Part shown: positions 1 to 64,000 of the stretch, piece by piece
Layout of the letters: every line of letters starts with the position of its first letter
How positions within the stretch are numbered: position 1 is the stretch's first letter
Assembly: GCF_021353265.1 (NCBI RefSeq)
Contig: NZ_JAJTWU010000001.1
Location: forward strand, 558,001-622,000
Reading direction: 5' to 3'
Origin: Pelomonas cellulosilytica
GTDB taxonomy: Bacteria; Pseudomonadota; Gammaproteobacteria; Burkholderiales; Burkholderiaceae_C
DNA: 64,000 nt
Program-made: the position numbers and the translations under genes
Notes under the pieces: generated by a model
Database searches by the model: none
Seen by the model: only the letters and a program-made list of their open reading frames with translations
What the model was told of the DNA's origin: nothing

Positions 1-844
1 GGGCGAACGCGCCGGCAACTGTTCGCTCGAAGAAGTCGTCATGGCCGTGCGCACACGGCGCGACTACTTCGGCCTGGACGTCGGTATCGAGACGTCGCAG
101 ATCGTGCCGGTCTCCAAGCTCGTGTCGCAGACGACCGGCTTCGTCATCCAGCCGAACAAGGCGGTGGTCGGCGCCAATGCGTTCGCGCACGCGTCGGGCA
201 TCCACCAGGACGGCGTGCTGAAAGCCCGCGACACCTACGAGATCATGCGCGCCGAGGACGTGGGCTGGGCCGCCAACAAGATCGTGCTCGGCAAGCTGTC
301 GGGCCGCAACGCTTTCAAGCAGCGCCTGCAGGAGCTGGGCATCCAACTGGAGAGCGAGGCCGAGGTCAACGCGGCCTTCGTGCGCTTCAAGGACTTGGCC
401 GACCGCAAGAACGAAATCTTTGACGAGGACATCATCGCCCTTGTCATGGACGAGTCGGTCACGGCAGAGCAGGAGCATTTCCGGCTGCTGTCGCTGTCGC
501 AGCGCAGCGAGACCGGCGAGCGGCCGCATGCGGCGGTCGTTTTTGCGGTGGGTGCCGAGGAACATCGCGCGGAGAGCGACGGCAACGGCCCGGTGGACGC
601 GACGCTGCGCGCCATCGAGTCGGTCGTCGTGTCTGGCGCCGAGATGCTGCTGTACTCGGTCAACGCGATCACTGGCGGCAGCACCGAGGCGCAGGGTGAA
701 GTCACCGTGCGGCTGCAGCACGCAGGCCGTGTCGTCAACGGCGTTGGGGCGGACCCGGACATCGTCGTCGCGTCCGCCAAGGCCTACTTGTCGGCGCTGA
801 ACAAGCTGCAGAGCAAGACGGAGCGCGTGGCGGCGCAGGGTTGA
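1..844 (+). CDS. leuA: 2-isopropylmalate synthase, C-terminal part (5' end outside window)
   Basis: LeuA condenses acetyl-CoA with 2-oxoisovalerate, the first committed step of leucine synthesis. The reading frame is open from base 2, ahead of the first ATG at 41, so the gene enters from the left. The visible part holds the end of the catalytic domain (GERAGN, then HASGIHQDG, a metal-site histidine region of the family), the linker, and the C-terminal leucine-feedback domain with its typical NAITGGS and GQGEV-like stretches, ending in SALNKLQ. About half of a usual 510-570 residue enzyme is present. No leucine leader can be judged because the 5' end is missing. Confidence 0.95.
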
Positions 845-1159
845 GCGGGTGTGACGGGTGTCACGCGGCCCGGGACCGTTACCGGGCTGCGTGCAATCTG
901 GCGCGGAAACACCCCGGTCCTCGGCGACCCGAACGGCGGGCCGCCCCTCAGAATCGCGACCACGACCCGCCTTCGGCAGTCGGGTGCAGCGCACTGTAGC
1001 GCTCCGGGCTCTCCCGGATGACAGCACCTTGTCAGCCGGGGCCTACTGTGGAGCGTTTGCTGCGCTGCAAGATGGAAAGAGCCGGCCACCGTCCTTGAAT
1101 GCATCCCCAGATTCGCCGTTTGGAGAGTGCACTTGAGGAATGTTGCTTAAGTTCTTATG
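845..1159. other. Intergenic region downstream of leuA; no gene seen
   Basis: About 315 bases lie before the next promoter. Short frames here lack the third-position G/C pattern of neighbouring genes. A strong imperfect stem (864-873 with 882-891, eight-base loop) sits 20 bases after the leuA stop but has no T-run, so it could be an mRNA 3' end or a Rho-type region rather than a standard intrinsic terminator. I see no RNA gene or repeat in the rest. Confidence 0.6.
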
Positions 1160-1188
1160 TTGTCAGTGTTTTTGGCGTCACTTACACT
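1160..1188 (+). promoter_or_regulatory. Sigma-70 type promoter for the endopeptidase gene
   Basis: TTGTCA at 1160-1165 and TACACT at 1183-1188 are separated by exactly 17 bases. The predicted transcription start near 1195 lies downstream of ATG 1157, so that ATG cannot be used from this promoter. This supports the TTG start at 1214. Confidence 0.65.
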
Positions 1189-1213
1189 GCCGCCCTGCTG
1201 TTTGGGGACCCCG

Positions 1214-2203
1214 TTGAAGACATTTGCCGCCGCCCTCCTGAGCCTCAGCCTGACGGTCGCACTGCCCGGCGTCGCGTCGGCTGCCTCCGACACCAAGCCC
1301 AAGGCCACCAAGACCTCCGCCAAGACGGTCGCTCCCACGCGCAAGGTGCGCTCCGTCGTGCTGCGCAAGACGGCGGTGGCCGCGACGCCGGCCGTCGCGA
1401 CGTTCGGCCAGGTCGCCGGCCTGCACGAGGTGGATGACCCGCTGTCGTTGAAGTCCAGCGTCGCCTATGTGCTGGACCAGAACACCAACGAGGTGCTGTT
1501 CTCCAAGAACCCGCAGGCCGTGCTGCCGATCGCGTCGATCACCAAGCTTATGACGGCGCTGGTCGTCGTCGAGTCGGGCCTGCCGATGGACGAGAAGCTG
1601 ACGGTGACCGAGGAAGACCGCGATACCGAGAAGAACACCGGCTCGCGCCTGGCCTTCGGCACGACGCTGACGCGCGGCGACATGCTGCACCTGGCGCTGA
1701 TGTCCAGCGAGAACCGCGCCGCCCACGCGCTGGGCCGCAACTATCCCGGAGGCCTCGAGGCTTTCGTAGCCGCGATGAACGCCAAGGCGATCAGCCTGGG
1801 AATGGCCGACACGCACTATGTCGAACCCACAGGCCTGTCCAGCCGCAACCAGAGCAGTGCGGCCGATTTGGCCAAGCTCGTCAACGTGACGAGTCAGGTG
1901 CCGTTGCTGCGCGACCTGTCGACGTCGCGCGAGGCGCGTGTCGCGCTGGGCAAGCGGCTGGTGCAGTTCCGTTCCACCAACGGTCTGCTGTCCAACCCGC
2001 TGTGGGACATCGGCCTGCAGAAGACCGGCTTCATCAACGAGGCCGGCAAGTGCCTCGTCATGCAGGCCCGCATGGCCGGCCGTCAGCTGATCATGGTGTT
2101 CCTGGACTCCAGCGGCAAGGCGTCGCGGATCGCGGATGCCGAGCGCATCCGCAAGTGGCTGTCCAGCCAGGGCGAATCGGCCACGGCGTCGACCAAGCTC
2201 TGA
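1214..2203 (+). CDS. pbpG: D-alanyl-D-alanine endopeptidase (penicillin-binding protein 7 type)
   Basis: Secreted serine peptidase of the S11 family, expected to cut D-Ala-meso-DAP cross-links in periplasmic peptidoglycan. From TTG 1214 the protein is 329 residues and opens with a clean signal peptide (MKTFAAALLSLS...ASA). The three active-site motifs are present: SITK (Ser108, Lys111), SEN (Ser165-Asn167) and KTG (270-272). The longer frame from ATG 1157 would put a strong promoter inside the coding region and add residues that spoil the signal peptide. GGGG at 1204-1207 can serve as the ribosome site. Conserved D-Ala-D-Ala carboxypeptidases (DacA type) share the motifs, but the short length and lack of a C-terminal amphipathic anchor favour the endopeptidase. 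Confidence 0.88.
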   Translation: MKTFAAALLSLSLTVALPGVASAASDTKPKATKTSAKTVAPTRKVRSVVLRKTAVAATPAVATFGQVAGLHEVDDPLSLKSSVAYVLDQNTNEVLFSKNPQAVLPIASITKLMTALVVVESGLPMDEKLTVTEEDRDTEKNTGSRLAFGTTLTRGDMLHLALMSSENRAAHALGRNYPGGLEAFVAAMNAKAISLGMADTHYVEPTGLSSRNQSSAADLAKLVNVTSQVPLLRDLSTSREARVALGKRLVQFRSTNGLLSNPLWDIGLQKTGFINEAGKCLVMQARMAGRQLIMVFLDSSGKASRIADAERIRKWLSSQGESATASTKL

Positions 2204-2229
2204 GTCCCCGGCGGGGCGCTCCTGCAGCA

Positions 2230-2258
2230 CGCGGCGCCTCGGCGCCGCGCTTGTTTTG
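2230..2258 (+). terminator. Intrinsic terminator after pbpG
   Basis: CGCGGCGCC (2230-2238) pairs with GGCGCCGCG (2241-2249), followed by a T-rich tract at 2251-2257. It lies 27 bases after the pbpG stop and just before the convergent regulator gene. Confidence 0.8.
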
Positions 2259-2261
2259 TGG

Positions 2262-3038
2262 TCAGGCCCGGTGGCCCAGCGCGGCGGAGATCTGCGCCGC
2301 CGTCTCCTTCAGCCGCACGACCCAGCTCTCTTCCAGTCGGTCGGCCGGCGCGGATATTGACAGGCCGGCGACGAGCTTGGCCTGATCGTCGTAGATGCCG
2401 GCGGCCATGCAGCGCACGCCCAGTTCCAGCTCCTCGTCGTCGCGGGCGATGCCGCGCTGGCGCACGGACGCCAGCTCACGCTCGAGCGCGCCGATGTCCG
2501 TCAGGCTGTTGCGCGTGTGGCCGGCCAGGCCGGTGCGGGTGGCGTAAGCGCGCACGCGGGCGCTGTCGTCGCACGCCAGGAAGAGCTTGCCGACCGACGT
2601 CAGGTGCAGCGGCGCCCGGCCGCCCACGGCACGGACGACCTGCATGCCCGAGCGCTCGGAGTAGGTGCGCTCGATGTAGACGATCTCGTCGCCTTGGCGC
2701 ACCGAGAGGTTCACCGGCTGGTGGGTGAACTTGTGCAGCTCGCGCATGGCGGGCAGGGCGGCGTCGCGCACGTCGAGCCGTGCCTTGACCAGGTTGCCCA
2801 GCTCCAGCAGCCGCATACCCAGCCGGTAGCTGCCGGCCTCGGGGCGGTCCACGAAACGACCCAGCGTGAGGTCATTCAGAATCCGGTGCGCCGTCGACGG
2901 ATGCAGGCCGGTTGCCTCGGACAAGGCCTTCAGCGAGACCGGGTCCTGGTGGCCGGCCAGCACGTCCAGCAGCGCGAACATGCGTTCCATTACCTGGATC
3001 GCGGGGGCGTGCGCTTCTTTCGGTTTCATAGCGTGCAT
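2262..3038 (-). CDS. IclR-family transcriptional regulator
   Basis: 258-residue DNA-binding regulator. The N-terminal winged helix-turn-helix (about residues 15-75, with LKALSEATGLHPSTAHRIL) is followed by the IclR ligand-binding domain (about 90-250). Sequences such as LTSVGKLFLA and GVRCMAAGIYDD are typical of that domain. Family members control catabolic or stress genes in response to small metabolites; the ligand here is unknown. The gene diverges from the TIGR03790-like gene, with start codons less than 30 bases apart, so the two may share control. A second start (ATG at 3027-3029, giving MKPKEAHAP) is equally possible. Neither start has a good ribosome site. Confidence 0.88.
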   Translation of the reverse strand: MHAMKPKEAHAPAIQVMERMFALLDVLAGHQDPVSLKALSEATGLHPSTAHRILNDLTLGRFVDRPEAGSYRLGMRLLELGNLVKARLDVRDAALPAMRELHKFTHQPVNLSVRQGDEIVYIERTYSERSGMQVVRAVGGRAPLHLTSVGKLFLACDDSARVRAYATRTGLAGHTRNSLTDIGALERELASVRQRGIARDDEELELGVRCMAAGIYDDQAKLVAGLSISAPADRLEESWVVRLKETAAQISAALGHRA

Positions 3039-3055
3039 TGTGGAGGAGAACGACG

Positions 3056-4198
3056 GTGTTTTGTATGGCGAAAGCGGGGTTCAGCAGATGGCATGCGGTC
3101 CTGGCCTTGCTGTGGGCGTGCATGGCCGCGCCCGGTGCGGCGGCGGCGGAGCCGGCGGAGGTCGGCTGGTTGCCGCTGCCACGCCTGTACGGGCGGATCA
3201 CGGCCCAGGAGCTGGGGCTGGTCATCAACACGGCCGACCCGTATTCGGTCACCGTCGGCGAGCACTACGCCCGCCGCCGTGGCATTCCGCCAGGGCAGAT
3301 CCTGCGCGTCCAGTTGCCCGTGCGGGCCAGCCTCACGCGCGAGGAGTTCACGGCGCTGGATGAGGCCATCCGCAGCCGCATGCCGACGCACGTCCAGGGG
3401 CTGGCGCTGGCCTGGGTGCAGCCCTACGCCGTCGACTGCAATGCGCTGACGAGCGCACTTGCGCAGGGGCTGGAGCCGGACCTGTGCGCGCACAGCTGCG
3501 CGGCGACTCGCATCACCCCCTACGTCGGCTATGCCGGCGCGCGGCCCTGGTCGGTGCTGGGCATGCGCTTGGCGATGCAACTGGCGGCACGTTCCGTGCC
3601 GGCGGCGCTGGCGATGATCGAGCGCGGCATCGCCGCCGATCACACGCTGGCCGCCGCGCCGGCGGAACGGGCGATGGCGTACCTCGCTGCGACGCCGGAT
3701 GCCGCGCGCAATGTCCGCGAGCGCCTGTTCCCGCCCGCCGGCCCGGTGCCCGGCGCGCCGGCTCTTGACGTGGCTCGCGTACGCAGCGACGCGTTGCCGG
3801 CCATGCGCCGCATCCTCGTCTACGAAACCGGCCTGCCGCGCGTGCCTGCACCGCTCGGCGGCGAATGGCTGCCCGGCGCGCTCGCCGATCACCTGACCTC
3901 CTTCGGCGGCCTGCTGGACAAGCCGGCGGGCGAGGGGCAGATGACCGTGCTGGACTGGATCGATGCCGGGGCCACGGCCAGCTACGGCGCGGTCAGCGAG
4001 CCGTGCAATCACCTGCAGAAGTTCCCGCATCCGCAGGTGCTGATCCAGGCCTATGCGCAAGGCATCAGCGCGCTGGAGGCTTACTGGCACAGCGTCGCCT
4101 GGCCGGCTCAGGGCGTCTTCGTCGGCGAACCGCTGGCTGCGCCCTTCGCGCCCTTATCTCCGGTTGCGGCGTCCGCCACATCCGCCGCGGCGCCCTGA
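3056..4198 (+). CDS. Secreted TIGR03790-like protein of unknown function
   Basis: The 380-residue product begins with a signal peptide (basic start, then AVLALLWACMAAPGAAAA). Sequence features match my memory of family TIGR03790: LVINTADPYSV followed by a YARRRGIP stretch near the N-terminus, and SYGAVSEPC, YWHSV and FVGEPLAAPF near the C-terminus. That family has no known activity and, as I recall it, occurs mainly in species carrying an exosortase protein-sorting system. GTG 3056 is chosen because GGAGGAG at 3042-3048 lies seven bases upstream; ATG 3065 is the alternative. The 3' end overlaps the convergent hpnE by 91 bases. No exosortase gene is visible in the window. Confidence 0.65.
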   Translation: MFCMAKAGFSRWHAVLALLWACMAAPGAAAAEPAEVGWLPLPRLYGRITAQELGLVINTADPYSVTVGEHYARRRGIPPGQILRVQLPVRASLTREEFTALDEAIRSRMPTHVQGLALAWVQPYAVDCNALTSALAQGLEPDLCAHSCAATRITPYVGYAGARPWSVLGMRLAMQLAARSVPAALAMIERGIAADHTLAAAPAERAMAYLAATPDAARNVRERLFPPAGPVPGAPALDVARVRSDALPAMRRILVYETGLPRVPAPLGGEWLPGALADHLTSFGGLLDKPAGEGQMTVLDWIDAGATASYGAVSEPCNHLQKFPHPQVLIQAYAQGISALEAYWHSVAWPAQGVFVGEPLAAPFAPLSPVAASATSAAAP

Positions 4199-5412
4199 GC
4201 CGCGGCCAGGCCGGCGCGCACGGCGCCTTCCAGCGTGGCAGGGTAGGGGCCGTCCACGTAGTCGCCCGCCGCCCACAGGCCCGGCGCGATGTGGGCGACT
4301 GGGCGGGCGAGCCCTGGCGTACAGGCGAAGGTGGCGCGCTTTTCGGTCAGCGTCCGGTCGATGATCGGGGGAGCGGACCAGCGGAATTCGCGCAGTGCCT
4401 GCGCCAGTACCGCCTCGGCGCAGCCCCCGCGCTCGACCCAGGGCGCCGCGCCGCTGACGACGAAGGCGAAGCGGCCCGGCGCGCCACCGAGCTGGCCGTG
4501 GTCGAACACAAACTGCGCCGGGGCCTGCGGCCCTTCGCGCAGCGCCACCATCGGCGACGGCAGCGCGCTACCCGGGCTGTGCAGATAGATCGTGACGATG
4601 GGCTGGAAGGCCAGTGCCTGCGCCGTGGCCGACCAGGCGGGCGCGACGGCGGCAGTGAGCCGCGCGGCCTCGACGCTCGTGCTCGCGAGCACGACGGCAT
4701 CGAACGCCTCGCCATCGACGCGCCAGCCGGCTTCCAGCCGCTGCACACGATGGCCCGTCCGCAGCCGCTCACCCAGCCAGGTCGTGGCCGGCGCCGCAAG
4801 GAGCTCCGACAAGGGGCGCCTCGGCAACAGCAGATCGGCACTGCCGGCGCCGCTGAAGAGGGCGTCCTTCAGCACGCGCAGGAAGACCCTCGCGCTGGCC
4901 TGCGGGGCCGGCGTGTTCAGCGCGGCCACGCACAGCGGCTCGACGAGGTCGCGCCTGACGGCCGCTGGCAGGCCGGTGCACAGCTCGGCGACGCTGAGGC
5001 GGGCGTCGCAGCGGAAGCCCCGGGCCAGCCAGCCGCCGGCCGCGATCAACAGACCAAGGCGCGCCGACAGCGGCCAGCTGCGGTGGGCCAGCACGCCACG
5101 CGCGAAGGCGACCAGCGGCGGCCCCGGCGGCAGGCATAGCCCCGGCTCATCCGGGTAGGGCAGGGCCAGCGGCAGGCGCTTGAGCACCGCGTCGGGGTCG
5201 ACGCCCAGCCGTCGCATCAGCGCGAGGCTGTCACGGTACGCGCCGATGAGGATGTGCTGGCCGTTGTCGTAGTCGGGCTCGCCCGCGACGCTGCGCGCCC
5301 GGCCGCCCAGCTGCGGTGCCATCTCGAAGACGGTGACATCATGGCCCGCATCCGCCAGGCCAACGGCCGCAGCAATACCTGCCCAGCCACCTCCGACAAC
5401 CCCGGCTCTCAC
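4108..5412 (-). CDS. hpnE: Hydroxysqualene dehydroxylase
   Basis: FAD-dependent amine-oxidase-fold enzyme that removes the hydroxyl group of hydroxysqualene to give squalene, the last step of the bacterial HpnCDE route. The 434-residue protein opens with the dinucleotide-binding VVGGGWAGIAAA motif and the FE...LGGRARS segment, and carries the C-terminal FAD motif AAGDYVDGPYPATLEGAV. About 30 low-complexity residues (Ala/Gly/Lys-rich) follow this motif and are encoded opposite the end of the TIGR03790-like gene; they may be dispensable. The start is GTG at 5410-5412. It is the third gene of the hpnCDE operon, separated from hpnD by an 85-base spacer filled by a palindromic repeat. Confidence 0.9.
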   Translation of the reverse strand: MRAGVVGGGWAGIAAAVGLADAGHDVTVFEMAPQLGGRARSVAGEPDYDNGQHILIGAYRDSLALMRRLGVDPDAVLKRLPLALPYPDEPGLCLPPGPPLVAFARGVLAHRSWPLSARLGLLIAAGGWLARGFRCDARLSVAELCTGLPAAVRRDLVEPLCVAALNTPAPQASARVFLRVLKDALFSGAGSADLLLPRRPLSELLAAPATTWLGERLRTGHRVQRLEAGWRVDGEAFDAVVLASTSVEAARLTAAVAPAWSATAQALAFQPIVTIYLHSPGSALPSPMVALREGPQAPAQFVFDHGQLGGAPGRFAFVVSGAAPWVERGGCAEAVLAQALREFRWSAPPIIDRTLTEKRATFACTPGLARPVAHIAPGLWAAGDYVDGPYPATLEGAVRAGLAAAQGAAADVADAATGDKGAKGAASGSPTKTP

Positions 5413-5421
5413 GACAGCGCG

Positions 5422-5497
5422 GCTCCCGCAGAACTGGCTTTGCCAGGCTGCCGGGAGCGCCCCCTCGAGGGGGCCGGCGGAGCCGGTAGGGGGTGGG
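5422..5497. repeat. Extragenic palindromic element between hpnD and hpnE
   Basis: The spacer holds GCTCCCG at 5422-5428 pairing with CGGGAGC at 5452-5458, directly followed by a second palindrome, CCCCCTCGAGGGGG, and then GCCGG...CCGGTAGGGGGTGGGT up to the hpnD stop. This looks like the mosaic, stop-codon-proximal repeats I know from Comamonadaceae and related genomes. A looser relative of the CCCC-TCGAGGGGGC core occurs at 59810-59826. Copy number elsewhere in the genome cannot be seen from here. Confidence 0.55.
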
Positions 5498-6343
5498 TCA
5501 TGTCTTCCAGTTGGTCTTCATCGCGATCCACAGCTTGCGCAGCGGCGTCAGCGAGATGCGCTGGTGCAGCACCTGGAAGCGCTCGCGCTCGATCTCCACC
5601 AGCAGCGCGCGGTAGATGTTGGCCATCATCAGCCCCGGCTTCTGGGCCGAGCGGTCCGCGTCGGGCAGCAGCGCGAAGGCGTCGTCGTAGAGCCGATGCG
5701 CGCGCTCGGCCTGGAAGGTCATCAGCGCGGTGAAGCGCTCGCTGTAACCCCAGGGCTGGCTGCGCAGCAGGATCTCGTTGGCCTTGACGCCAAACTGCTG
5801 CAGTTCGTTCACCGGCAGGTAGATGCGGCCGCGCCGCGCATCGTCACCGACGTCGCGGATGATGTTGGTCAGCTGCATGGCCAGGCCCAGCTTGTGCGCG
5901 TACTCGATCGTCTGCCGCTGGGTGCGGCCGAAGATGCTGCTGGCGACCTCGCCGACGACGCCGGCCACGAGGTGGCAATAGCGCTGCAGACCGGGGAAGT
6001 CGAGGTAGCGCGTCTGTTGCAGGTCCATCTCGCAGCCATCGATGATGGCATTCAGGTGCTCCAGCCGGATGTCGTAGGCGGCCGTGTGCGGCATCAGCGC
6101 CTTCATGACCGGGTGCGTCGGCTGACCGGTAAAGGCGCTGGCGGCCTCCTTGCGCCACCACGCGAGCTTGGTGGCGGCGACACTGCCGTCCTGCGTCTCG
6201 TCGACGACGTCGTCGACCTCACGGCAGAAGGCGTAGAAGGCCGTGATGGCTGCGCGCCGCTGCGGCGGCAGGAAGAGGAAGGCGTAGTAGAAGCTCGAGC
6301 CGCTGGCGGCGGCCTTCTGCTGGACGTATTGCTCGGGGCTCAT
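5498..6343 (-). CDS. hpnD: Presqualene diphosphate synthase
   Basis: HpnD joins two farnesyl diphosphate molecules to presqualene diphosphate. The 281-residue protein has both aspartate-rich magnesium sites of the trans-isoprenyl-diphosphate synthase family: DDVVDE around residue 50 and the second site at NIIRDVGDDARRGRIYLP. The Tyr/Phe-rich start (SSFYYAFLFLPPQRR) is typical of HpnD. The ATG at 6341-6343 overlaps the hpnC stop in an ATGA arrangement, indicating coupled translation. The enzyme is expected to be peripheral to the inner membrane. A phytoene synthase would look similar, but the hpnC and hpnE neighbours decide the call. Confidence 0.93.
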   Translation of the reverse strand: MSPEQYVQQKAAASGSSFYYAFLFLPPQRRAAITAFYAFCREVDDVVDETQDGSVAATKLAWWRKEAASAFTGQPTHPVMKALMPHTAAYDIRLEHLNAIIDGCEMDLQQTRYLDFPGLQRYCHLVAGVVGEVASSIFGRTQRQTIEYAHKLGLAMQLTNIIRDVGDDARRGRIYLPVNELQQFGVKANEILLRSQPWGYSERFTALMTFQAERAHRLYDDAFALLPDADRSAQKPGLMMANIYRALLVEIERERFQVLHQRISLTPLRKLWIAMKTNWKT

Positions 6344-7164
6344 GATGTGGCGCGCATTGTCAGCGCACGCCAGGCCAGGCGCGGCAGGTCGGCCTTGCGA
6401 ACCGCGGGCCGGTGCAGCAGGCTGTCGTGGCCGCGGGCTTCGATCTTGTCCAGGATGAGCAGGCCGCCCTGCACGACCAGGCGCAGTTCCCAGCCGACAC
6501 GACCCGGCAGCGACAGGGCCAGCGGCGCGCCTTCCAGCATCAGCAACCGCGCCCAGCCGCAGAGGTCGCGGATCAGCGCCCGCGCGGCCGGGCTGTCGCG
6601 GCAGGCCAGCACGTCTTCGGCGCTGACGCCGTGGCGGTCGAGGTCGGATTGCGGCACGTAGAGCCGGCCGTTGGGCCCGTCGCGCGTGAAGTCCTGCCAG
6701 AAGTTGATCAACTGCAGTGCGGAGCAGATGGCATCCGAGCGCCGCAGCGACAGCGCGTCGCCCACGCCGTACAGGCCCAGCAGCAGCCGGCCGACCGGGT
6801 TGGCCGAGCGGCGGCAATAGTCCAGCACATGGGCGCGGTCGCGGTAGCGCGGTGGCGCCAGGTCCTGCTCGAAGGCGTCAAGCAAGTCGTGCAGCAAGCC
6901 GGGCTCCAGCCGGTGCAGTTCGCGTGACAGCAGCGTGAAGACCCCTGGCCAGCGCCCGGACGGCGCGCGGCCGGCCGCCACCGCTGCGAGATCGGCGCGG
7001 TAGGCCAGCAGCGCTTGGCGGCGCGCGTCCGTGCTGGCGTCCCCCTCGTCGGCCAGATCGTCGGCCGTACGGGCGAAGTGGTACACGGCCACCACCGCCG
7101 GCCGCATGCCGCGAGGACACAACACCGATGCAACAGGAAAGTTCTCGTAATGGTCGACGCTCAA
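6340..7164 (-). CDS. hpnC: Hydroxysqualene synthase
   Basis: HpnC converts presqualene diphosphate to hydroxysqualene. The protein starts SVDHYENFPVAS, the usual HpnC opening, so I chose the TTG at 7162-7164; a TTG four codons upstream (7174-7176) is the alternative. The first metal site is FARTADDLADEG and the second NFWQDFTRDGPNGRLYVP. It is the first gene of hpnC-hpnD-hpnE and shares its upstream region with the divergent efflux operon. A squalene-hopene cyclase gene, which would use the product, is not in the window. Confidence 0.9.
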   Translation of the reverse strand: MSVDHYENFPVASVLCPRGMRPAVVAVYHFARTADDLADEGDASTDARRQALLAYRADLAAVAAGRAPSGRWPGVFTLLSRELHRLEPGLLHDLLDAFEQDLAPPRYRDRAHVLDYCRRSANPVGRLLLGLYGVGDALSLRRSDAICSALQLINFWQDFTRDGPNGRLYVPQSDLDRHGVSAEDVLACRDSPAARALIRDLCGWARLLMLEGAPLALSLPGRVGWELRLVVQGGLLILDKIEARGHDSLLHRPAVRKADLPRLAWRALTMRATS

Positions 7165-7221
7165 GTCTTTTCTCAACTTCCGCTTGCAAGGCCGCGACGT
7201 AACAGCGAAATTCGGCGAGGT

Positions 7222-7251
7222 TTGACAGTTGTCACGGGGTCTGAATACATT
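7222..7251 (+). promoter_or_regulatory. Sigma-70 promoter of the efflux operon
   Basis: A perfect TTGACA (7222-7227) and TACATT (7246-7251) are separated by 18 bases. The -35 box lies within a small palindrome, TGACA-2-TGTCA (7223-7234). The expected transcript start is near 7258, inside the adjacent operator-like palindrome. Confidence 0.75.
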
Positions 7252-7271
7252 ACTGACCCGCCGGTCACTAA
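7250..7271. promoter_or_regulatory. Operator-like inverted repeat over the efflux transcription start
   Basis: TTACTGACC (7250-7258), four bases, then GGTCACTAA (7263-7271) form an inverted repeat with eight of nine positions matching. It begins at the last base of the -10 box and covers the probable +1, as expected for repression by a TetR- or MarR-type dimer. No such regulator gene is adjacent. Confidence 0.6.
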
Positions 7272-7304
7272 TTTGCCGGCAGCTTCTCCCCTGTCGAGGT
7301 TTGC

Positions 7305-8438
7305 ATGCCCCATCTCCTGCGTCTCGCGCCGCCCTTGCTGCTGGTGGCCCTGCTTTCGATCCTGATGACGGGATGCGGCAAGCAGGCCGCGGCGCCGGAG
7401 CCCGAGCGGGCCGTCCGTACCCAGACCGTCAGCACCACGTCCGCCAGCGCCAGCCATGAGTATGCGGCCGAGGTGAAGGCGCGCATCGAGTCGCGCCTAT
7501 CCTTCCGCGTCGGCGGCAAGCTGTTGAGCCGGGCGGTCAATCTGGGCGATACGGTGAAGCCAGGCCAGGTGCTGGCCCGCATCGATGCGCAGGATCTGAA
7601 GCTGGCCGAGGCCGCTGCGAGCGCCGCCGTGATGGCCGCCCGCACCAACCGCGATCAGGCGGGCGCGGACTACAAGCGCTTCGTCGACCTGCAGCGCCAG
7701 GGCTTCATCAGCGCCGCAGAGCTCGAGCGGCGTGACTCGGCCTTCAAGGCGGCCCAGGCGCAGTTGGAGCAGGCCAAGGCGCAGGCCGACGTGCAGGTAA
7801 ACCAGGCGGCCTATGCGCAGCTGGTGGCCGACGGGGCTGGCGTCGTCACGTCGATCGACGCGGAGCCGGGCCAGGTGCTGGCGGCGGGGACGCCGGTGAT
7901 CGGCGTCGCGCTGGACGGCCCGCGCGACGTCGTGTTCTCCGTGCCGGAAGACCAGATTGCCCGCGTGAAGGCGGCCGCTGCGGCGCCCGGCGCGCTGAAG
8001 GTGCGTCTGTGGGGCGGTGACAAGACCTGGCCGCTGACGCTGCGTGAGGTGGCGGCCGCGGCCGACCCGGCGACGCGCACCTTCCTCATCAAGGCGGACG
8101 TCGGCAAGCTGGACGTGAAGCTGGGCCAGTCGGCGACCGTCGTCCTGGACCTGCCGCAGCAGTCGGGCGTCATCAAGCTGCCGCTGGCTGCCGTGCTGCA
8201 GCAGTCGGGCAAGACGTCGGTCTGGGTGTTGGACGGTGGCTCGATGACGGTCCGGCCGGTGCCGGTGCAGGTGGGCGGCGCGGAAGGCAACGTCGTCGTC
8301 ATTGCCGGCGGGCTCAATGCCGGCCAGGAGGTGGTGGTGGCCGGCGTGCATGTGCTCAACCCGGGCCAGAAGGTCAAGCGCTACGTGCCGCCGAGAACGA
8401 CCGAAGCGACGCCCGCGGCTGCCGCAGCGTCTCGCTGA
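7305..8438 (+). CDS. RND efflux periplasmic adaptor lipoprotein
   Basis: Membrane-fusion subunit that couples the inner-membrane RND pump to an outer-membrane channel. The 377-residue protein has a lipoprotein signal ending in LMTGC (Cys24). A split biotinyl-lipoyl domain follows (SFRVGGKLLSRAVNLGDTV and GAGVVTSIDAEPGQVL) around a coiled-coil hairpin (about 100-165, rich in Ala, Gln and Lys), then beta-barrel and membrane-proximal domains. GAGGT at 7296-7300 is the ribosome site. It sits 12 bases upstream of the pump gene, so the two form one operon; no outer-membrane factor follows. The substrate is unknown. Confidence 0.9.
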   Translation: MPHLLRLAPPLLLVALLSILMTGCGKQAAAPEPERAVRTQTVSTTSASASHEYAAEVKARIESRLSFRVGGKLLSRAVNLGDTVKPGQVLARIDAQDLKLAEAAASAAVMAARTNRDQAGADYKRFVDLQRQGFISAAELERRDSAFKAAQAQLEQAKAQADVQVNQAAYAQLVADGAGVVTSIDAEPGQVLAAGTPVIGVALDGPRDVVFSVPEDQIARVKAAAAAPGALKVRLWGGDKTWPLTLREVAAAADPATRTFLIKADVGKLDVKLGQSATVVLDLPQQSGVIKLPLAAVLQQSGKTSVWVLDGGSMTVRPVPVQVGGAEGNVVVIAGGLNAGQEVVVAGVHVLNPGQKVKRYVPPRTTEATPAAAAASR

Positions 8439-8450
8439 GCCGGGGGCTGC

Positions 8451-11400
8451 ATGAATAGTTCGCCCGCCAACACGCCCTCCGAGGCTGCCGGTTTCAACAT
8501 CTCGCGCTGGGCGCTGGAGCATCCCGCGCTCACGCGCTACCTGATGGTGGTGCTGATGCTGGCCGGCTTCATCGCCTACTTCCAGCTCGGGCAGGACGAG
8601 GACCCGCCGTTCACCTTCCGTGCGATGGTCGTCCAGGCCTTCTGGCCTGGCGCGACGGCGCAGCAGGTGGCCGACCAAGTCACCGACAAGATCGAGAAGA
8701 CGCTGCAGGAGGTGAACCATGCCGACAAGATCAGCTCGTACACCAAGCCCGGCGAGTCGCTGACGATCTTCCAGCTGAAGGAGAACACGCCTCCCAAGGA
8801 GGTGGCCGAGCTCTGGTACCAGGTGCGCAAGAAGCTGGGCGACATGCAGTACACGCTGCCTCAGGGCGTGCAGGGGCCGTTCTTCAACGACGAGTTCGGC
8901 GATGTCTACGGTTCCATCTTCGCGCTGTCGGCCGATGGCTTTAGCCGCGAGGAGCTGCGCGAGCACGCCGACCGCGTGCGGCAGTCGCTGCTGCAGGTGC
9001 GCGACGTGGCCAAGGTCGAGATCTTCGGCATCCAGCCTGAGAAGCTCTTCGTCGAGATCTCTCAGAAGCGGCTCGCACAGCTGGGGCTGGACTTCAATCA
9101 GGTCATCAGCCAGATCGGCGCGCAGAACGCGGTCGAGGGCGCGGGCGTGCTGAACGCGGGCAGCGCCAACTTCCAGATCCGAGTGCAGGGGCAGTTCACG
9201 AGCGCGCAGGCGCTGGCGGAGGTGCCCATCCGCGCTGTCAATCCGCAGACCGGCGTGGCCAGCCAGATGCGCCTGGGCGACATCGCCGAGATCCGGCGCG
9301 ACTATGTCGACCCCCCGGCCGTCAAGGTACGCCACCAGGGCAGGGAGGTGCTGGCGCTGGGCGTGTCGATGGCCAAGGGCGGCGACATCATCGCGATGGG
9401 CAAGGCGCTGAACGTGGCGGTCAAGGCCATCCAGCACGAGCTGCCGGCCGGCATCCAGCTCGACCAGATCCAGGATCAGCCCAAGGCCGTGTCGACATCG
9501 GTCGGCGAGTTCGTGCACGTGCTCATCGAGGCGGTGGTCATCGTGCTGGCTGTCAGCTTCCTGTCGCTGGGCCTGCACACCCGGCCGCTGCGCATCGATG
9601 TGTGGCCTGGCCTCGTCGTGGGCATCACCATTCCTCTGGTGCTGGCCATCACGTTCGTCGTGATGTTCTATTGGGGCGTGGGCCTGCACAAGATCTCGCT
9701 GGGCTCGCTGATCATCGCGCTCGGGCTGCTGGTGGACGACGCCATCATTGCCGTCGAGATGATGGTGCGCAAGCTCGAAGAGGGCTTCGACAAGATGCGC
9801 GCCGCCACCTTCGCGTATGACGTGACGGCCATGCCCATGCTGACCGGTACGTTGATCACGGCGGTCGGCTTCCTGCCCATCGGGCTGGCGCAGTCGACCG
9901 TGGGCGAGTACACCTTCGCCATCTTCGCCGTCACAGCGGCGGCCCTGATCATCTCGTGGCTGGTGTCGGTCTACTTCGTGCCCTACCTCGGCGCACTGCT
10001 GCTCAAGGTGCGTCATCACGAAGGCGAGGCGCACGAACTCTTCGACACGCCGTTCTACAACCGCTTCCGCGTGCTGGTGCGCTGGTGCGTCGAGAACCGC
10101 TGGAAGACGCTGGCGATCACGTTGGTCGTCTTCGCGTTGGGTCTGCTCGGCATGAGCCGCGTGCAGCAGCAGTTCTTCCCCGACTCCAGTCGCCCCGAGA
10201 TCCTCGTGGACCTGTGGCTGCCCGAGGGTGCCACCATCGAGGAGACCGACCGACTGGCCAGGCGTTTCGAGGGCCGCATGCTCAAGGAGCCCGGCATCTC
10301 GACAGTGACGAGCTGGGTCGGTTCCGGCGTGCCGCGCTTCTACCTGCCGCTGGACCAAATCTTCCCGCAGGCCAACGTGACGCAGGCCATCCTGCTGCCC
10401 AAGGATCTGAGCGCTCGCGAGGAGCTGCGGGCCCGGCTGCCTGCGCTGCTGGCCGAAGAATTCCCCGAGGCCCGCGGCCGCGTGAAGCTGCTGCCCAACG
10501 GACCGCCCGTGCCGTATCCGGTGCAGTTTCGCGTGACGGGCGCGGACCCGAAGATCGTCCGCGAGTGGGCCGACAAGGCCAAGGACATCCTGCGCGCTAA
10601 CCCCAACATGCGCGGCGTCAATGACAACTGGAACGAGAACGTCAAGACGCTGCGGCTCAACGTCGACCAGGACAAGGCTCGGGCGCTCGGCGTCAGCAGC
10701 CAGACGCTGGCGCAGTCGGCCCGTACGCTGCTGTCCGGCACCGTCATCGGCCAGTATCGCGAGGCCGACAAGCTCATCGACATCGTGCTGCGCCAGCCGA
10801 AGGAGGAACGCGCCGTCATCACCGACATCGGCAACGCCTATGTGCCGTCCGCTTCGGGTCGGGCGATCCCGCTGACGCAGATCGCCAAGGTGGACTTCGA
10901 CTGGGAGCCGGGTGTCATGTGGCGCGAGGGTCGCAACTACGCGGTGACCGTGCAGGGCGACGTGGCCGAGGGGTTGCAGGGCGCCACCGTGACGGAGCAG
11001 CTGTGGCCTCAGCTCGACGAGCTGCGGCAGCGCATGCCCTCGGGCTATGGCATTCAGATCGCCGGCGCGGTAGAGGAGAGCAGCAAGGGCCAGGGGTCCA
11101 TCTTTGCCGGCGTGCCCATCATGCTGTTCATCACCTTCACGCTGCTGATGCTGCAGCTGCAGAGCTTCAGCCGTGCGATGCTGGCCTTCCTGACCGGCTT
11201 CCTCGGCATTGCCGGAGTGGCCATGGCCCTGCTGGCGCTCGGCCGACCGTTCGGCTTCGTGGCGATGCTGGGCGTCATCGCGCTCAACGGCATGATCATC
11301 CGCAACTCGGTCATCCTCATCGACCAGATCGAGCAGGACCGCGCCCGCGGTGTGCCGGACTGGTCGGCCATCGTCGAATCGGTCGTGCGGCGCTTCCGTC

Positions 11401-11633
11401 CCATCGTGCTGACCGCCGCGGCGGCGGTGCTGGCCATGATCCCGCTGTCGCGCAGCGTCTTCTGGGGGCCGATGGCCGTGGCCATCATGGGCGGCCTCAT
11501 CGTCGCCACGGCGCTGACGCTGCTTGCGCTGCCGGCAATGTACGCGGCCTGGTTCCGCGTGATGCGGCCGCGCGAGGAAGAGGAAAGCCGGCTGCACAGC
11601 GAGATCGACTTCGCGCCTACCGAAGTGCTCTGA
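8451..11633 (+). CDS. RND efflux pump permease (AcrB/HAE1 superfamily)
   Basis: Proton-driven inner-membrane pump of 1060 residues, the normal size for the superfamily. It shows the internal duplication of the family: a first membrane helix (LTRYLMVVLMLAGFIAYFQLG), a large periplasmic domain, a helix bundle around residues 355-510, a second periplasmic domain, and a C-terminal bundle. The proton-relay motif LGLLVDDAIIAVE places paired aspartates near 428-429. The periplasmic domains lack any metal-binding motif I can recognise, so drug, solvent or lipid export is more likely than heavy-metal export, but the substrate cannot be named. Confidence 0.92.
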   Translation: MNSSPANTPSEAAGFNISRWALEHPALTRYLMVVLMLAGFIAYFQLGQDEDPPFTFRAMVVQAFWPGATAQQVADQVTDKIEKTLQEVNHADKISSYTKPGESLTIFQLKENTPPKEVAELWYQVRKKLGDMQYTLPQGVQGPFFNDEFGDVYGSIFALSADGFSREELREHADRVRQSLLQVRDVAKVEIFGIQPEKLFVEISQKRLAQLGLDFNQVISQIGAQNAVEGAGVLNAGSANFQIRVQGQFTSAQALAEVPIRAVNPQTGVASQMRLGDIAEIRRDYVDPPAVKVRHQGREVLALGVSMAKGGDIIAMGKALNVAVKAIQHELPAGIQLDQIQDQPKAVSTSVGEFVHVLIEAVVIVLAVSFLSLGLHTRPLRIDVWPGLVVGITIPLVLAITFVVMFYWGVGLHKISLGSLIIALGLLVDDAIIAVEMMVRKLEEGFDKMRAATFAYDVTAMPMLTGTLITAVGFLPIGLAQSTVGEYTFAIFAVTAAALIISWLVSVYFVPYLGALLLKVRHHEGEAHELFDTPFYNRFRVLVRWCVENRWKTLAITLVVFALGLLGMSRVQQQFFPDSSRPEILVDLWLPEGATIEETDRLARRFEGRMLKEPGISTVTSWVGSGVPRFYLPLDQIFPQANVTQAILLPKDLSAREELRARLPALLAEEFPEARGRVKLLPNGPPVPYPVQFRVTGADPKIVREWADKAKDILRANPNMRGVNDNWNENVKTLRLNVDQDKARALGVSSQTLAQSARTLLSGTVIGQYREADKLIDIVLRQPKEERAVITDIGNAYVPSASGRAIPLTQIAKVDFDWEPGVMWREGRNYAVTVQGDVAEGLQGATVTEQLWPQLDELRQRMPSGYGIQIAGAVEESSKGQGSIFAGVPIMLFITFTLLMLQLQSFSRAMLAFLTGFLGIAGVAMALLALGRPFGFVAMLGVIALNGMIIRNSVILIDQIEQDRARGVPDWSAIVESVVRRFRPIVLTAAAAVLAMIPLSRSVFWGPMAVAIMGGLIVATALTLLALPAMYAAWFRVMRPREEEESRLHSEIDFAPTEVL

Positions 11634-11691
11634 CCCGCCCCCGCCGCACCTGCCCTGAAAACGGGGCGGGTGGCGCGCCGCGCGGCGTAGC

Positions 11692-11697
11692 TACAAT
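11692..11697 (+). promoter_or_regulatory. -10 element upstream of tRNA-Leu and tig
   Basis: GCTACAATCGC contains a good -10 box (TACAAT), but no -35 consensus stands 16-18 bases upstream. The same GCTACAATCGC string recurs before ndk at 43584, which suggests a shared promoter style. It lies 65 bases before tRNA-Leu. Confidence 0.45.
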
Positions 11698-11761
11698 CGC
11701 CGGTTTGCCGAATCGCCTTCGGGGTTGCCACGCGTTTTGAAACGGCAACCCAACCCAGTCC

Positions 11762-11848
11762 GCGCGGGTGGCGAAATTGGTAGACGCACCAGGTTTAGGT
11801 CCTGACGCCTTCACGGGCGTGCCGGTTCGAGTCCGGCCCCGCGCACCA
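11762..11848 (+). tRNA. tRNA-Leu (anticodon TAG)
   Basis: The 87-base gene has acceptor strands GCGCGGG and CCCGCGC, a leucine-type D-loop (GGCGAAATTGGTAGACGC), anticodon TAG in loop TTTAGGT, a long variable arm, the T-arm GGTTCGAGTCC and an encoded CCA. It ends 28 bases before the trigger-factor start and is probably co-transcribed with it. Confidence 0.97.
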
Positions 11849-11876
11849 CTGTCCTTCAACTGTTCCCGAGTCCATC

Positions 11877-13190
11877 ATGGCCGTCACCGTCGAAACCCTC
11901 GAAAAGCTGGAACGCCGCATCACCCTGCACGTGGCGGCCGCTGAGATCAACAGCGAAGTCGAAGCCCGCCTGAAGAAGCTGGCCCGCACCGTCAAGGCCG
12001 ATGGCTTCCGCCCCGGCAAGGTGCCGCTGAACGTCGTGGCCCAGCGCTACGGCTACTCGGTGCAGTACGAGGTCGTCAATGACAAGCTCGGCGCAGCTTT
12101 CAACAACGCTGCCAACGAGGCCCAGCTGCGTGTGGCCGGCATGCCGCGCATCGAGCAGAAGAACGAAGCGCCCGAAGGCCAGATGGCCTTCGACGCGACC
12201 TTCGAGGTCTATCCCGAGGTGAAGATCGGCGACCTGGCCGGCGCTGACGTCGAGCGCGTCTCCAGCGATGTGACCGAGGAAGCCATCGACAAGACCGTCG
12301 AGATCCTGCGCAAGCAGCGCCGCAGCTTCGCGCAGCGCGCCGCCGCTGACGTGGCCCAGGTCGGTGACCGCGTCACCATCGACTTCGAAGGCAAGATCGA
12401 CGGCGAACCTTTTGCCGGCGGCAAGGCCGAGGGCTTCCAGTTCCTGATCGGCGAAGGCCAGATGCTGGAGCAGTTCGATGCCGCCGTGCGCGGCATGAAG
12501 GCTGGCGAGAGCAAGACTTTCCCGCTGCAGTTCCCCGAGGACTACCACGGCAAGGACGTGGCCGGCAAGGAAGCTGACTTCCTCGTCACAGTCAAGAAGA
12601 TCGAGGCCCAGCACCTGCCCGACGTGAACGAGGCGTTCGCCAAGTCGCTCGGCATCAAGGACGGCACAGTCGAGGCCCTGCGCGCCGACATCAAGAAGAA
12701 CCTCGAGCGCGAGGTGAAGTTCCGCGTGCTGGCCCGCAACAAGGCGGCCGTCATGGACGCGCTGGTGGCCGTGTCCGAACTGGACGTGCCCAACGCGCTG
12801 GTGATGGGCGAAGCCGAGCGCATGGTCGGCCAGGCCCGTGAGGACCTGAAGAAGCGCGGCGTCAAGGATGCCGACAAGGCCGAGATCCCCGCCGACATCT
12901 TCAAGCCGCAGGCCGAGCGTCGCGTGCGCCTGGGCCTGGTCGTTGCCGAGCTCGTGCGTGCCAACAACCTGCAGGCCAAGCCGGCCCAGCTGCAGGCTCA
13001 CATCGAAGAGCTGTCGCAGAGCTACGAGAAGCCCGCCGAAGTGATGCGTTGGTACCTCAGCGACCGCGAGCGCATGGCCGAAGTCGAGGCCGTCGTCGTC
13101 GAGAACAACGTCACGGAATTTGTGCTGGCGACGGCCAAGGTGACGGACAAGGCCTTGCCCTTCGACGAACTGATGGCCGCCGGCAACTGA
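11877..13190 (+). CDS. tig: Trigger factor, ribosome-bound chaperone and prolyl isomerase
   Basis: Binds near the ribosomal exit tunnel and shields nascent chains. The 437-residue protein has the N-terminal ribosome-binding domain with the GFRPGKVP signature (about residues 43-50). The FKBP-type isomerase domain covers about 150-245 (VGDRVTIDFEGKIDGEPFAGG), and the remainder is the helical chaperone arm. Length equals the usual 430-440. The order tig-clpP-clpX-lon is conserved in proteobacteria and groups folding with degradation. Confidence 0.97.
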   Translation: MAVTVETLEKLERRITLHVAAAEINSEVEARLKKLARTVKADGFRPGKVPLNVVAQRYGYSVQYEVVNDKLGAAFNNAANEAQLRVAGMPRIEQKNEAPEGQMAFDATFEVYPEVKIGDLAGADVERVSSDVTEEAIDKTVEILRKQRRSFAQRAAADVAQVGDRVTIDFEGKIDGEPFAGGKAEGFQFLIGEGQMLEQFDAAVRGMKAGESKTFPLQFPEDYHGKDVAGKEADFLVTVKKIEAQHLPDVNEAFAKSLGIKDGTVEALRADIKKNLEREVKFRVLARNKAAVMDALVAVSELDVPNALVMGEAERMVGQAREDLKKRGVKDADKAEIPADIFKPQAERRVRLGLVVAELVRANNLQAKPAQLQAHIEELSQSYEKPAEVMRWYLSDRERMAEVEAVVVENNVTEFVLATAKVTDKALPFDELMAAGN

Positions 13191-13217
13191 CGATACGGCC
13201 GAGAGGCCCTGCTCGAA

Positions 13218-13255
13218 AAAGGCGCCGCGCCGCGAGGCCCGGCGCCTTTGTTCTT
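13218..13255 (+). terminator. Intrinsic terminator after tig
   Basis: AAAGGCGCC (13218-13226) pairs with GGCGCCTTT (13241-13249), with a T-rich run continuing to 13255. It separates tig from clpP, so clpP needs its own promoter. Confidence 0.85.
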
Positions 13256-13282
13256 GCATGTCCATAATCCATCCCCATAACT
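13254..13282 (+). promoter_or_regulatory. Possible clpP promoter
   Basis: TTGCAT (13254-13259) and ATAACT (13277-13282) are spaced by 17 bases, 30 bases before the clpP start. The -10 match is poor. The site is listed because the terminator just upstream implies that a promoter must exist here. Confidence 0.3.
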
Positions 13283-13311
13283 GCCGCTACTGAATCGTTT
13301 CAAGGAACTGA

Positions 13312-13920
13312 ATGAGCGCTCTCGACACCAGCAATCTGGGCCTCGTGCCCATGGTCATCGAACAGTCCGGCCGTGGCGAGCGGGCCTATGACATCTACTC
13401 GCGCCTGCTGCGCGAGCGCATCGTCTTCCTGGTGGGCCCGGTCAATGACGCCATTGCGAACCTGGTGGTCGCGCAGCTGCTGTTCCTGGAGAGCGAGAAC
13501 CCCGACAAGGAAATCTCGCTCTACATCAACAGCCCGGGCGGCAGCGTGTCGGCCGGCATGTCCATCTTCGACACGATGCAGTTCATCAAGCCCGAGGTGT
13601 CGACGCTGTGCATGGGCATGGCCGCCAGCATGGGCGCCTTCCTGCTGGCTGCGGGTGCCAAGGGCAAGCGCTTCTCGCTGCCCAACGCCAAGGTCATGAT
13701 CCACCAGCCGCTGGGCGGTGCGCAGGGCCAGGCGACCGACATCGAGATCCATGCGCGTGAAATCCTGAAGACGCGCGAGACCTTGAACCGTATCCTGGCC
13801 GAGCGCACGGGGCAGACGCTGGAGAAAATCCAGTCCGACACGGAGCGCGATTACTTCATGTCCGCGGCGGAGGCCCAGAACTACGGTTTGATCGACCAGG
13901 TGCTGGAACACCGGCCCTGA
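13312..13920 (+). CDS. clpP: ATP-dependent Clp protease proteolytic subunit
   Basis: Serine protease that forms two stacked seven-subunit rings and degrades proteins fed in by ClpX or ClpA. The 202-residue protein has the complete catalytic triad by comparison with E. coli spacing: Ser106 in GMAASMGAF, His131 in MIHQPLGG and Asp180 in ERDYFM. The oxyanion-hole glycines lie in SPGGSVSAG. It is followed after 148 bases by clpX. The spacer can form alternative hairpins and may tune clpX expression separately. Confidence 0.98.
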
Positions 13921-13937
13921 CCGGCTTTGATGCGTGA

Positions 13938-14001
13938 GGGGCCGTTCGCGGCCCCGGGATTCGCAGCGAAATCGGGGCCCTTATCCCCATGAGGGCCCCG
14001 A
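13938..14001 (+). promoter_or_regulatory. Mutually exclusive hairpins in the clpP-clpX spacer
   Basis: Three stems overlap. Hairpin A is GGGGCCG with CGGCCCC around a TTCG tetraloop (13938-13955). Hairpin B pairs GGCCCCG (13950-13956) with CGGGGCC (13973-13979). Hairpin C pairs TCGGGGCCC (13972-13980) with GGGCCCCGA (13993-14001). A and C can coexist; B excludes both. No long T-run follows, so the effect on transcription, if any, is unclear; mRNA stability or processing is another option. Confidence 0.55.
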
Positions 14002-14068
14002 GATCGTTTGGACTATCATCATCCGAGGCGTCCCGCCCCGGTTTCCTTAGTTTTTTCGAGCAGTTCTC

Positions 14069-15340
14069 ATGGCCGACAAAAAAGGCACCTCCAGCGAGAA
14101 AGTTCTTTACTGCTCCTTCTGCGGCAAGAGCCAGCATGAGGTGAAGAAGCTCATCGCTGGTCCGTCGGTGTTCATCTGCGACGAGTGCATCGAGCTGTGC
14201 AACGACATCGTCCGTGACGAGATCCCGGCACCGGCGCCGGCCGCGCGTGCCGGCAAGTCGGACCTGCCCACGCCGAGCGAGATCAAGTCCAGCCTCGACC
14301 AGTACGTCATCGGCCAGGACGTGGCCAAGCGCACGCTCGCGGTTGCGGTTTACAACCACTACAAGCGTCTGCGCCACATGGCGGCGACGAAGGATTCGGT
14401 TGAACTGTCCAAGAGCAACATCCTGTTGATCGGCCCGACCGGCTCCGGCAAGACGCTGCTGGCCCAGACGTTGGCGCGCCTGCTGAACGTGCCGTTCGTG
14501 ATCGCCGACGCGACGACGCTGACTGAAGCTGGCTATGTCGGCGAGGACGTCGAGAACATCATCCAGAAGCTGCTGCAGAACTGCAATTACGACGTCGAGC
14601 GCGCGCAGCGCGGCATCGTCTATATCGACGAGATCGACAAGATCTCGCGCAAGGCCGATAACCCCTCCATCACGCGGGACGTGTCCGGCGAGGGCGTGCA
14701 GCAGGCGCTGCTCAAGCTCGTCGAAGGCACGATGGCCTCGGTGCCGCCGCAGGGCGGCCGCAAGCACCCGAACCAGGACTTCCTGCAGATCGACACGACC
14801 AACATCCTGTTCATCTGCGGCGGTGCCTTCGACGGCCTGGAAAAGGTCATCCAGAACCGCAGCGAGAAGTCCGGGATCGGCTTCGGTGCGACGGTGCGCA
14901 GCAAGTCCGAGAAGAAGGTCGGCGAGGTCTTCCGTGAGTGCGAGCCGGAAGACATCATCAAGTTCGGCCTGATCCCCGAGCTGGTCGGCCGCCTGCCCGT
15001 CGTCGCGACGCTGGGCGAGCTGACCGAAGACGCGTTGATCCAGATCCTCACCGAGCCCAAGAACGCGCTGGTCAAGCAATACCAGCAACTGTTCGAGATG
15101 GACGGCGTCGAGCTGGAAATCCGCAAGCCAGCCCTGGCCGCCATCGCCCGCAGGGCGCTGGCGCGCAAGACTGGCGCCCGCGGCCTGCGTTCCATCATGG
15201 AGCAGTCGCTCATCGACACCATGTTCGACCTGCCGACGCTGGATGGCGTCGAGAAGGTCGTGCTGGACGAGCACAACATCGAGGAGCCGTCGGCACGGCC
15301 CTTGCTGGTCTACCGCGAGCAGGCCAAAGCCAGCGCCTGA
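14069..15340 (+). CDS. clpX: ATP-dependent Clp protease ATP-binding subunit ClpX
   Basis: AAA+ unfoldase that recognises tagged proteins and threads them into ClpP. The 423-residue protein has the N-terminal zinc-binding domain (Cys15, Cys18, Cys37, Cys40), Walker A GPTGSGKT (122-129), the pore loop GYVG (155-158), Walker B with Asp187-Glu188, and the ClpP-docking IGF loop (270-272). The C-terminal sensor region (GARGLRS) is intact. Every functional motif of the family is present, so a working enzyme is expected. Confidence 0.98.
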
Positions 15341-15373
15341 CTCCCTGACGCCGGCTCACCTTGCATTCGCCCC

Positions 15374-15396
15374 CTCAGGCCGCACATCGGCCTGAG
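15374..15396 (+). promoter_or_regulatory. Stem-loop just upstream of lon
   Basis: CTCAGGCC (15374-15381) pairs with GGCCTGAG (15389-15396) around a seven-base loop. The stem ends 14 bases before the lon ATG, immediately next to the GAGAGG ribosome site. A-rich sequence follows, so it is not an intrinsic terminator. It could affect lon translation. Confidence 0.5.
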
Positions 15397-15410
15397 AAAG
15401 AGAGGTCTTC

Positions 15411-17825
15411 ATGTCCGGACATCCCATCCTTCCCGCCGACCCGATCACGCTGCCGCTGCTGCCGCTGCGTGACGTGGTCGTGTTCCCGCACATGGTCATC
15501 CCGCTGTTCGTCGGGCGCCCCAAGTCCATCAAGGCCTTGGAAGCCGCGATGGAAGCAGGCCGCCAGATCATGCTGGTCGCACAAAAGGCCGCCGGCAAGG
15601 ACGAACCCAAGCCCGAGGACATGTTCGAGGTCGGCTGCGTCTCCAGCATCCTGCAGATGCTGAAGCTGCCCGACGGCACCGTGAAGGTGCTGGTCGAAGG
15701 CCTGCAGCGCGCGACGACCAGCACGATCACCGAGCCCGGTGAGCACTTCGTTGCCGAAGTCACGCCCATCCCGCCCGAGACCGAGCACGCCCCCGAAGTC
15801 GAAGCGCTGCGCCGCGCCGTTACTCAGCAGTTCGACCAGTACGTCAAGCTGAACAAGAAGATCCCGCCTGAGATCCTCACGTCCATCGGCGGTATCGACG
15901 ATCCGGGTCGCCTCGCCGACACCATCGCTGCCCACCTGCCGCTCAAGCTCGATGCCAAGCAGGCCGTGCTGGACTTGGCCGACGTGGCCAAGCGCCTCGA
16001 AAAGCTGCTCGACCTCCTCGAGCATGAAGTCGACATCCTGCAGGTCGAAAAGCGCATCCGCGGGCGCGTCAAGCGCCAGATGGAGAAGAGCCAGCGCGAG
16101 TACTACCTGAACGAGCAGGTCAAGGCCATCCAGAAGGAACTCGGCGACGGCGAAGACGGCGCCGACATGGAGGAGCTCGAGAAGAAGATCCTTGCGGCCC
16201 GCATGCCCAAGGAAGCGCGCAAGAAGGCCGACGCGGAGCTGAAGAAGCTCAAGCTGATGTCGCCCATGTCCGCCGAGGCGACCGTGGTGCGCAACTACAT
16301 CGACACGCTGGTCAACTTGCCCTGGAGCAAGAAGACCAAGATCAAGCACGACCTCAAGAACGCCGAGGACGTGCTCAACGAAGACCACTACGGCCTCGAG
16401 AAGGTCAAGGATCGCATCCTTGAATATCTCGCGGTGCAGCAGCGTGTCGAGAAGGTCAAGGCGCCGATCCTGTGCCTCGTGGGCCCTCCGGGCGTCGGCA
16501 AGACCTCGCTTGGCCAGAGCGTGGCGCGCGCCACCGGCCGCAAGTTCGTTCGCATGGCGCTGGGCGGCGTGCGCGACGAAGCCGAGATCCGCGGCCACCG
16601 CCGCACCTACATCGGCTCCATGCCGGGCAAGGTGCTGCAGTCGCTGACCAAGGTCGGCACGCGCAACCCGTTGTTCCTGCTCGACGAGATCGACAAGCTG
16701 GGCATGGACTTCCGCGGCGACCCGTCGTCGGCGTTGCTGGAGGTGCTGGACCCCGAGCAGAACCACACCTTTGGTGACCACTACATCGAGGTCGACTTCG
16801 ACCTGTCCGACGTGATGTTTGTCGCGACGTCGAACTCGATGAACATCCCGCCGGCTCTGCTGGACCGGATGGAAGTCATTCGCCTGTCTGGCTACACCGA
16901 GGACGAGAAGGTCAACATCGCGCAGACCTACCTGCTGCCCAAGCAACGCAAGAACAACGGCGTGCTGGACGAGGAGCTTGATGTCACCGAGTCGGCCATC
17001 CGTGGCGTGATCCGCTACTACACGCGTGAAGCCGGCGTGCGTTCGCTTGAGCGCGAGATGTCCAAGATCTGCCGCAAGGTGGTCAAGGGCATCCAGCTCA
17101 AGACCTACGAAGGCAAGGTGGTCGTCACCGAAGAGAACCTTCACGACTTCCTTGGCGTGCGCAAGTACGACTTCGGCCGTGCCGAGAAGAAGAACCAGGT
17201 TGGCCAGGTCGTGGGCCTGGCGTGGACGGAGGTGGGCGGCGATCTGCTGACCATCGAAGCCACCGCGATGCCGGGCAAGGGCAACATCATCCGCACCGGC
17301 TCGCTGGGCGACGTGATGAAGGAATCCGTCGAGGCGGCTCGCACGGTGGTGCGCTCGCGCGCACGGCGCTTGGGCATCAAGGACGAGGTCTTCGAGAAGC
17401 GCGACGTGCACGTCCACGTGCCCGATGGCGCGACGCCCAAGGACGGTCCAAGCGCCGGTGCCGCGATGACGACGGCCTTCGTGTCGGCACTGACCGGCAT
17501 CCCGGTGCGTGCCGATGTCGCGATGACCGGCGAGATCACGCTGCGTGGCGAAGTCACCGCGATCGGTGGCCTGAAGGAGAAGCTGCTTGCGGCCCACCGC
17601 GGCGGCATCAAGACGGTCATGATCCCGGAAGAGAACGTCAAGGATCTTCAGGACATTCCGGAGAACGTCAAGAACCAGCTGGAGATCGTGCCGGTGCGTT
17701 GGATCGAGCGCGTGCTGGAAGTGGCCCTGGAGTCCCTGCCTGCGCCGCTGCCCGACGAGGAAGTGCCGGTCGCCGCGGCCAAGCCGGAAGAGGGAGCACC
17801 CAAGAGCACAGTCGTGCCGCATTGA
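15411..17825 (+). CDS. lon: ATP-dependent protease La
   Basis: Hexameric cytoplasmic protease that removes misfolded and short-lived regulatory proteins. The 804-residue protein has the N-terminal substrate domain, a coiled-coil linker, the AAA+ module with Walker A GPPGVGKT (358-365) and LLDEID Walker B, and the protease domain. Catalytic Ser681 sits in DGPSAG, and Lys724 in LKEK matches the family Ser-Lys spacing of 43. It lies 70 bases after clpX. No heat-shock promoter consensus is evident in that short spacer, so transcription may come from clpX. Confidence 0.98.
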
Positions 17826-17838
17826 GTGAGCGATTGGC

Positions 17839-17868
17839 TTGTCATCCGGCAAAAAGTTGGATTACAAT
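17839..17868 (+). promoter_or_regulatory. Promoter of the tRNA cluster
   Basis: TTGTCA (17839-17844) and TACAAT (17863-17868) are spaced by 18 bases, 40 bases before the first tRNA. This is one of the clearest promoters in the window. Confidence 0.75.
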
Positions 17869-17907
17869 GCCAGCTTCGCTAGATCGGCAACGGTGTAGCG
17901 GAACAAA

Positions 17908-17983
17908 GCGGGATTAGCTCAGTTGGTAGAGCGATACCTTGCCAAGGTATAGGTCGAGAGTTCGAGCCTCTTATCCCGCTCCA
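17908..17983 (+). tRNA. tRNA-Gly (anticodon GCC)
   Basis: The 76-base gene has acceptor strands GCGGGAT and ATCCCGC, D-arm GCTCAGTTGGTAGAGC, anticodon GCC within CTTGCCAAG, the T-arm GAGTTCGAGCCTC and an encoded CCA. It is the first gene of the cluster and is closed off by an intrinsic terminator. Confidence 0.97.
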
Positions 17984-17993
17984 GTATTACTAA

Positions 17994-18016
17994 GGGAAGC
18001 CCCGGCTTCCCTTTTT
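17994..18016 (+). terminator. Intrinsic terminator after the first tRNA-Gly
   Basis: GGGAAGCC (17994-18001) and GGCTTCCC (18004-18011) are followed by five Ts (18012-18016). It lies between tRNA-Gly and tRNA-Cys, so the cluster is not a simple single transcript. Confidence 0.85.
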
Positions 18017-18055
18017 CGTCAAAGTCGCACCAACGGCTTTGATTGGGTTTACGGC

Positions 18056-18129
18056 GGCGCGATAGCAAAGCGGTTATGCCCCGGATTGCAAATCCGGTCA
18101 GTCCGGTTCGACTCCGGATCGCGCCTCCA
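18056..18129 (+). tRNA. tRNA-Cys (anticodon GCA)
   Basis: The 74-base gene has acceptor strands GGCGCGA and TCGCGCC, anticodon GCA within ATTGCAAAT, the T-arm CCGGTTCGACTCCGG and an encoded CCA. It is followed after 12 bases by the second tRNA-Gly and is probably co-transcribed with it. Confidence 0.97.
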
Positions 18130-18141
18130 AAAAAACACCAT

Positions 18142-18217
18142 GCGGGTGTAGCTCAGTTGGTAGAGCGCAACCTTGCCAAGGTTGAGGTCACGAGTTCGAG
18201 CCTCGTTACCCGCTCCA
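18142..18217 (+). tRNA. tRNA-Gly (anticodon GCC), second copy
   Basis: The 76-base gene has acceptor strands GCGGGTG and TACCCGC. The D-arm matches the first tRNA-Gly, and the anticodon is again GCC. It differs from the first copy in the acceptor, anticodon and T stems, so it is a diverged paralogue rather than a recent duplicate. A terminator follows. Confidence 0.97.
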
Positions 18218-18221
18218 AATC

Positions 18222-18254
18222 ACGGGAGATTCGAGTAATCGGATCTCCCGTTTT
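18222..18254 (+). terminator. Intrinsic terminator after the second tRNA-Gly
   Basis: ACGGGAGAT (18222-18230) pairs with ATCTCCCGT (18243-18251), with a TTTT tract ending at 18254 and more T-rich sequence after it. Confidence 0.85.
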
Positions 18255-18284
18255 CTTTGGTGCCGCCTCGATAATGCGGCCGCC

Positions 18285-18372
18285 GCCCGGGTGGCGAAAT
18301 CGGTAAACGCAGCGGACTTAAAATCCGCCGCCCTCAACAGGCGTACGGGTTCAAGTCCCGTCCCGGGCACCA
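18285..18372 (+). tRNA. tRNA-Leu (anticodon TAA)
   Basis: The 88-base gene has acceptor strands GCCCGGG and CCCGGGC, a leucine-type D-loop, anticodon TAA in loop CTTAAAA, a long variable arm and an encoded CCA. It ends eight bases before the stop codon of the convergent murI gene. Confidence 0.97.
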
Positions 18373-18380
18373 GGCTTCTC

Positions 18381-19217
18381 TCAGGCGGTCAGCACTTGCT
18401 GGCCGTTGTTGTTTTCGTGTGCCCAGGCCTGGACATGGAGTCCTCGCCAACCCAGCACCTGGGCGATCCAGTCCTGCAGCGTGGTGGGGTCGCCGCTCGT
18501 TTCGACCTGCAGCGTGGCATTGCCTCCTGTCGGTGTCCATAGATCCACTGCCCGGCGGGCGACGGCGGTCTCGATGTGCAGCAACTCGACGTTGGGGGCC
18601 AGCGCGGCCTGCCACAGCGGCTCGATCAGCGGATAGTGCGTGCAGCCCAGTAGGACGGTGTCGACGCCTGCCTGCCGCAGTGGAGCGCAATGCTCTTCGA
18701 CGAGCCGCCGCAGCAAAGGGCTGTCGAGATCGCCGGCCTCGATGTGTTCCACGATGCCTGGGCAGCCTCGCACGATGACCTCGCGGCCGTTGGCGTGTCG
18801 GTCGATCAGCGCGCGCAACCGCGCGCTGGCGGCCGTGGCTGACGTCGCCAGCAGGCCGATGCGACCGTTGCGCGTGGCCGCGACGGCCGGCTTGATGCCA
18901 GGCTCCGTGCCGACGAAGGGGAGGGCAGGCCAACGCGCGCGCAGCGCCTCGATGGCGTGTGCTGTGGCCGTGTTGCACGCGATGACGATCAGACCGGCGC
19001 CGCAGTCGATCAAGTGCTCCGTGATTGCCATGCTGCGCGCGCGGATGTCGTCGGCACTGCGGCCGCCATACGGCGCATAGGCGGTGTCTGCGAGGTATCG
19101 AAGCCTGGCGTCAGGCAGCAGCCGGCGCAGTTCGCGCAGCACGGTGAGACCGCCGACGCCAGAGTCGAAAACGCCGATTTCGCGGGCGGTAGGGGAGTCA
19201 ATCTGCATGGGCGCCAT
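18381..19217 (-). CDS. murI: Glutamate racemase
   Basis: Cofactor-independent racemase that supplies D-glutamate for peptidoglycan. The 278-residue protein has FDSGVGGLTVL at the N-terminus, the first catalytic cysteine in IACNTATAHA, and the second in LLGCTHYPL; both active-site cysteines are therefore present. ATG 19217 is taken as the start, though an ATG three codons further in (19206-19208) would also fit. It is transcribed away from etfB, with the 163-base spacer serving both directions. Confidence 0.95.
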   Translation of the reverse strand: MAPMQIDSPTAREIGVFDSGVGGLTVLRELRRLLPDARLRYLADTAYAPYGGRSADDIRARSMAITEHLIDCGAGLIVIACNTATAHAIEALRARWPALPFVGTEPGIKPAVAATRNGRIGLLATSATAASARLRALIDRHANGREVIVRGCPGIVEHIEAGDLDSPLLRRLVEEHCAPLRQAGVDTVLLGCTHYPLIEPLWQAALAPNVELLHIETAVARRAVDLWTPTGGNATLQVETSGDPTTLQDWIAQVLGWRGLHVQAWAHENNNGQQVLTA

Positions 19218-19380
19218 CAGTCTAGCTTCGCGATTCGAGAGGGCTCTCCAGAAACAGTCGATCGGGCTGCAACCAGGGTCTGGCTAGAATCGAACGATCG
19301 TGCTTTTTTGAGTGCGGCTCCGGACGGAGCGCCCCGTAGAATCTGATTAACGTACACGTCAATTCGAGCTGGAGTTTTCG

Positions 19381-20136
19381 ATGAAGGTCTTGGTCCCGGT
19401 GAAGCGCGTTGTCGACTACAACGTCAAGGTACGCGTGAAGAGCGACGGCACGGGCGTCGACATCGCCAACGTGAAGATGTCGATGAATCCGTTCGACGAG
19501 ATCGCCATCGAAGAGGCCGTGCGCCTGAAGGAGAAGGGCGTCGTGACGGAGATTGTCGCTGTCTCCTGCGGCGTGGCGCAGGCGCAGGACATCCTGCGCA
19601 CGGCCATGGCTATCGGTGCCGACCGCGCCATCCTCGTCGAAACGCCGGCTGACCTGGACCTGCAGCCGCTGGCCGTCGCCAAGCTGCTGAAGGCGCTGGT
19701 GGACAAGGAGCAGCCGCAACTGGTCATCCTGGGCAAGCAGGCCATCGACGACGACTGCAACCAAACGGGCCAGATGCTCGCCGCGCTGGCCGGCATGCCG
19801 CAGGGCACATTCGCCAGCAAGGTGGAGGTAGCGGGCGACAAGGTGAACGTCACGCGCGAGGTGGACGGCGGTCTCGAAACCGTGTCGCTGAGCCTGCCGG
19901 CCGTAGTGACCACGGACCTGCGGCTGAACGAGCCGCGCTACGTGACGCTGCCCAACATCATGAAGGCGCGCAAGAAGCCGCTGGAGACCGTCAAGCCCGA
20001 AGACCTGGGCGTGAACGTGACGCCGCGCATCAAGACGTTGAAGGTCAGTGAGCCGCCGAAGCGTGGCGCGGGTGTCAAGGTGCCGGATGTGGCGACGCTG
20101 GTGAACAAACTGAAGACAGAAGCGAAGGTGATCTGA
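19381..20136 (+). CDS. etfB: Electron transfer flavoprotein beta subunit
   Basis: The small subunit of the ETF heterodimer, which accepts electrons from acyl-CoA dehydrogenases and passes them to ETF-ubiquinone oxidoreductase. The 251-residue protein starts [18 protein letters not shown] and contains the AMP-site region ([17 protein letters not shown]) and the recognition-loop segment [16 protein letters not shown], all typical of group I EtfB. Its TGA overlaps the etfA ATG by one base, so the subunits are translated together. The acyl-CoA dehydrogenase gene just downstream is a likely electron donor. Confidence 0.96.
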
Positions 20137-21065
20137 TGACTGCCCTGGTTATTGCCGAACACGACAACGCCTCGATCAAGGGCGCCACGCTGAACACCGT
20201 CACGGCCGCCGCGGCGCTGGGTGGCGACGTGCATGTGCTGGTGGCGGGCCACAATGCTGGTGCCGCTGCCGCGGCTGCCGCGCAGATCGCTGGTGTCGCC
20301 AAGGTGCTGCATGCCGACTCGTCTGCACTGGCCGAAAGCCTGGCCGAAAACGTCGCCGCGCAGGTGATTGCGCTGGCCTCGGGGTACAGCCACCTGGTAT
20401 TCCCCGCGACGGCTGCCGGCAAGAACGTCGCGCCGCGGGTGGCCGCGCTGCTGGACGTGGCCCAGGTCAGCGACATCACCAAGGTGGTCAGCGCCGACAC
20501 CTTTGAGCGCCCCATCTACGCCGGCAATGCGATCGCCACCGTGCAGGCGACGGATGCCGTCAAGGTCATCACCGTGCGCACGACGGGTTTCGACCCAGCC
20601 GCAGCCGGTGGCGCCGCGCCGGTGGAGACGATTGCCGCGGCCGCCGACGTGGGCAAGAGCAGCTTCGTGGGCCGTGAGGTCACCAAGAGCGACCGGCCCG
20701 AACTGACTGCCGCCAAGATCATCGTGTCCGGCGGCCGCGCGCTGGGCAGCAGCGAAAAGTTCAATGAAGTGCTGACGCCGCTGGCCGACAAGCTCGGCGC
20801 GGCTCTCGGTGCGTCGCGCGCTGCCGTCGATGCCGGCTATGCGCCGAACGACTGGCAGGTGGGCCAGACCGGCAAGATCGTCGCGCCGCAGCTCTACATC
20901 GCCGCTGGCATCTCGGGTGCCATCCAGCACCTCGCGGGCATGAAGGACTCGAAGGTCATCGTCGCGATCAACAAGGACCCGGAAGCGCCCATCTTCTCGG
21001 TGGCCGACTACGGTCTGGAGGCCGACCTCTTCACGGCCGTGCCGGAACTGGTCAACGCGCTGTAA
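20136..21065 (+). CDS. etfA: Electron transfer flavoprotein alpha subunit
   Basis: The large ETF subunit, binding the redox-active FAD. In the 309-residue protein the C-terminal FAD domain holds ISGGRALGS-like (here VSGGRALGS), [27 protein letters not shown] and [10 protein letters not shown], the standard FAD-contact motifs. The first 190 residues form the domain that packs on EtfB. A strong intrinsic terminator lies 20 bases downstream and ends the etfBA unit. Confidence 0.97.
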
Positions 21066-21085
21066 AGCCGGCGCGCATCACTGCC

Positions 21086-21120
21086 GGGCGCCCCGACCGT
21101 CACGTCGCGGCGCCCTTTTT
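21086..21120 (+). terminator. Intrinsic terminator after etfA
   Basis: GGGCGCC (21086-21092) pairs with GGCGCCC (21109-21115), followed by TTTTT (21116-21120). Confidence 0.88.
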
Positions 21121-21140
21121 GTTGACTTGAGGAGTAACGA

Positions 21141-22928
21141 ATGAGTTACGTCGCCCCCGTCAAGGACCTGCTCTTCAACATCCGGCACCTCGCGGGGCTG
21201 GACGAGCTGGTGCAACAGGTGCCCGCCTTCGCGGACTACGGTCTGGACACGGCCGCGGCCGTGCTGGACGAATGCGCCAAGCTGACTCAGGACGTCATTG
21301 CGCCGCTGAACTTCGAAGGCGACAAGAACCCGTCGAGCTTCAAGGATGGGGCGGTCACGACGACGCCAGGCTTCAAGGAAGCCTTCCGTGCTTACGTCGA
21401 AGGCGGCTGGCAGGGCCTGGTGCATCCCGTGGACTTCGGCGGGCAGGGCGCGCCGAAGACGATTGCCGCGGCCTGCAACGAGATGCTGCAAGCGGCCAAC
21501 ATGAGCTTTGCGCTGTGCCCACTGCTGACCGATGGCGCCGTCGAGGCGCTTTTGACAGCGGGCAGCGACGCGCAGCGAGCGACCTTCATCCCGAGGCTGC
21601 TCGACGGCTCGTGGACCGGCACGATGAACCTCACCGAGCCGCAGGCTGGCTCCGACCTGGCGCTCGTGCGCACGCGGGCCGAGCCGCTGGGCGACGGCCG
21701 CTACAAGCTCTTCGGCACGAAGATCTTCATCACCTATGGCGAGCACGACATGGCCGAGAACATCGTCCACCTGGTGCTGGCCCGCGTGACCGGGGCGCCT
21801 GAGGGCGTGAAAGGCATCAGCCTGTTCCTCGTGCCGAAGTTCCTGATCAATGCGGACGGCTCGCTCGGTGCGCGCAACGACGTGCACTGCGTGTCGATCG
21901 AGCACAAGCTGGGCATCAAGGCCAGCCCGACGGCAGTGTTGCAGTTCGGCGACCACGGCGGCGCCTGGGGCGAACTCATCGGTGAGGAGAACCGCGGCCT
22001 CGAGTACATGTTCATCATGATGAATGCGGCCCGCTACGGTGTGGGGCTACAAGGCATTGCCATCGCTGACCGCGCGTACCAGAAGGCCGTGGCCTATGCG
22101 AAGGACCGTGTCCAGTCCCGGCCCGTGGACGGCTCGGCCACCGGCCCTGCCCCCATTGTTCACCACCCCGACGTCCGCCGCATGCTGATGACGATGCGTG
22201 CACTGACCGAGGGCTGCCGCGCGATGGCCAGCACCGCCGCTGCGGCGTTCGATGCGGCGCATCACCATCCGGACACCGCCGTCCGCCAGCAAAGCCAGGC
22301 GTTCTACGAGTTCATGGTGCCGCTCGTGAAGGGCTACAGCACCGAGATGAGCCAGGAGGTCGCGTCACTCGGCGTGCAGGTGCATGGTGGCATGGGCTTC
22401 ATCGAGGAGACAGGTGCGGCGCAGTACTACCGCGACGCCAAGATCCTCACCATTTATGAAGGCACGACGGCCATCCAGGCCAACGATCTCGTCGGCCGCA
22501 AGACGGCGCGTGACGGCGGCTCGCTGGCCCGCGCGATCGCCGGCCAGATCGAGGTGACGGAAGGCCAGCTCGCGCAGCGCAGCAGCGCAGCCGCGAAATC
22601 GATGCTGAAGCAGCTGCGCGCATCGCGAGACGACTTCCTTGCTGCTGTCGAGTTCATCGCTTCGCACGCTAAGCCGCAACCGAACGCGGCCTACGCAGGC
22701 TCCGTGCCTTATCTGATGCTGGCGGGCAACCTCGTGGCCGGCTGGCAGCTGGCGCGCGCGCTGATCGCTGCCGAGGACAAGCTGGCCAGCGACGAGGCCT
22801 TCATGCAGGCGAAGATCGCCACCGCGCGCTTCTACGCCGAACACATCTTGCCGCGCACCGCCGCGCTGCGTGCAGCCATCGTCGATGGCGCCGACAGTGT
22901 CACGGCCCTGCCGCTGGACGCTTTTTGA
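21141..22928 (+). CDS. Acyl-CoA dehydrogenase, long form with C-terminal extension
   Basis: FAD enzyme that introduces a 2,3 double bond into an acyl-CoA and hands electrons to ETF, encoded just upstream. At 595 residues it is longer than the 380-residue classical form and belongs to the group often annotated DmdC-like or 'C-terminal domain-containing'. Motifs include the FAD/substrate region MNLTEPQAGSDL (about 160), IEHKLGIKASPT, GGMGFIEE, and the catalytic-base region ILTIYEGTTAIQANDLVGRK (about 435-455). The final 130 residues are the extra helical domain. The true substrate cannot be read from sequence; methylmercaptopropionyl-CoA is only one possibility for this group. Confidence 0.88.
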   Translation: MSYVAPVKDLLFNIRHLAGLDELVQQVPAFADYGLDTAAAVLDECAKLTQDVIAPLNFEGDKNPSSFKDGAVTTTPGFKEAFRAYVEGGWQGLVHPVDFGGQGAPKTIAAACNEMLQAANMSFALCPLLTDGAVEALLTAGSDAQRATFIPRLLDGSWTGTMNLTEPQAGSDLALVRTRAEPLGDGRYKLFGTKIFITYGEHDMAENIVHLVLARVTGAPEGVKGISLFLVPKFLINADGSLGARNDVHCVSIEHKLGIKASPTAVLQFGDHGGAWGELIGEENRGLEYMFIMMNAARYGVGLQGIAIADRAYQKAVAYAKDRVQSRPVDGSATGPAPIVHHPDVRRMLMTMRALTEGCRAMASTAAAAFDAAHHHPDTAVRQQSQAFYEFMVPLVKGYSTEMSQEVASLGVQVHGGMGFIEETGAAQYYRDAKILTIYEGTTAIQANDLVGRKTARDGGSLARAIAGQIEVTEGQLAQRSSAAAKSMLKQLRASRDDFLAAVEFIASHAKPQPNAAYAGSVPYLMLAGNLVAGWQLARALIAAEDKLASDEAFMQAKIATARFYAEHILPRTAALRAAIVDGADSVTALPLDAF

Positions 22929-22938
22929 GGAGAATCCC

Positions 22939-23892
22939 TTGGCCCTGCCTTCCGTCCTGAAGCGACTCCGCCTGCCGGTCATCGGCTCGCCGCTGTTCAT
23001 CATCAGCAATCCCAAGCTCGTCATCGAGCAGTGCAAGGCGGGCATCGTCGGCTCCATGCCGGCGCTTAACGCGCGCCCGGCGGAGCAACTCGACGACTGG
23101 CTGGCGGAGATCACCGAGGCGCTCGCTGCCCATGACCGCGCCAACCCGGACCAGCCGGCCGCGCCGTTCGCCATCAACCAGATCGTGCACAAGAGCAACG
23201 AGCGGCTGATGCATGACATGCAGGTCTGCGCCAAGTACAAGGTGCCTATCGTCATCACGTCGCTCGGCGCCCGGGAGGACGTGAACCAGGCGGTGCACAG
23301 CTGGGGCGGCGTCGTGCTGCACGACGTCATCAACAACAAGTTCGCTCACAAGGCAATCGAAAAGGGTGCCGACGGCCTCATCGCCGTGGCGGCAGGGGCG
23401 GGCGGACATGCCGGCGTGAAGAGCCCGTTCGCGCTGATCCAGGAGATCCGCGAATGGTTCGACGGCCCGCTGGTGTTGTCAGGCGCCATCGCAACGGGTG
23501 ACGCCGTGCTGGCCGCGCAGGCCTGCGGTGCGGACCTGGCCTACATCGGATCCGCGTTCATCGCGACCGAAGAGGCTCGTGCGACCGAGGCCTACAAGCA
23601 GATGATCGTCGACAGCAACAGTGATGACATCATTTACAGCAACCTCTTCACCGGGGTGCACGGCAACTACCTGCGCGGCTCCATCGTCAACGCGGGCCTG
23701 GACCCGGACCACCTGCCCGAGAGCGATCCGAGCGCGATGAATTTTGCTGGCGGCGCCGCCAAGGCGTGGAAGGACATCTGGGGCAGCGGCCAGGGCATCG
23801 GTGCAGTGCGCGAGGTCGTGCCGGCGGCGCAGCTCGTGGCGCGCCTGAAGCGCGAGTACGGCGCTGCGCGCCAGCGTCTGGCGCTGGGCTGA
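22939..23892 (+). CDS. Nitronate monooxygenase (2-nitropropane dioxygenase family)
   Basis: FMN-dependent TIM-barrel enzyme that oxidises alkyl nitronates; some relatives act on other toxic or unsaturated compounds. The 317-residue protein has PVIGSPLFIISN near the N-terminus, the phosphate-binding GAGGHAGVKSPFAL segment with the family histidine, and SGAIATGDAV with GADLAYIGSAFIAT. The TTG start at 22939 is chosen because GAGGAG at 22927-22932 is well placed; a frame extending upstream would overlap the dehydrogenase gene by 59 bases. It is probably co-transcribed with the dehydrogenase. Confidence 0.9.
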   Translation: MALPSVLKRLRLPVIGSPLFIISNPKLVIEQCKAGIVGSMPALNARPAEQLDDWLAEITEALAAHDRANPDQPAAPFAINQIVHKSNERLMHDMQVCAKYKVPIVITSLGAREDVNQAVHSWGGVVLHDVINNKFAHKAIEKGADGLIAVAAGAGGHAGVKSPFALIQEIREWFDGPLVLSGAIATGDAVLAAQACGADLAYIGSAFIATEEARATEAYKQMIVDSNSDDIIYSNLFTGVHGNYLRGSIVNAGLDPDHLPESDPSAMNFAGGAAKAWKDIWGSGQGIGAVREVVPAAQLVARLKREYGAARQRLALG

Positions 23893-23899
23893 CGCCGTT

Positions 23900-24547
23900 T
23901 CAGCGCTTGTGGATGCGCCAGGCGGGCAGCGTCCAACCGGTCCACAGCGCCAGGCCGCGCAACGCGACGACCGTGACGGCCGCCGCGCTGACGGCGGCCC
24001 ACTGCGGGGCGTCGAGCCGCACCACCGCCACCAGCACCCAGCCGCCGACAAAGCTGCACAGCGCGTAGGGCCGGTGGTCGTGGAAGGCGGCGGGGATCTC
24101 GTTGCAGACGATGTCCCGCAGTACGCCGCCGAAGGTCGCCGTGATGACACCCATCAGCACGGCGACGATGTCGGGCTGGCCGGCGCCCAGTGCCAGCAGC
24201 GCGCCGTTGGCCGTGAAGAGACCCAGGCCCAGTGCATCGGGCCACTGGATGGCGCGCTCCGTCAATGCCAGATGACGCTTGCGCAGGAACAACATCGCGC
24301 CGAAGCTCAGCCCCATCAGCGCCCACAGCCAGTCGGCATGCTCCACCCAGAAGAAGGGCCGGCGGTCGAGCAGCACGTCGCGCAGCGTGCCGCCGCCGAA
24401 CGCAGAGAGGCCTGCCACGACGCACAGGCCCACCGCGTCGAGATGCTTCCGCGCCCCGGCCAGCAGGCCGGACAGCGCGAAGGCGATGGTGGCGGCAATC
24501 TCGACGGCGGCTTGCAGTGTCGAGAAGGTGATGACGGGCGGCTTCAC
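23900..24547 (-). CDS. TRIC-like (UPF0126) membrane protein
   Basis: Small inner-membrane protein of 215 residues with about seven hydrophobic helices arranged as two similar halves. Each half carries the family signature: FGGGTLRDVLLDRRPFFW in the first and FGGVLRDIVCNEIP in the second. Bacterial relatives form trimeric cation-permeable channels, but physiological roles are poorly known. It lies eight bases downstream of the ABC binding-protein gene on the same strand and converges with the nitronate monooxygenase gene. Confidence 0.9.
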   Translation of the reverse strand: MKPPVITFSTLQAAVEIAATIAFALSGLLAGARKHLDAVGLCVVAGLSAFGGGTLRDVLLDRRPFFWVEHADWLWALMGLSFGAMLFLRKRHLALTERAIQWPDALGLGLFTANGALLALGAGQPDIVAVLMGVITATFGGVLRDIVCNEIPAAFHDHRPYALCSFVGGWVLVAVVRLDAPQWAAVSAAAVTVVALRGLALWTGWTLPAWRIHKR

Positions 24548-24554
24548 GCGGGCG

Positions 24555-26129
24555 TCACTTGATGGACGTGTACCGGGCCTCGAAGTAGTCGTTGGAGCGG
24601 TGCAGCGTCTCCACGCCCTTCTTCATCGCCCAGGGCCGGATCTGGTGGTGGATGGGGATGAACAGGAACTCGTCACGCACGCGCAGCAGCGCGTCGCGGA
24701 TCAGCGCGTTGCGCTTGGCCACGTCGGGCTCGAACTTGATCTTCTGGATCAAGCCGTCGAGTGTCGCGTCGCTGACCTTGCCGAAATTGAAGTTGCCATC
24801 CGCGCCGTTGGTGCGCGTGTGGCCCCAGGCCTGCAGTGCGTATAGCGAGTCGTAGGTCGACACGCCCCAGCCCAGCATGTACAGCGGTGACTCGCCGCGC
24901 TGGAAGGTCTGGCTGTGCGTCGAGAAAGGCGCGGCGATGAGGCGCACCTGCACGCCGATCTTGGCCCACATCGACGCGGCCGCCTGGCAGACCTGCTCGT
25001 CATTGACATAGCGGTTGTTCGGGCAGTGCAGCGGCACGGTGAAGCCCTGCGGGTAGCCCGCGTCGGCGAGCAGCTTCTTCGCCCGGTCCAGGTCGGGCTT
25101 TGCCGGCTTGTCCAGCGCGGCATCCCAGCCGTTGACGCCGGGCGGCACCATCAGCGCCGCGGGCACGGAGAGGCCGCGCATGATGTTGCGCCGGATCGCC
25201 TCGCGGTCCAGCGCCAGGTTCAGCGCCTCTCGCACGCGCTTGTCCTTGAACGGGTTCCTGCCCTTCACGTTGGAGTCGCGCAGCTCGTCGCTGCCCTCGT
25301 CCATGACGAAGAAGACGGTGCGGATCTCCGCGCCCTCCAGCAGCTTGACCTTGCCTTCCTCCTTGAGTCGGAAGAAGTCCTGCGGTGGTAGGTCGGTGAC
25401 GAGGTCCACGTCGCCCGACAGCAGTGCCGCGACGCGGGTGGGCGCGCTCTTGATCGGCAGGTAGCTCAGCTCGGTCACGTTGCCGGGGTTCTTGTCCCAC
25501 CAGTCCGGGTTGGCCACCATCTTCACGGCCTGGTCGGGCTGCCAGCTCACCAGCTTGTACGGGCCGGTGCCGTTGGCGTTGCGCGACGCGAAGTTCTCTT
25601 CCTTGGACTTGTAGTCCTGCGTGTTGGTGGCCTTGTTCTTCTCGGCCCACGCCTTGCTCATGATCGGGAAGCTGATGATGTTCTGCAGCAGCATCGGCGT
25701 GGGCGCCTCAAGCAGCAGGTCGACGGTGTTGTCGTCGATCTTGCGGACCTCCTTGATGCCCGACACGTAGGTCTGCTTCGTGCCCTGCGGCTGCGTGATG
25801 CGCGCGAAGCTGAAGACGACGTCGTCCGCCGTGAATGGCGAGCCATCATGGAACTTCACGCCACGGCGCAGGTCGAAGCGCACCTGCGTCTGCGAAAGGT
25901 AAGTCCACTTCGTGGCGAGCGACGGCTCGGGACGGTAGTCCTTGCTCAGCCGTGTCAGGCCTTCGTAGATGTGGGCGCCGATCGCGTTGGAGGTGTTGTG
26001 GTCCTGCGAATGCGGGTCCAGCGTCAGTACATCGTTCTGCGCGGCCCAGCGCAGCGGGGCGGCATGGGCGGTGACGGTCAGCGCCAGGGCGGCGATCAGA
26101 GGTAGCAGTCGGCGGGTCAGCAGAGGCAT
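24555..26129 (-). CDS. Periplasmic peptide/nickel-type ABC transporter substrate-binding protein
   Basis: Family 5 extracellular solute-binding protein (DppA/OppA type), expected to deliver peptides or related compounds to an ABC importer. The 524-residue precursor has a signal peptide (MPLLTRRLLPLIAALALTVTAHA). Family segments are WAAQNDVLTLDPH, the signature VKFHDGSPFTADDVVFSF, and GTGPYKLVSWQPDQ. ATG 26127-26129 is preceded by AAGGAA at proper spacing. No permease or ATPase genes are adjacent, so this is an orphan component whose partners must lie elsewhere. Confidence 0.9.
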   Translation of the reverse strand: MPLLTRRLLPLIAALALTVTAHAAPLRWAAQNDVLTLDPHSQDHNTSNAIGAHIYEGLTRLSKDYRPEPSLATKWTYLSQTQVRFDLRRGVKFHDGSPFTADDVVFSFARITQPQGTKQTYVSGIKEVRKIDDNTVDLLLEAPTPMLLQNIISFPIMSKAWAEKNKATNTQDYKSKEENFASRNANGTGPYKLVSWQPDQAVKMVANPDWWDKNPGNVTELSYLPIKSAPTRVAALLSGDVDLVTDLPPQDFFRLKEEGKVKLLEGAEIRTVFFVMDEGSDELRDSNVKGRNPFKDKRVREALNLALDREAIRRNIMRGLSVPAALMVPPGVNGWDAALDKPAKPDLDRAKKLLADAGYPQGFTVPLHCPNNRYVNDEQVCQAAASMWAKIGVQVRLIAAPFSTHSQTFQRGESPLYMLGWGVSTYDSLYALQAWGHTRTNGADGNFNFGKVSDATLDGLIQKIKFEPDVAKRNALIRDALLRVRDEFLFIPIHHQIRPWAMKKGVETLHRSNDYFEARYTSIK

Positions 26130-26189
26130 GCGGGTTCCTTGTGGGACGGCAGAGGCCAAAAAATGTAGCCGCGCCGCGAGTCCCGCCGG

Positions 26190-26474
26190 CTAGGGCTTGC
26201 CCGCGACTTCCAGCGTGCAGTCGCAGCCCGAGCCGGACGATATCCAGCGGCGCACCAGCCAGGCGCGCAGCCCGCTCGGTCGGCCGGTCAGCGCGCCGCA
26301 CACATAGCGTGCCCCGTCCCAGCGCAGGGCATCGCAGGCACCCTTTAGGCGCCGGCTCAGCACGACGCCCAGCGGACAGGGCTCGGCCAGGCAGCACACC
26401 CCGCAGCCGTTGCACGGCTGTCCGACGGCCGGCTTGGCCGGCGCGTCGGGGTGGATTTCGATGACCCGTTTCAG
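26190..26474 (-). CDS. Small cysteine-rich protein, likely metal-cluster binding
   Basis: A 94-residue protein with nine cysteines: a tight C21-x2-C24-x2-C27-C28 cluster (CNGCGVCC), then Cys33, Cys47, Cys59, Cys84 and Cys86. The opening resembles YkgJ-type (CxxCxxCC) zinc or iron-sulphur proteins; the function is unknown. No ATG, GTG or TTG precedes the conserved part. The best start is CTG at 26472-26474, which overlaps the upstream oxygenase stop (CTGA) with a G-rich stretch just before it. This arrangement implies translational coupling to the oxygenase gene. Confidence 0.7.
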   Translation of the reverse strand: MKRVIEIHPDAPAKPAVGQPCNGCGVCCLAEPCPLGVVLSRRLKGACDALRWDGARYVCGALTGRPSGLRAWLVRRWISSGSGCDCTLEVAGKP

Positions 26475-27313
26475 CTCTTGACCCCCAGCTCGCGCAGCCG
26501 CTCTTCCAGGTAGCTGCCCGCGGTGTATCGGTCGCTCAACACCACGTCGTCGCGCGGATGCAGGAAGAGGGGCAGCGACACGCGGCTCTTCGTCGCGCCT
26601 TCGCCGGTGGGATTGACGACGCGGTGCTGCGTCGACGGGTAATAGCCGGCCGAGGCCTCCTGCAGCATGTCGCCGATGTTGATCGTCAGCGTGCCGAAGT
26701 CGCACGGTACGTCGTGCCAGGCGCCGTCCTTGCCCAGAACCTGCAGCCCCGGCTCGTTGGCGGCGGGCAGGATGGTCAGCAGGTTGATGTCGCCATGCGG
26801 CGCCGCGCGCAGGCTGCCAGCGGGCTCCAGCCCCGTCAGCGGCGGGTAGCGAAGCACTCGCAACAGCGTCTTGGTGCTGCCGCGGATCATCTGCGACAGC
26901 GGCTCGCGGTAGCTCGCAGCGATCTCCGGCGGTGTGTAGCGTTCCACCCAGCCCAGCAGTTCCTCGGCGAGCGCATTGGCCTCGCGGTAATAGGTGAGTG
27001 CGTCGTCCTTCAACTGCGGCGGGATGCGGCCCCACGGGTAGACGTGGAAGTATTCCTTGATGTCCTTCTGCTGGAAGCCCTTGGCGGTCTCGGAGATCTC
27101 GGTCGAGAACCAGCCGTCCTGCGTCTCCTTGGAGAACGCGAAGGCCTGCTTGGCGTCGCTGTTGAAGAAGGCCAGCCAGTCGGCGTAGATCTTCTCGACC
27201 AACGCCTGGCGGATCGGGTGGTGCGTCAGCACGCCGAATCCGGTCTCGTGCAGGGAGCGGGTGAAGGCTTCGGCCGCGTCGGGGGCGCGGTAGTCGACGA
27301 CCTGGACTTGCAT
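26471..27313 (-). CDS. 2-oxoglutarate/Fe(II)-dependent oxygenase (isopenicillin N synthase family)
   Basis: Cytoplasmic non-haem iron oxygenase of 280 residues. The metal triad is visible as His173-x-Asp175 (HGDINLL) and His230 (QHRVV), with the co-substrate motif Arg244-x-Ser246 (SRVSLP). The N-terminal domain (GFGVLTHH) is also typical. In plants and bacteria this family hydroxylates or cyclises diverse small molecules, so no substrate is assigned. ATG 27311-27313 follows an AGGAGA ribosome site. It heads the minus-strand group with the Cys-rich protein, the ABC binding protein and the TRIC-like gene, and diverges from sucA. Confidence 0.9.
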   Translation of the reverse strand: MQVQVVDYRAPDAAEAFTRSLHETGFGVLTHHPIRQALVEKIYADWLAFFNSDAKQAFAFSKETQDGWFSTEISETAKGFQQKDIKEYFHVYPWGRIPPQLKDDALTYYREANALAEELLGWVERYTPPEIAASYREPLSQMIRGSTKTLLRVLRYPPLTGLEPAGSLRAAPHGDINLLTILPAANEPGLQVLGKDGAWHDVPCDFGTLTINIGDMLQEASAGYYPSTQHRVVNPTGEGATKSRVSLPLFLHPRDDVVLSDRYTAGSYLEERLRELGVKS

Positions 27314-27361
27314 CGGAATCTCCTGGTAACCGGGCGGCAAGGCGCAAGAGTTTACGGGTCA

Positions 27362-27439
27362 GTCAACTTTCGAGGCTGTTCGTCTGTCAACTTTGTCTCA
27401 CAGCGGTTACGAGCCGGGACAAACCCGAAGTGCTAGAGT
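27362..27439 (+). promoter_or_regulatory. Candidate control region upstream of sucA
   Basis: Two exact copies of GTCAACTTT (27362-27370 and 27386-27394) stand 24 bases apart, about two and a quarter helical turns. A possible extended -10 box, TGC-TAGAGT, ends at 27439, 149 bases before sucA. No clear -35 box is present. The repeats could be a regulator site, either for sucA or for the divergent oxygenase gene. Confidence 0.4.
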
Positions 27440-27587
27440 TCGGCCCCTTGAGACTTCAGGTCCTTCCCGTCCCTTTTGCCTGGTAACAGCGAAGGTGGGT
27501 CGCAATCCGCCAACCGGTCGAGCCGTGTCGCGGAAGGTTCTTCAACCAGCCAACTCCCTGGAAACCGGGGCATGAGGTGAGCGAAAG

Positions 27588-30443
<2,856 letters not shown>

Positions 30444-30452
30444 AGCCGATCA

Positions 30453-30480
30453 ACGCAGCGCCCCTTTCGCGGCGCTGCGT
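30453..30480 (+). promoter_or_regulatory. Stem-loop between sucA and sucB
   Basis: ACGCAGCGC (30453-30461) pairs perfectly with GCGCTGCGT (30472-30480). No T-run follows, so partial termination or an mRNA-stability role that sets the E1 to E2 ratio is more likely than full termination. Confidence 0.5.
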
Positions 30481-30533
30481 TCGTTCGCGCCTGCGCACCT
30501 CCACACCGAATAAAAGACACGGAGCCTCACACC

Positions 30534-31787
30534 ATGGCCATCGTTGACGTCCAAGTTCCCCAGTTTTCCGAATCCGTTTCCGAGGGCACGCTGCTGACCT
30601 GGAAAAAGAAGCCCGGCGAAGCCGTCACCGTCGACGAGACGCTCGTCGAGATCGAGACCGACAAGGTCGTGCTCGAAGTGCCCGCACCGGCCTCCGGCGT
30701 GCTGGCCGAGATCGGCGTGGCTGACGGCAGCACCGTCACCAGCCAGCAGCTGCTCGCCAAGATCGACACCGAGGGCAAGGCCGGTGCCGCCGCCCCTGCG
30801 CCTGCTGCTGCCGCACCGGCGCCCGCCGCCACGCCGGCTGCCGCGCCTGCTGCCATCGGCGGCAACAAGGGTGACGTGGCCATGCCCGCCGCCGCCAAGA
30901 TCCTGGCCGAGAAGGGCCTGGCCGCGACGGACGTCGCTGGCTCAGGCAAGGACGGCCGCGTGACCAAGGGCGACGCGCTGGCCGCGTCCGCCAAGCCGGC
31001 CGCCGCGCCGCTGGTCGTGCCCGCCACACCCGCCGTGGCCAAGCCGCTGCCGGCCGTGTCCGCGCCCGTCGCGCAGAACCTCGGCGACCGCCCCGAACAG
31101 CGCGTGCCGATGACCCGCCTGCGCGCCCGCATCGCCGAGCGCCTGCTGCAGTCTCAGGCCACCAACGCCATCCTGACCACCTTCAACGAAGTCAACATGG
31201 CCCCGGTCATGGAGATGCGCAAGAAGTTCCAGGAGAAGTTCGAGAAGGAACACGGCGTGAAGCTGGGCTTCATGAGCTTCTTCGTGAAGGCCGCCGTCGC
31301 CGCGCTGAAGAAGTACCCGGTTCTGAACGCCTCGGTCGACGGCAACGACATCGTCTATCACGGCTACTTCGACATCGGCATCGCCGTCGGCTCGCCGCGC
31401 GGCCTCGTCGTGCCGGTGCTGCGCAACGTCGACCAGCTCAGCTTCGCCGATATCGAGAAGAAGATCGCCGAGTTCGGCCAGAAGGCCAAGGAAGGCAAGC
31501 TGTCGCTGGACGATCTGTCGGGTGGCACCTTCTCTATCTCCAACGGCGGTGTCTTCGGCTCCATGCTGTCCACGCCTATCATCAACCCGCCGCAATCGGC
31601 CATCCTGGGCGTGCACGCCACGAAGGACCGCGCCGTGGTCGAGAACGGCCAGATCGTCGTGCGCCCGATCAACTACCTCGCGATGTCGTATGACCACCGC
31701 ATCATCGACGGCCGCGAAGCCGTGTTGGGCCTGGTGACGATGAAGGAAGCGCTCGAGGACCCGGCCCGCCTGCTGTTCGACATCTGA
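30534..31787 (+). CDS. sucB: Dihydrolipoyllysine-residue succinyltransferase (E2 of 2-oxoglutarate dehydrogenase)
   Basis: Core acyltransferase of the complex. The 417-residue protein has one lipoyl domain with the modified Lys44 in ETDKVVLEV, an Ala/Pro-rich linker (about 80-110), the peripheral-subunit binding domain ([10 protein letters not shown]...[10 protein letters not shown]), a second linker, and the catalytic domain with His388 and Asp392 in [11 protein letters not shown]. The single lipoyl domain is usual for SucB. Normally lpdA would follow at once; here 522 bases holding a broken zeta-toxin-like gene intervene. Confidence 0.97.
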
Positions 31788-31791
31788 CGTG

Positions 31792-32181
31792 ATGTCGTCG
31801 GCGGCCCCTCGCGTCATCGTCATTGCCGGCCCGAACGGCGCCGGCAAGACGACATTCGTGAGGGTGCTCCTGCCGCAGGAAGCGCAATGTCCCGTCTAAG
31901 TCAACGCCGATTTGATTCCCGCTGGACTGGCGCCGTTCGCGCCACAGACGGCGGCGTCGGCGGCCGGGCGGCTGATGCTGTCGGAGATCGAGCGGCACGT
32001 GCAGCGGCGAGAGAGCTTTGCTTTCGAAACCACCTTCAGCGGTCGAGCCTTTGCCCGCTCCATCGAGCGCTGGAACCGGGCCGGCTACCAGATCGAGTTG
32101 TTCTTCGTGTGCTTGATTGGAGCGACTCATGAAAAGCGCCAAGCCCCTAGTGCCAATGCTGTCCACCGCCAAGTGCGCTGA
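31792..32181 (+). pseudogene. Zeta-toxin-like ATPase relic between sucB and lpdA
   Basis: From ATG 31792 the frame reads an intact P-loop (IVIAGPNGAGKTTF, residues 9-22) and then meets TAA at 31897-31899. The same frame continues with features of the zeta-toxin family: VNADLI, LAPFAP, AAGRLML and ESFAFETTFSGR, then a hydrophobic IELFFVCLIG strand. After about residue 115 homology stops and the C-terminal half is missing; the frame closes at 32181. Intact relatives usually have about 190-200 residues. A nonsense codon and a 3' deletion make it non-functional. Zeta proteins phosphorylate UDP-activated sugars or act as nucleotide kinases. Confidence 0.8.
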
Positions 32182-32269
32182 CTTTCGAAATGCCGCCGCG
32201 GCGTTTGAGCGCGCCCGGCAGCGTGCGCACGACCTTGCCAAGCAAATCGACACCTATCTGGTCGTGTAA
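32129..32269 (+). CDS. Small hypothetical protein, possibly a remnant of the zeta partner gene
   Basis: A 46-residue frame starts inside the damaged 3' end of the zeta-like relic. Its second half, ARQRAHDLAKQIDTYLVV, resembles the short helical proteins often encoded beside chromosomal zeta-like genes, as I recall them. It ends 40 bases before lpdA. Codon use is less biased than in the neighbours, with several A/T third positions, and there is no clear ribosome site. It may be a truncated fragment fused into this position rather than an expressed gene. Confidence 0.35.
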   Translation: MKSAKPLVPMLSTAKCADFRNAAAAFERARQRAHDLAKQIDTYLVV

Positions 32270-32309
32270 CAAAGCGGCCAGCTCGTCAAACTGAAAGTGA
32301 ACTGATTCC

Positions 32310-33731
<1,422 letters not shown>

Positions 33732-33738
33732 TCACGAC

Positions 33739-34839
33739 GTGGCTGAAGTTACCGAGCTCTACCAGCTGACGCTGGCCGAGCGCGGCTACAAGGCCGACCC
33801 GGCGCAACTGCGCGCCGTGTCGGCCCTGCAGCGCTGCCAGGACGAGTGGCAGGCCTACAAGTCGCGCCGCAGCAATGCAGTGACGAAGCTGCTCGTGCGG
33901 CCGCCGATCCCGCGCGGCGTCTACATGTTCGGCGGCGTGGGCCGCGGCAAGAGCTTCCTGATGGACTGCTTTTTCCAGGCTGTGCCGCTGACGCGCAAGA
34001 CGCGGCTGCACTTCCACGAGTTCATGCGCGAGGTGCACCGCGAGCTCCAGGAGCTCAAGGGCATCGCCGACCCGCTGGAGGAGCTGGGCAAGCGCATCTC
34101 GCGCCGTTTCCGACTCATCTGCTTCGACGAGTTCCACGTCGCCGACGTGACCGACGCGATGATCCTGCACCGGCTGCTGGACGCTCTGTTCCGCAACCGT
34201 GTGAGCATCGTCACGACGTCCAACTTCCACCCGGACGAGCTCTACCCGAACGGCCTGCACCGCGACCGCATCCTGCCGGCCATCGAGCTGCTGAAGGCAC
34301 ACCTCGAAGTCATCAACGTCGACAACGGCACCGACTACCGGCAGCGCACGCTGGAGGACATGAACCTCTACCTGACGCCGATCAGCGAAGCCAACGAGGC
34401 CGCACTGACGCAGGCGTTCGAGTCGCTGGCCGAGGCGCAGGACGAGGACCCGCGGCTGATGATCGAGCACCGGTTGTTGCAGGCGCGGCGCCGCGCCGGT
34501 GGCGTCGTCTGGTTCGACTTCCAGGTGCTGTGCGGCGGTCCGCGCTCGCAGAACGACTATCTGGAGCTGGCCAGCCAGTTCCACACGGTCATCCTATCCG
34601 ACGTGCCGGAGATGCCGGTGCGGCTGGCCAGCGAGGCGCGGCGCTTCACGTGGCTGGTCGACGTGCTCTACGACCGCCGCGTCAAGCTCATCATCTCGGC
34701 CGCCGTGCCGGCCGAGCAGCTCTACACCGAAGGGCCGCTTGCGCACGAGTTTCCCCGCACGGTGTCGCGTCTGCAGGAGATGCGCTCGGCGGAATACCTG
34801 GCGCTGGCCCGCCGCGAAGTGGACACGTCGTTGACATGA
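33739..34839 (+). CDS. zapE: Cell division ATPase ZapE (AFG1/YhcM family)
   Basis: AAA+-like P-loop ATPase associated in E. coli with the constricting Z-ring and with growth at low oxygen or high temperature. The 366-residue protein has Walker A GGVGRGKSF preceded by RGVYMFGG, Walker B LICFDEFHVAD, and the sensor segment VSIVTTSNFHPDELYPNGLHR, a family hallmark. The start is GTG 33739, seven bases after lpdA, so it is likely transcribed with it. Its stop overlaps the next gene in an ATGA arrangement. Confidence 0.94.
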   Translation: MAEVTELYQLTLAERGYKADPAQLRAVSALQRCQDEWQAYKSRRSNAVTKLLVRPPIPRGVYMFGGVGRGKSFLMDCFFQAVPLTRKTRLHFHEFMREVHRELQELKGIADPLEELGKRISRRFRLICFDEFHVADVTDAMILHRLLDALFRNRVSIVTTSNFHPDELYPNGLHRDRILPAIELLKAHLEVINVDNGTDYRQRTLEDMNLYLTPISEANEAALTQAFESLAEAQDEDPRLMIEHRLLQARRRAGGVVWFDFQVLCGGPRSQNDYLELASQFHTVILSDVPEMPVRLASEARRFTWLVDVLYDRRVKLIISAAVPAEQLYTEGPLAHEFPRTVSRLQEMRSAEYLALARREVDTSLT

Positions 34840-35441
34840 CATCGCTCTTTGCACGCCAGTTGCGTCTTTGGGCTGCGACGGGCCTCGCCCTGGTGATCGG
34901 CAGTGCCGTGGCCCAGCCGGCGACGCGCGCCGAGCTGGCCGCCCGGCGGGTTGACATTGAGCAGCGCTTTGCCCGTGACAAGGCCGAGTGCGAGCAGCGT
35001 TTCGCCGTCAACGCCTGCGTCGAAGCGCTGCGCGAGCGCCGCAACGCCGAGCTCGCGCCGCTGGTTCGTCGCGAGCATGAGCTGGCTGCCGAGGAGCGCC
35101 GGGTGCGGGCGGATGCCCAGGCGCAACGCGTGCGCGAGCGTGAACTGGCCGCGACGCAGGAGGACGCACAGCGCCCCAGCCGCGGCCCGGTTGCCGCGGT
35201 GGCGGCGGCTTCCGCGGCGTCCCACGCGCCGCGTGCGCGCAGCCCTGAAGCGCTGGAGCGTGAACGTCGCCAGGCCGCCAGCCAGGCGGAGGCCGAGGCG
35301 GCGAGGCGGCGTGAGCGCAGCGAAACGCGACAACAGCTTTTGCGCGAGCGCCAGGCGGAACACGAGGCGCGACAGAAGGCGCGAACCAAGCCGCTGGCTG
35401 CGCCTCTGCCGTTGCCCAGCGCGTCGGCAGCGTCGAAGTAG
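34836..35441 (+). CDS. Secreted, highly charged coiled-coil-like protein of unknown function
   Basis: The 201-residue product begins with a signal peptide (LRLWAATGLALVIGSAVAQP). The mature part is extremely rich in Arg, Glu and Ala, with heptad-like helices at about residues 30-115 and 145-185 separated by an Ala-rich linker and ending in a Pro/Ala tail. Two cysteines (in AECEQRFAVNACVEAL) could form a disulphide. The start overlaps the zapE stop. I do not recognise a named family. Similar short periplasmic proteins occur in Burkholderiales genomes. Confidence 0.75.
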   Translation: MTSLFARQLRLWAATGLALVIGSAVAQPATRAELAARRVDIEQRFARDKAECEQRFAVNACVEALRERRNAELAPLVRREHELAAEERRVRADAQAQRVRERELAATQEDAQRPSRGPVAAVAAASAASHAPRARSPEALERERRQAASQAEAEAARRRERSETRQQLLRERQAEHEARQKARTKPLAAPLPLPSASAASK

Positions 35442-36212
35442 TCAGTCGAGCGCTTCGAGCTTGACGATGGCAATCGACAGGTTGTCGCCGCCGCCGCGCG
35501 CACGCTGACGCGCCTTGCTGATCAGCAGTTCGGCGGCCTCGCGGGGCGGCAGGCTGTAAAGCACGCTGCCGAGTTCCTGCGCGGTGAAGTAGTGCCACAG
35601 CCCGTCGCTGCAGCACATCATCGTGTCACCCACTTCCAGGGCTTCCAGGCGCTCCGATGTGGAGGTCGGATCCTGGGCCGTGCCCAGGCAGGCCGTCAGC
35701 AGGTTGCTCTGCGGGTGGGAACTCGCCTCGGCCTCCGTGAGCTGGCCTTCATCGACGAGGCGCTGCACGTAGGAGTGGTCCATCGTGCGCTTGACGAGCC
35801 GGGCGCCGCGGAACCAGTAGATGCGCGAGTCGCCCGAATGCATCCAGTGTGCGCAGCGGTCGCTCGTGATGACGAACCCGGCGATCGTGCTGTGCGGCTC
35901 CTCCTCGGCGGAGATGGCCGTCAGCTTGATCATCAGGTGAGCCTCGGAGGCGATCTGGCTCAGCAGTTCCGCCGGTGATTCGTCATCTGGCGAATAGCGC
36001 TCGAACAGCTGGCGCGCCGTCAGGATGACTTGATCGGCCGCCTTGCGCCCGCCACTCTTGCCGCCCATGCCATCGGCCACGATGCCCATCACACAGCCTT
36101 CCAGGCGTGGGTGGGCGACGACGGCCACCTGGTCCTGTTGGTAGGCGCGGTCACCACGATGGGTGCCGGTGGCAGCAGTGAGTCGGAACCCGACGTCGGT
36201 GGAGGAAGGCAT
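35442..36212 (-). CDS. PP2C-family serine/threonine phosphatase
   Basis: Metal-dependent phosphatase of 256 residues, Stp1-like. The metal-binding motifs are present: GDRAYQQDQ near the N-terminus (Asp28 region), IVADGMGG (Asp47), HSGDSRIYW, and the C-terminal GGGDNLSIAIV. Bacterial enzymes of this type reverse Hanks-kinase phosphorylation or act in PpkA-linked signalling; no kinase gene is nearby, so the target is unknown. ATG 36210-36212 has no ribosome site. A TATAGT box ends six bases before it on the same strand, which would give a leaderless mRNA. It converges with the charged-protein gene upstream. Confidence 0.88.
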   Translation of the reverse strand: MPSSTDVGFRLTAATGTHRGDRAYQQDQVAVVAHPRLEGCVMGIVADGMGGKSGGRKAADQVILTARQLFERYSPDDESPAELLSQIASEAHLMIKLTAISAEEEPHSTIAGFVITSDRCAHWMHSGDSRIYWFRGARLVKRTMDHSYVQRLVDEGQLTEAEASSHPQSNLLTACLGTAQDPTSTSERLEALEVGDTMMCCSDGLWHYFTAQELGSVLYSLPPREAAELLISKARQRARGGGDNLSIAIVKLEALD

Positions 36213-36218
36213 CCGAAA

Positions 36219-36226
36219 ACTATACT
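36219..36226. promoter_or_regulatory. Overlapping divergent -10 boxes
   Basis: ACTATACT reads TATAGT on the minus strand (36219-36224, toward the phosphatase) and TATACT on the plus strand (36221-36226, toward the DUF465 and helicase genes). Neither has a good -35 box. Use of one would exclude the other. Confidence 0.45.
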
Positions 36227-36274
36227 GGGCAGTGAGCTCGGCGCTCCTCGCGACCTTCCCCAGAAACCCCTCGG

Positions 36275-36478
36275 ATGGATGAACAACTTCACTCGTTGAC
36301 GAGGCGGCTGATCGAGTTGCGCATCGAGCACGCCGACCTCGACGCCATGATCGACCGTCTGGCCACGCAGCCGCCCGTCGATGAGCTGGCCCTGCAGCGG
36401 CTGAAGAAGCGTCGGCTGGCGCTGCGGGACATGATGGCCCGCCTGGAAGCGACAACCGAGCCCGATGACCTCGCCTGA
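36275..36478 (+). CDS. DUF465 (YdcH-like) small protein
   Basis: A 67-residue cytoplasmic protein made almost wholly of two helices: EQLHSLTRRLIELRIEHADLDAMID and DELALQRLKKRRLALRDMMARLE. This is the DUF465/SlyX-like hairpin with the typical HxxLD core and KKRRLALRD stretch. Its function is unknown. Its end overlaps the helicase start by 14 bases, so the two are probably co-translated. Confidence 0.85.
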   Translation: MDEQLHSLTRRLIELRIEHADLDAMIDRLATQPPVDELALQRLKKRRLALRDMMARLEATTEPDDLA

Positions 36479-38531
36479 CCTGGAGCTCGACGACTGGCTG
36501 GATGCGCTGGACGCCGCACCGCCCGCTACGCCGCCGGCTGCCGATGAACTGGTGCAGGCCGTGGAGGCGGCGTTCGACTTGAGCGGGCCGCTCGCGCGGC
36601 TAGACCCGGGCTACAAGCCGCGGGAGCCCCAGCTGCAGATGAGCCGCGCCGTCGCCCGCGCGCTGGGCCGCCGTCAGGCGCTGGTTGTGGAGGCCGGCAC
36701 TGGCGTCGGCAAGACCTTTGCCTACCTCGTGCCGACGCTGCTGGCCGGCAGCCGCGCGCTGGTCAGCACAGCTACCAAAAGCCTGCAGGACCAACTCTTC
36801 CTGCGCGACTTGCCGCGGCTGGCCAAGGCGCTCAACACTCCTGTGCGCCTGGCGCTGCTGAAGGGGCGCAGCAGTTATCTGTGCCTGCACCGTATGAAGG
36901 AGGCCCGGGTGTCTGGCGACTTCCCGGACCGCCGCACCGCGCTGGCGCTGGCGCGAGTCGAGCGCTGGGCGCTGGGCACCGCGACGGGCGATTTCGCCGA
37001 GATCGACGGCCTGGACGAGCGCTCGCCCATCATCCCCATCGTCAGCTCCAGCCGCGAGAACTGCCTGGGTCAGGAGTGCCCTGACTGGAAAGGCTGCTTC
37101 GTCGTCAAGGCGCGGCGCGAAGCGATGGAGGCGGATGTCGTCGTCGTGAACCACCACCTGTTCTTCGCTGATATGACGCTGCGCGACACGGGCGTGGCCG
37201 AGCTGCTGCCCAGCGTAGAGATCGCCGTGTTCGACGAGGCGCATCAGCTGGCAGAGGCCGGCGTGCAGTTCCTCGGCACGCTGCTGGGTACGGCTGCGCT
37301 GATCGACTTCGCGCGGGACACGCTCGCCCAGGGCCTGGCCCACGCCCGCGGTGTGCACGACTGGCAGGCGCTGCATGCCGGGGTCGAGAAGGCCTCCCGC
37401 GAGCTGCGCCTTGCCGCTGCCGGCTCGCTGGCCACGGCGGGCCGCGAGTTGCGCGGCACGCTGAAACTCGCCTGGAAGGAGCGTGCCGCGCAACCGGCCT
37501 TCGCGGCCGCGCTGGTGGGCGTCGAGCAGGCCTGCGCCGAGGCGCTGGGCGCGCTCACCGCGGTGCGCGAGGCGGCGCCCGACTTCGCCCGCCTTTGCGA
37601 GCGGGCGCAGCAGTTGCGCGACCTCGCCCGGCGGTTCGCCGTCGAGCCGGACCCTGGCGACGTGCGCTGGATCGACATCAGCCCACATGCGGCGCGGCTG
37701 GTCGAGTCGCCGCTGGACATCCGCGAGGCGATGCAGGAGCAACTACAAGGCCCGCAGGGATCGAGCAAAGCCTGGGTGTTCACGTCGGCCACGCTGGGCG
37801 ACGACGAGCGGCTGACCTGGTTCACCGAGCCGGCCGGGCTGACCGAGGCCGAGGTGCTGCGCGTGGGCAGCCCGTTCGACTACCCGACGCATGCGCGGCT
37901 GTATGTGCCGCGCGGCTTCCCGAAGCCTGCCGATCCACAGCACCCTGCCAGTGTCGCGCTGCTGGCCTCACGTCTTGCGCGGGCGCTTGGCGGCCGGACC
38001 TTCGTGTTGACGACGACTCTGCGCAACCTGCAGACCGTGTCGGACGGGCTGCGCGAGCGTTTCGAAGAAGCGGGCGATGCGATCGCCGTGCTGCAGCAGG
38101 GCGCCTTGCCCAAGCGCATGCTGCTGCAGCGCTTCATCGACAACCCGGCCTCGGTGCTGGTCGGCTCGGCCAGCTTCTGGGAGGGTATCGACGTGCCGGG
38201 TGACGCGCTGCAATGCGTCGTCATCGACAAACTGCCATTCCCGCCGCCGAACGATCCGCTCGTCGAGGCGCGCGTGAAGCGGCTGGAAGCCGAGGGGCGC
38301 AATGCGTTCTCGGACTACTTCATCGCCGAGGCCGCCATCGCATTGAAGCAGGGCGCCGGGCGGCTCATCCGCACCGAGACCGACCGCGGCCTGCTGGTCG
38401 TGTGCGACCCGCGAATGGCCGGCATGAACTATGGCCGCCGCCTGCGCGCCGCGCTGCCGCCCATGACGCCGGTGGCCAACGAGGCCGAGGCGCTGGCATG
38501 GCTGCAGTTGCTCAACGAGGAGCGGGCCTGA
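36465..38531 (+). CDS. dinG: DinG/YoaA-type ATP-dependent DNA helicase
   Basis: XPD-like superfamily 2 helicase that unwinds DNA 5'-3' and helps resolve replication or repair intermediates. The 688-residue protein has Walker A GTGVGKT (78-84), four cysteines spaced to bind a 4Fe-4S cluster (Cys139, Cys199, Cys204, Cys210), and a DEAH box (256-259). C-terminal motifs are GSASFWEGIDVPG and the last helicase motif QGAGRLIRTETDRG. Length and motif set fit YoaA slightly better than E. coli DinG; sequence alone does not separate them. The gene overlaps the DUF465 gene. Confidence 0.9.
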   Translation: MTSPDLELDDWLDALDAAPPATPPAADELVQAVEAAFDLSGPLARLDPGYKPREPQLQMSRAVARALGRRQALVVEAGTGVGKTFAYLVPTLLAGSRALVSTATKSLQDQLFLRDLPRLAKALNTPVRLALLKGRSSYLCLHRMKEARVSGDFPDRRTALALARVERWALGTATGDFAEIDGLDERSPIIPIVSSSRENCLGQECPDWKGCFVVKARREAMEADVVVVNHHLFFADMTLRDTGVAELLPSVEIAVFDEAHQLAEAGVQFLGTLLGTAALIDFARDTLAQGLAHARGVHDWQALHAGVEKASRELRLAAAGSLATAGRELRGTLKLAWKERAAQPAFAAALVGVEQACAEALGALTAVREAAPDFARLCERAQQLRDLARRFAVEPDPGDVRWIDISPHAARLVESPLDIREAMQEQLQGPQGSSKAWVFTSATLGDDERLTWFTEPAGLTEAEVLRVGSPFDYPTHARLYVPRGFPKPADPQHPASVALLASRLARALGGRTFVLTTTLRNLQTVSDGLRERFEEAGDAIAVLQQGALPKRMLLQRFIDNPASVLVGSASFWEGIDVPGDALQCVVIDKLPFPPPNDPLVEARVKRLEAEGRNAFSDYFIAEAAIALKQGAGRLIRTETDRGLLVVCDPRMAGMNYGRRLRAALPPMTPVANEAEALAWLQLLNEERA

Positions 38532-38663
38532 AAGAAGCCGTGTCCTTGCCCGGTTTCGCCGCGCTGAATGCGGGCGCTCCTGATTGGTCTCTCCGAGCGG
38601 GCAGGGCCACTTGCGGCATCGACTCGCCAGCGGCCTTGAGCGGCCTGGCGCTTGGATTGGTTA

Positions 38664-38689
38664 GAAAAAACGGGCCTTAGAGGCCCGTT
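38664..38689 (-). terminator. Intrinsic terminator after bamD
   Basis: On the minus strand AACGGGCC and GGCCCGTT (38682-38689 and 38669-38676) form the stem, followed by a run of six Ts (plus-strand As 38665-38670). It lies ten bases after the bamD stop and could also slow transcripts from the convergent helicase gene. Confidence 0.85.
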
Positions 38690-38698
38690 GGATTCAGC

Positions 38699-39514
38699 TC
38701 ACCAGAGTTGCCACCACGGCTTCTTGCGCGCTGCGCCGTTGGTGCCGTAGATGCTGCTCGGGAAGTTCTTGTCGAGGACGCGGCGCGCGTCGTCGCGCAG
38801 CTGCGTCAGGCCGAGCTGGTCGTAGCTCTCGCTCATGATGTAGAGCGCCTCCTCGACGGACGGCGCGTACTGGAACTCGGCCACTGCGGACTGTGCGCGG
38901 TTGGCCGCAGCCACGTAGGCCTTGCGGTTGAAGTAATAGCGCGCAACGTGCACTTCGTAGGCCGCCAGCGTGTTGGTGATGAAGTCCAGCCGCGTCTGCG
39001 CGTCGGAGGCGTACTTCGATTCCGGGAACTGCTCGACCAGCTGGCGGAAGGCCAGCATCGCTTCGCGCGAGGCCTGCTGGTCGCGCTCGGCGACGTCCTG
39101 GTTCGCGAGGCGGCCGAACAGACCCAGGTCCTCGTTGAAGTTGACGATGCCCTTCATGTAGAGGGCGTAGTCCATCGCCGGACTGGACGGGTTGAGCTTA
39201 ATGAAACGGTCTAGCGTCGTCACGGCCTGCGCGCGCTCGCCGGTCTTGTGATAGGCCCAGGCCAGGTCGAGCGTGGCCTGCTGGCCCATCGTCGTGCCGG
39301 CGGCGCGACCTTCGATCTTCTCGAGCGTCTTGATGGCCCGCTCGTAGCTGCCGGAGTTCAGGTCGTCCTTGACGTCTGCATACAATTTGTCGAGGGCGGC
39401 CTGGGAGTTCGGATCCTCCTTCGGCGTGGAGCCGCAGCCGCTCAGGCCAAGCGCGAGGGCCACGAAGAAGGCGCCGATGATGGCGCGACCGGCCTGGTTT
39501 TTCTCAACAAACAT
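38699..39514 (-). CDS. bamD: Outer membrane protein assembly factor BamD
   Basis: Essential lipoprotein of the BAM complex that inserts beta-barrel proteins into the outer membrane. The 271-residue precursor has a lipobox LSGC (Cys27) and then five TPR-like repeats. Family segments include YERAIKTLEKIEGR, YALYMKGIVNF and FPESKYASDAQTRL. The ATG at 39512-39514 gives a proper signal peptide; a longer frame from 39559 would overlap the divergent rluD start. bamB of the same complex is encoded at 50.2-51.3 kb. Confidence 0.95.
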   Translation of the reverse strand: MFVEKNQAGRAIIGAFFVALALGLSGCGSTPKEDPNSQAALDKLYADVKDDLNSGSYERAIKTLEKIEGRAAGTTMGQQATLDLAWAYHKTGERAQAVTTLDRFIKLNPSSPAMDYALYMKGIVNFNEDLGLFGRLANQDVAERDQQASREAMLAFRQLVEQFPESKYASDAQTRLDFITNTLAAYEVHVARYYFNRKAYVAAANRAQSAVAEFQYAPSVEEALYIMSESYDQLGLTQLRDDARRVLDKNFPSSIYGTNGAARKKPWWQLW

Positions 39515-39558
39515 GTCTGAAGTCGGGGGCGCTGTTGCCGGCCCGGTCACACTGAACA

Positions 39559-40563
39559 ATGGGCGCGAAGTATAGGGCGGGGGTTACCGACGAGCCGGAC
39601 GATGATGCTGGAGATGCAGCGCCCGACGCCGTCGAGCGACGTGCAGCCGACGTTGACGCCGGTGGGCATGGCGAGCGGCTGGACCGGTGGCTCACGGGGC
39701 TGGCGCCGGAGTTCTCGCGCAACCACCTGCAGGCATTGGTTGAACGCGGCTGCGTATCCATCGACGGCCGGCCGCAGGCCAAGACGGCGCACAGGCTGCG
39801 CGCCGGCCAGCATGTCGAGGTCGAGTTGCAACCCACCGACGAGAGCCGCGCCTTCCGCGCCGAGCCGATGGTGCTGGACCTAGTCTTCGAGGACGAGCAC
39901 CTGCTGGTCGTCAATAAGCCGGCCGGCCTCGTCGTGCATCCCGCGGCCGGCAACTGGTCGGGCACGCTGATGAACGGTCTGCTGGCCCACCACGCGGCCG
40001 CGGCGACGCTGCCGCGCGCCGGCATCGTGCACCGGCTGGACAAGGACACCAGCGGCCTCATGGTCGTCGGCAAGACGCTGGAGGCCGTGACGGCGTTGAG
40101 CCGTGCGATCGCCGCGCGCGACGTGCATCGCGAGTACCTCGCGCTGGCTTGGGGGCGTATCGAAGGGGCCTTCACCGTCGAGCAGCCGCTGCGGCGCGAC
40201 CCGGTGTCGCGCGTGAAGATGGCCATCGCGCCAGCGGGGCAGGGCAAGCCGGCCCGCACAGATGTGTTCCCGTTGGGCGTGGGCGAGGCCGGCGGGCGAC
40301 CCGCCAGCGCCGTGCACTGCGTGCTGCATACCGGGCGCACGCACCAGATCCGCGTGCACCTCGCACACGCCGGGCACCCGCTGCTGGCCGATACACTGTA
40401 CGGTGGCGTACCGGCGCTGGGCCTGCTGCGCCAGGCGCTGCATGCGGCCCGATTGACCCTCGATCATCCGGTCACCGGCGCGGAACTCCGGTTCCAAGCG
40501 CCGCTGCCCGCCGACCTGGCTGGTGCGTGGGCGCAAATTGGCGCTGCGGGGCTGGCTGGCTGA
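39559..40563 (+). CDS. rluD: 23S rRNA pseudouridine synthase RluD
   Basis: Modifies uridines in helix 69 of 23S rRNA. The 334-residue protein has an N-terminal S4 RNA-binding domain (about 38-95), the RluA-family catalytic motif HRLDKDTSGLMV with Asp161, and the C-terminal TGRTHQIRVHLAHAGHPLLAD. The ATG at 39559 gives about 35 poorly conserved residues before the S4 domain, so a later start is possible. It diverges from bamD, the usual arrangement in proteobacteria. Confidence 0.93.
   Translation: MGAKYRAGVTDEPDDDAGDAAPDAVERRAADVDAGGHGERLDRWLTGLAPEFSRNHLQALVERGCVSIDGRPQAKTAHRLRAGQHVEVELQPTDESRAFRAEPMVLDLVFEDEHLLVVNKPAGLVVHPAAGNWSGTLMNGLLAHHAAAATLPRAGIVHRLDKDTSGLMVVGKTLEAVTALSRAIAARDVHREYLALAWGRIEGAFTVEQPLRRDPVSRVKMAIAPAGQGKPARTDVFPLGVGEAGGRPASAVHCVLHTGRTHQIRVHLAHAGHPLLADTLYGGVPALGLLRQALHAARLTLDHPVTGAELRFQAPLPADLAGAWAQIGAAGLAG
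39569..39574 (-). promoter_or_regulatory. -10 box for bamD
   Basis: TATACT on the minus strand lies 55 bases upstream of the bamD start and overlaps the first codons of rluD. No convincing -35 element accompanies it. Confidence 0.4.
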
Positions 40564-40812
40564 CGTGGCTACAATGCACTCCGGTTGTCGTGCTTAGAGC
40601 GCGCTGTGGTCCGATATGGATGCAGCCCGTCGTGGGTTCGAAGTTGAGTCCGGACGCCGCCAACCAGCTCGCGGAAACTGCCGGCCCCTTGAAGGCCAGG
40701 CCCGCGCCCGATGCAAGACCCGTCCCAGCCGCCCGGCTGCACGCTTGATGAGCGCCCGGGCCCCCGGGGCCAACGCCAGAGCTCTACCCATTGAGGGTGC
40801 GAAGTTGAGTTC
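40564..40812. other. Intergenic region before scpB with an imperfect direct repeat
   Basis: A TACAAT -10 box starts seven bases after the rluD stop (40570-40575 region). Two copies of GGGT-CGAAGTTGAGT (40634-40650 and 40795-40811, 15 of 17 bases alike) stand 161 bases apart, the second ending one base before the scpB start codon. The sequence between them includes a GC-only palindrome (40755-40770). Short frames are present but have poor codon bias. No RNA gene is recognised. Confidence 0.5.
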
Positions 40813-41598
40813 ATGAACACCCAGGATGCCAAGCGCGTCCTCGAAACCGCGCTGATCTGTGCCTCGCAGCCACTGACGCTGCGCGAGATGCGCAGCCTGT
40901 TCGCCGACGAACTGGGCGCTGACAGCGTGCGCGGCCTGCTCGACGAGCTGATGCGCGACTGGGAAGGCAAGGGCGTCGAGCTGGTGGCGCTAGCCTCGGG
41001 CTGGCGCTTCCAGAGCCGGCCCGAGCTGCGCGAGTACCTCGACCGGCTGCATCCGGAAAAGCCGCCGCGCTACTCGCGTGCCGTCATGGAGACGCTGGCC
41101 ATCATTGCCTACCGGCAGCCCGTGACCCGCGGCGACATCGAGGACATCCGGGGCGTCGTCGTGGCCAGCCAGATCATCAAACAGCTGGAGGACCGCGGCT
41201 GGGTTGACGCCATCGGCCACCGCGAGACGCCCGGGCGCCCGGCGCTGTATGCGACGACCAAGACCTTTCTGGACGATCTGGGCCTGGCGAGCCTTGAGCA
41301 GTTGCCGGCGCTTGACGTCGGCACCGCGCCCCCGGCCTTCGAGGCCCTGCAGGGGCAACTGCTCGATACCGACGAGCCGGCGCCCGTTGAGCCGTCGGCC
41401 GACGAGGCCGTTGCCGCTGAACCCGCCTTGCCAGAGGCTGCTGCTGCCGAAGCCCCGGTGGCCGAAGCTGCGGAGGCCGAGCCTGCCGCCGATGTGCCAC
41501 CGCCGAGCCTGAGCCTGTTCGGTGTCGATGGCACCCCTGTCATTCCCCCTTCTGAACCCAACGACCCGCCCCCGCAACCCCTGCCTGAATCCGCATGA
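40813..41598 (+). CDS. scpB: Segregation and condensation protein B
   Basis: Kleisin-associated subunit of the Smc-ScpAB chromosome condensin. The 261-residue protein has two winged-helix domains in the first 170 residues ([17 protein letters not shown], then the signature [19 protein letters not shown] and [15 protein letters not shown]). The last 90 residues are an Ala/Pro/Glu-rich tail. scpA is not adjacent. The stop overlaps the rluB ATG by four bases (ATGA), as in many Burkholderiales. Confidence 0.94.
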
Positions 41599-43544
41599 AC
41601 GACGCTGCCGACCAAGATCAAGCCCTGCCTCCCGCCGCTGATGCCGAGGCGCCCGCCGTGCCCAAGCGGCGCCGCACGACCGCCAAAGCCGCTGCCGACG
41701 CTGCCGTGGCGCCCGAAACCCTGGTGGAGGCTGCTCCCGCGCCAGTGAAGCGCACACGTCGCAAAGCGGCCGATGTGACCGCGGAGCCCGCGGCCGATGC
41801 GGGCGATGCGCTGTCACAGGCCGCCGCCGACGAGGCGCCGGCGCCCGCCCGCAAGCGCGCGCCCCGCAAGGCAGCGAAGGTCGAGGACGCGGCGCCGGCG
41901 GCGGAAGCGTCTGCCGCCAACGTGTCGCCCGAGCCGGCGACGCTGCCGCTGTTCACGCTGGGCGACGCCATCGAGGTGTCGGCGCCGGCGGTCGACGCGG
42001 GTGACGATGGGGAAGGGGGCGAGGACGGTGGTGAAGACGGCGAGGGCGGCGAGCGGGGTGGACGCGGCCGCAACCGCCGGCGCAACCGCAAGGAGCGGGG
42101 CGAGCGGCCGGCTGGCGAGCCCGGTGTCGGCCCGGCGGCTGTGGTCGAGGGCCTGTCCGGCCCGGCCGCCACGCCGGAGCTGGTGGAGGCTGCGGGCGCC
42201 CGGTTCGCCGACGTGTTGTCGGGCACGCTGGATGCGGAATCCGAGGGGCCGGTCGGCGAGTTGCCGAAGCTGCGGCCCGAACCCGACGAGGCCGAGGCGG
42301 CCGACGGCGAAGGCAAGCGCGTGCTCGCGGCCGATGTGGACTCGCCGAAGCTGCAGAAGGTGCTGGCGCAGTCCGGCATCGGTTCCCGTCGCGACATCGA
42401 GGAGTGGATCGCCGACGGCAAGATCGAGGTGAACGGCGAGGTCGCGCATGTCGGCCAGCGCATCTCGTTCGGTGATCGCGTCAAGGTCAACGGCAAGGAT
42501 GTGCGCGTGCGCATCTCCCCACCCAACCCACGCATCCTGGCCTACCACAAGCCCACTGGCGAGGTCTCGACCTTCAACGACCCTGAAGGTCGCCCCACGG
42601 TGTTCCGCACGCTGCCCCGTGTGCAGGGCCAGAAGTGGCAGTCTGTCGGTCGGCTGGACATCAACACCGAAGGGTTGTTGCTGTTCACCAACTCCGGTGA
42701 GCTGGCCAACCAGCTGATGCATCCGCGCTTCGGCGTCGAGCGCGAATACGCCGCACGCGTGTTGGGCTCGCTGTCCGACGATCAGCGCAGCCGGCTGCTG
42801 GAGGGTGTCAACGTCGAGGGTCAGACGGCTGCCTTCAAGAGCATCGAAGACGGCGGCGGCGAGGGCGTCAACCGCTGGTACCGCGTCGTCATCACCGAGG
42901 GCCGCAACCGCGAGGTGCGCAAGCTGTTCGAAGCGGTGGGCCTGGTCGTCAGCCGGCTCATCCGCATCCGCTACGGCACCGTGGTGCTGCCGCGTGGCCT
43001 GAAGCGTGGCGTTTGGGTGGAGCTGGGCGACGACGACGTGCGCGTCATCCGCCGGCTGGCCGGACACGTTTCCAACAATGGCCAGCAGGTGCAACAGCAG
43101 CAGGGTGGCAAGAAGGACAAGGACCGCAACAAGCGCCGCTCCGACGACCGCCATGCCGGTGTCGGTCCGCGCCCGAGCCGCCCGCCCGAGGCGCAGCAGC
43201 CGCGCCCGCCGCGCGAGGAGCGGGTGCAGCGGCGGGACGATGACGAGGAGGATGACGACTTCATCCCGCATCACATCAATCCCCTGGAGCAGACCTTCGA
43301 CCGCCGCTTCGCCACCAGTGGCAAGCGCGGCATCCCGCAGGGCTTCGGTGCGGGCGGCAGCGCCCAGGGCCAAGGCAAACCGGCCAGGCCGCAGAAGGGT
43401 GGCGGTCCGCGCGAGCCGGACCCGATGCAGACGTCGGTCGGCTACATCGGCGCCGATGCCTATCTGCGCCGCGGCGGCGGCGGCGGTGGCAACCGTGGCG
43501 GCAAGGGCGGCAAGGGCGGTGGTTTTGGCGGCCGCCAACGCTGA
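41595..43544 (+). CDS. rluB: 23S rRNA pseudouridine synthase RluB with long disordered tails
   Basis: Forms a pseudouridine in 23S rRNA helix 89 near the peptidyl-transferase centre. The core is ordinary: an S4 domain from about residue 253 ([17 protein letters not shown]) and the catalytic motif [13 protein letters not shown] with Asp355. The protein is 649 residues, about twice the core length. A 250-residue N-terminal tail is rich in Ala, Pro, Glu and Lys/Arg ([22 protein letters not shown] repeats, then a Gly/Glu/Asp stretch). A 150-residue C-terminal tail is Gln/Arg/Asp-rich and ends in poly-Gly with Gly-Lys-Gly-Gly repeats. Confidence 0.93.
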
Positions 43545-43585
43545 CAGCCCCGGGTGACCCGCGCCTCAGGGTCATCCCGCACCGC

Positions 43586-43591
43586 TACAAT
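43586..43591 (+). promoter_or_regulatory. -10 element upstream of ndk
   Basis: TACAAT within GCTACAATCGCGGG, 39 bases before the ndk start. The surrounding 11 bases equal those upstream of tRNA-Leu/tig (11690). No -35 match is visible. Confidence 0.45.
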
Positions 43592-43629
43592 CGCGGGCTT
43601 TGTCTAATCAGTCCCCTCAGGAGAATCCC

Positions 43630-44058
43630 ATGGCGATCGAACGCACCCTGTCCATCATCAAGCCCGATGCCGTGGCGAAGAACGTCATTGGCCAGATCTA
43701 CGCCCGCTTCGAAGGCGCCGGCCTGAAGGTCATCGCGGCCAAGATGGTCCACCTGTCGCGTGGTGAAGCTGAAGCCTTCTACGCCGTGCACAAGGCCCGC
43801 CCGTTCTTCAACGACTTGGTCAACTTCATGATCTCCGGCCCGGTGATGATCCAGGCGCTGGAAGGCGAAGGCGCCATCCTGAAGAACCGCGAGCTGATGG
43901 GCGCCACCGACCCGAAGAAGGCCGAGAAGGGCACCATCCGCGCCGACTTCGCCGACAGCATCGACGCCAATGCTGTTCACGGCTCTGACGCCCCGGAAAC
44001 CGCCGCCGTCGAAGTGGCGTTCTTCTTCCCCGGCATGAACGTCTACGCTGGACGCTGA
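43630..44058 (+). CDS. ndk: Nucleoside diphosphate kinase
   Basis: Transfers the terminal phosphate between nucleoside triphosphates and diphosphates through a phosphohistidine. The 141-residue protein starts [14 protein letters not shown] and carries catalytic His117 in [10 protein letters not shown], with Lys11 in the SIIKPD segment. An upstream in-frame ATG at 43600 would add ten non-conserved residues; AGGAG just before 43630 selects the inner ATG. It begins the conserved run towards rlmN and ispG. Confidence 0.98.
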
Positions 44059-44101
44059 TTTCTCCCTCACGGGGTCGGTGACCCCGGCCCAGGAAGTTCC
44101 C

Positions 44102-45211
<1,110 letters not shown>

Positions 45212-45231
45212 TGAACTTCTCCGAGGGTTTG

Positions 45232-46017
45232 ATGAAGCGACTGCTGCCTGTCCTGGCCGCCGTGATGCTGGCGGCCTGCGCCCACACCGGCACGGCCCCC
45301 TCTGCCGACCGCGAGATCAAGACCGATTCCGACCAGACGGACGCCGACCGCCGAGCCGCCATTCGGCTGGAGCTGGCACAGGGCTATTTCTCGCGCGGCC
45401 AGTTCAACACGGCGCTGGACGAACTCAAGCTTGCGCTGCAGGCCCGGCCGGACATGCGCGAGGCTGTGAACCTGCGTGGCCTTATCTATGCCTCGATGGG
45501 CGACACACAGCTCGCTGAAGACACCTTCCGCCGCGCGCTGAGCATCTACCCTAACGACCCCGATACGCTGCACAACTACGGCTGGTTCATGTGCCAGCAG
45601 CAGCGCTGGCAGACGGCCGACGCGCTGTTCGACCAGGCGGTGGCCCAGTCCACCTACCGGGCACCGGCGCGCACGCTGCTCGCCAAGGGCGTGTGCGAGG
45701 CCCGTGGCGGCCGCATGCTGGTGGCCGAGAAGACGCTGTCGCGCGCCTTCGAACTGGATCCGGGCAGCCCGGTCATCGCGGTCAACCTGTCCGAGGTGCT
45801 GTTCCGCAACCACGAGCTCGAGCGCGCGCGCTTCTACGTCAAGCGCGTCAACGACCAGCCCGACCAGCTCAACGCGCAGAGCCTCTGGCTGCAGCTGCGC
45901 ATCGAGCGCAAGCTCGGCAACACCAACGCCGTGGACGATCTGGCGCTGGCGCTGCGCCGCAAGTTCCCGCAGGCGCCGGAGACCCAGTCGCTGGATGCCG
46001 GCCGCTATGACGATTGA
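45232..46017 (+). CDS. pilW: Type IV pilus biogenesis lipoprotein PilW/PilF
   Basis: Outer-membrane TPR lipoprotein needed for assembly of the PilQ secretin in type IV pili. From ATG 45232 the precursor has a short lipoprotein signal (MKRLLPVLAAVMLAAC) and then about six TPR units across residues 40-255, with NLRGLIYASMGDTQLAEDTFRRAL and NYGWFMCQQQRW being typical of the family. GAGGG ahead of 45232 supports this start; a GTG at 45208 would add eight residues. Its neighbours (rlmN, rodZ, ispG, hisS) are the standard proteobacterial context. Confidence 0.9.
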   Translation: MKRLLPVLAAVMLAACAHTGTAPSADREIKTDSDQTDADRRAAIRLELAQGYFSRGQFNTALDELKLALQARPDMREAVNLRGLIYASMGDTQLAEDTFRRALSIYPNDPDTLHNYGWFMCQQQRWQTADALFDQAVAQSTYRAPARTLLAKGVCEARGGRMLVAEKTLSRAFELDPGSPVIAVNLSEVLFRNHELERARFYVKRVNDQPDQLNAQSLWLQLRIERKLGNTNAVDDLALALRRKFPQAPETQSLDAGRYDD

Positions 46018-46941
46018 GACAGGTCCCAAGAACAAGACGATGGAATCGACACCCGAGGGCCGCGAGCGCCCCGCCACCGCCGGCGCGTGGTTGAGGAACG
46101 TGCGGCAGCAGCGCGGCCTGCATATCGCTGCACTGGCCGTCATGCTCAAGGTGCCGCAGGCCAAGCTGGAAGCGCTGGAGGCCGACCGCTATGACGACCT
46201 GCCCGACGCGACCTTTGCCCGCGCGCTGGCGACGGCGATGTGCCGCGCGCTGAAGGTGGACCCGGCGCCCGTGCTGGCGCTGCTGCCACGCACGAGCGCC
46301 AGCGAGTTCGACATGCGCCCGGGCCTGAACCAGCCCTTCCGTGAGCGTGGCAGCGGCGGCACGGTCGACCTCGGCGTGTCGTCGCTGGTGCGGCGGCCGG
46401 TCGTCTGGGGCCTGGCGGCGCTCTTGGTCGTCGCCGCGGCCCTCTACTGGATGCCGGCCAGCTGGCTGCCCAGTCGCGACACGTCGGCCGAGGCGCCGCA
46501 GGCGGTCTCCGGCACGGTCACGTCCGCCGCGAGCGCACCGGTGGAGTTCGTAGCAGCGCCGCCGGCGGCCACGACGCCTTCGACGCCGGCTGTGTTGCAG
46601 CCCGCCGCCGCTGCGTCGGCGATGCCGACGCCGACGCCGACGCCTGCCGTCGTGGCCTCGGCGCCGCTGCAGGTGCGCGAGGTGGCGGCACCGCCGGCGG
46701 TCGGCACGCCCGCGCTGCGCGTCACTGCAACCGCGGAGAGCTGGGTCGAGGTCGTCGATGCCAAGGGCCAGATGCTGCTGTCGCGCGTGCTGCGCGAAGG
46801 CGAGCAGCAGGCCTTCAGCGGCGCGCCGCCCTACAAGGTGCGCGTCGGCAACGTCCGTGGCACCCAGGTCGAGTGGCGCGGTTCGCCGGTCGACCTCGCC
46901 GCCCGAGGCAGCAACAACGTCGCCCGTCTGGAGTTGAATTG

Positions 46942-46942
<1 letters not shown>
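46007..46942 (+). CDS. rodZ: Cytoskeleton protein RodZ (helix-turn-helix, membrane-spanning)
   Basis: Links MreB to the cell-wall elongation machinery. The 311-residue protein has a cytoplasmic Cro-like helix-turn-helix (about 25-100, [19 protein letters not shown]...[10 protein letters not shown]) and one membrane helix ([17 protein letters not shown], near 134-150). A periplasmic Ala/Pro/Thr linker follows, then a C-terminal DUF4115 domain ([14 protein letters not shown]). The ATG overlaps the pilW stop by 11 bases; ATG 46040 is an alternative. The gene is joined to ispG by a TGATG overlap. Confidence 0.9.
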
Positions 46943-48198
<1,256 letters not shown>

Positions 48199-49503
48199 AT
48201 GACCGAGAAGAAGATGCAGCCCTTGCAGGCCGTCAAGGGCATGAACGACATCCTGCCGCCGGAATCGGCGCGCTGGGAATGGCTGGAGGCAAGCATGCGC
48301 AGCGTGCTGGCACGCTACGGCTACCAGAACGTGCGCGTGCCCATCGTCGAGCCCACCGCGCTGTTCGTACGCGGCATCGGCGAGGTGACCGACATCGTCG
48401 AGAAGGAGATGTACGCCTTCGAGGACCGCGCCGACAAGCATGGCCAGGCCGAGCACCTGGCGCTGCGCCCCGAGGGCACGGCCGGCGTCGTGCGCGCGAT
48501 GATCGAGCACAGCTACTTGCGCGACAGCCCGCGCCGTCTGTACTACGTCGGCCCGATGTTCCGCCGCGAGAAGCCGCAGAAGGGCCGCTACCGCCAGTTC
48601 CACCAGATGGGCATCGAGGCGCTGGGCTTCGCTGGCCCTGACGTGGACGCCGAGGTCATCCTGCTGGCCCGCACGCTGTGGCGCGAGCTGGGCCTGAAGG
48701 AAGGCGAGGACGTTTCGCTGGAGATCAACTGCCTGGGCCAGCCCGAGGAGCGCCGCGCGCACCGCGAGGCGCTGATCAAGCACCTGGAGCAGCACCAGGA
48801 CGTGCTGGACGAGGAAGCCAAGGCCCGCATGTACAGCAACCCGCTGCGCGTGCTGGACACGAAGAACCCCGCCATGCAGGCCATGGCCGAAGCGGCGCCG
48901 AAGCTGCTGGACTTCCTGGGCGAAGCCTCGCTGGCCCACTTCAACGGCGTGCGCGCGCTGCTGGATGCCGTCGGCCTGGCCTACCGCATCAACCCGCGCC
49001 TCGTGCGCGGGCTGGATTACTACAACCTCACCGTCTTCGAATGGGTGACCGACAAGCTCGGCGCCCAGGGCACCGTCTGCGCCGGTGGCCGCTACGACGG
49101 CCTCATCGAGCAGCTCGGCGGCAAGCCCGCGCCGGCCGTGGGCTTCGGCATGGGCCTGGAGCGGCTGCTGCTGCTGCTGGACACGCTGAATCTGCGGGCG
49201 CCCGCCGCCGCGCCCGATGCCTACGCCGTGGTGCCCGAGCCGGCCGACCTGCCGCGCATCCTGCCGACGCTGGAGGCGCTGCGTGCGGCGGGCGTCGCCG
49301 TGCAGATGCATGCGGGCGGTGGCTCGTTCAAGTCCCAGTTCAAGAAAGCCGACGCATCGGGCGCGCGCTTTGCGCTGGTCTTTGGCGGTGACGAGCTGGC
49401 CCGTGGCGAAGTGGCCGTCAAACCCCTGCGCGACGGCAGCGAGCAGCAGGCCCGGCCCCTCGCCGACGTGGCCGCCTGGGCCGCCGAGTTGCGCACCGCA
49501 TAA
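48199..49503 (+). CDS. hisS: Histidyl-tRNA synthetase
   Basis: Class II aminoacyl-tRNA synthetase. The 434-residue protein has motif 1 around [14 protein letters not shown], motif 2 ([11 protein letters not shown]...[19 protein letters not shown]), the histidine-specific loops [15 protein letters not shown] and CAGGRYDGL, motif 3 [13 protein letters not shown], and a C-terminal anticodon-binding domain. Its ATG follows the ispG stop directly with no gap. A paralogous HisZ, lacking the anticodon domain, is encoded at 56.7 kb. Confidence 0.97.
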
Positions 49504-49539
49504 TCCCGGGCCTTCGCCCGCACACGCTGTATCCCCCTC

Positions 49540-50208
49540 ATGGCATCGCATCTCGACCTCGAAGAACAAGAACAACTCGACCAGCTCAAGGCCTTCTGGA
49601 AGCGCTGGGGCAACCTCATCACCTGGCTGCTGACGGCGGTGCTTGCCGCCTACGCGGCCTACCAGGGCTGGAACTGGTACCAGCGCGACCAGGCCGCCAA
49701 GGCCGCCGCGATGTACGAGGAGTTCGACCGTGCCGCTGCGGCGCAGGACCTGGACAAGGCGGCTGCTGCGGTCGGCGACCTGAAGTCCCGCTATCCCGGC
49801 ACCGGCTACGCGGCCCAGGCCGGTCTGCAGGTCGCCAAGCTGCAACTCGACAAGGGCAAGGCGGACGACGCCAAGCAAAGCCTCACGTGGGTGGCAGAGC
49901 AGGGCTCGGAGCCGGCCTACCGCGACGTCGCCCGCCTGCGCCTGGCTGGGCTTCAGCTTGACGCGAAGGCCTACGACGAGGCCGTGAAGACCTTGGACGC
50001 GATCAAGTCGGCCGAGTTCGCGGCCCTCGTGGCCGACCGTCGCGGTGACGCGCTGCTGCTGCAGGGCAAGGGCGACGCCGCCAGGGCTGAGTACCAGAAG
50101 GCGCTGGCCGGCCTGGACAAGAAGCAGGACTACCGCAGCATTGTCGAGGCCAAGCTCGCGACGCTGGGCGTGCCCACCGTCGTCGACACCACCGGAGCCG
50201 CGCAATGA
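49540..50208 (+). CDS. yfgM: YfgM-like ancillary translocon protein
   Basis: Single-span inner-membrane protein of 222 residues, reported in E. coli to associate with SecYEG and periplasmic chaperones. The N-terminal cytoplasmic stretch (LDLEEQEQLDQLKAFWKRWGN) leads into one helix (LITWLLTAVLAAYAAYQGW) and a periplasmic TPR domain (GYAAQAGLQVAKLQLDKGKADDAKQSL...). The position between hisS and bamB is the conserved one. The end overlaps bamB by four bases. Confidence 0.9.
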   Translation: MASHLDLEEQEQLDQLKAFWKRWGNLITWLLTAVLAAYAAYQGWNWYQRDQAAKAAAMYEEFDRAAAAQDLDKAAAAVGDLKSRYPGTGYAAQAGLQVAKLQLDKGKADDAKQSLTWVAEQGSEPAYRDVARLRLAGLQLDAKAYDEAVKTLDAIKSAEFAALVADRRGDALLLQGKGDAARAEYQKALAGLDKKQDYRSIVEAKLATLGVPTVVDTTGAAQ

Positions 50209-51338
50209 AGCGCCTCGTCCAGATCACGCTGATCTCGCTCGCGGCTGCGAGCCTGTCGGGCTGCTCGGTGTGGAACTCCTGGTTCGGCAGCGACAAGGGC
50301 AAGCCCGCCGCGTTGGAGACGCTTTCCGGCCCGGCGACGGGACGCATCGCCTGGAGCAGCAAGGGCGACAACATCGGCTTCCCACTCAGCATCGCGACGC
50401 CGGTGGACCGTTTCGTCGTCGCCAGCAGCGATGGCCAGGTGCGGGCGCTGTCGGCCGCCGACGGCCGCGAGCTGTGGCGCGGTGATGCGGGCGGCAAGCT
50501 GCTGGCCGGCATCGGCTCCGATGGTCGCTTCGCAGCGGTCGTCAACCGCGACAACGAACTGGTCGTGCTGGACGCCGGCAAGGTCGTCTGGAAGAAGGCC
50601 TTGCCCACGCCCGTGGTCGCCGCACCGCTCGTGGCCGGCGAGCGCGTGTTCGCGTTGACGCTGGATCGCCAGGTGCTGGCCTACGACGCGCTGGACGGTC
50701 GCAAGATCTGGGAACTGCGCCGCCCGGGCGAGCCGCTGACGCTGGCCAAGGCCGGCGTGCTGACCTCGTACAAGGACACGCTGGTCGTCGGCCAGGGCGC
50801 GCGTCTGGCGGGCATCGACCCGCTCAAGGGCCAACTGCGCTGGGAGGCCAGCGTGGCCACGCCGCGCGGCACCAACGAAGTCGAGCGCCTGGCCGATCTG
50901 GTCGGCCCGGCCGTCCGTCAGGGCGAGCTGATCTGCGCACGCGCCTTCCAGTCTTCGGTCGGCTGCGTCAACGCCGAGCGTGGTAGCGCGCTTTGGAACC
51001 GCGTCGTCGGCGGTATGAACGGCATCGGCGCCGATGACCAGGTCGTCGTGGCCGGCGATGCGTCGGACCGGATGTCGGCCTGGAAGCTGGTCAACGGGGA
51101 CCTGGCCTGGTCGGCCGACCAGTTCCAGCTGCGCAAGCTGTCGGTGCCCGTGGTGGTCGGCAAGCAGGTGCTCGTCGGCGACTACGAGGGCTATGTTCAC
51201 ATGGTGGACCGCGACAGTGGCAAGACGCGCTCGCGCCTGGCCACCGATGGTTCGGCCGTCGTCACGATCGCGCTGCTGAACGACACGGCGCTGGTGGCGA
51301 CGAAGAACGGCGGCCTGTTCGCCATCAAGGGCGAATGA
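50205..51338 (+). CDS. bamB: Outer membrane protein assembly factor BamB
   Basis: Lipoprotein beta-propeller of the BAM complex. The 377-residue precursor has the lipobox LSGC (Cys20), followed by eight PQQ-type blade repeats such as [44 protein letters not shown] and [15 protein letters not shown]. The order yfgM-bamB-der, with four-base overlaps at both ends, is highly conserved. It partners BamD encoded 11 kb upstream. Confidence 0.95.
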
Positions 51339-52666
51339 AGCCGGTCATCGCACTTGTCGGCCGCCCCAACGTGGGCAAGTCGACGCTGTTCAATCGCTTG
51401 ACGAAGACACGCGACGCCATCGTCGCGGACTTCGCCGGGTTGACGCGCGACCGTCACTACGGTGATGGCCGCCTGGGCGACCGCGAGTTCATCGTCATCG
51501 ACACGGGCGGCTTCGAGCCCGACTCGACGACCGGCATCGTCAAGGAGATGGCCAAGCAGACCAAGCAGGCCGTCGCCGAGGCCGATGCGGTCATCTTCGT
51601 CGTCGACGTCCGCCTGGGTCTGTCGGCCCACGACAGCGAGATCGCCCGCTACCTGCGCAGCGTCAACAAGCGCGTGCACCTGGCCGTCAACAAGGCCGAG
51701 GGCATGCTCGAGTCGCCGCTGCTGGCCGAGTTCCACGAGCTCGGCATGGGCGAGCCACACCCGATCTCGTCGGCGCACGGCCAGGGCATCCGCAGCCTGC
51801 TGGACGCGGTGCTGGAGCCCTTCGACGCCACCGAGCGCGATGACGAGGCGCAGGACCCGGGTGTCATCCGCCTGGCCGTTGCGGGCCGCCCCAACGTCGG
51901 CAAGAGCACGCTGATTAATACCTGGCTGGGCGAGGAGCGTCTCGTCGCCTTCGACATGCCGGGCACGACGCGCGATGCGATCGCCGTGGATTTCGAGCGC
52001 AATGGCCAGAAGTTCAAGCTCATCGACACTGCCGGTCTGCGCCGCAAGGGCAAGGTGTTCGAGGCGATCGAGAAGTTCTCGGTCGTCAAGACGCTGCAGG
52101 CGATTGCCGACGCCCACGTCGTGCTGCTGCTGCTGGACGCCACGCAAGGCGTGACCGACCAGGATGCCCACATCGCCGGCTACATCCTCGACAGCGGCCG
52201 CGCCGTGGTGCTGGCTGTCAACAAGTGGGATGCCGTCGACAGCTACCAGCGCGAGACGCTCAAGCGCCAGATCGAGCAGCGACTGGCCTTCCTGAAGTTT
52301 GCGCCGATGCACCAGATCTCGGCCTTGAAGCGCCAGGGGCTCGCCGCCTTGTGGAACGCGATGGCCGACGCCTATGCATCGGCCTACCGCAAGATGACGA
52401 CGCCGGTGCTGACCCGCCTGATCCAGGAGGCCGTCGAGCACCAGCAGCCCAAGCGCGCCGGCACGTCGCGCCCCAAGCTGCGCTACGCCCACCAGGGCGG
52501 CCAGAACCCGCCCATCGTCGTCATCCACGGCAATGCGCTGGACGGCGTCACCGAGGTCTACAAGCGCTACCTTGAAGGCCGCATCCGCGCGCATTACAAG
52601 CTCGTCGGCACGCCACTGAAAATCGAGCTGCGGTCGTCGAAAAACCCTTTCACCGAAAAGACCTAG
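51335..52666 (+). CDS. der: GTPase Der (EngA)
   Basis: Tandem GTPase required for assembly of the 50S ribosomal subunit. The 443-residue protein has two G domains, each starting with GRPNVGKST (first at 9-17, second near 187-195), each with DTxG (DTGGFEPD and [10 protein letters not shown]) and NKxD/E motifs (NKAEG, NKWDAVD). A C-terminal KH-like domain ends with [12 protein letters not shown]. The first domain's NKAE in place of NKxD is common in Der proteins. Confidence 0.97.
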
Positions 52667-52747
52667 GGTGACGACCCGGCTGAACGGGTGCCCTGTGTTA
52701 AGGTCTAACCCGTAGTCCCCACACCCCCGATAACTCGGAGCATACCG

Positions 52748-52990
52748 ATGAGCAACAAAGGCCAACTTTTGCAGGATCCCTTTTTGAACCTGCTGCGCAA
52801 AGAGCATGTGCCGGTGTCCATTTATCTGGTCAACGGCATCAAGCTGCAAGGCCACATCGAATCCTTTGACCAATACGTCGTGCTGCTGCGCAACACCGTG
52901 ACGCAGATGGTCTACAAGCACGCGATCTCTACCGTCGTGCCTGGCCGCGCGGTCAACTTCCACGCCGGCGACGCCCCCGCGGACGCCTGA
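52748..52990 (+). CDS. hfq: RNA chaperone Hfq
   Basis: Sm-like hexamer that pairs small RNAs with mRNA targets. The 80-residue protein has the Sm1 motif ([27 protein letters not shown]) and the Sm2 motif [10 protein letters not shown], with the proximal-site QDPFLN and KH residues intact. The C-terminal tail is only about ten residues, short as in other betaproteobacteria. An 81-base spacer after der with a small hairpin (52674-52689) probably carries a promoter, though no box is convincing. Confidence 0.98.
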
Positions 52991-53000
52991 TCCCACCCCC

Positions 53001-54251
53001 TTGTCCTCGACTTCTGCCAACGCCGCGACGCCGCCCTCCGAGGCGGCGCGCGCCATTCTTGTGGGTGTCGATTTCGGTCGGCAGTCCGCCAAGCAGGGCT
53101 TCGACGAAAGCCTGGACGAACTGGCGTTGCTGGCAGAGTCCGCCGGCGACACGCCCGTCGCCAAGGTCATCGCTCGCCGTCCGGCCCCCGATGCCGCGCT
53201 GTTCGTCGGTTCGGGCAAGGCCGACGAGATCAAGCTGCTCGTGCAGGCCCACCATGCCCACACGGTGCTATTCGACCAGGCGATTTCGCCGGCCCAGCAG
53301 CGCAACCTCGAAAAGGTGCTCGGCGTGCCGGTCGCCGATCGCACGGCGCTGATCCTGGAGATCTTCGCGCAGCGCGCGCAGAGCCACGAGGGCAAGCTGC
53401 AGGTCGAGCTGGCGCGGCTGCAGTACCTGGCCACGCGCCTCGTGCGGCGCTGGAGCCACCTGGAGCGGCAGAGCGGCGGCATCGGCATGCGCGGCGGCCC
53501 TGGCGAAGCGCAGATCGAGCTGGATCGTCGCATGATCGACGACCGCATCAAGAAAACCAAGGAGCGCCTGAAGCAGGTTCAGAAGCAGCGCAGCACGCAG
53601 CGCCGCTCAAGGTCGCGCAACGGTGTCTTCAAGGTTTCGCTGGTCGGCTACACGAACGCGGGCAAGAGCACGCTGTTCAATGCGCTGACCAAGGCGCGCG
53701 CCTACGCCGCCAACCAGCTGTTCGCGACGTTGGACACGACGACCCGGTCGCTCTACCTGGAGCAGGCCGGTGCCAGTGTGTCGCTGTCCGACACGGTCGG
53801 CTTCATTCGCGACCTGCCGCACAAACTGGTCGAGGCCTTCCGCGCCACACTGCAGGAGGCGGCCGATGCCGACCTGCTGCTGCACGTCATCGACGCAGCC
53901 AGCCCCGTGCTGGACGAGCAGATGACCGAGGTCGAGAAGGTGCTCGAAGAGATCGGTGCCGGCGGCGTGCCGCAGATCCTCGTCTACAACAAGCAGGACC
54001 TGCTACCCGACGATCAGCGTCCGCGCGTGGCGGTCGATGCGCTGTTGCGCAGTGGCGCGGCCGAGCCGACGCCGCGCGTCTTCGTCAGCGCGGCGCAGGG
54101 TACGGGCCTGGCGGAACTGCGCGAGCTAATCGCGCAGGCCATGCAGGCTGAGCCCTTGAGTTACGACGAGCCGGACCCACGTTTCGACGCGGATGCGTCG
54201 CTTCCGTCGCATGTCGGCGGGCCTTCTTCCTCAGACCCTACTCAGGCATGA
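53001..54251 (+). CDS. hflX: Ribosome-associated GTPase HflX
   Basis: Splits stalled or stressed ribosomes. The 416-residue protein has the N-terminal HflX domain (ILVGVDFG at the start; later GGIGMRGGPGEAQIE and a basic coiled coil of about 170-200) and the GTPase domain with G1 GYTNAGKSTLF, G3 DTVGFIRDLP and G4 NKQD. The TTG start at 53001 is ten bases after hfq and lacks a clear ribosome site; it gives a reasonable length but is uncertain. Its stop overlaps the hflK ATG. Confidence 0.94.
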   Translation: MSSTSANAATPPSEAARAILVGVDFGRQSAKQGFDESLDELALLAESAGDTPVAKVIARRPAPDAALFVGSGKADEIKLLVQAHHAHTVLFDQAISPAQQRNLEKVLGVPVADRTALILEIFAQRAQSHEGKLQVELARLQYLATRLVRRWSHLERQSGGIGMRGGPGEAQIELDRRMIDDRIKKTKERLKQVQKQRSTQRRSRSRNGVFKVSLVGYTNAGKSTLFNALTKARAYAANQLFATLDTTTRSLYLEQAGASVSLSDTVGFIRDLPHKLVEAFRATLQEAADADLLLHVIDAASPVLDEQMTEVEKVLEEIGAGGVPQILVYNKQDLLPDDQRPRVAVDALLRSGAAEPTPRVFVSAAQGTGLAELRELIAQAMQAEPLSYDEPDPRFDADASLPSHVGGPSSSDPTQA

Positions 54252-55504
54252 GCAGCACTACTCAAAACCCGCCCCGCGGCCCCTGGGCTCGGCGGCTGAT
54301 GACGCCGATCGCCAGCGTGACCCGGTCGCTCGGCCGGCTGCTGAACAACGGACGCAACGACGGACCGCCCGATCTCGACGAGCTTTGGCGGGATTTCAAC
54401 CGCAAGTTGTCGGGCCTGTTCGGCGGCCGCCCCAGCGGCACGTCGGGCGGTGGCTCCGGTGGTGGCGGCGACAACATGAAGGGCGCCGGCATCGGCCTGG
54501 GGCTGGTGGGCGGTGTCGTCGTGCTGGGCTGGTTGGCCAGCGGTTTCTTCATCGTGCAGGAAGGCCAGCAGGGCGTTATCACGTCCTTCGGCAAGTACAG
54601 CAAGACGGTGGAGGCCGGCTTCCAGTGGCGGTTGCCGTACCCGTTCCAGGCGCACGAGGTGCAGGCGGTGTCGCAGCTCCGTCAGGTCGAGGTGGGGCGC
54701 AGCTCGGTCGTCGCGGCGACTGGGCTGCGCGATTCATCGATGCTCACGCGCGACGAGAACATCGTCGACATCCGTTTCATCGTGCAGTTCACCGTCCGTG
54801 ATCTGCGCGACTTCCTGTTCGAGAACAGGGACCCCGAGCAGGCCGTGGCGCTGGCGGCCGAGTCGGCGGTGCGCGAGATCGTCGGCCGCAGCTCGATGGA
54901 CTCGGTGCTCTACGAGCAGCGCGACGCCATCGCCGCCGACCTCGTGAAGTCCATCCAGGCTCAGATGGACCGGCTCAAGGCCGGCATCCAGGTCAAGAAC
55001 GTCAACGTGCTGGGCGTGCAGCCGCCGGAGCAGGTGCAGGCGGCTTTCGACGACGTGCAGAAGGCCAATGCCGACCGCGAGCGGGCGAAGAACGACGCCC
55101 AGGCTTACGCCAACGAGAAGATCCCGGGCGCCCAGGGGGATGCCGCCAAGTTGCGCGAGCAGGCCGAGGGCTACAAGGCCAGCGTCATCGCCCGTGCCGA
55201 GGGTGATGCCGAGCGCTTCAAGAGCGTGCTGGCCGAATACCAGAAGGCGCCGCAGGTCACGCGGGACCGTCTCTACATCGACGCGATGAAGGACATCTAC
55301 GCCGGCGTCACGAAGGTGATGGTGGACAGCCGCAACAACTCCAACCTGCTCTACCTGCCGCTGGACAAGCTGCTGCAGCAGGGCAGTAGTGGCACCGTCA
55401 CCGTCTCGCCGCCGCAGGCGACGACGCTGCCCGAGCCGCAGTCGCTGCCGTCCGGCAGTGATCTGCGCAGCCGCGACAACCAGCGCAGCCGCGACGGCCG
55501 CTGA
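54248..55504 (+). CDS. hflK: FtsH protease modulator HflK
   Basis: Inner-membrane SPFH/prohibitin-family protein that with HflC forms a large cage around FtsH. The 418-residue protein has a Gly/Ser-rich N-terminal cytoplasmic part (GTSGGGSGGGGDN), one membrane helix (GIGLGLVGGVVVLGWLASGFF) and the SPFH domain beginning VQEGQQGVITSFGKY. A coiled-coil region (KANADRERAKNDAQAYANEKIPGAQGDA) is typical of HflK. The C-terminal tail is Arg/Asp/Ser-rich. Confidence 0.96.
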   Translation: MSSTTQNPPRGPWARRLMTPIASVTRSLGRLLNNGRNDGPPDLDELWRDFNRKLSGLFGGRPSGTSGGGSGGGGDNMKGAGIGLGLVGGVVVLGWLASGFFIVQEGQQGVITSFGKYSKTVEAGFQWRLPYPFQAHEVQAVSQLRQVEVGRSSVVAATGLRDSSMLTRDENIVDIRFIVQFTVRDLRDFLFENRDPEQAVALAAESAVREIVGRSSMDSVLYEQRDAIAADLVKSIQAQMDRLKAGIQVKNVNVLGVQPPEQVQAAFDDVQKANADRERAKNDAQAYANEKIPGAQGDAAKLREQAEGYKASVIARAEGDAERFKSVLAEYQKAPQVTRDRLYIDAMKDIYAGVTKVMVDSRNNSNLLYLPLDKLLQQGSSGTVTVSPPQATTLPEPQSLPSGSDLRSRDNQRSRDGR

Positions 55505-55518
55505 TCGAGGACGCCTCC

Positions 55519-56415
55519 ATGAACAGAATCGCCGCCATCCTCGCCGGTGCCCTCGTCGCGCTGATGCTGCTGTCCTCCATGCTCTTCATCGTCGACCAGC
55601 GTCAGTTCGCTGCCGTCTACGCGCTGGGCGAGATCAAGGAAGTCATCACCGAGCCGGGCTTGAAGTTCAAGCTGCCGCCGCCGCTGCAGAACGTCGTCAT
55701 GCTCGACCGCCGCGTGCAGACGCTGGACAGCACCGAGTCCCGCCCCATCTTCACGGCCGAGAAGAAGAGCCTCGTCATCGACTGGCTCATCAAGTGGCGT
55801 ATCACCGACCCGCGCCAGTTCATCCGCAACAGCGGGCCGGACCCGCGCAACGTCGAGAACCGCCTGTCGCCGGTCGTCCAGGCCGCCTTCAATGAAGAGG
55901 TGACCAAGCGCACCGTGCTGGCGGTGCTGGCCACCGAGCGCGAGAAGATCATGCAGGACGTGCGCAAGCGCCTGACCGACGAAGCCAAGCAGTTCGGCAT
56001 CGAGGTGGTGGACGTGCGCATCAAGCGCGTGGACTTCGCGTCCAGCATCACCGAGTCGGTCTACCGCCGCATGGATTCCGAGCGTAAGCGCGTCGCCGCC
56101 GAAGCCCGCTCCACCGGCGCCGCCGAGGGTGAGAAGATCAAGGCCGACGCCGACCGCCAGCGCGAGATCATCGTCTCCGAAGCCTATCGCGACGCGCAGA
56201 AGATCAAGGGCGAGGGCGACGCGAAGGCGTCGGCCTTGTATGCCGAGGCGTTCAGCCGTGATGCGCAGTTTGCGCAGTTCTACCGCTCGCTGGAGGCCTA
56301 CCGTGCCAGCTTCAACAAGAAGAGCGACGTGATGGTCGTTGACCCCGGCAGCGACTTCTTCAAGGCCATGCGCGGCTCGGGCACCGCGCCCGCCGCCGCA
56401 CCGGCCCGCAAGTGA
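55519..56415 (+). CDS. hflC: FtsH protease modulator HflC
   Basis: Partner of HflK. The 298-residue protein has an N-terminal signal-anchor (ILAGALVALMLLSSMLFIV) and an SPFH domain (FAAVYALGEIKEVITEPGLKFKLPPPLQNV). The characteristic segments RRMDSERKRVAAEARSTGAAEGEKIKADADRQ and FAQFYRSLEAYRASF follow. It lies 14 bases after hflK. Its TGA overlaps the GTG start of the next small gene. Confidence 0.97.
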   Translation: MNRIAAILAGALVALMLLSSMLFIVDQRQFAAVYALGEIKEVITEPGLKFKLPPPLQNVVMLDRRVQTLDSTESRPIFTAEKKSLVIDWLIKWRITDPRQFIRNSGPDPRNVENRLSPVVQAAFNEEVTKRTVLAVLATEREKIMQDVRKRLTDEAKQFGIEVVDVRIKRVDFASSITESVYRRMDSERKRVAAEARSTGAAEGEKIKADADRQREIIVSEAYRDAQKIKGEGDAKASALYAEAFSRDAQFAQFYRSLEAYRASFNKKSDVMVVDPGSDFFKAMRGSGTAPAAAPARK

Positions 56416-56594
56416 AAGACCTGCTGACGGCGCTGGCGCTGATGTTGATCATCGAGGGCCTGCTGCCCTTCGCCAGCCCGTCGCGTTGGCGCGAGGTCTT
56501 CAGCCGCATCGTGGCGATGGGGGACGGCCAGATCCGCTTCATCGGCCTGGCCAGCGTGATGCTCGGCCTGCTGGGATTGCTGTTCCTGCACTGA
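56412..56594 (+). CDS. DUF2065 small membrane protein
   Basis: A 60-residue protein with two hydrophobic helices (LLTALALMLIIEGLLPF and IGLASVMLGLLGLLFL) joined by a short basic loop, matching the DUF2065/YjeT family that commonly follows hflC. Its role is unknown; the position suggests a link to the HflKC-FtsH complex. It starts at GTG 56412, overlapping the hflC stop. Confidence 0.88.
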   Translation: MKDLLTALALMLIIEGLLPFASPSRWREVFSRIVAMGDGQIRFIGLASVMLGLLGLLFLH

Positions 56595-56623
56595 TCCGCC
56601 GCCGAGGCCGGGTAGGGCGCCGG

Positions 56624-56629
56624 TAGAAT
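56624..56629 (+). promoter_or_regulatory. -10-like element before hisZ
   Basis: TAGAAT lies 34 bases before the hisZ start within CCGGTAGAATGCCG; a TTTTT run follows. No -35 box is visible. Confidence 0.35.
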
Positions 56630-56657
56630 GCCGTTTTTAACCGCCTAGCCTGCGCCC

Positions 56658-59200
<2,543 letters not shown>

Positions 59201-59228
59201 ACGCATCAATCCACGGAGACCGCCCACC

Positions 59229-59750
59229 ATGCTGACCGACGACGGCAAACACCTGTACGTGTCCTGGGATGAATACCACCTGCTCATCGAGCGGCTGGCG
59301 CTGAAGGTTCACGCCTCGGGCTGGCAATTCGACCAGATCCTGTGCCTGGCCCGCGGCGGCATGCGGCCGGGCGACGTGCTGTCGCGCGTGTTCGACAAGC
59401 CGCTGGGCATCATGTCCACCAGCTCGTACCGCGCCGAGGCCGGTACGATCCAGGGTCGGCTGGACATGGCCAAGTACATCACGATGCCCAAGGGCGAGCT
59501 GGCCGGCCGCGTGCTGCTGGTGGACGACTTGGCCGACTCCGGCGTGACGCTGAAGGCGGTGGTCGAGCGGCTGCGCGGCATGCCCGCCATCAGCGAACTG
59601 CGCTCCGCGGTCATCTGGACAAAGAAGGTGTCGGCCTACACGCCGGACTACTTCTGCGAGATGCTGGAGACGTCGCCGTGGATTCACCAGCCGTTCGAGG
59701 AGTACGACGGCATGGGGCCAGAGGCGCTGGCGAAGAAGTTCGTCGTTTAA
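59229..59750 (+). CDS. Purine-type phosphoribosyltransferase
   Basis: Type I phosphoribosyltransferase of 173 residues, resembling xanthine/hypoxanthine-guanine salvage enzymes. The PRPP-binding signature is VLLVDDLADSGVTL (about 96-109). An N-terminal LCLARGGMRPGDVLSR loop holds the pyrophosphate-contact Arg-Gly. C-terminal WTKKVSAYTPDYF and PWIHQPFEEYD fit the hood region. It follows purA closely, which supports purine salvage, but base specificity cannot be read from sequence. Confidence 0.85.
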   Translation: MLTDDGKHLYVSWDEYHLLIERLALKVHASGWQFDQILCLARGGMRPGDVLSRVFDKPLGIMSTSSYRAEAGTIQGRLDMAKYITMPKGELAGRVLLVDDLADSGVTLKAVVERLRGMPAISELRSAVIWTKKVSAYTPDYFCEMLETSPWIHQPFEEYDGMGPEALAKKFVV

Positions 59751-59825
59751 AGCCGGAGTGTGAGTGGCACGATGCGAAGAAGCTCCGTTTGTGCCACCAC
59801 TCGCCGAAGGCCCCATCGAGGGGGC

Positions 59826-59970
59826 ATCGGCGGGGACTCGGGCACCTTCGGCAACTCCGCCGGCCAGATGCGCGGCTGCATGCGCGAATACTTCGTCGAG
59901 GCGTCGGACAAGTCGCAGGGCTTGTCCTCTGTCCTCGCCGACGTGCCCTTCGAGTTCTCCCCTGGGCACC
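59826..59970 (+). pseudogene. Orphan coding fragment with strong codon bias
   Basis: One frame (codons beginning at 59826) reads about 48 residues, including IGGDSGTFGNSAGQ, REYFVEASDKSQ and LADVPFEFSPG. Nearly every codon ends in G or C, as in real genes here. There is no start codon with a ribosome site, no in-frame stop before the adjacent inverted repeat, and upstream codons are unlike coding DNA. I do not recognise the protein. It looks like a remnant of a longer gene cut at both ends, one of them beside an inverted tRNA-Leu 3' end. Confidence 0.45.
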
Positions 59971-60016
59971 AAAGAAAAAAGGCCGGCGCTTTCGCGTCGG
60001 CCTTCTTTGTTTTGTT

Positions 60017-60027
<11 letters not shown>
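59961..60027. repeat. Inverted copy of the tRNA-Leu 3' end forming a long palindrome
   Basis: CCTGGGCACCAAA at 59961-59973 is an exact inverted match to 60015-60027, which is the acceptor 3' strand, CCA and first trailer bases of tRNA-Leu(CAG). The two arms flank the bidirectional terminator, so the whole 67 bases can fold as one extended hairpin with an A/T-rich middle. Confidence 0.75.
59978..60014. terminator. Bidirectional intrinsic terminator
   Basis: AAGGCCGGCG (59979-59988) pairs with CGTCGGCCTT (59995-60004, one G-T pair) around a six-base loop. T-rich sequence follows on the plus strand (60003-60014) and a run of six Ts follows on the minus strand. It ends both the phosphoribosyltransferase transcript and tRNA-Leu. 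Confidence 0.85.
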
Positions 60028-60101
<74 letters not shown>

Positions 60102-60152
60102 AAGGTGCTCAAAACTTCCGCTGAAGTCCTGAGCCGTTTCAGGAAAACAGAG

Positions 60153-60182
60153 ACTATATCATCAAAAACTTGAAGAACACAA
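60153..60182 (-). promoter_or_regulatory. Possible promoter of tRNA-Leu(CAG)
   Basis: On the minus strand TTGTGT (60177-60182) and TATAGT (60153-60158) are spaced by 18 bases. They lie about 50 bases upstream of the tRNA 5' end and overlap the rnr start region. A TATATC box on the plus strand (60155-60160) shares the same bases and points toward rnr. Confidence 0.45.
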
Positions 60183-62470
60183 CAAATGCGCCTGGCGCCG
60201 ATGGCGCGGGCCTGCTTGGCGAGGTCGAAGGCACGCTTCAGGGCCACCGTGACGGTCACGGCTTCCTCATTCCTGACGACGGTTCGGCCGACATCTATCT
60301 GTCTGCGCAGGAGACGCATGCCGTCATGCATGGCGACCGGCTGCGCGTACGCGTGACGCGCTTCGACAAGCGCGGCCGGCCCGAGGGCAAGGTGCTCGAG
60401 ATCCTGGAGCGCAAGAAGCGGCCCCTCATCGGCCGGCTGCTGCTGGAGTCCGGGGTCTGGCTCGTTGCGCCCGAAGACCGGCGCATGGGGCAGGACATCC
60501 TCATTCCAAAGAACGGCATCGCGAATGCGACCGCGGGCCAGGTCGTCGCTGTCGAGCTGACGGAGCCGCCATCGCTGTACTCGCAGCCGGTGGGGCGCGT
60601 CGTCGAGGTGCTGGGCGAGATCGACGACCCTGGCATGGAGATCGAGATCGCCGTGCGCAAGTACGACGTGCCGCACCGCTTCAGCCCCGAGACGCTGGCG
60701 CAGAGTGCCAAGCTTCCGGAGAAGTTGCGCGCCGCCGACCTGAAGCACCGCGTCGACCTGCGCGACGTGCCGCTGGTCACCATCGACGGCGAGGATGCGC
60801 GCGACTTCGACGACGCCGTCTACTGCGAGCCGTTCAAGCAGGGTCGCGGCAAGAAGGCCGTCGAGGGCTGGCGGCTGCTGGTCGCCATCGCCGACGTGTC
60901 GCACTACGTCAAGCCCGGCGAGCCGCTGGACGCCGATGCGTACGAGCGCGCGACGTCCGTCTACTTCCCGCGCCGCGTCATCCCGATGCTGCCGGAGAAG
61001 CTGTCCAACGGCCTGTGCTCGCTGAACCCCTACGAGGACCGGCTGAGCATGGTCTGCGACATGGTGGTGTCGAGTGACGGCAACGTCACGGCCTACCAGT
61101 TCTATCCGGCCGTCATCTGCTCGCACGCGCGCTTCACGTACACCGAGGTGGCGGCCGTCCTCGGCAACACGCATGGGCCAGAGGCGGCCAAGCGCCGCGA
61201 GCTCGTGCCGCACCTGCTGCACCTGCACGAGGTCTACCGCGCGCTGCTGGCCGAGCGCAGCCGCCGCGGCGCCGTGGACTTCGAGACGACGGAGACGCAG
61301 ATCGTCTGCGACGACAACGGTCGCATCGAGAAGATCGTGCCGCGCGTGCGAAACGAGGCCCACCGCCTCATCGAGGAGGCCATGCTTGCGGCCAATGTCT
61401 GCGCGGCCGACTTCATCCAGACCAACAAGCACGCGTCGCTGTACCGTGTCCATGAAGGTCCGACACCCGAGAAGCGCCAGACGCTGCAGAACTACCTGCG
61501 CTCTCTGGGCATAGGCATGGGCATCTCGGACGACCCGGCGCCGCGCGAATTCCAGCAACTGGCCGAGGCCACGAAGGATCGGGCCGACGCCCAGCAGATC
61601 CACCAGATGCTGCTGCGCTCGATGCAGCAGGCCATCTACACCGGCGCCAATGCCGGCCATTTCGGCTTGGCCTATCCAGCGTACACACACTTCACGAGCC
61701 CCATTCGCCGCTACCCGGACCTGCTCGTCCACCGCGTCATCAAGGCGTTGCTTGGCAGCAAGCGCTACACGCTCGACGCCTCGAAGATGGATGTGCCGCA
61801 GGCGCCCAAGCGGCCGGGTCGTGCGGCGCCGCCCAACCCGGCGGAAGCCCGCAACGAGGCCGAGCGCTGGGAAGTCGTCGGTGCGCATTGCAGCGCCAAC
61901 GAGCGCCGTGCCGACGAGGCCAGTCGTGATGTCGAAGCGTGGCTGAAGTGCCGCTACATGCGCGACCGCCTCGGCGAGGAGTTCGCCGGCACGGTCAGCG
62001 CGGTCACGTCGTTCGGCCTGTTCGTGCAGCTCGATGCGCTCTACGTCGAAGGCCTTGTGCACATCACCGAACTGGGCGGCGAGTACTACCGCTTCGACGA
62101 GGTGCGGCAGGAGCTGCGCGGCGAGCGCACCGGCATCCGCTACGCGACCGGCGCCCGTGTGCAGGTGCAGGTCAGCCGCGTGGACCTGGATGGTCGGCGT
62201 ATCGACTTCCGGCTCGTGCGCGACGCGGACGAAACGCGGCCCGCGCCGCGCGGTGCGCCAGCCAAGGCTACCGGCAAGTCGCCGGCCAAGAAGCGTGCGC
62301 CTCGCACGGCCGTCGAGAAGCTCGATGAAGTGCGCCAGACGGACCGCGACGTGAAGCAGAGCCGCAAGGCGGCCGTCGCAAGCCTGCACCCCGTCAAGGC
62401 CGCGCAACAGGCGGCCAAGCGGGCGGCAAAGAAGTCGTCAACGAAGTCTGCCCCGCGCAAGCGCCGCTGA
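60170..62470 (+). CDS. rnr: Ribonuclease R
   Basis: Processive 3'-5' exoribonuclease able to degrade structured RNA. The 766-residue protein has a cold-shock-like RNA-binding region (GEVEGTLQGHRDGHGFLIPDD). The RNB catalytic domain follows with the acidic cluster in TIDGEDARDFDDAVYC and the segments LLVAIADVSHYVKPG and GLAYPAYTHFTSPIRRYPDLLVHR. An S1 domain (EEFAGTVSAVTSFGLFVQLD) precedes a Lys/Arg/Ala-rich tail of about 70 residues. The start is TTG 60170; there is no good ribosome site, and the N-terminus lacks the extra helix domain of the E. coli enzyme. Confidence 0.94.
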   Translation: MKNTTNAPGADGAGLLGEVEGTLQGHRDGHGFLIPDDGSADIYLSAQETHAVMHGDRLRVRVTRFDKRGRPEGKVLEILERKKRPLIGRLLLESGVWLVAPEDRRMGQDILIPKNGIANATAGQVVAVELTEPPSLYSQPVGRVVEVLGEIDDPGMEIEIAVRKYDVPHRFSPETLAQSAKLPEKLRAADLKHRVDLRDVPLVTIDGEDARDFDDAVYCEPFKQGRGKKAVEGWRLLVAIADVSHYVKPGEPLDADAYERATSVYFPRRVIPMLPEKLSNGLCSLNPYEDRLSMVCDMVVSSDGNVTAYQFYPAVICSHARFTYTEVAAVLGNTHGPEAAKRRELVPHLLHLHEVYRALLAERSRRGAVDFETTETQIVCDDNGRIEKIVPRVRNEAHRLIEEAMLAANVCAADFIQTNKHASLYRVHEGPTPEKRQTLQNYLRSLGIGMGISDDPAPREFQQLAEATKDRADAQQIHQMLLRSMQQAIYTGANAGHFGLAYPAYTHFTSPIRRYPDLLVHRVIKALLGSKRYTLDASKMDVPQAPKRPGRAAPPNPAEARNEAERWEVVGAHCSANERRADEASRDVEAWLKCRYMRDRLGEEFAGTVSAVTSFGLFVQLDALYVEGLVHITELGGEYYRFDEVRQELRGERTGIRYATGARVQVQVSRVDLDGRRIDFRLVRDADETRPAPRGAPAKATGKSPAKKRAPRTAVEKLDEVRQTDRDVKQSRKAAVASLHPVKAAQQAAKRAAKKSSTKSAPRKRR

Positions 62471-62480
62471 GCGGCGCTGT

Positions 62481-63830
62481 TCAGGGCGCGGCGAGGCGCT
62501 CGACGAGGTCGCCCGCGCGCAGCACGCCGGGCACCTCGCCGGCGCGACCGTGTGCATCCACGCCAGCGCAGGCGACTGCATGTGCCGCGGCGTCGGGTTG
62601 CTGTGCCCACAGCCCCCCCAGCCAGCCGGCCAGCACGTCGCCGCTGCCTGCGGTGGCGAGCGCCGCGCTGCCGCTCGCGCAGACGGCCGGCCGAGCGCCG
62701 GGTGATGCAACGACGCTGCCCGAGCCCTTCAGCGCGACGGTGGCGTTCAGCCGGGTCGCCAGCGCTTGCGCTGCCGCGAGGCGGTCGGCCTGCACATGGG
62801 CCACGTCGACGGCCAGCAGCCGGGCTGCTTCGAGCGGATGCGGTGTCAGCAACGTGGACCCGGTTCGACGCGAGCGGAGCGCGTCCTGCATGACCGCATC
62901 AGCAGCGATGGCGTTCAGCGCGTCCGCATCGAGCACTAGTCGCGGCAGTTGTCGAATCAGGGCCGAGAGGTGTTGTGCGATGCGGGTGCCCGCGCCGCAG
63001 CCCACGACGCCGACCGCCTGCGGTACGTCGTCGAGCCGGCCACGCATCAGCTCCGGTCGTGTCGTGTCGGCTGCCTCGTTCGGCGACTGATCCAGCAAAT
63101 CGACGTAGACGCGGCCGGCGCCGCAGGCCAGCGCAGCCCGGGCGGCCAGGCGGGCTGCGCCCTGCATGCCGGGTGCGCCGCCGATGACCAGCACCTTCCC
63201 GTGGCTGCCCTTGTGGCTGGTCGCGCCGCGCTCGGGGCGCCCGGCAGGCCCGAGCAGGTCGGCCGTGGCGGGCTCGTCGGGGGTGATGCCCAGGTCGTCG
63301 AACCAGATGCGCCCGCTGTAGGCGCGGCCTTCGCCGGTGAACAGGCCCGGTTTCAGCGTCAGCAGCGTCAGCGTGTGGTCGGCGCGAACGGCGAGGCGGC
63401 CTGCGGGTTGTCCGGTGTCGGCGAGCAGGCCGCTGGGCAGGTCCACCGCGAGGATGGGTGCGCCACACGCCTGCAGAGCCGTGATCGTGGCGAGCAGCGC
63501 GTCCGACGGCGCGCGGTTCAAGCCGAGGCCCAGCAGCGCGTCGACCACGAGGGCAGGGCGGTGTGGTGCCGTCAGGCCCACGTGCACCGGCACGCCGGCT
63601 TCCGCGAGCCGCCGGGCGGCAACATGGCCGTCGCCGCCATTGTTGCCCGGCCCGCAGGCCAGCCACACGGGCCCGTCGCCGCGCCGCAGCGCCAGCGCCA
63701 GCTTGGCCACCGCAAGGCCGGCGCGTTCCATCAGATCGGGGGCGTGGGTGAGTGCGCGGGTCTCGATGCGCCGGCTGGCGGCAACGTCGTGCAGCGGCAG
63801 CGTTGAGCGGGTGGGCAGCAGGTCGTGCAT
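62481..63830 (-). CDS. nnrD: Bifunctional NAD(P)H-hydrate epimerase / dehydratase
   Basis: Repairs damaged NAD(P)H hydrates. The 449-residue protein fuses an N-terminal epimerase domain (NnrE, about 1-205; RIETRAL, ERAGLAVAKLAL, ACGPGNNGGDGHVAARRL) to a C-terminal ADP-dependent dehydratase domain (NnrD, about 215-449). The latter shows SHKGSHGKVLVIGGAPGMQGA, LLTPHPLEAARLL, and the ribokinase-fold active-site segment LATAGSGDVLAGWLGGL. Fusion in this order is standard in bacteria (YjeF type). It is convergent with rnr, ten bases apart. Confidence 0.94.
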   Translation of the reverse strand: MHDLLPTRSTLPLHDVAASRRIETRALTHAPDLMERAGLAVAKLALALRRGDGPVWLACGPGNNGGDGHVAARRLAEAGVPVHVGLTAPHRPALVVDALLGLGLNRAPSDALLATITALQACGAPILAVDLPSGLLADTGQPAGRLAVRADHTLTLLTLKPGLFTGEGRAYSGRIWFDDLGITPDEPATADLLGPAGRPERGATSHKGSHGKVLVIGGAPGMQGAARLAARAALACGAGRVYVDLLDQSPNEAADTTRPELMRGRLDDVPQAVGVVGCGAGTRIAQHLSALIRQLPRLVLDADALNAIAADAVMQDALRSRRTGSTLLTPHPLEAARLLAVDVAHVQADRLAAAQALATRLNATVALKGSGSVVASPGARPAVCASGSAALATAGSGDVLAGWLGGLWAQQPDAAAHAVACAGVDAHGRAGEVPGVLRAGDLVERLAAP

Positions 63831-63840
63831 GCCCTCGAGC

Positions 63841-64000
63841 TTAGGCCAGACGCTGTGGGCCGAGGGCGGTGATGTCCAGTGCCGGTGTCTCCCCGGCGAT
63901 CAGCTGGGCCAGCACCTGGGCGGCGCCGCAGGCTGCGCCCCAGCCCTGGCCGCCGGGCGACAGGTTCAGCCACAGCCCCGGCTGCCCGCCGTGGCCCAGC
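63841..64000 (-). CDS. FAD-dependent oxidoreductase, C-terminal end (truncated by window edge)
   Basis: The last 52 codons of a minus-strand gene. They read GHGGQPGLWLNLSPGGQGWGAACGAAQVLAQLIAG and end in LDITALGPQRLA, stop at 63841-63843. The Gly-rich GHGG...GGQGWGAACG pattern followed by a helix and LDI..L...R is the usual C-terminal FAD-contact end of DAO-family oxidoreductases (DadA-like). The gene ends ten bases upstream of nnrD on the same strand, so the two are likely one transcript. The substrate cannot be inferred. Confidence 0.6.
   Translation of the reverse strand, partial: LGHGGQPGLWLNLSPGGQGWGAACGAAQVLAQLIAGETPALDITALGPQRLA

Follow-up and report, generated by a model that had tools for sequence, protein, structure and literature searches.

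What occupies the 522 nt that separate sucB and lpdA in the genome of Pelomonas cellulosilytica? The gap lies in a contig stretch of 64,000 nt that was analysed as a whole (the window), and an original prediction, made from the letters alone, had placed in it a decayed gene for a zeta toxin-like ATPase together with a short frame that might be the tail of a partner gene. From sequence and gene order we take sucB to encode dihydrolipoyl succinyltransferase, the E2 component of the 2-oxoglutarate dehydrogenase complex, and lpdA presumably encodes dihydrolipoyl dehydrogenase (E3), of which two distant paralogues with 39% and 27% identity are present in the same genome. The end of sucB (31787) and the start of lpdA (32310) agree with the size of the gap that had been given. 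The features of the locus are collected in Table 1. Genomes are designated with G-numbers, G000 being the window genome, and loci with L-numbers. The analyses described below make it very probable that the spacer is a recently inactivated copy of a two-gene module, composed of a zeta-type kinase and a partner, with a putative toxin-antitoxin role.

Table 1. Features of the sucB-lpdA region of G000 (positions refer to the window)
Feature	Position	Strand	Basis or remark
sucB	30534..31787	+	ORF of 417 aa; the module adjoins its stop codon
Kinase relic, 5′ part	31792..32106	+	PF06414 match; 77% identity to the G008 protein; alignments
Premature in-frame TAA of the kinase relic	31897..31899	+	Frame reading
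Deletion junction, about 184 nt	32106..32107	+	Alignment with G008
3′ end of the kinase gene (last codons and stop codon), shifted to another frame	32107..32132	+	Alignment with G008
Partner-gene relic, ATG 32129	32129..32305	+	Partner profile match; alignments
lpdA leader (20 nt upstream of the start codon)	32290..32309	+	−1.8 kcal/mol with the anti-Shine-Dalgarno sequence
lpdA	32310..33731	+	ORF of 473 aa

Identity of the Kinase Relic

The frame 31789-32181 was translated with an X at the stop codon and compared with Pfam. It matched PF06414 (Zeta_toxin) with 33.5 bits (E 3.6e-8), above the gathering cut-off of 22.3 bits. Searched separately, the two pieces of the relic yielded 18.8 and 17.0 bits, both below the cut-off. 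By itself a PF06414 score is unspecific and would not settle the identity of the relic. Of 14 control genomes, 13 gave scores that exceed the threshold, and in a search of the whole G000 genome an unrelated P-loop frame at C1:185782-185922 scored 31.3 bits and the relic 29.8 bits. That frame was considered as a second kinase copy and was rejected: its match, although above the cut-off, covers profile positions 13-57 only. Genome searches for a second copy of the kinase gene or the partner gene in G000 found none.

The identity of the relic was settled by a congener, G008, because an intact orthologue fills the same sucB-lpdA gap there. This homologue has 173 codons and is 77% identical to the relic over 109 residues (E 1.1e-52). 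The comparison with related genomes that had been suggested along with the original prediction thus delivered the intact copy, and a P-loop arisen by chance was ruled out by the same orthologue. The 5′ part of the relic has retained the Walker A motif and the conserved Asn-Ala-Asp and Phe-Glu-Thr motifs; translation could alternatively begin with the GTG at 31789. A PDB sequence search with the single relic returned mostly P-loop matches (best E 7e-6), with zeta toxin absent among the best 60 rows, and PADLOC and NCBIfam yielded P-loop-type matches only.

Three Lesions and a Probably Late Breakage

Three lesions were detected in G000. The first is the in-frame TAA at 31897, which follows 35 codons after the ATG at 31792, just as had been read originally. 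The second is a deletion at 32106/32107. Alignment with G008 and G303 revealed that about 184 nt are missing in comparison to G008, which is not a multiple of three and thus shifts the frame. The gene had been described as having lost its C-terminal half, which was too simple: the deletion is internal, it removed the region that carries the conserved arginines and the Gly-Gly-His motif of the relatives, and the final codons survive behind the junction. The third lesion is a TAA at 32267 in the partner gene. The 46-codon frame that had been taken for the tail of a partner does belong to a partner gene, yet it represents the start and most of the gene; it ends at its own stop codon (32267-32269), while the homology reaches the old stop codon at 32303-32305. 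A profile built from 18 partners matched G000:C1:590129-590302 with one TAA and an E-value of 4.4e-20; one of the 18 sequences in the model was taken from part of this region.

To what extent the frame had been under constraint can be read from the substitutions. The dN/dS value of the kinase relic against G008 was 0.11 over 103 codons, and that of sucB was 0.118. When the changes were polarised by G303, 7 first-position, 5 second-position, and 19 third-position changes fell on the G000 branch (19 of 31 at the third position), and 3, 4, and 15, respectively, on the G008 branch. Judged from these comparisons, the kinase frame was under purifying selection, and the decay is therefore probably young. 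Because the third-position excess and the dN/dS value match constraint, selection appears to have preserved the gene during most of the period after G000 and G008 separated, and the breakage to have come late.

Purifying selection that is still visible in the frame would also be expected if the stop codons were assembly errors and the module were intact in the living strain. This explanation is extremely improbable, since the locus carries three lesions at separate places, including the deletion of about 184 nt, and since the contig has a length of 917 kb and the genome is rated 100% complete. A single sequencing error at the first TAA would not explain the separate frameshifting deletion. Domestication or decay had both been envisaged for the inserted gene; the three lesions fit decay, and no sign pointing to domestication was found. 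Kinase matches with one internal stop codon were also present in other genomes of the family, at G420:C68, G262:C33, G216:C19, G353:C60, and G376:C4, and thus the decay of such kinases is not unique to the window.

The sucB-lpdA Gap in the Genus and the Family

Matches to sucB were found in 17 of 20 genus genomes (E ≤ 1e-100; the match in G011 is partial), and the gap was measured in 17 genomes. It comprises only 17-21 nt in nine of them, and 154-157 nt with a common non-coding element in five; the gap of G006 has 335 nt and contains a different frame. The remaining two contain the module, broken in G000 and intact in G008, so that it is absent from 15 of the 17. In the family, the gap of 70 genomes among the matches listed is at most 21 nt in 24 cases, 57-163 nt in 27 cases, and longer than 300 nt in 19 cases, of which the window is one. 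The premise that sucB and lpdA are normally adjacent applies to nine of the 17 measured genus genomes, with 17-21 nt, but in the wider family long gaps are present in 19 of the 70 listed genomes. The central claim, a decayed zeta-type gene lodged between the two genes, stood: it is borne out by the Pfam match, the G008 orthologue, the near-empty sites, and the three lesions.

Among the contents of the long gaps are small multidrug-resistance transporters and SHOCT-PspC proteins, identified with Pfam for one and two representatives, respectively, and by eye for the rest. The loci L078-L094 from other genera have multidrug-resistance transporters, SHOCT-PspC or lipoprotein-like genes in the gap. 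The gap thus serves as a recurrent landing site for small genes.

The 154-157-nt element fills the gap at L034, L035, L040, L042, and L047 (G018, G013, G010, G015, and G011, respectively), and a similar start was seen by eye in G078 and G187. Between G018 and G010 it is 97% identical over 119 nt, and sucB of the same pair is 91.5% identical. The element was considered as a dispersed repeat, which found no support, as it occurs at one place each in G018 and G010 and at none in G000. Rfam searches with L034, L040, and L001 revealed no family above the gathering score. In G006 the gap contains a 109-codon frame on the minus strand of L043 (1161-1490) without a Pfam match; in this genome the lpdA start is preceded by a stop codon at a distance of one base, and its ribosome-binding site is weak. 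At L032 and L033 (G014 and G005) the DNA identity to the window is 92% for sucB, 85% for lpdA, and 91-92% for sucA, a pattern that points to recombination with a breakpoint close to the gap.

Outside of the genus, three genomes (G303, G128, and G197) carry the module behind sucB. In the kinase tree, from which the relic was left out, G008 groups with G303 and G128 (support 99/98), and the placement of G197 is uncertain. The dS value of the kinase between G000 and G008 was 1.04, in comparison to 0.40 for sucB and 0.33 for lpdA. The two copies may thus not descend from one insertion that was carried along with the flanking genes; in view of this dS difference, transfer or codon-usage effects could be involved. 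On the sucB and lpdA trees, three changes are needed to explain the distribution of the module, which fits an old insertion with losses as well as later transfer.

Partner Gene and Module Anatomy

In the relatives, the module consists of a kinase of about 173 aa and, behind it, a co-oriented small gene of roughly 50-75 aa. Counted with an automatic rule, which in L104 chose a frame other than the partner, the downstream frame overlaps the end of the kinase by 4 nt in 34 of 66 loci. A match to the partner profile was found just downstream of the kinase or fused to it in 45 of the 66 loci, 18 of which had supplied the model and 27 had not, some of them being near copies (L049 of L048). Elsewhere in the 66 loci, only one other match below E 0.05 was detected (0.02, on the opposite strand of L099). 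Fourteen of the 21 loci without a partner match belong to a separate kinase clade of the tree, the glnS type, and L120 and L125 resemble this clade by eye; L121, L122, L127, and L128 are distant kinases, and L070 ends at a contig edge. Searches of Pfam and NCBIfam with the 18 partners yielded only stray matches of single members with E-values of 0.005 or weaker; the partner family is absent from both libraries.

At five loci (L067, L099, L132, L137, and L139) the kinase and the partner form one chain with the partner at the C terminus, and L124 is a further fused frame in which the middle of the kinase is missing. The fusion of the neighbours into one chain supports a joint function. The arrangement is that of a type II toxin-antitoxin system insofar as two overlapping or adjacent co-oriented genes are kept together.

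Fold and Possible Activity of the Kinase

AlphaFold models, each computed with an alignment of eight sequences, were obtained for the fusion protein of L137 (mean pLDDT 76.6) and for L130 (87.0). The top rows of a Foldseek search with the L137 model were AvrRxo1-ORF1, epsilon/zeta, and PezT. In a VIA comparison the L130 model matched zeta (1gvn) with a Z-score of 15.8 and an rmsd of 2.1 over 165 residues. The zeta fold is thus predicted for these two relatives, L137 and L130, on the basis of models of them and not of the relic. By sequence and predicted fold, the kinase is placed with the zeta-type kinases. A bacterial polynucleotide kinase reached a Z-score of 16.9 with the L130 model, and owing to this tie the fold alone does not set the substrate.

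Asp39, Glu78, and Thr80 do not vary among 27 relatives and were related to zeta residues solely through the order of the motifs; no counterpart of the UDP-contacting Arg of zeta was identified in the kinase family. Asp67 of zeta and Asp66 of PezT are the proposed catalytic base (PMC3062530). Asp39 of the family probably corresponds to these residues, as judged from motif order rather than a residue alignment. The annotation "zeta toxin family protein" is attached to many relatives on plasmids, and L130 of the Gallionellales lies among toxin-antitoxin or restriction genes, as far as the neighbours could be read by eye.

We infer a toxin-antitoxin function for the kinase-partner pair. By phosphorylating a small metabolite or a nucleotide substrate, the kinase would arrest growth, and binding of the partner would silence it. 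At intact copies in the sucB-lpdA gap, the sucAB-lpdA transcript would yield both proteins. In G000 both genes are broken; the module is taken to be inactive, and the DNA left behind would be a decaying spacer before lpdA. Against a toxin-antitoxin role stand the gene order, which is the reverse of that of epsilon-zeta, and a partner that belongs to no known antitoxin family. Reports of toxicity or neutralisation for this kinase-partner family were not found in the literature searched.

Alternatively, the pair could be a small kinase with an accessory subunit, e.g., a polynucleotide-kinase-like repair or defence enzyme, that rides on host operons. In VIA, bacterial polynucleotide kinases were the best matches to the L130 model (Z 16.9); the family profile matched six PDB sequences at E ≤ 0.01, of which only Pnkp1 (E 1.8e-5) aligned beyond the P-loop region; and several modules are located inside restriction-modification operons. 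Nevertheless, this explanation is unlikely, since Zeta_toxin ranks first in Pfam for the relic, zeta-type structures rank first in Foldseek for the predicted fusion model, and relatives on plasmids are annotated as zeta toxin family, with some others lying among putative toxin-antitoxin genes.

Spread of the Module and Its Host Genes

A kinase match with E ≤ 1e-10 was present in 120 of 399 family genomes, the weaker of these matches representing distant kinases. A search of phage records returned one match with 29.8% identity, and a scan of 84,980 named genomes revealed at least six loci. For the 52 loci that have an intact kinase and enough upstream sequence, the position of the preceding gene was determined. 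In 39 of them a coding frame on the same strand ends between −60 and +20 nt from the kinase start, compared with a rough baseline of 18 of 49 predicted genes of the window. Host genes were named by Pfam with one representative per cluster. Most frequent are glnS (10 loci), sucB (five loci, including the window), and N6/N4 DNA methylases (five loci), while hemH, ruvA, ychF, thiC, manC, hsdM, and hsdS were found in one or two loci each. The host class largely tracks the kinase clade of the tree.

On the downstream side, the partner stop codon overlaps the next frame (≥ 90 codons) as ATGA in 13 loci, namely L051, L053, L054, L055, L056, L059, L062, L064, L068, L101, L102, L104, and L119, where the partner frames of L104 and L119 are automatic picks. 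Pfam named nine of the next frames, including ruvB after ruvA, a type I specificity subunit after hsdM, a ResIII subunit after the methylase (L051), a ResIII protein (L062), a GDP-mannose-dehydratase-type protein after manC, a YhcG nuclease after hsdS, and a thioesterase. The next frame of L056 is a repeated tail of the host aminotransferase, and that of L059 has no Pfam name. In G303 and G128 the partner stop codon overlaps the lpdA start likewise. Operon genes often overlap as ATGA, and therefore the overlap alone does not prove coupling.

At three loci a host tail is repeated across the module with 74-92% identity: the glnS tail in L012 (1308-1470 and 2455-2677) and L013 (1324-1483 and 2334-2493), and the aminotransferase tail in L056 (891-1190 and 2054-2353). 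These repeats on both sides of the kinase module hint at how modules enter behind a gene. A duplicated host tail was also considered for sucB and rejected, as no direct repeat of at least 20 nt was found in the window at 31000-32700 or in L041 at 500-2200.

It is tempting to speculate, with considerable reservation, that the relic and these loci represent an undescribed class of dispersing kinase-partner modules that are placed seamlessly between co-translated genes, so that the downstream host gene depends on translation of the partner. If so, the kinase start would overlap the stop codon of a housekeeping or restriction gene or come shortly after it, the partner stop would often overlap the next start codon, and lpdA, ruvB, hsdS, and type III res would be dependent genes. 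Such a dependence on the partner would tie the module to the host operon without a plasmid.

Possible Effects on lpdA Translation

It had also been proposed that the leftover spacer might still affect lpdA expression. The pairing of the lpdA leader with the anti-Shine-Dalgarno sequence was calculated to be −5.1 to −6.6 kcal/mol in all 14 genus genomes without a coding insert, −1.8 kcal/mol in both G000 and G008, −2.1 kcal/mol in G006, and +2.4 kcal/mol in G303 and G128. The weak leaders of the module carriers fit translation of lpdA by coupling to the preceding gene, which would be disturbed in G000. It is conceivable, if rather doubtful, that lpdA lost its own ribosome-binding site upon arrival of the module and was coupled to the partner gene, and that the TAA at 32267 now partly uncouples it. 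The difference between the 14 insert-free genomes and G000/G008 speaks for this, as does the lack of pairing in G303 and G128, where the partner stop overlaps the lpdA start. However, weak leaders are tolerated without coupling outside of the genus. Among the 21 genomes examined there, with start codons picked automatically, eight show leader pairing weaker than −2.6 kcal/mol, and in only three of these eight (G288, G433, and G248) does a stop codon end at the start or at most 7 nt before it; a further one, G141, has a 163-nt gap without an evident gene. Effects on lpdA translation are thus possible but weakly supported.

Discussion

A toxin-type module seems to have lived in a central metabolic operon and then died, and intact, broken, and empty states of the gap are found within one genus. 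The results point to a partner family that is missing from Pfam and NCBIfam and to a recurring placement of the module just behind the stop codons of core genes. They would allow tests of how such modules enter operons without polar effects, and of the dependence of host genes.

Literature searches did not reveal this kinase-partner pair or its placement, which may still have been published, and a search of PMC2701414 for passages on zeta-type modules found none with the terms used. With epsilon/zeta and PezAT the kinase shares the PF06414 match, the predicted fold in the relatives, the Walker A motif, and probably the Asp of Asn-Ala-Asp. In contrast, the chains of zeta and PezT have about 240-272 residues in the solved structures and that of the present kinase about 173 aa; moreover, an upstream antitoxin of the epsilon or PezA family is absent, and the partner, encoded downstream of the kinase, could not be assigned to any known family with the libraries searched. 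By its architecture, the module is therefore not an epsilon/zeta or PezAT system.

The closest named relative is SGL_RS01145 of the Synechocystis plasmid pSYSG, which is annotated as zeta toxin family and is 62% identical to the G008 kinase. Its end is likewise overlapped by a small hypothetical gene (SGL_RS01140, 59 aa), and its start lies inside the end of the preceding gene; in contrast to the present module, the pair is plasmid-borne and is not part of a metabolic operon. A potential defence island has been described on pSYSG, where the toxin-antitoxin-related genes sll8001-ssl8005 missed the criteria applied (PMC4963859). From its position, the SGL_RS01145/SGL_RS01140 pair would be among these genes.

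AvrRxo1:Arc1 is also composed of a zeta-type kinase and a partner protein, and it headed the Foldseek rows for L137. As in the present module, the partner gene lies downstream of the kinase gene. Unlike it, AvrRxo1 is a type III secreted effector. AvrRxo1:Arc1 is reported to act as a toxin-antitoxin pair in E. coli (PMC4938570). EzeT of Escherichia coli combines a zeta-type kinase and the antitoxin function in one chain (PMC4826407), and this one-chain form is comparable to the five natural fusions. In EzeT the antitoxin domain is N-terminal, whereas the present fusions carry the partner domain at the C terminus. AvrRxo1:Arc1 and EzeT are the nearest tested systems found.
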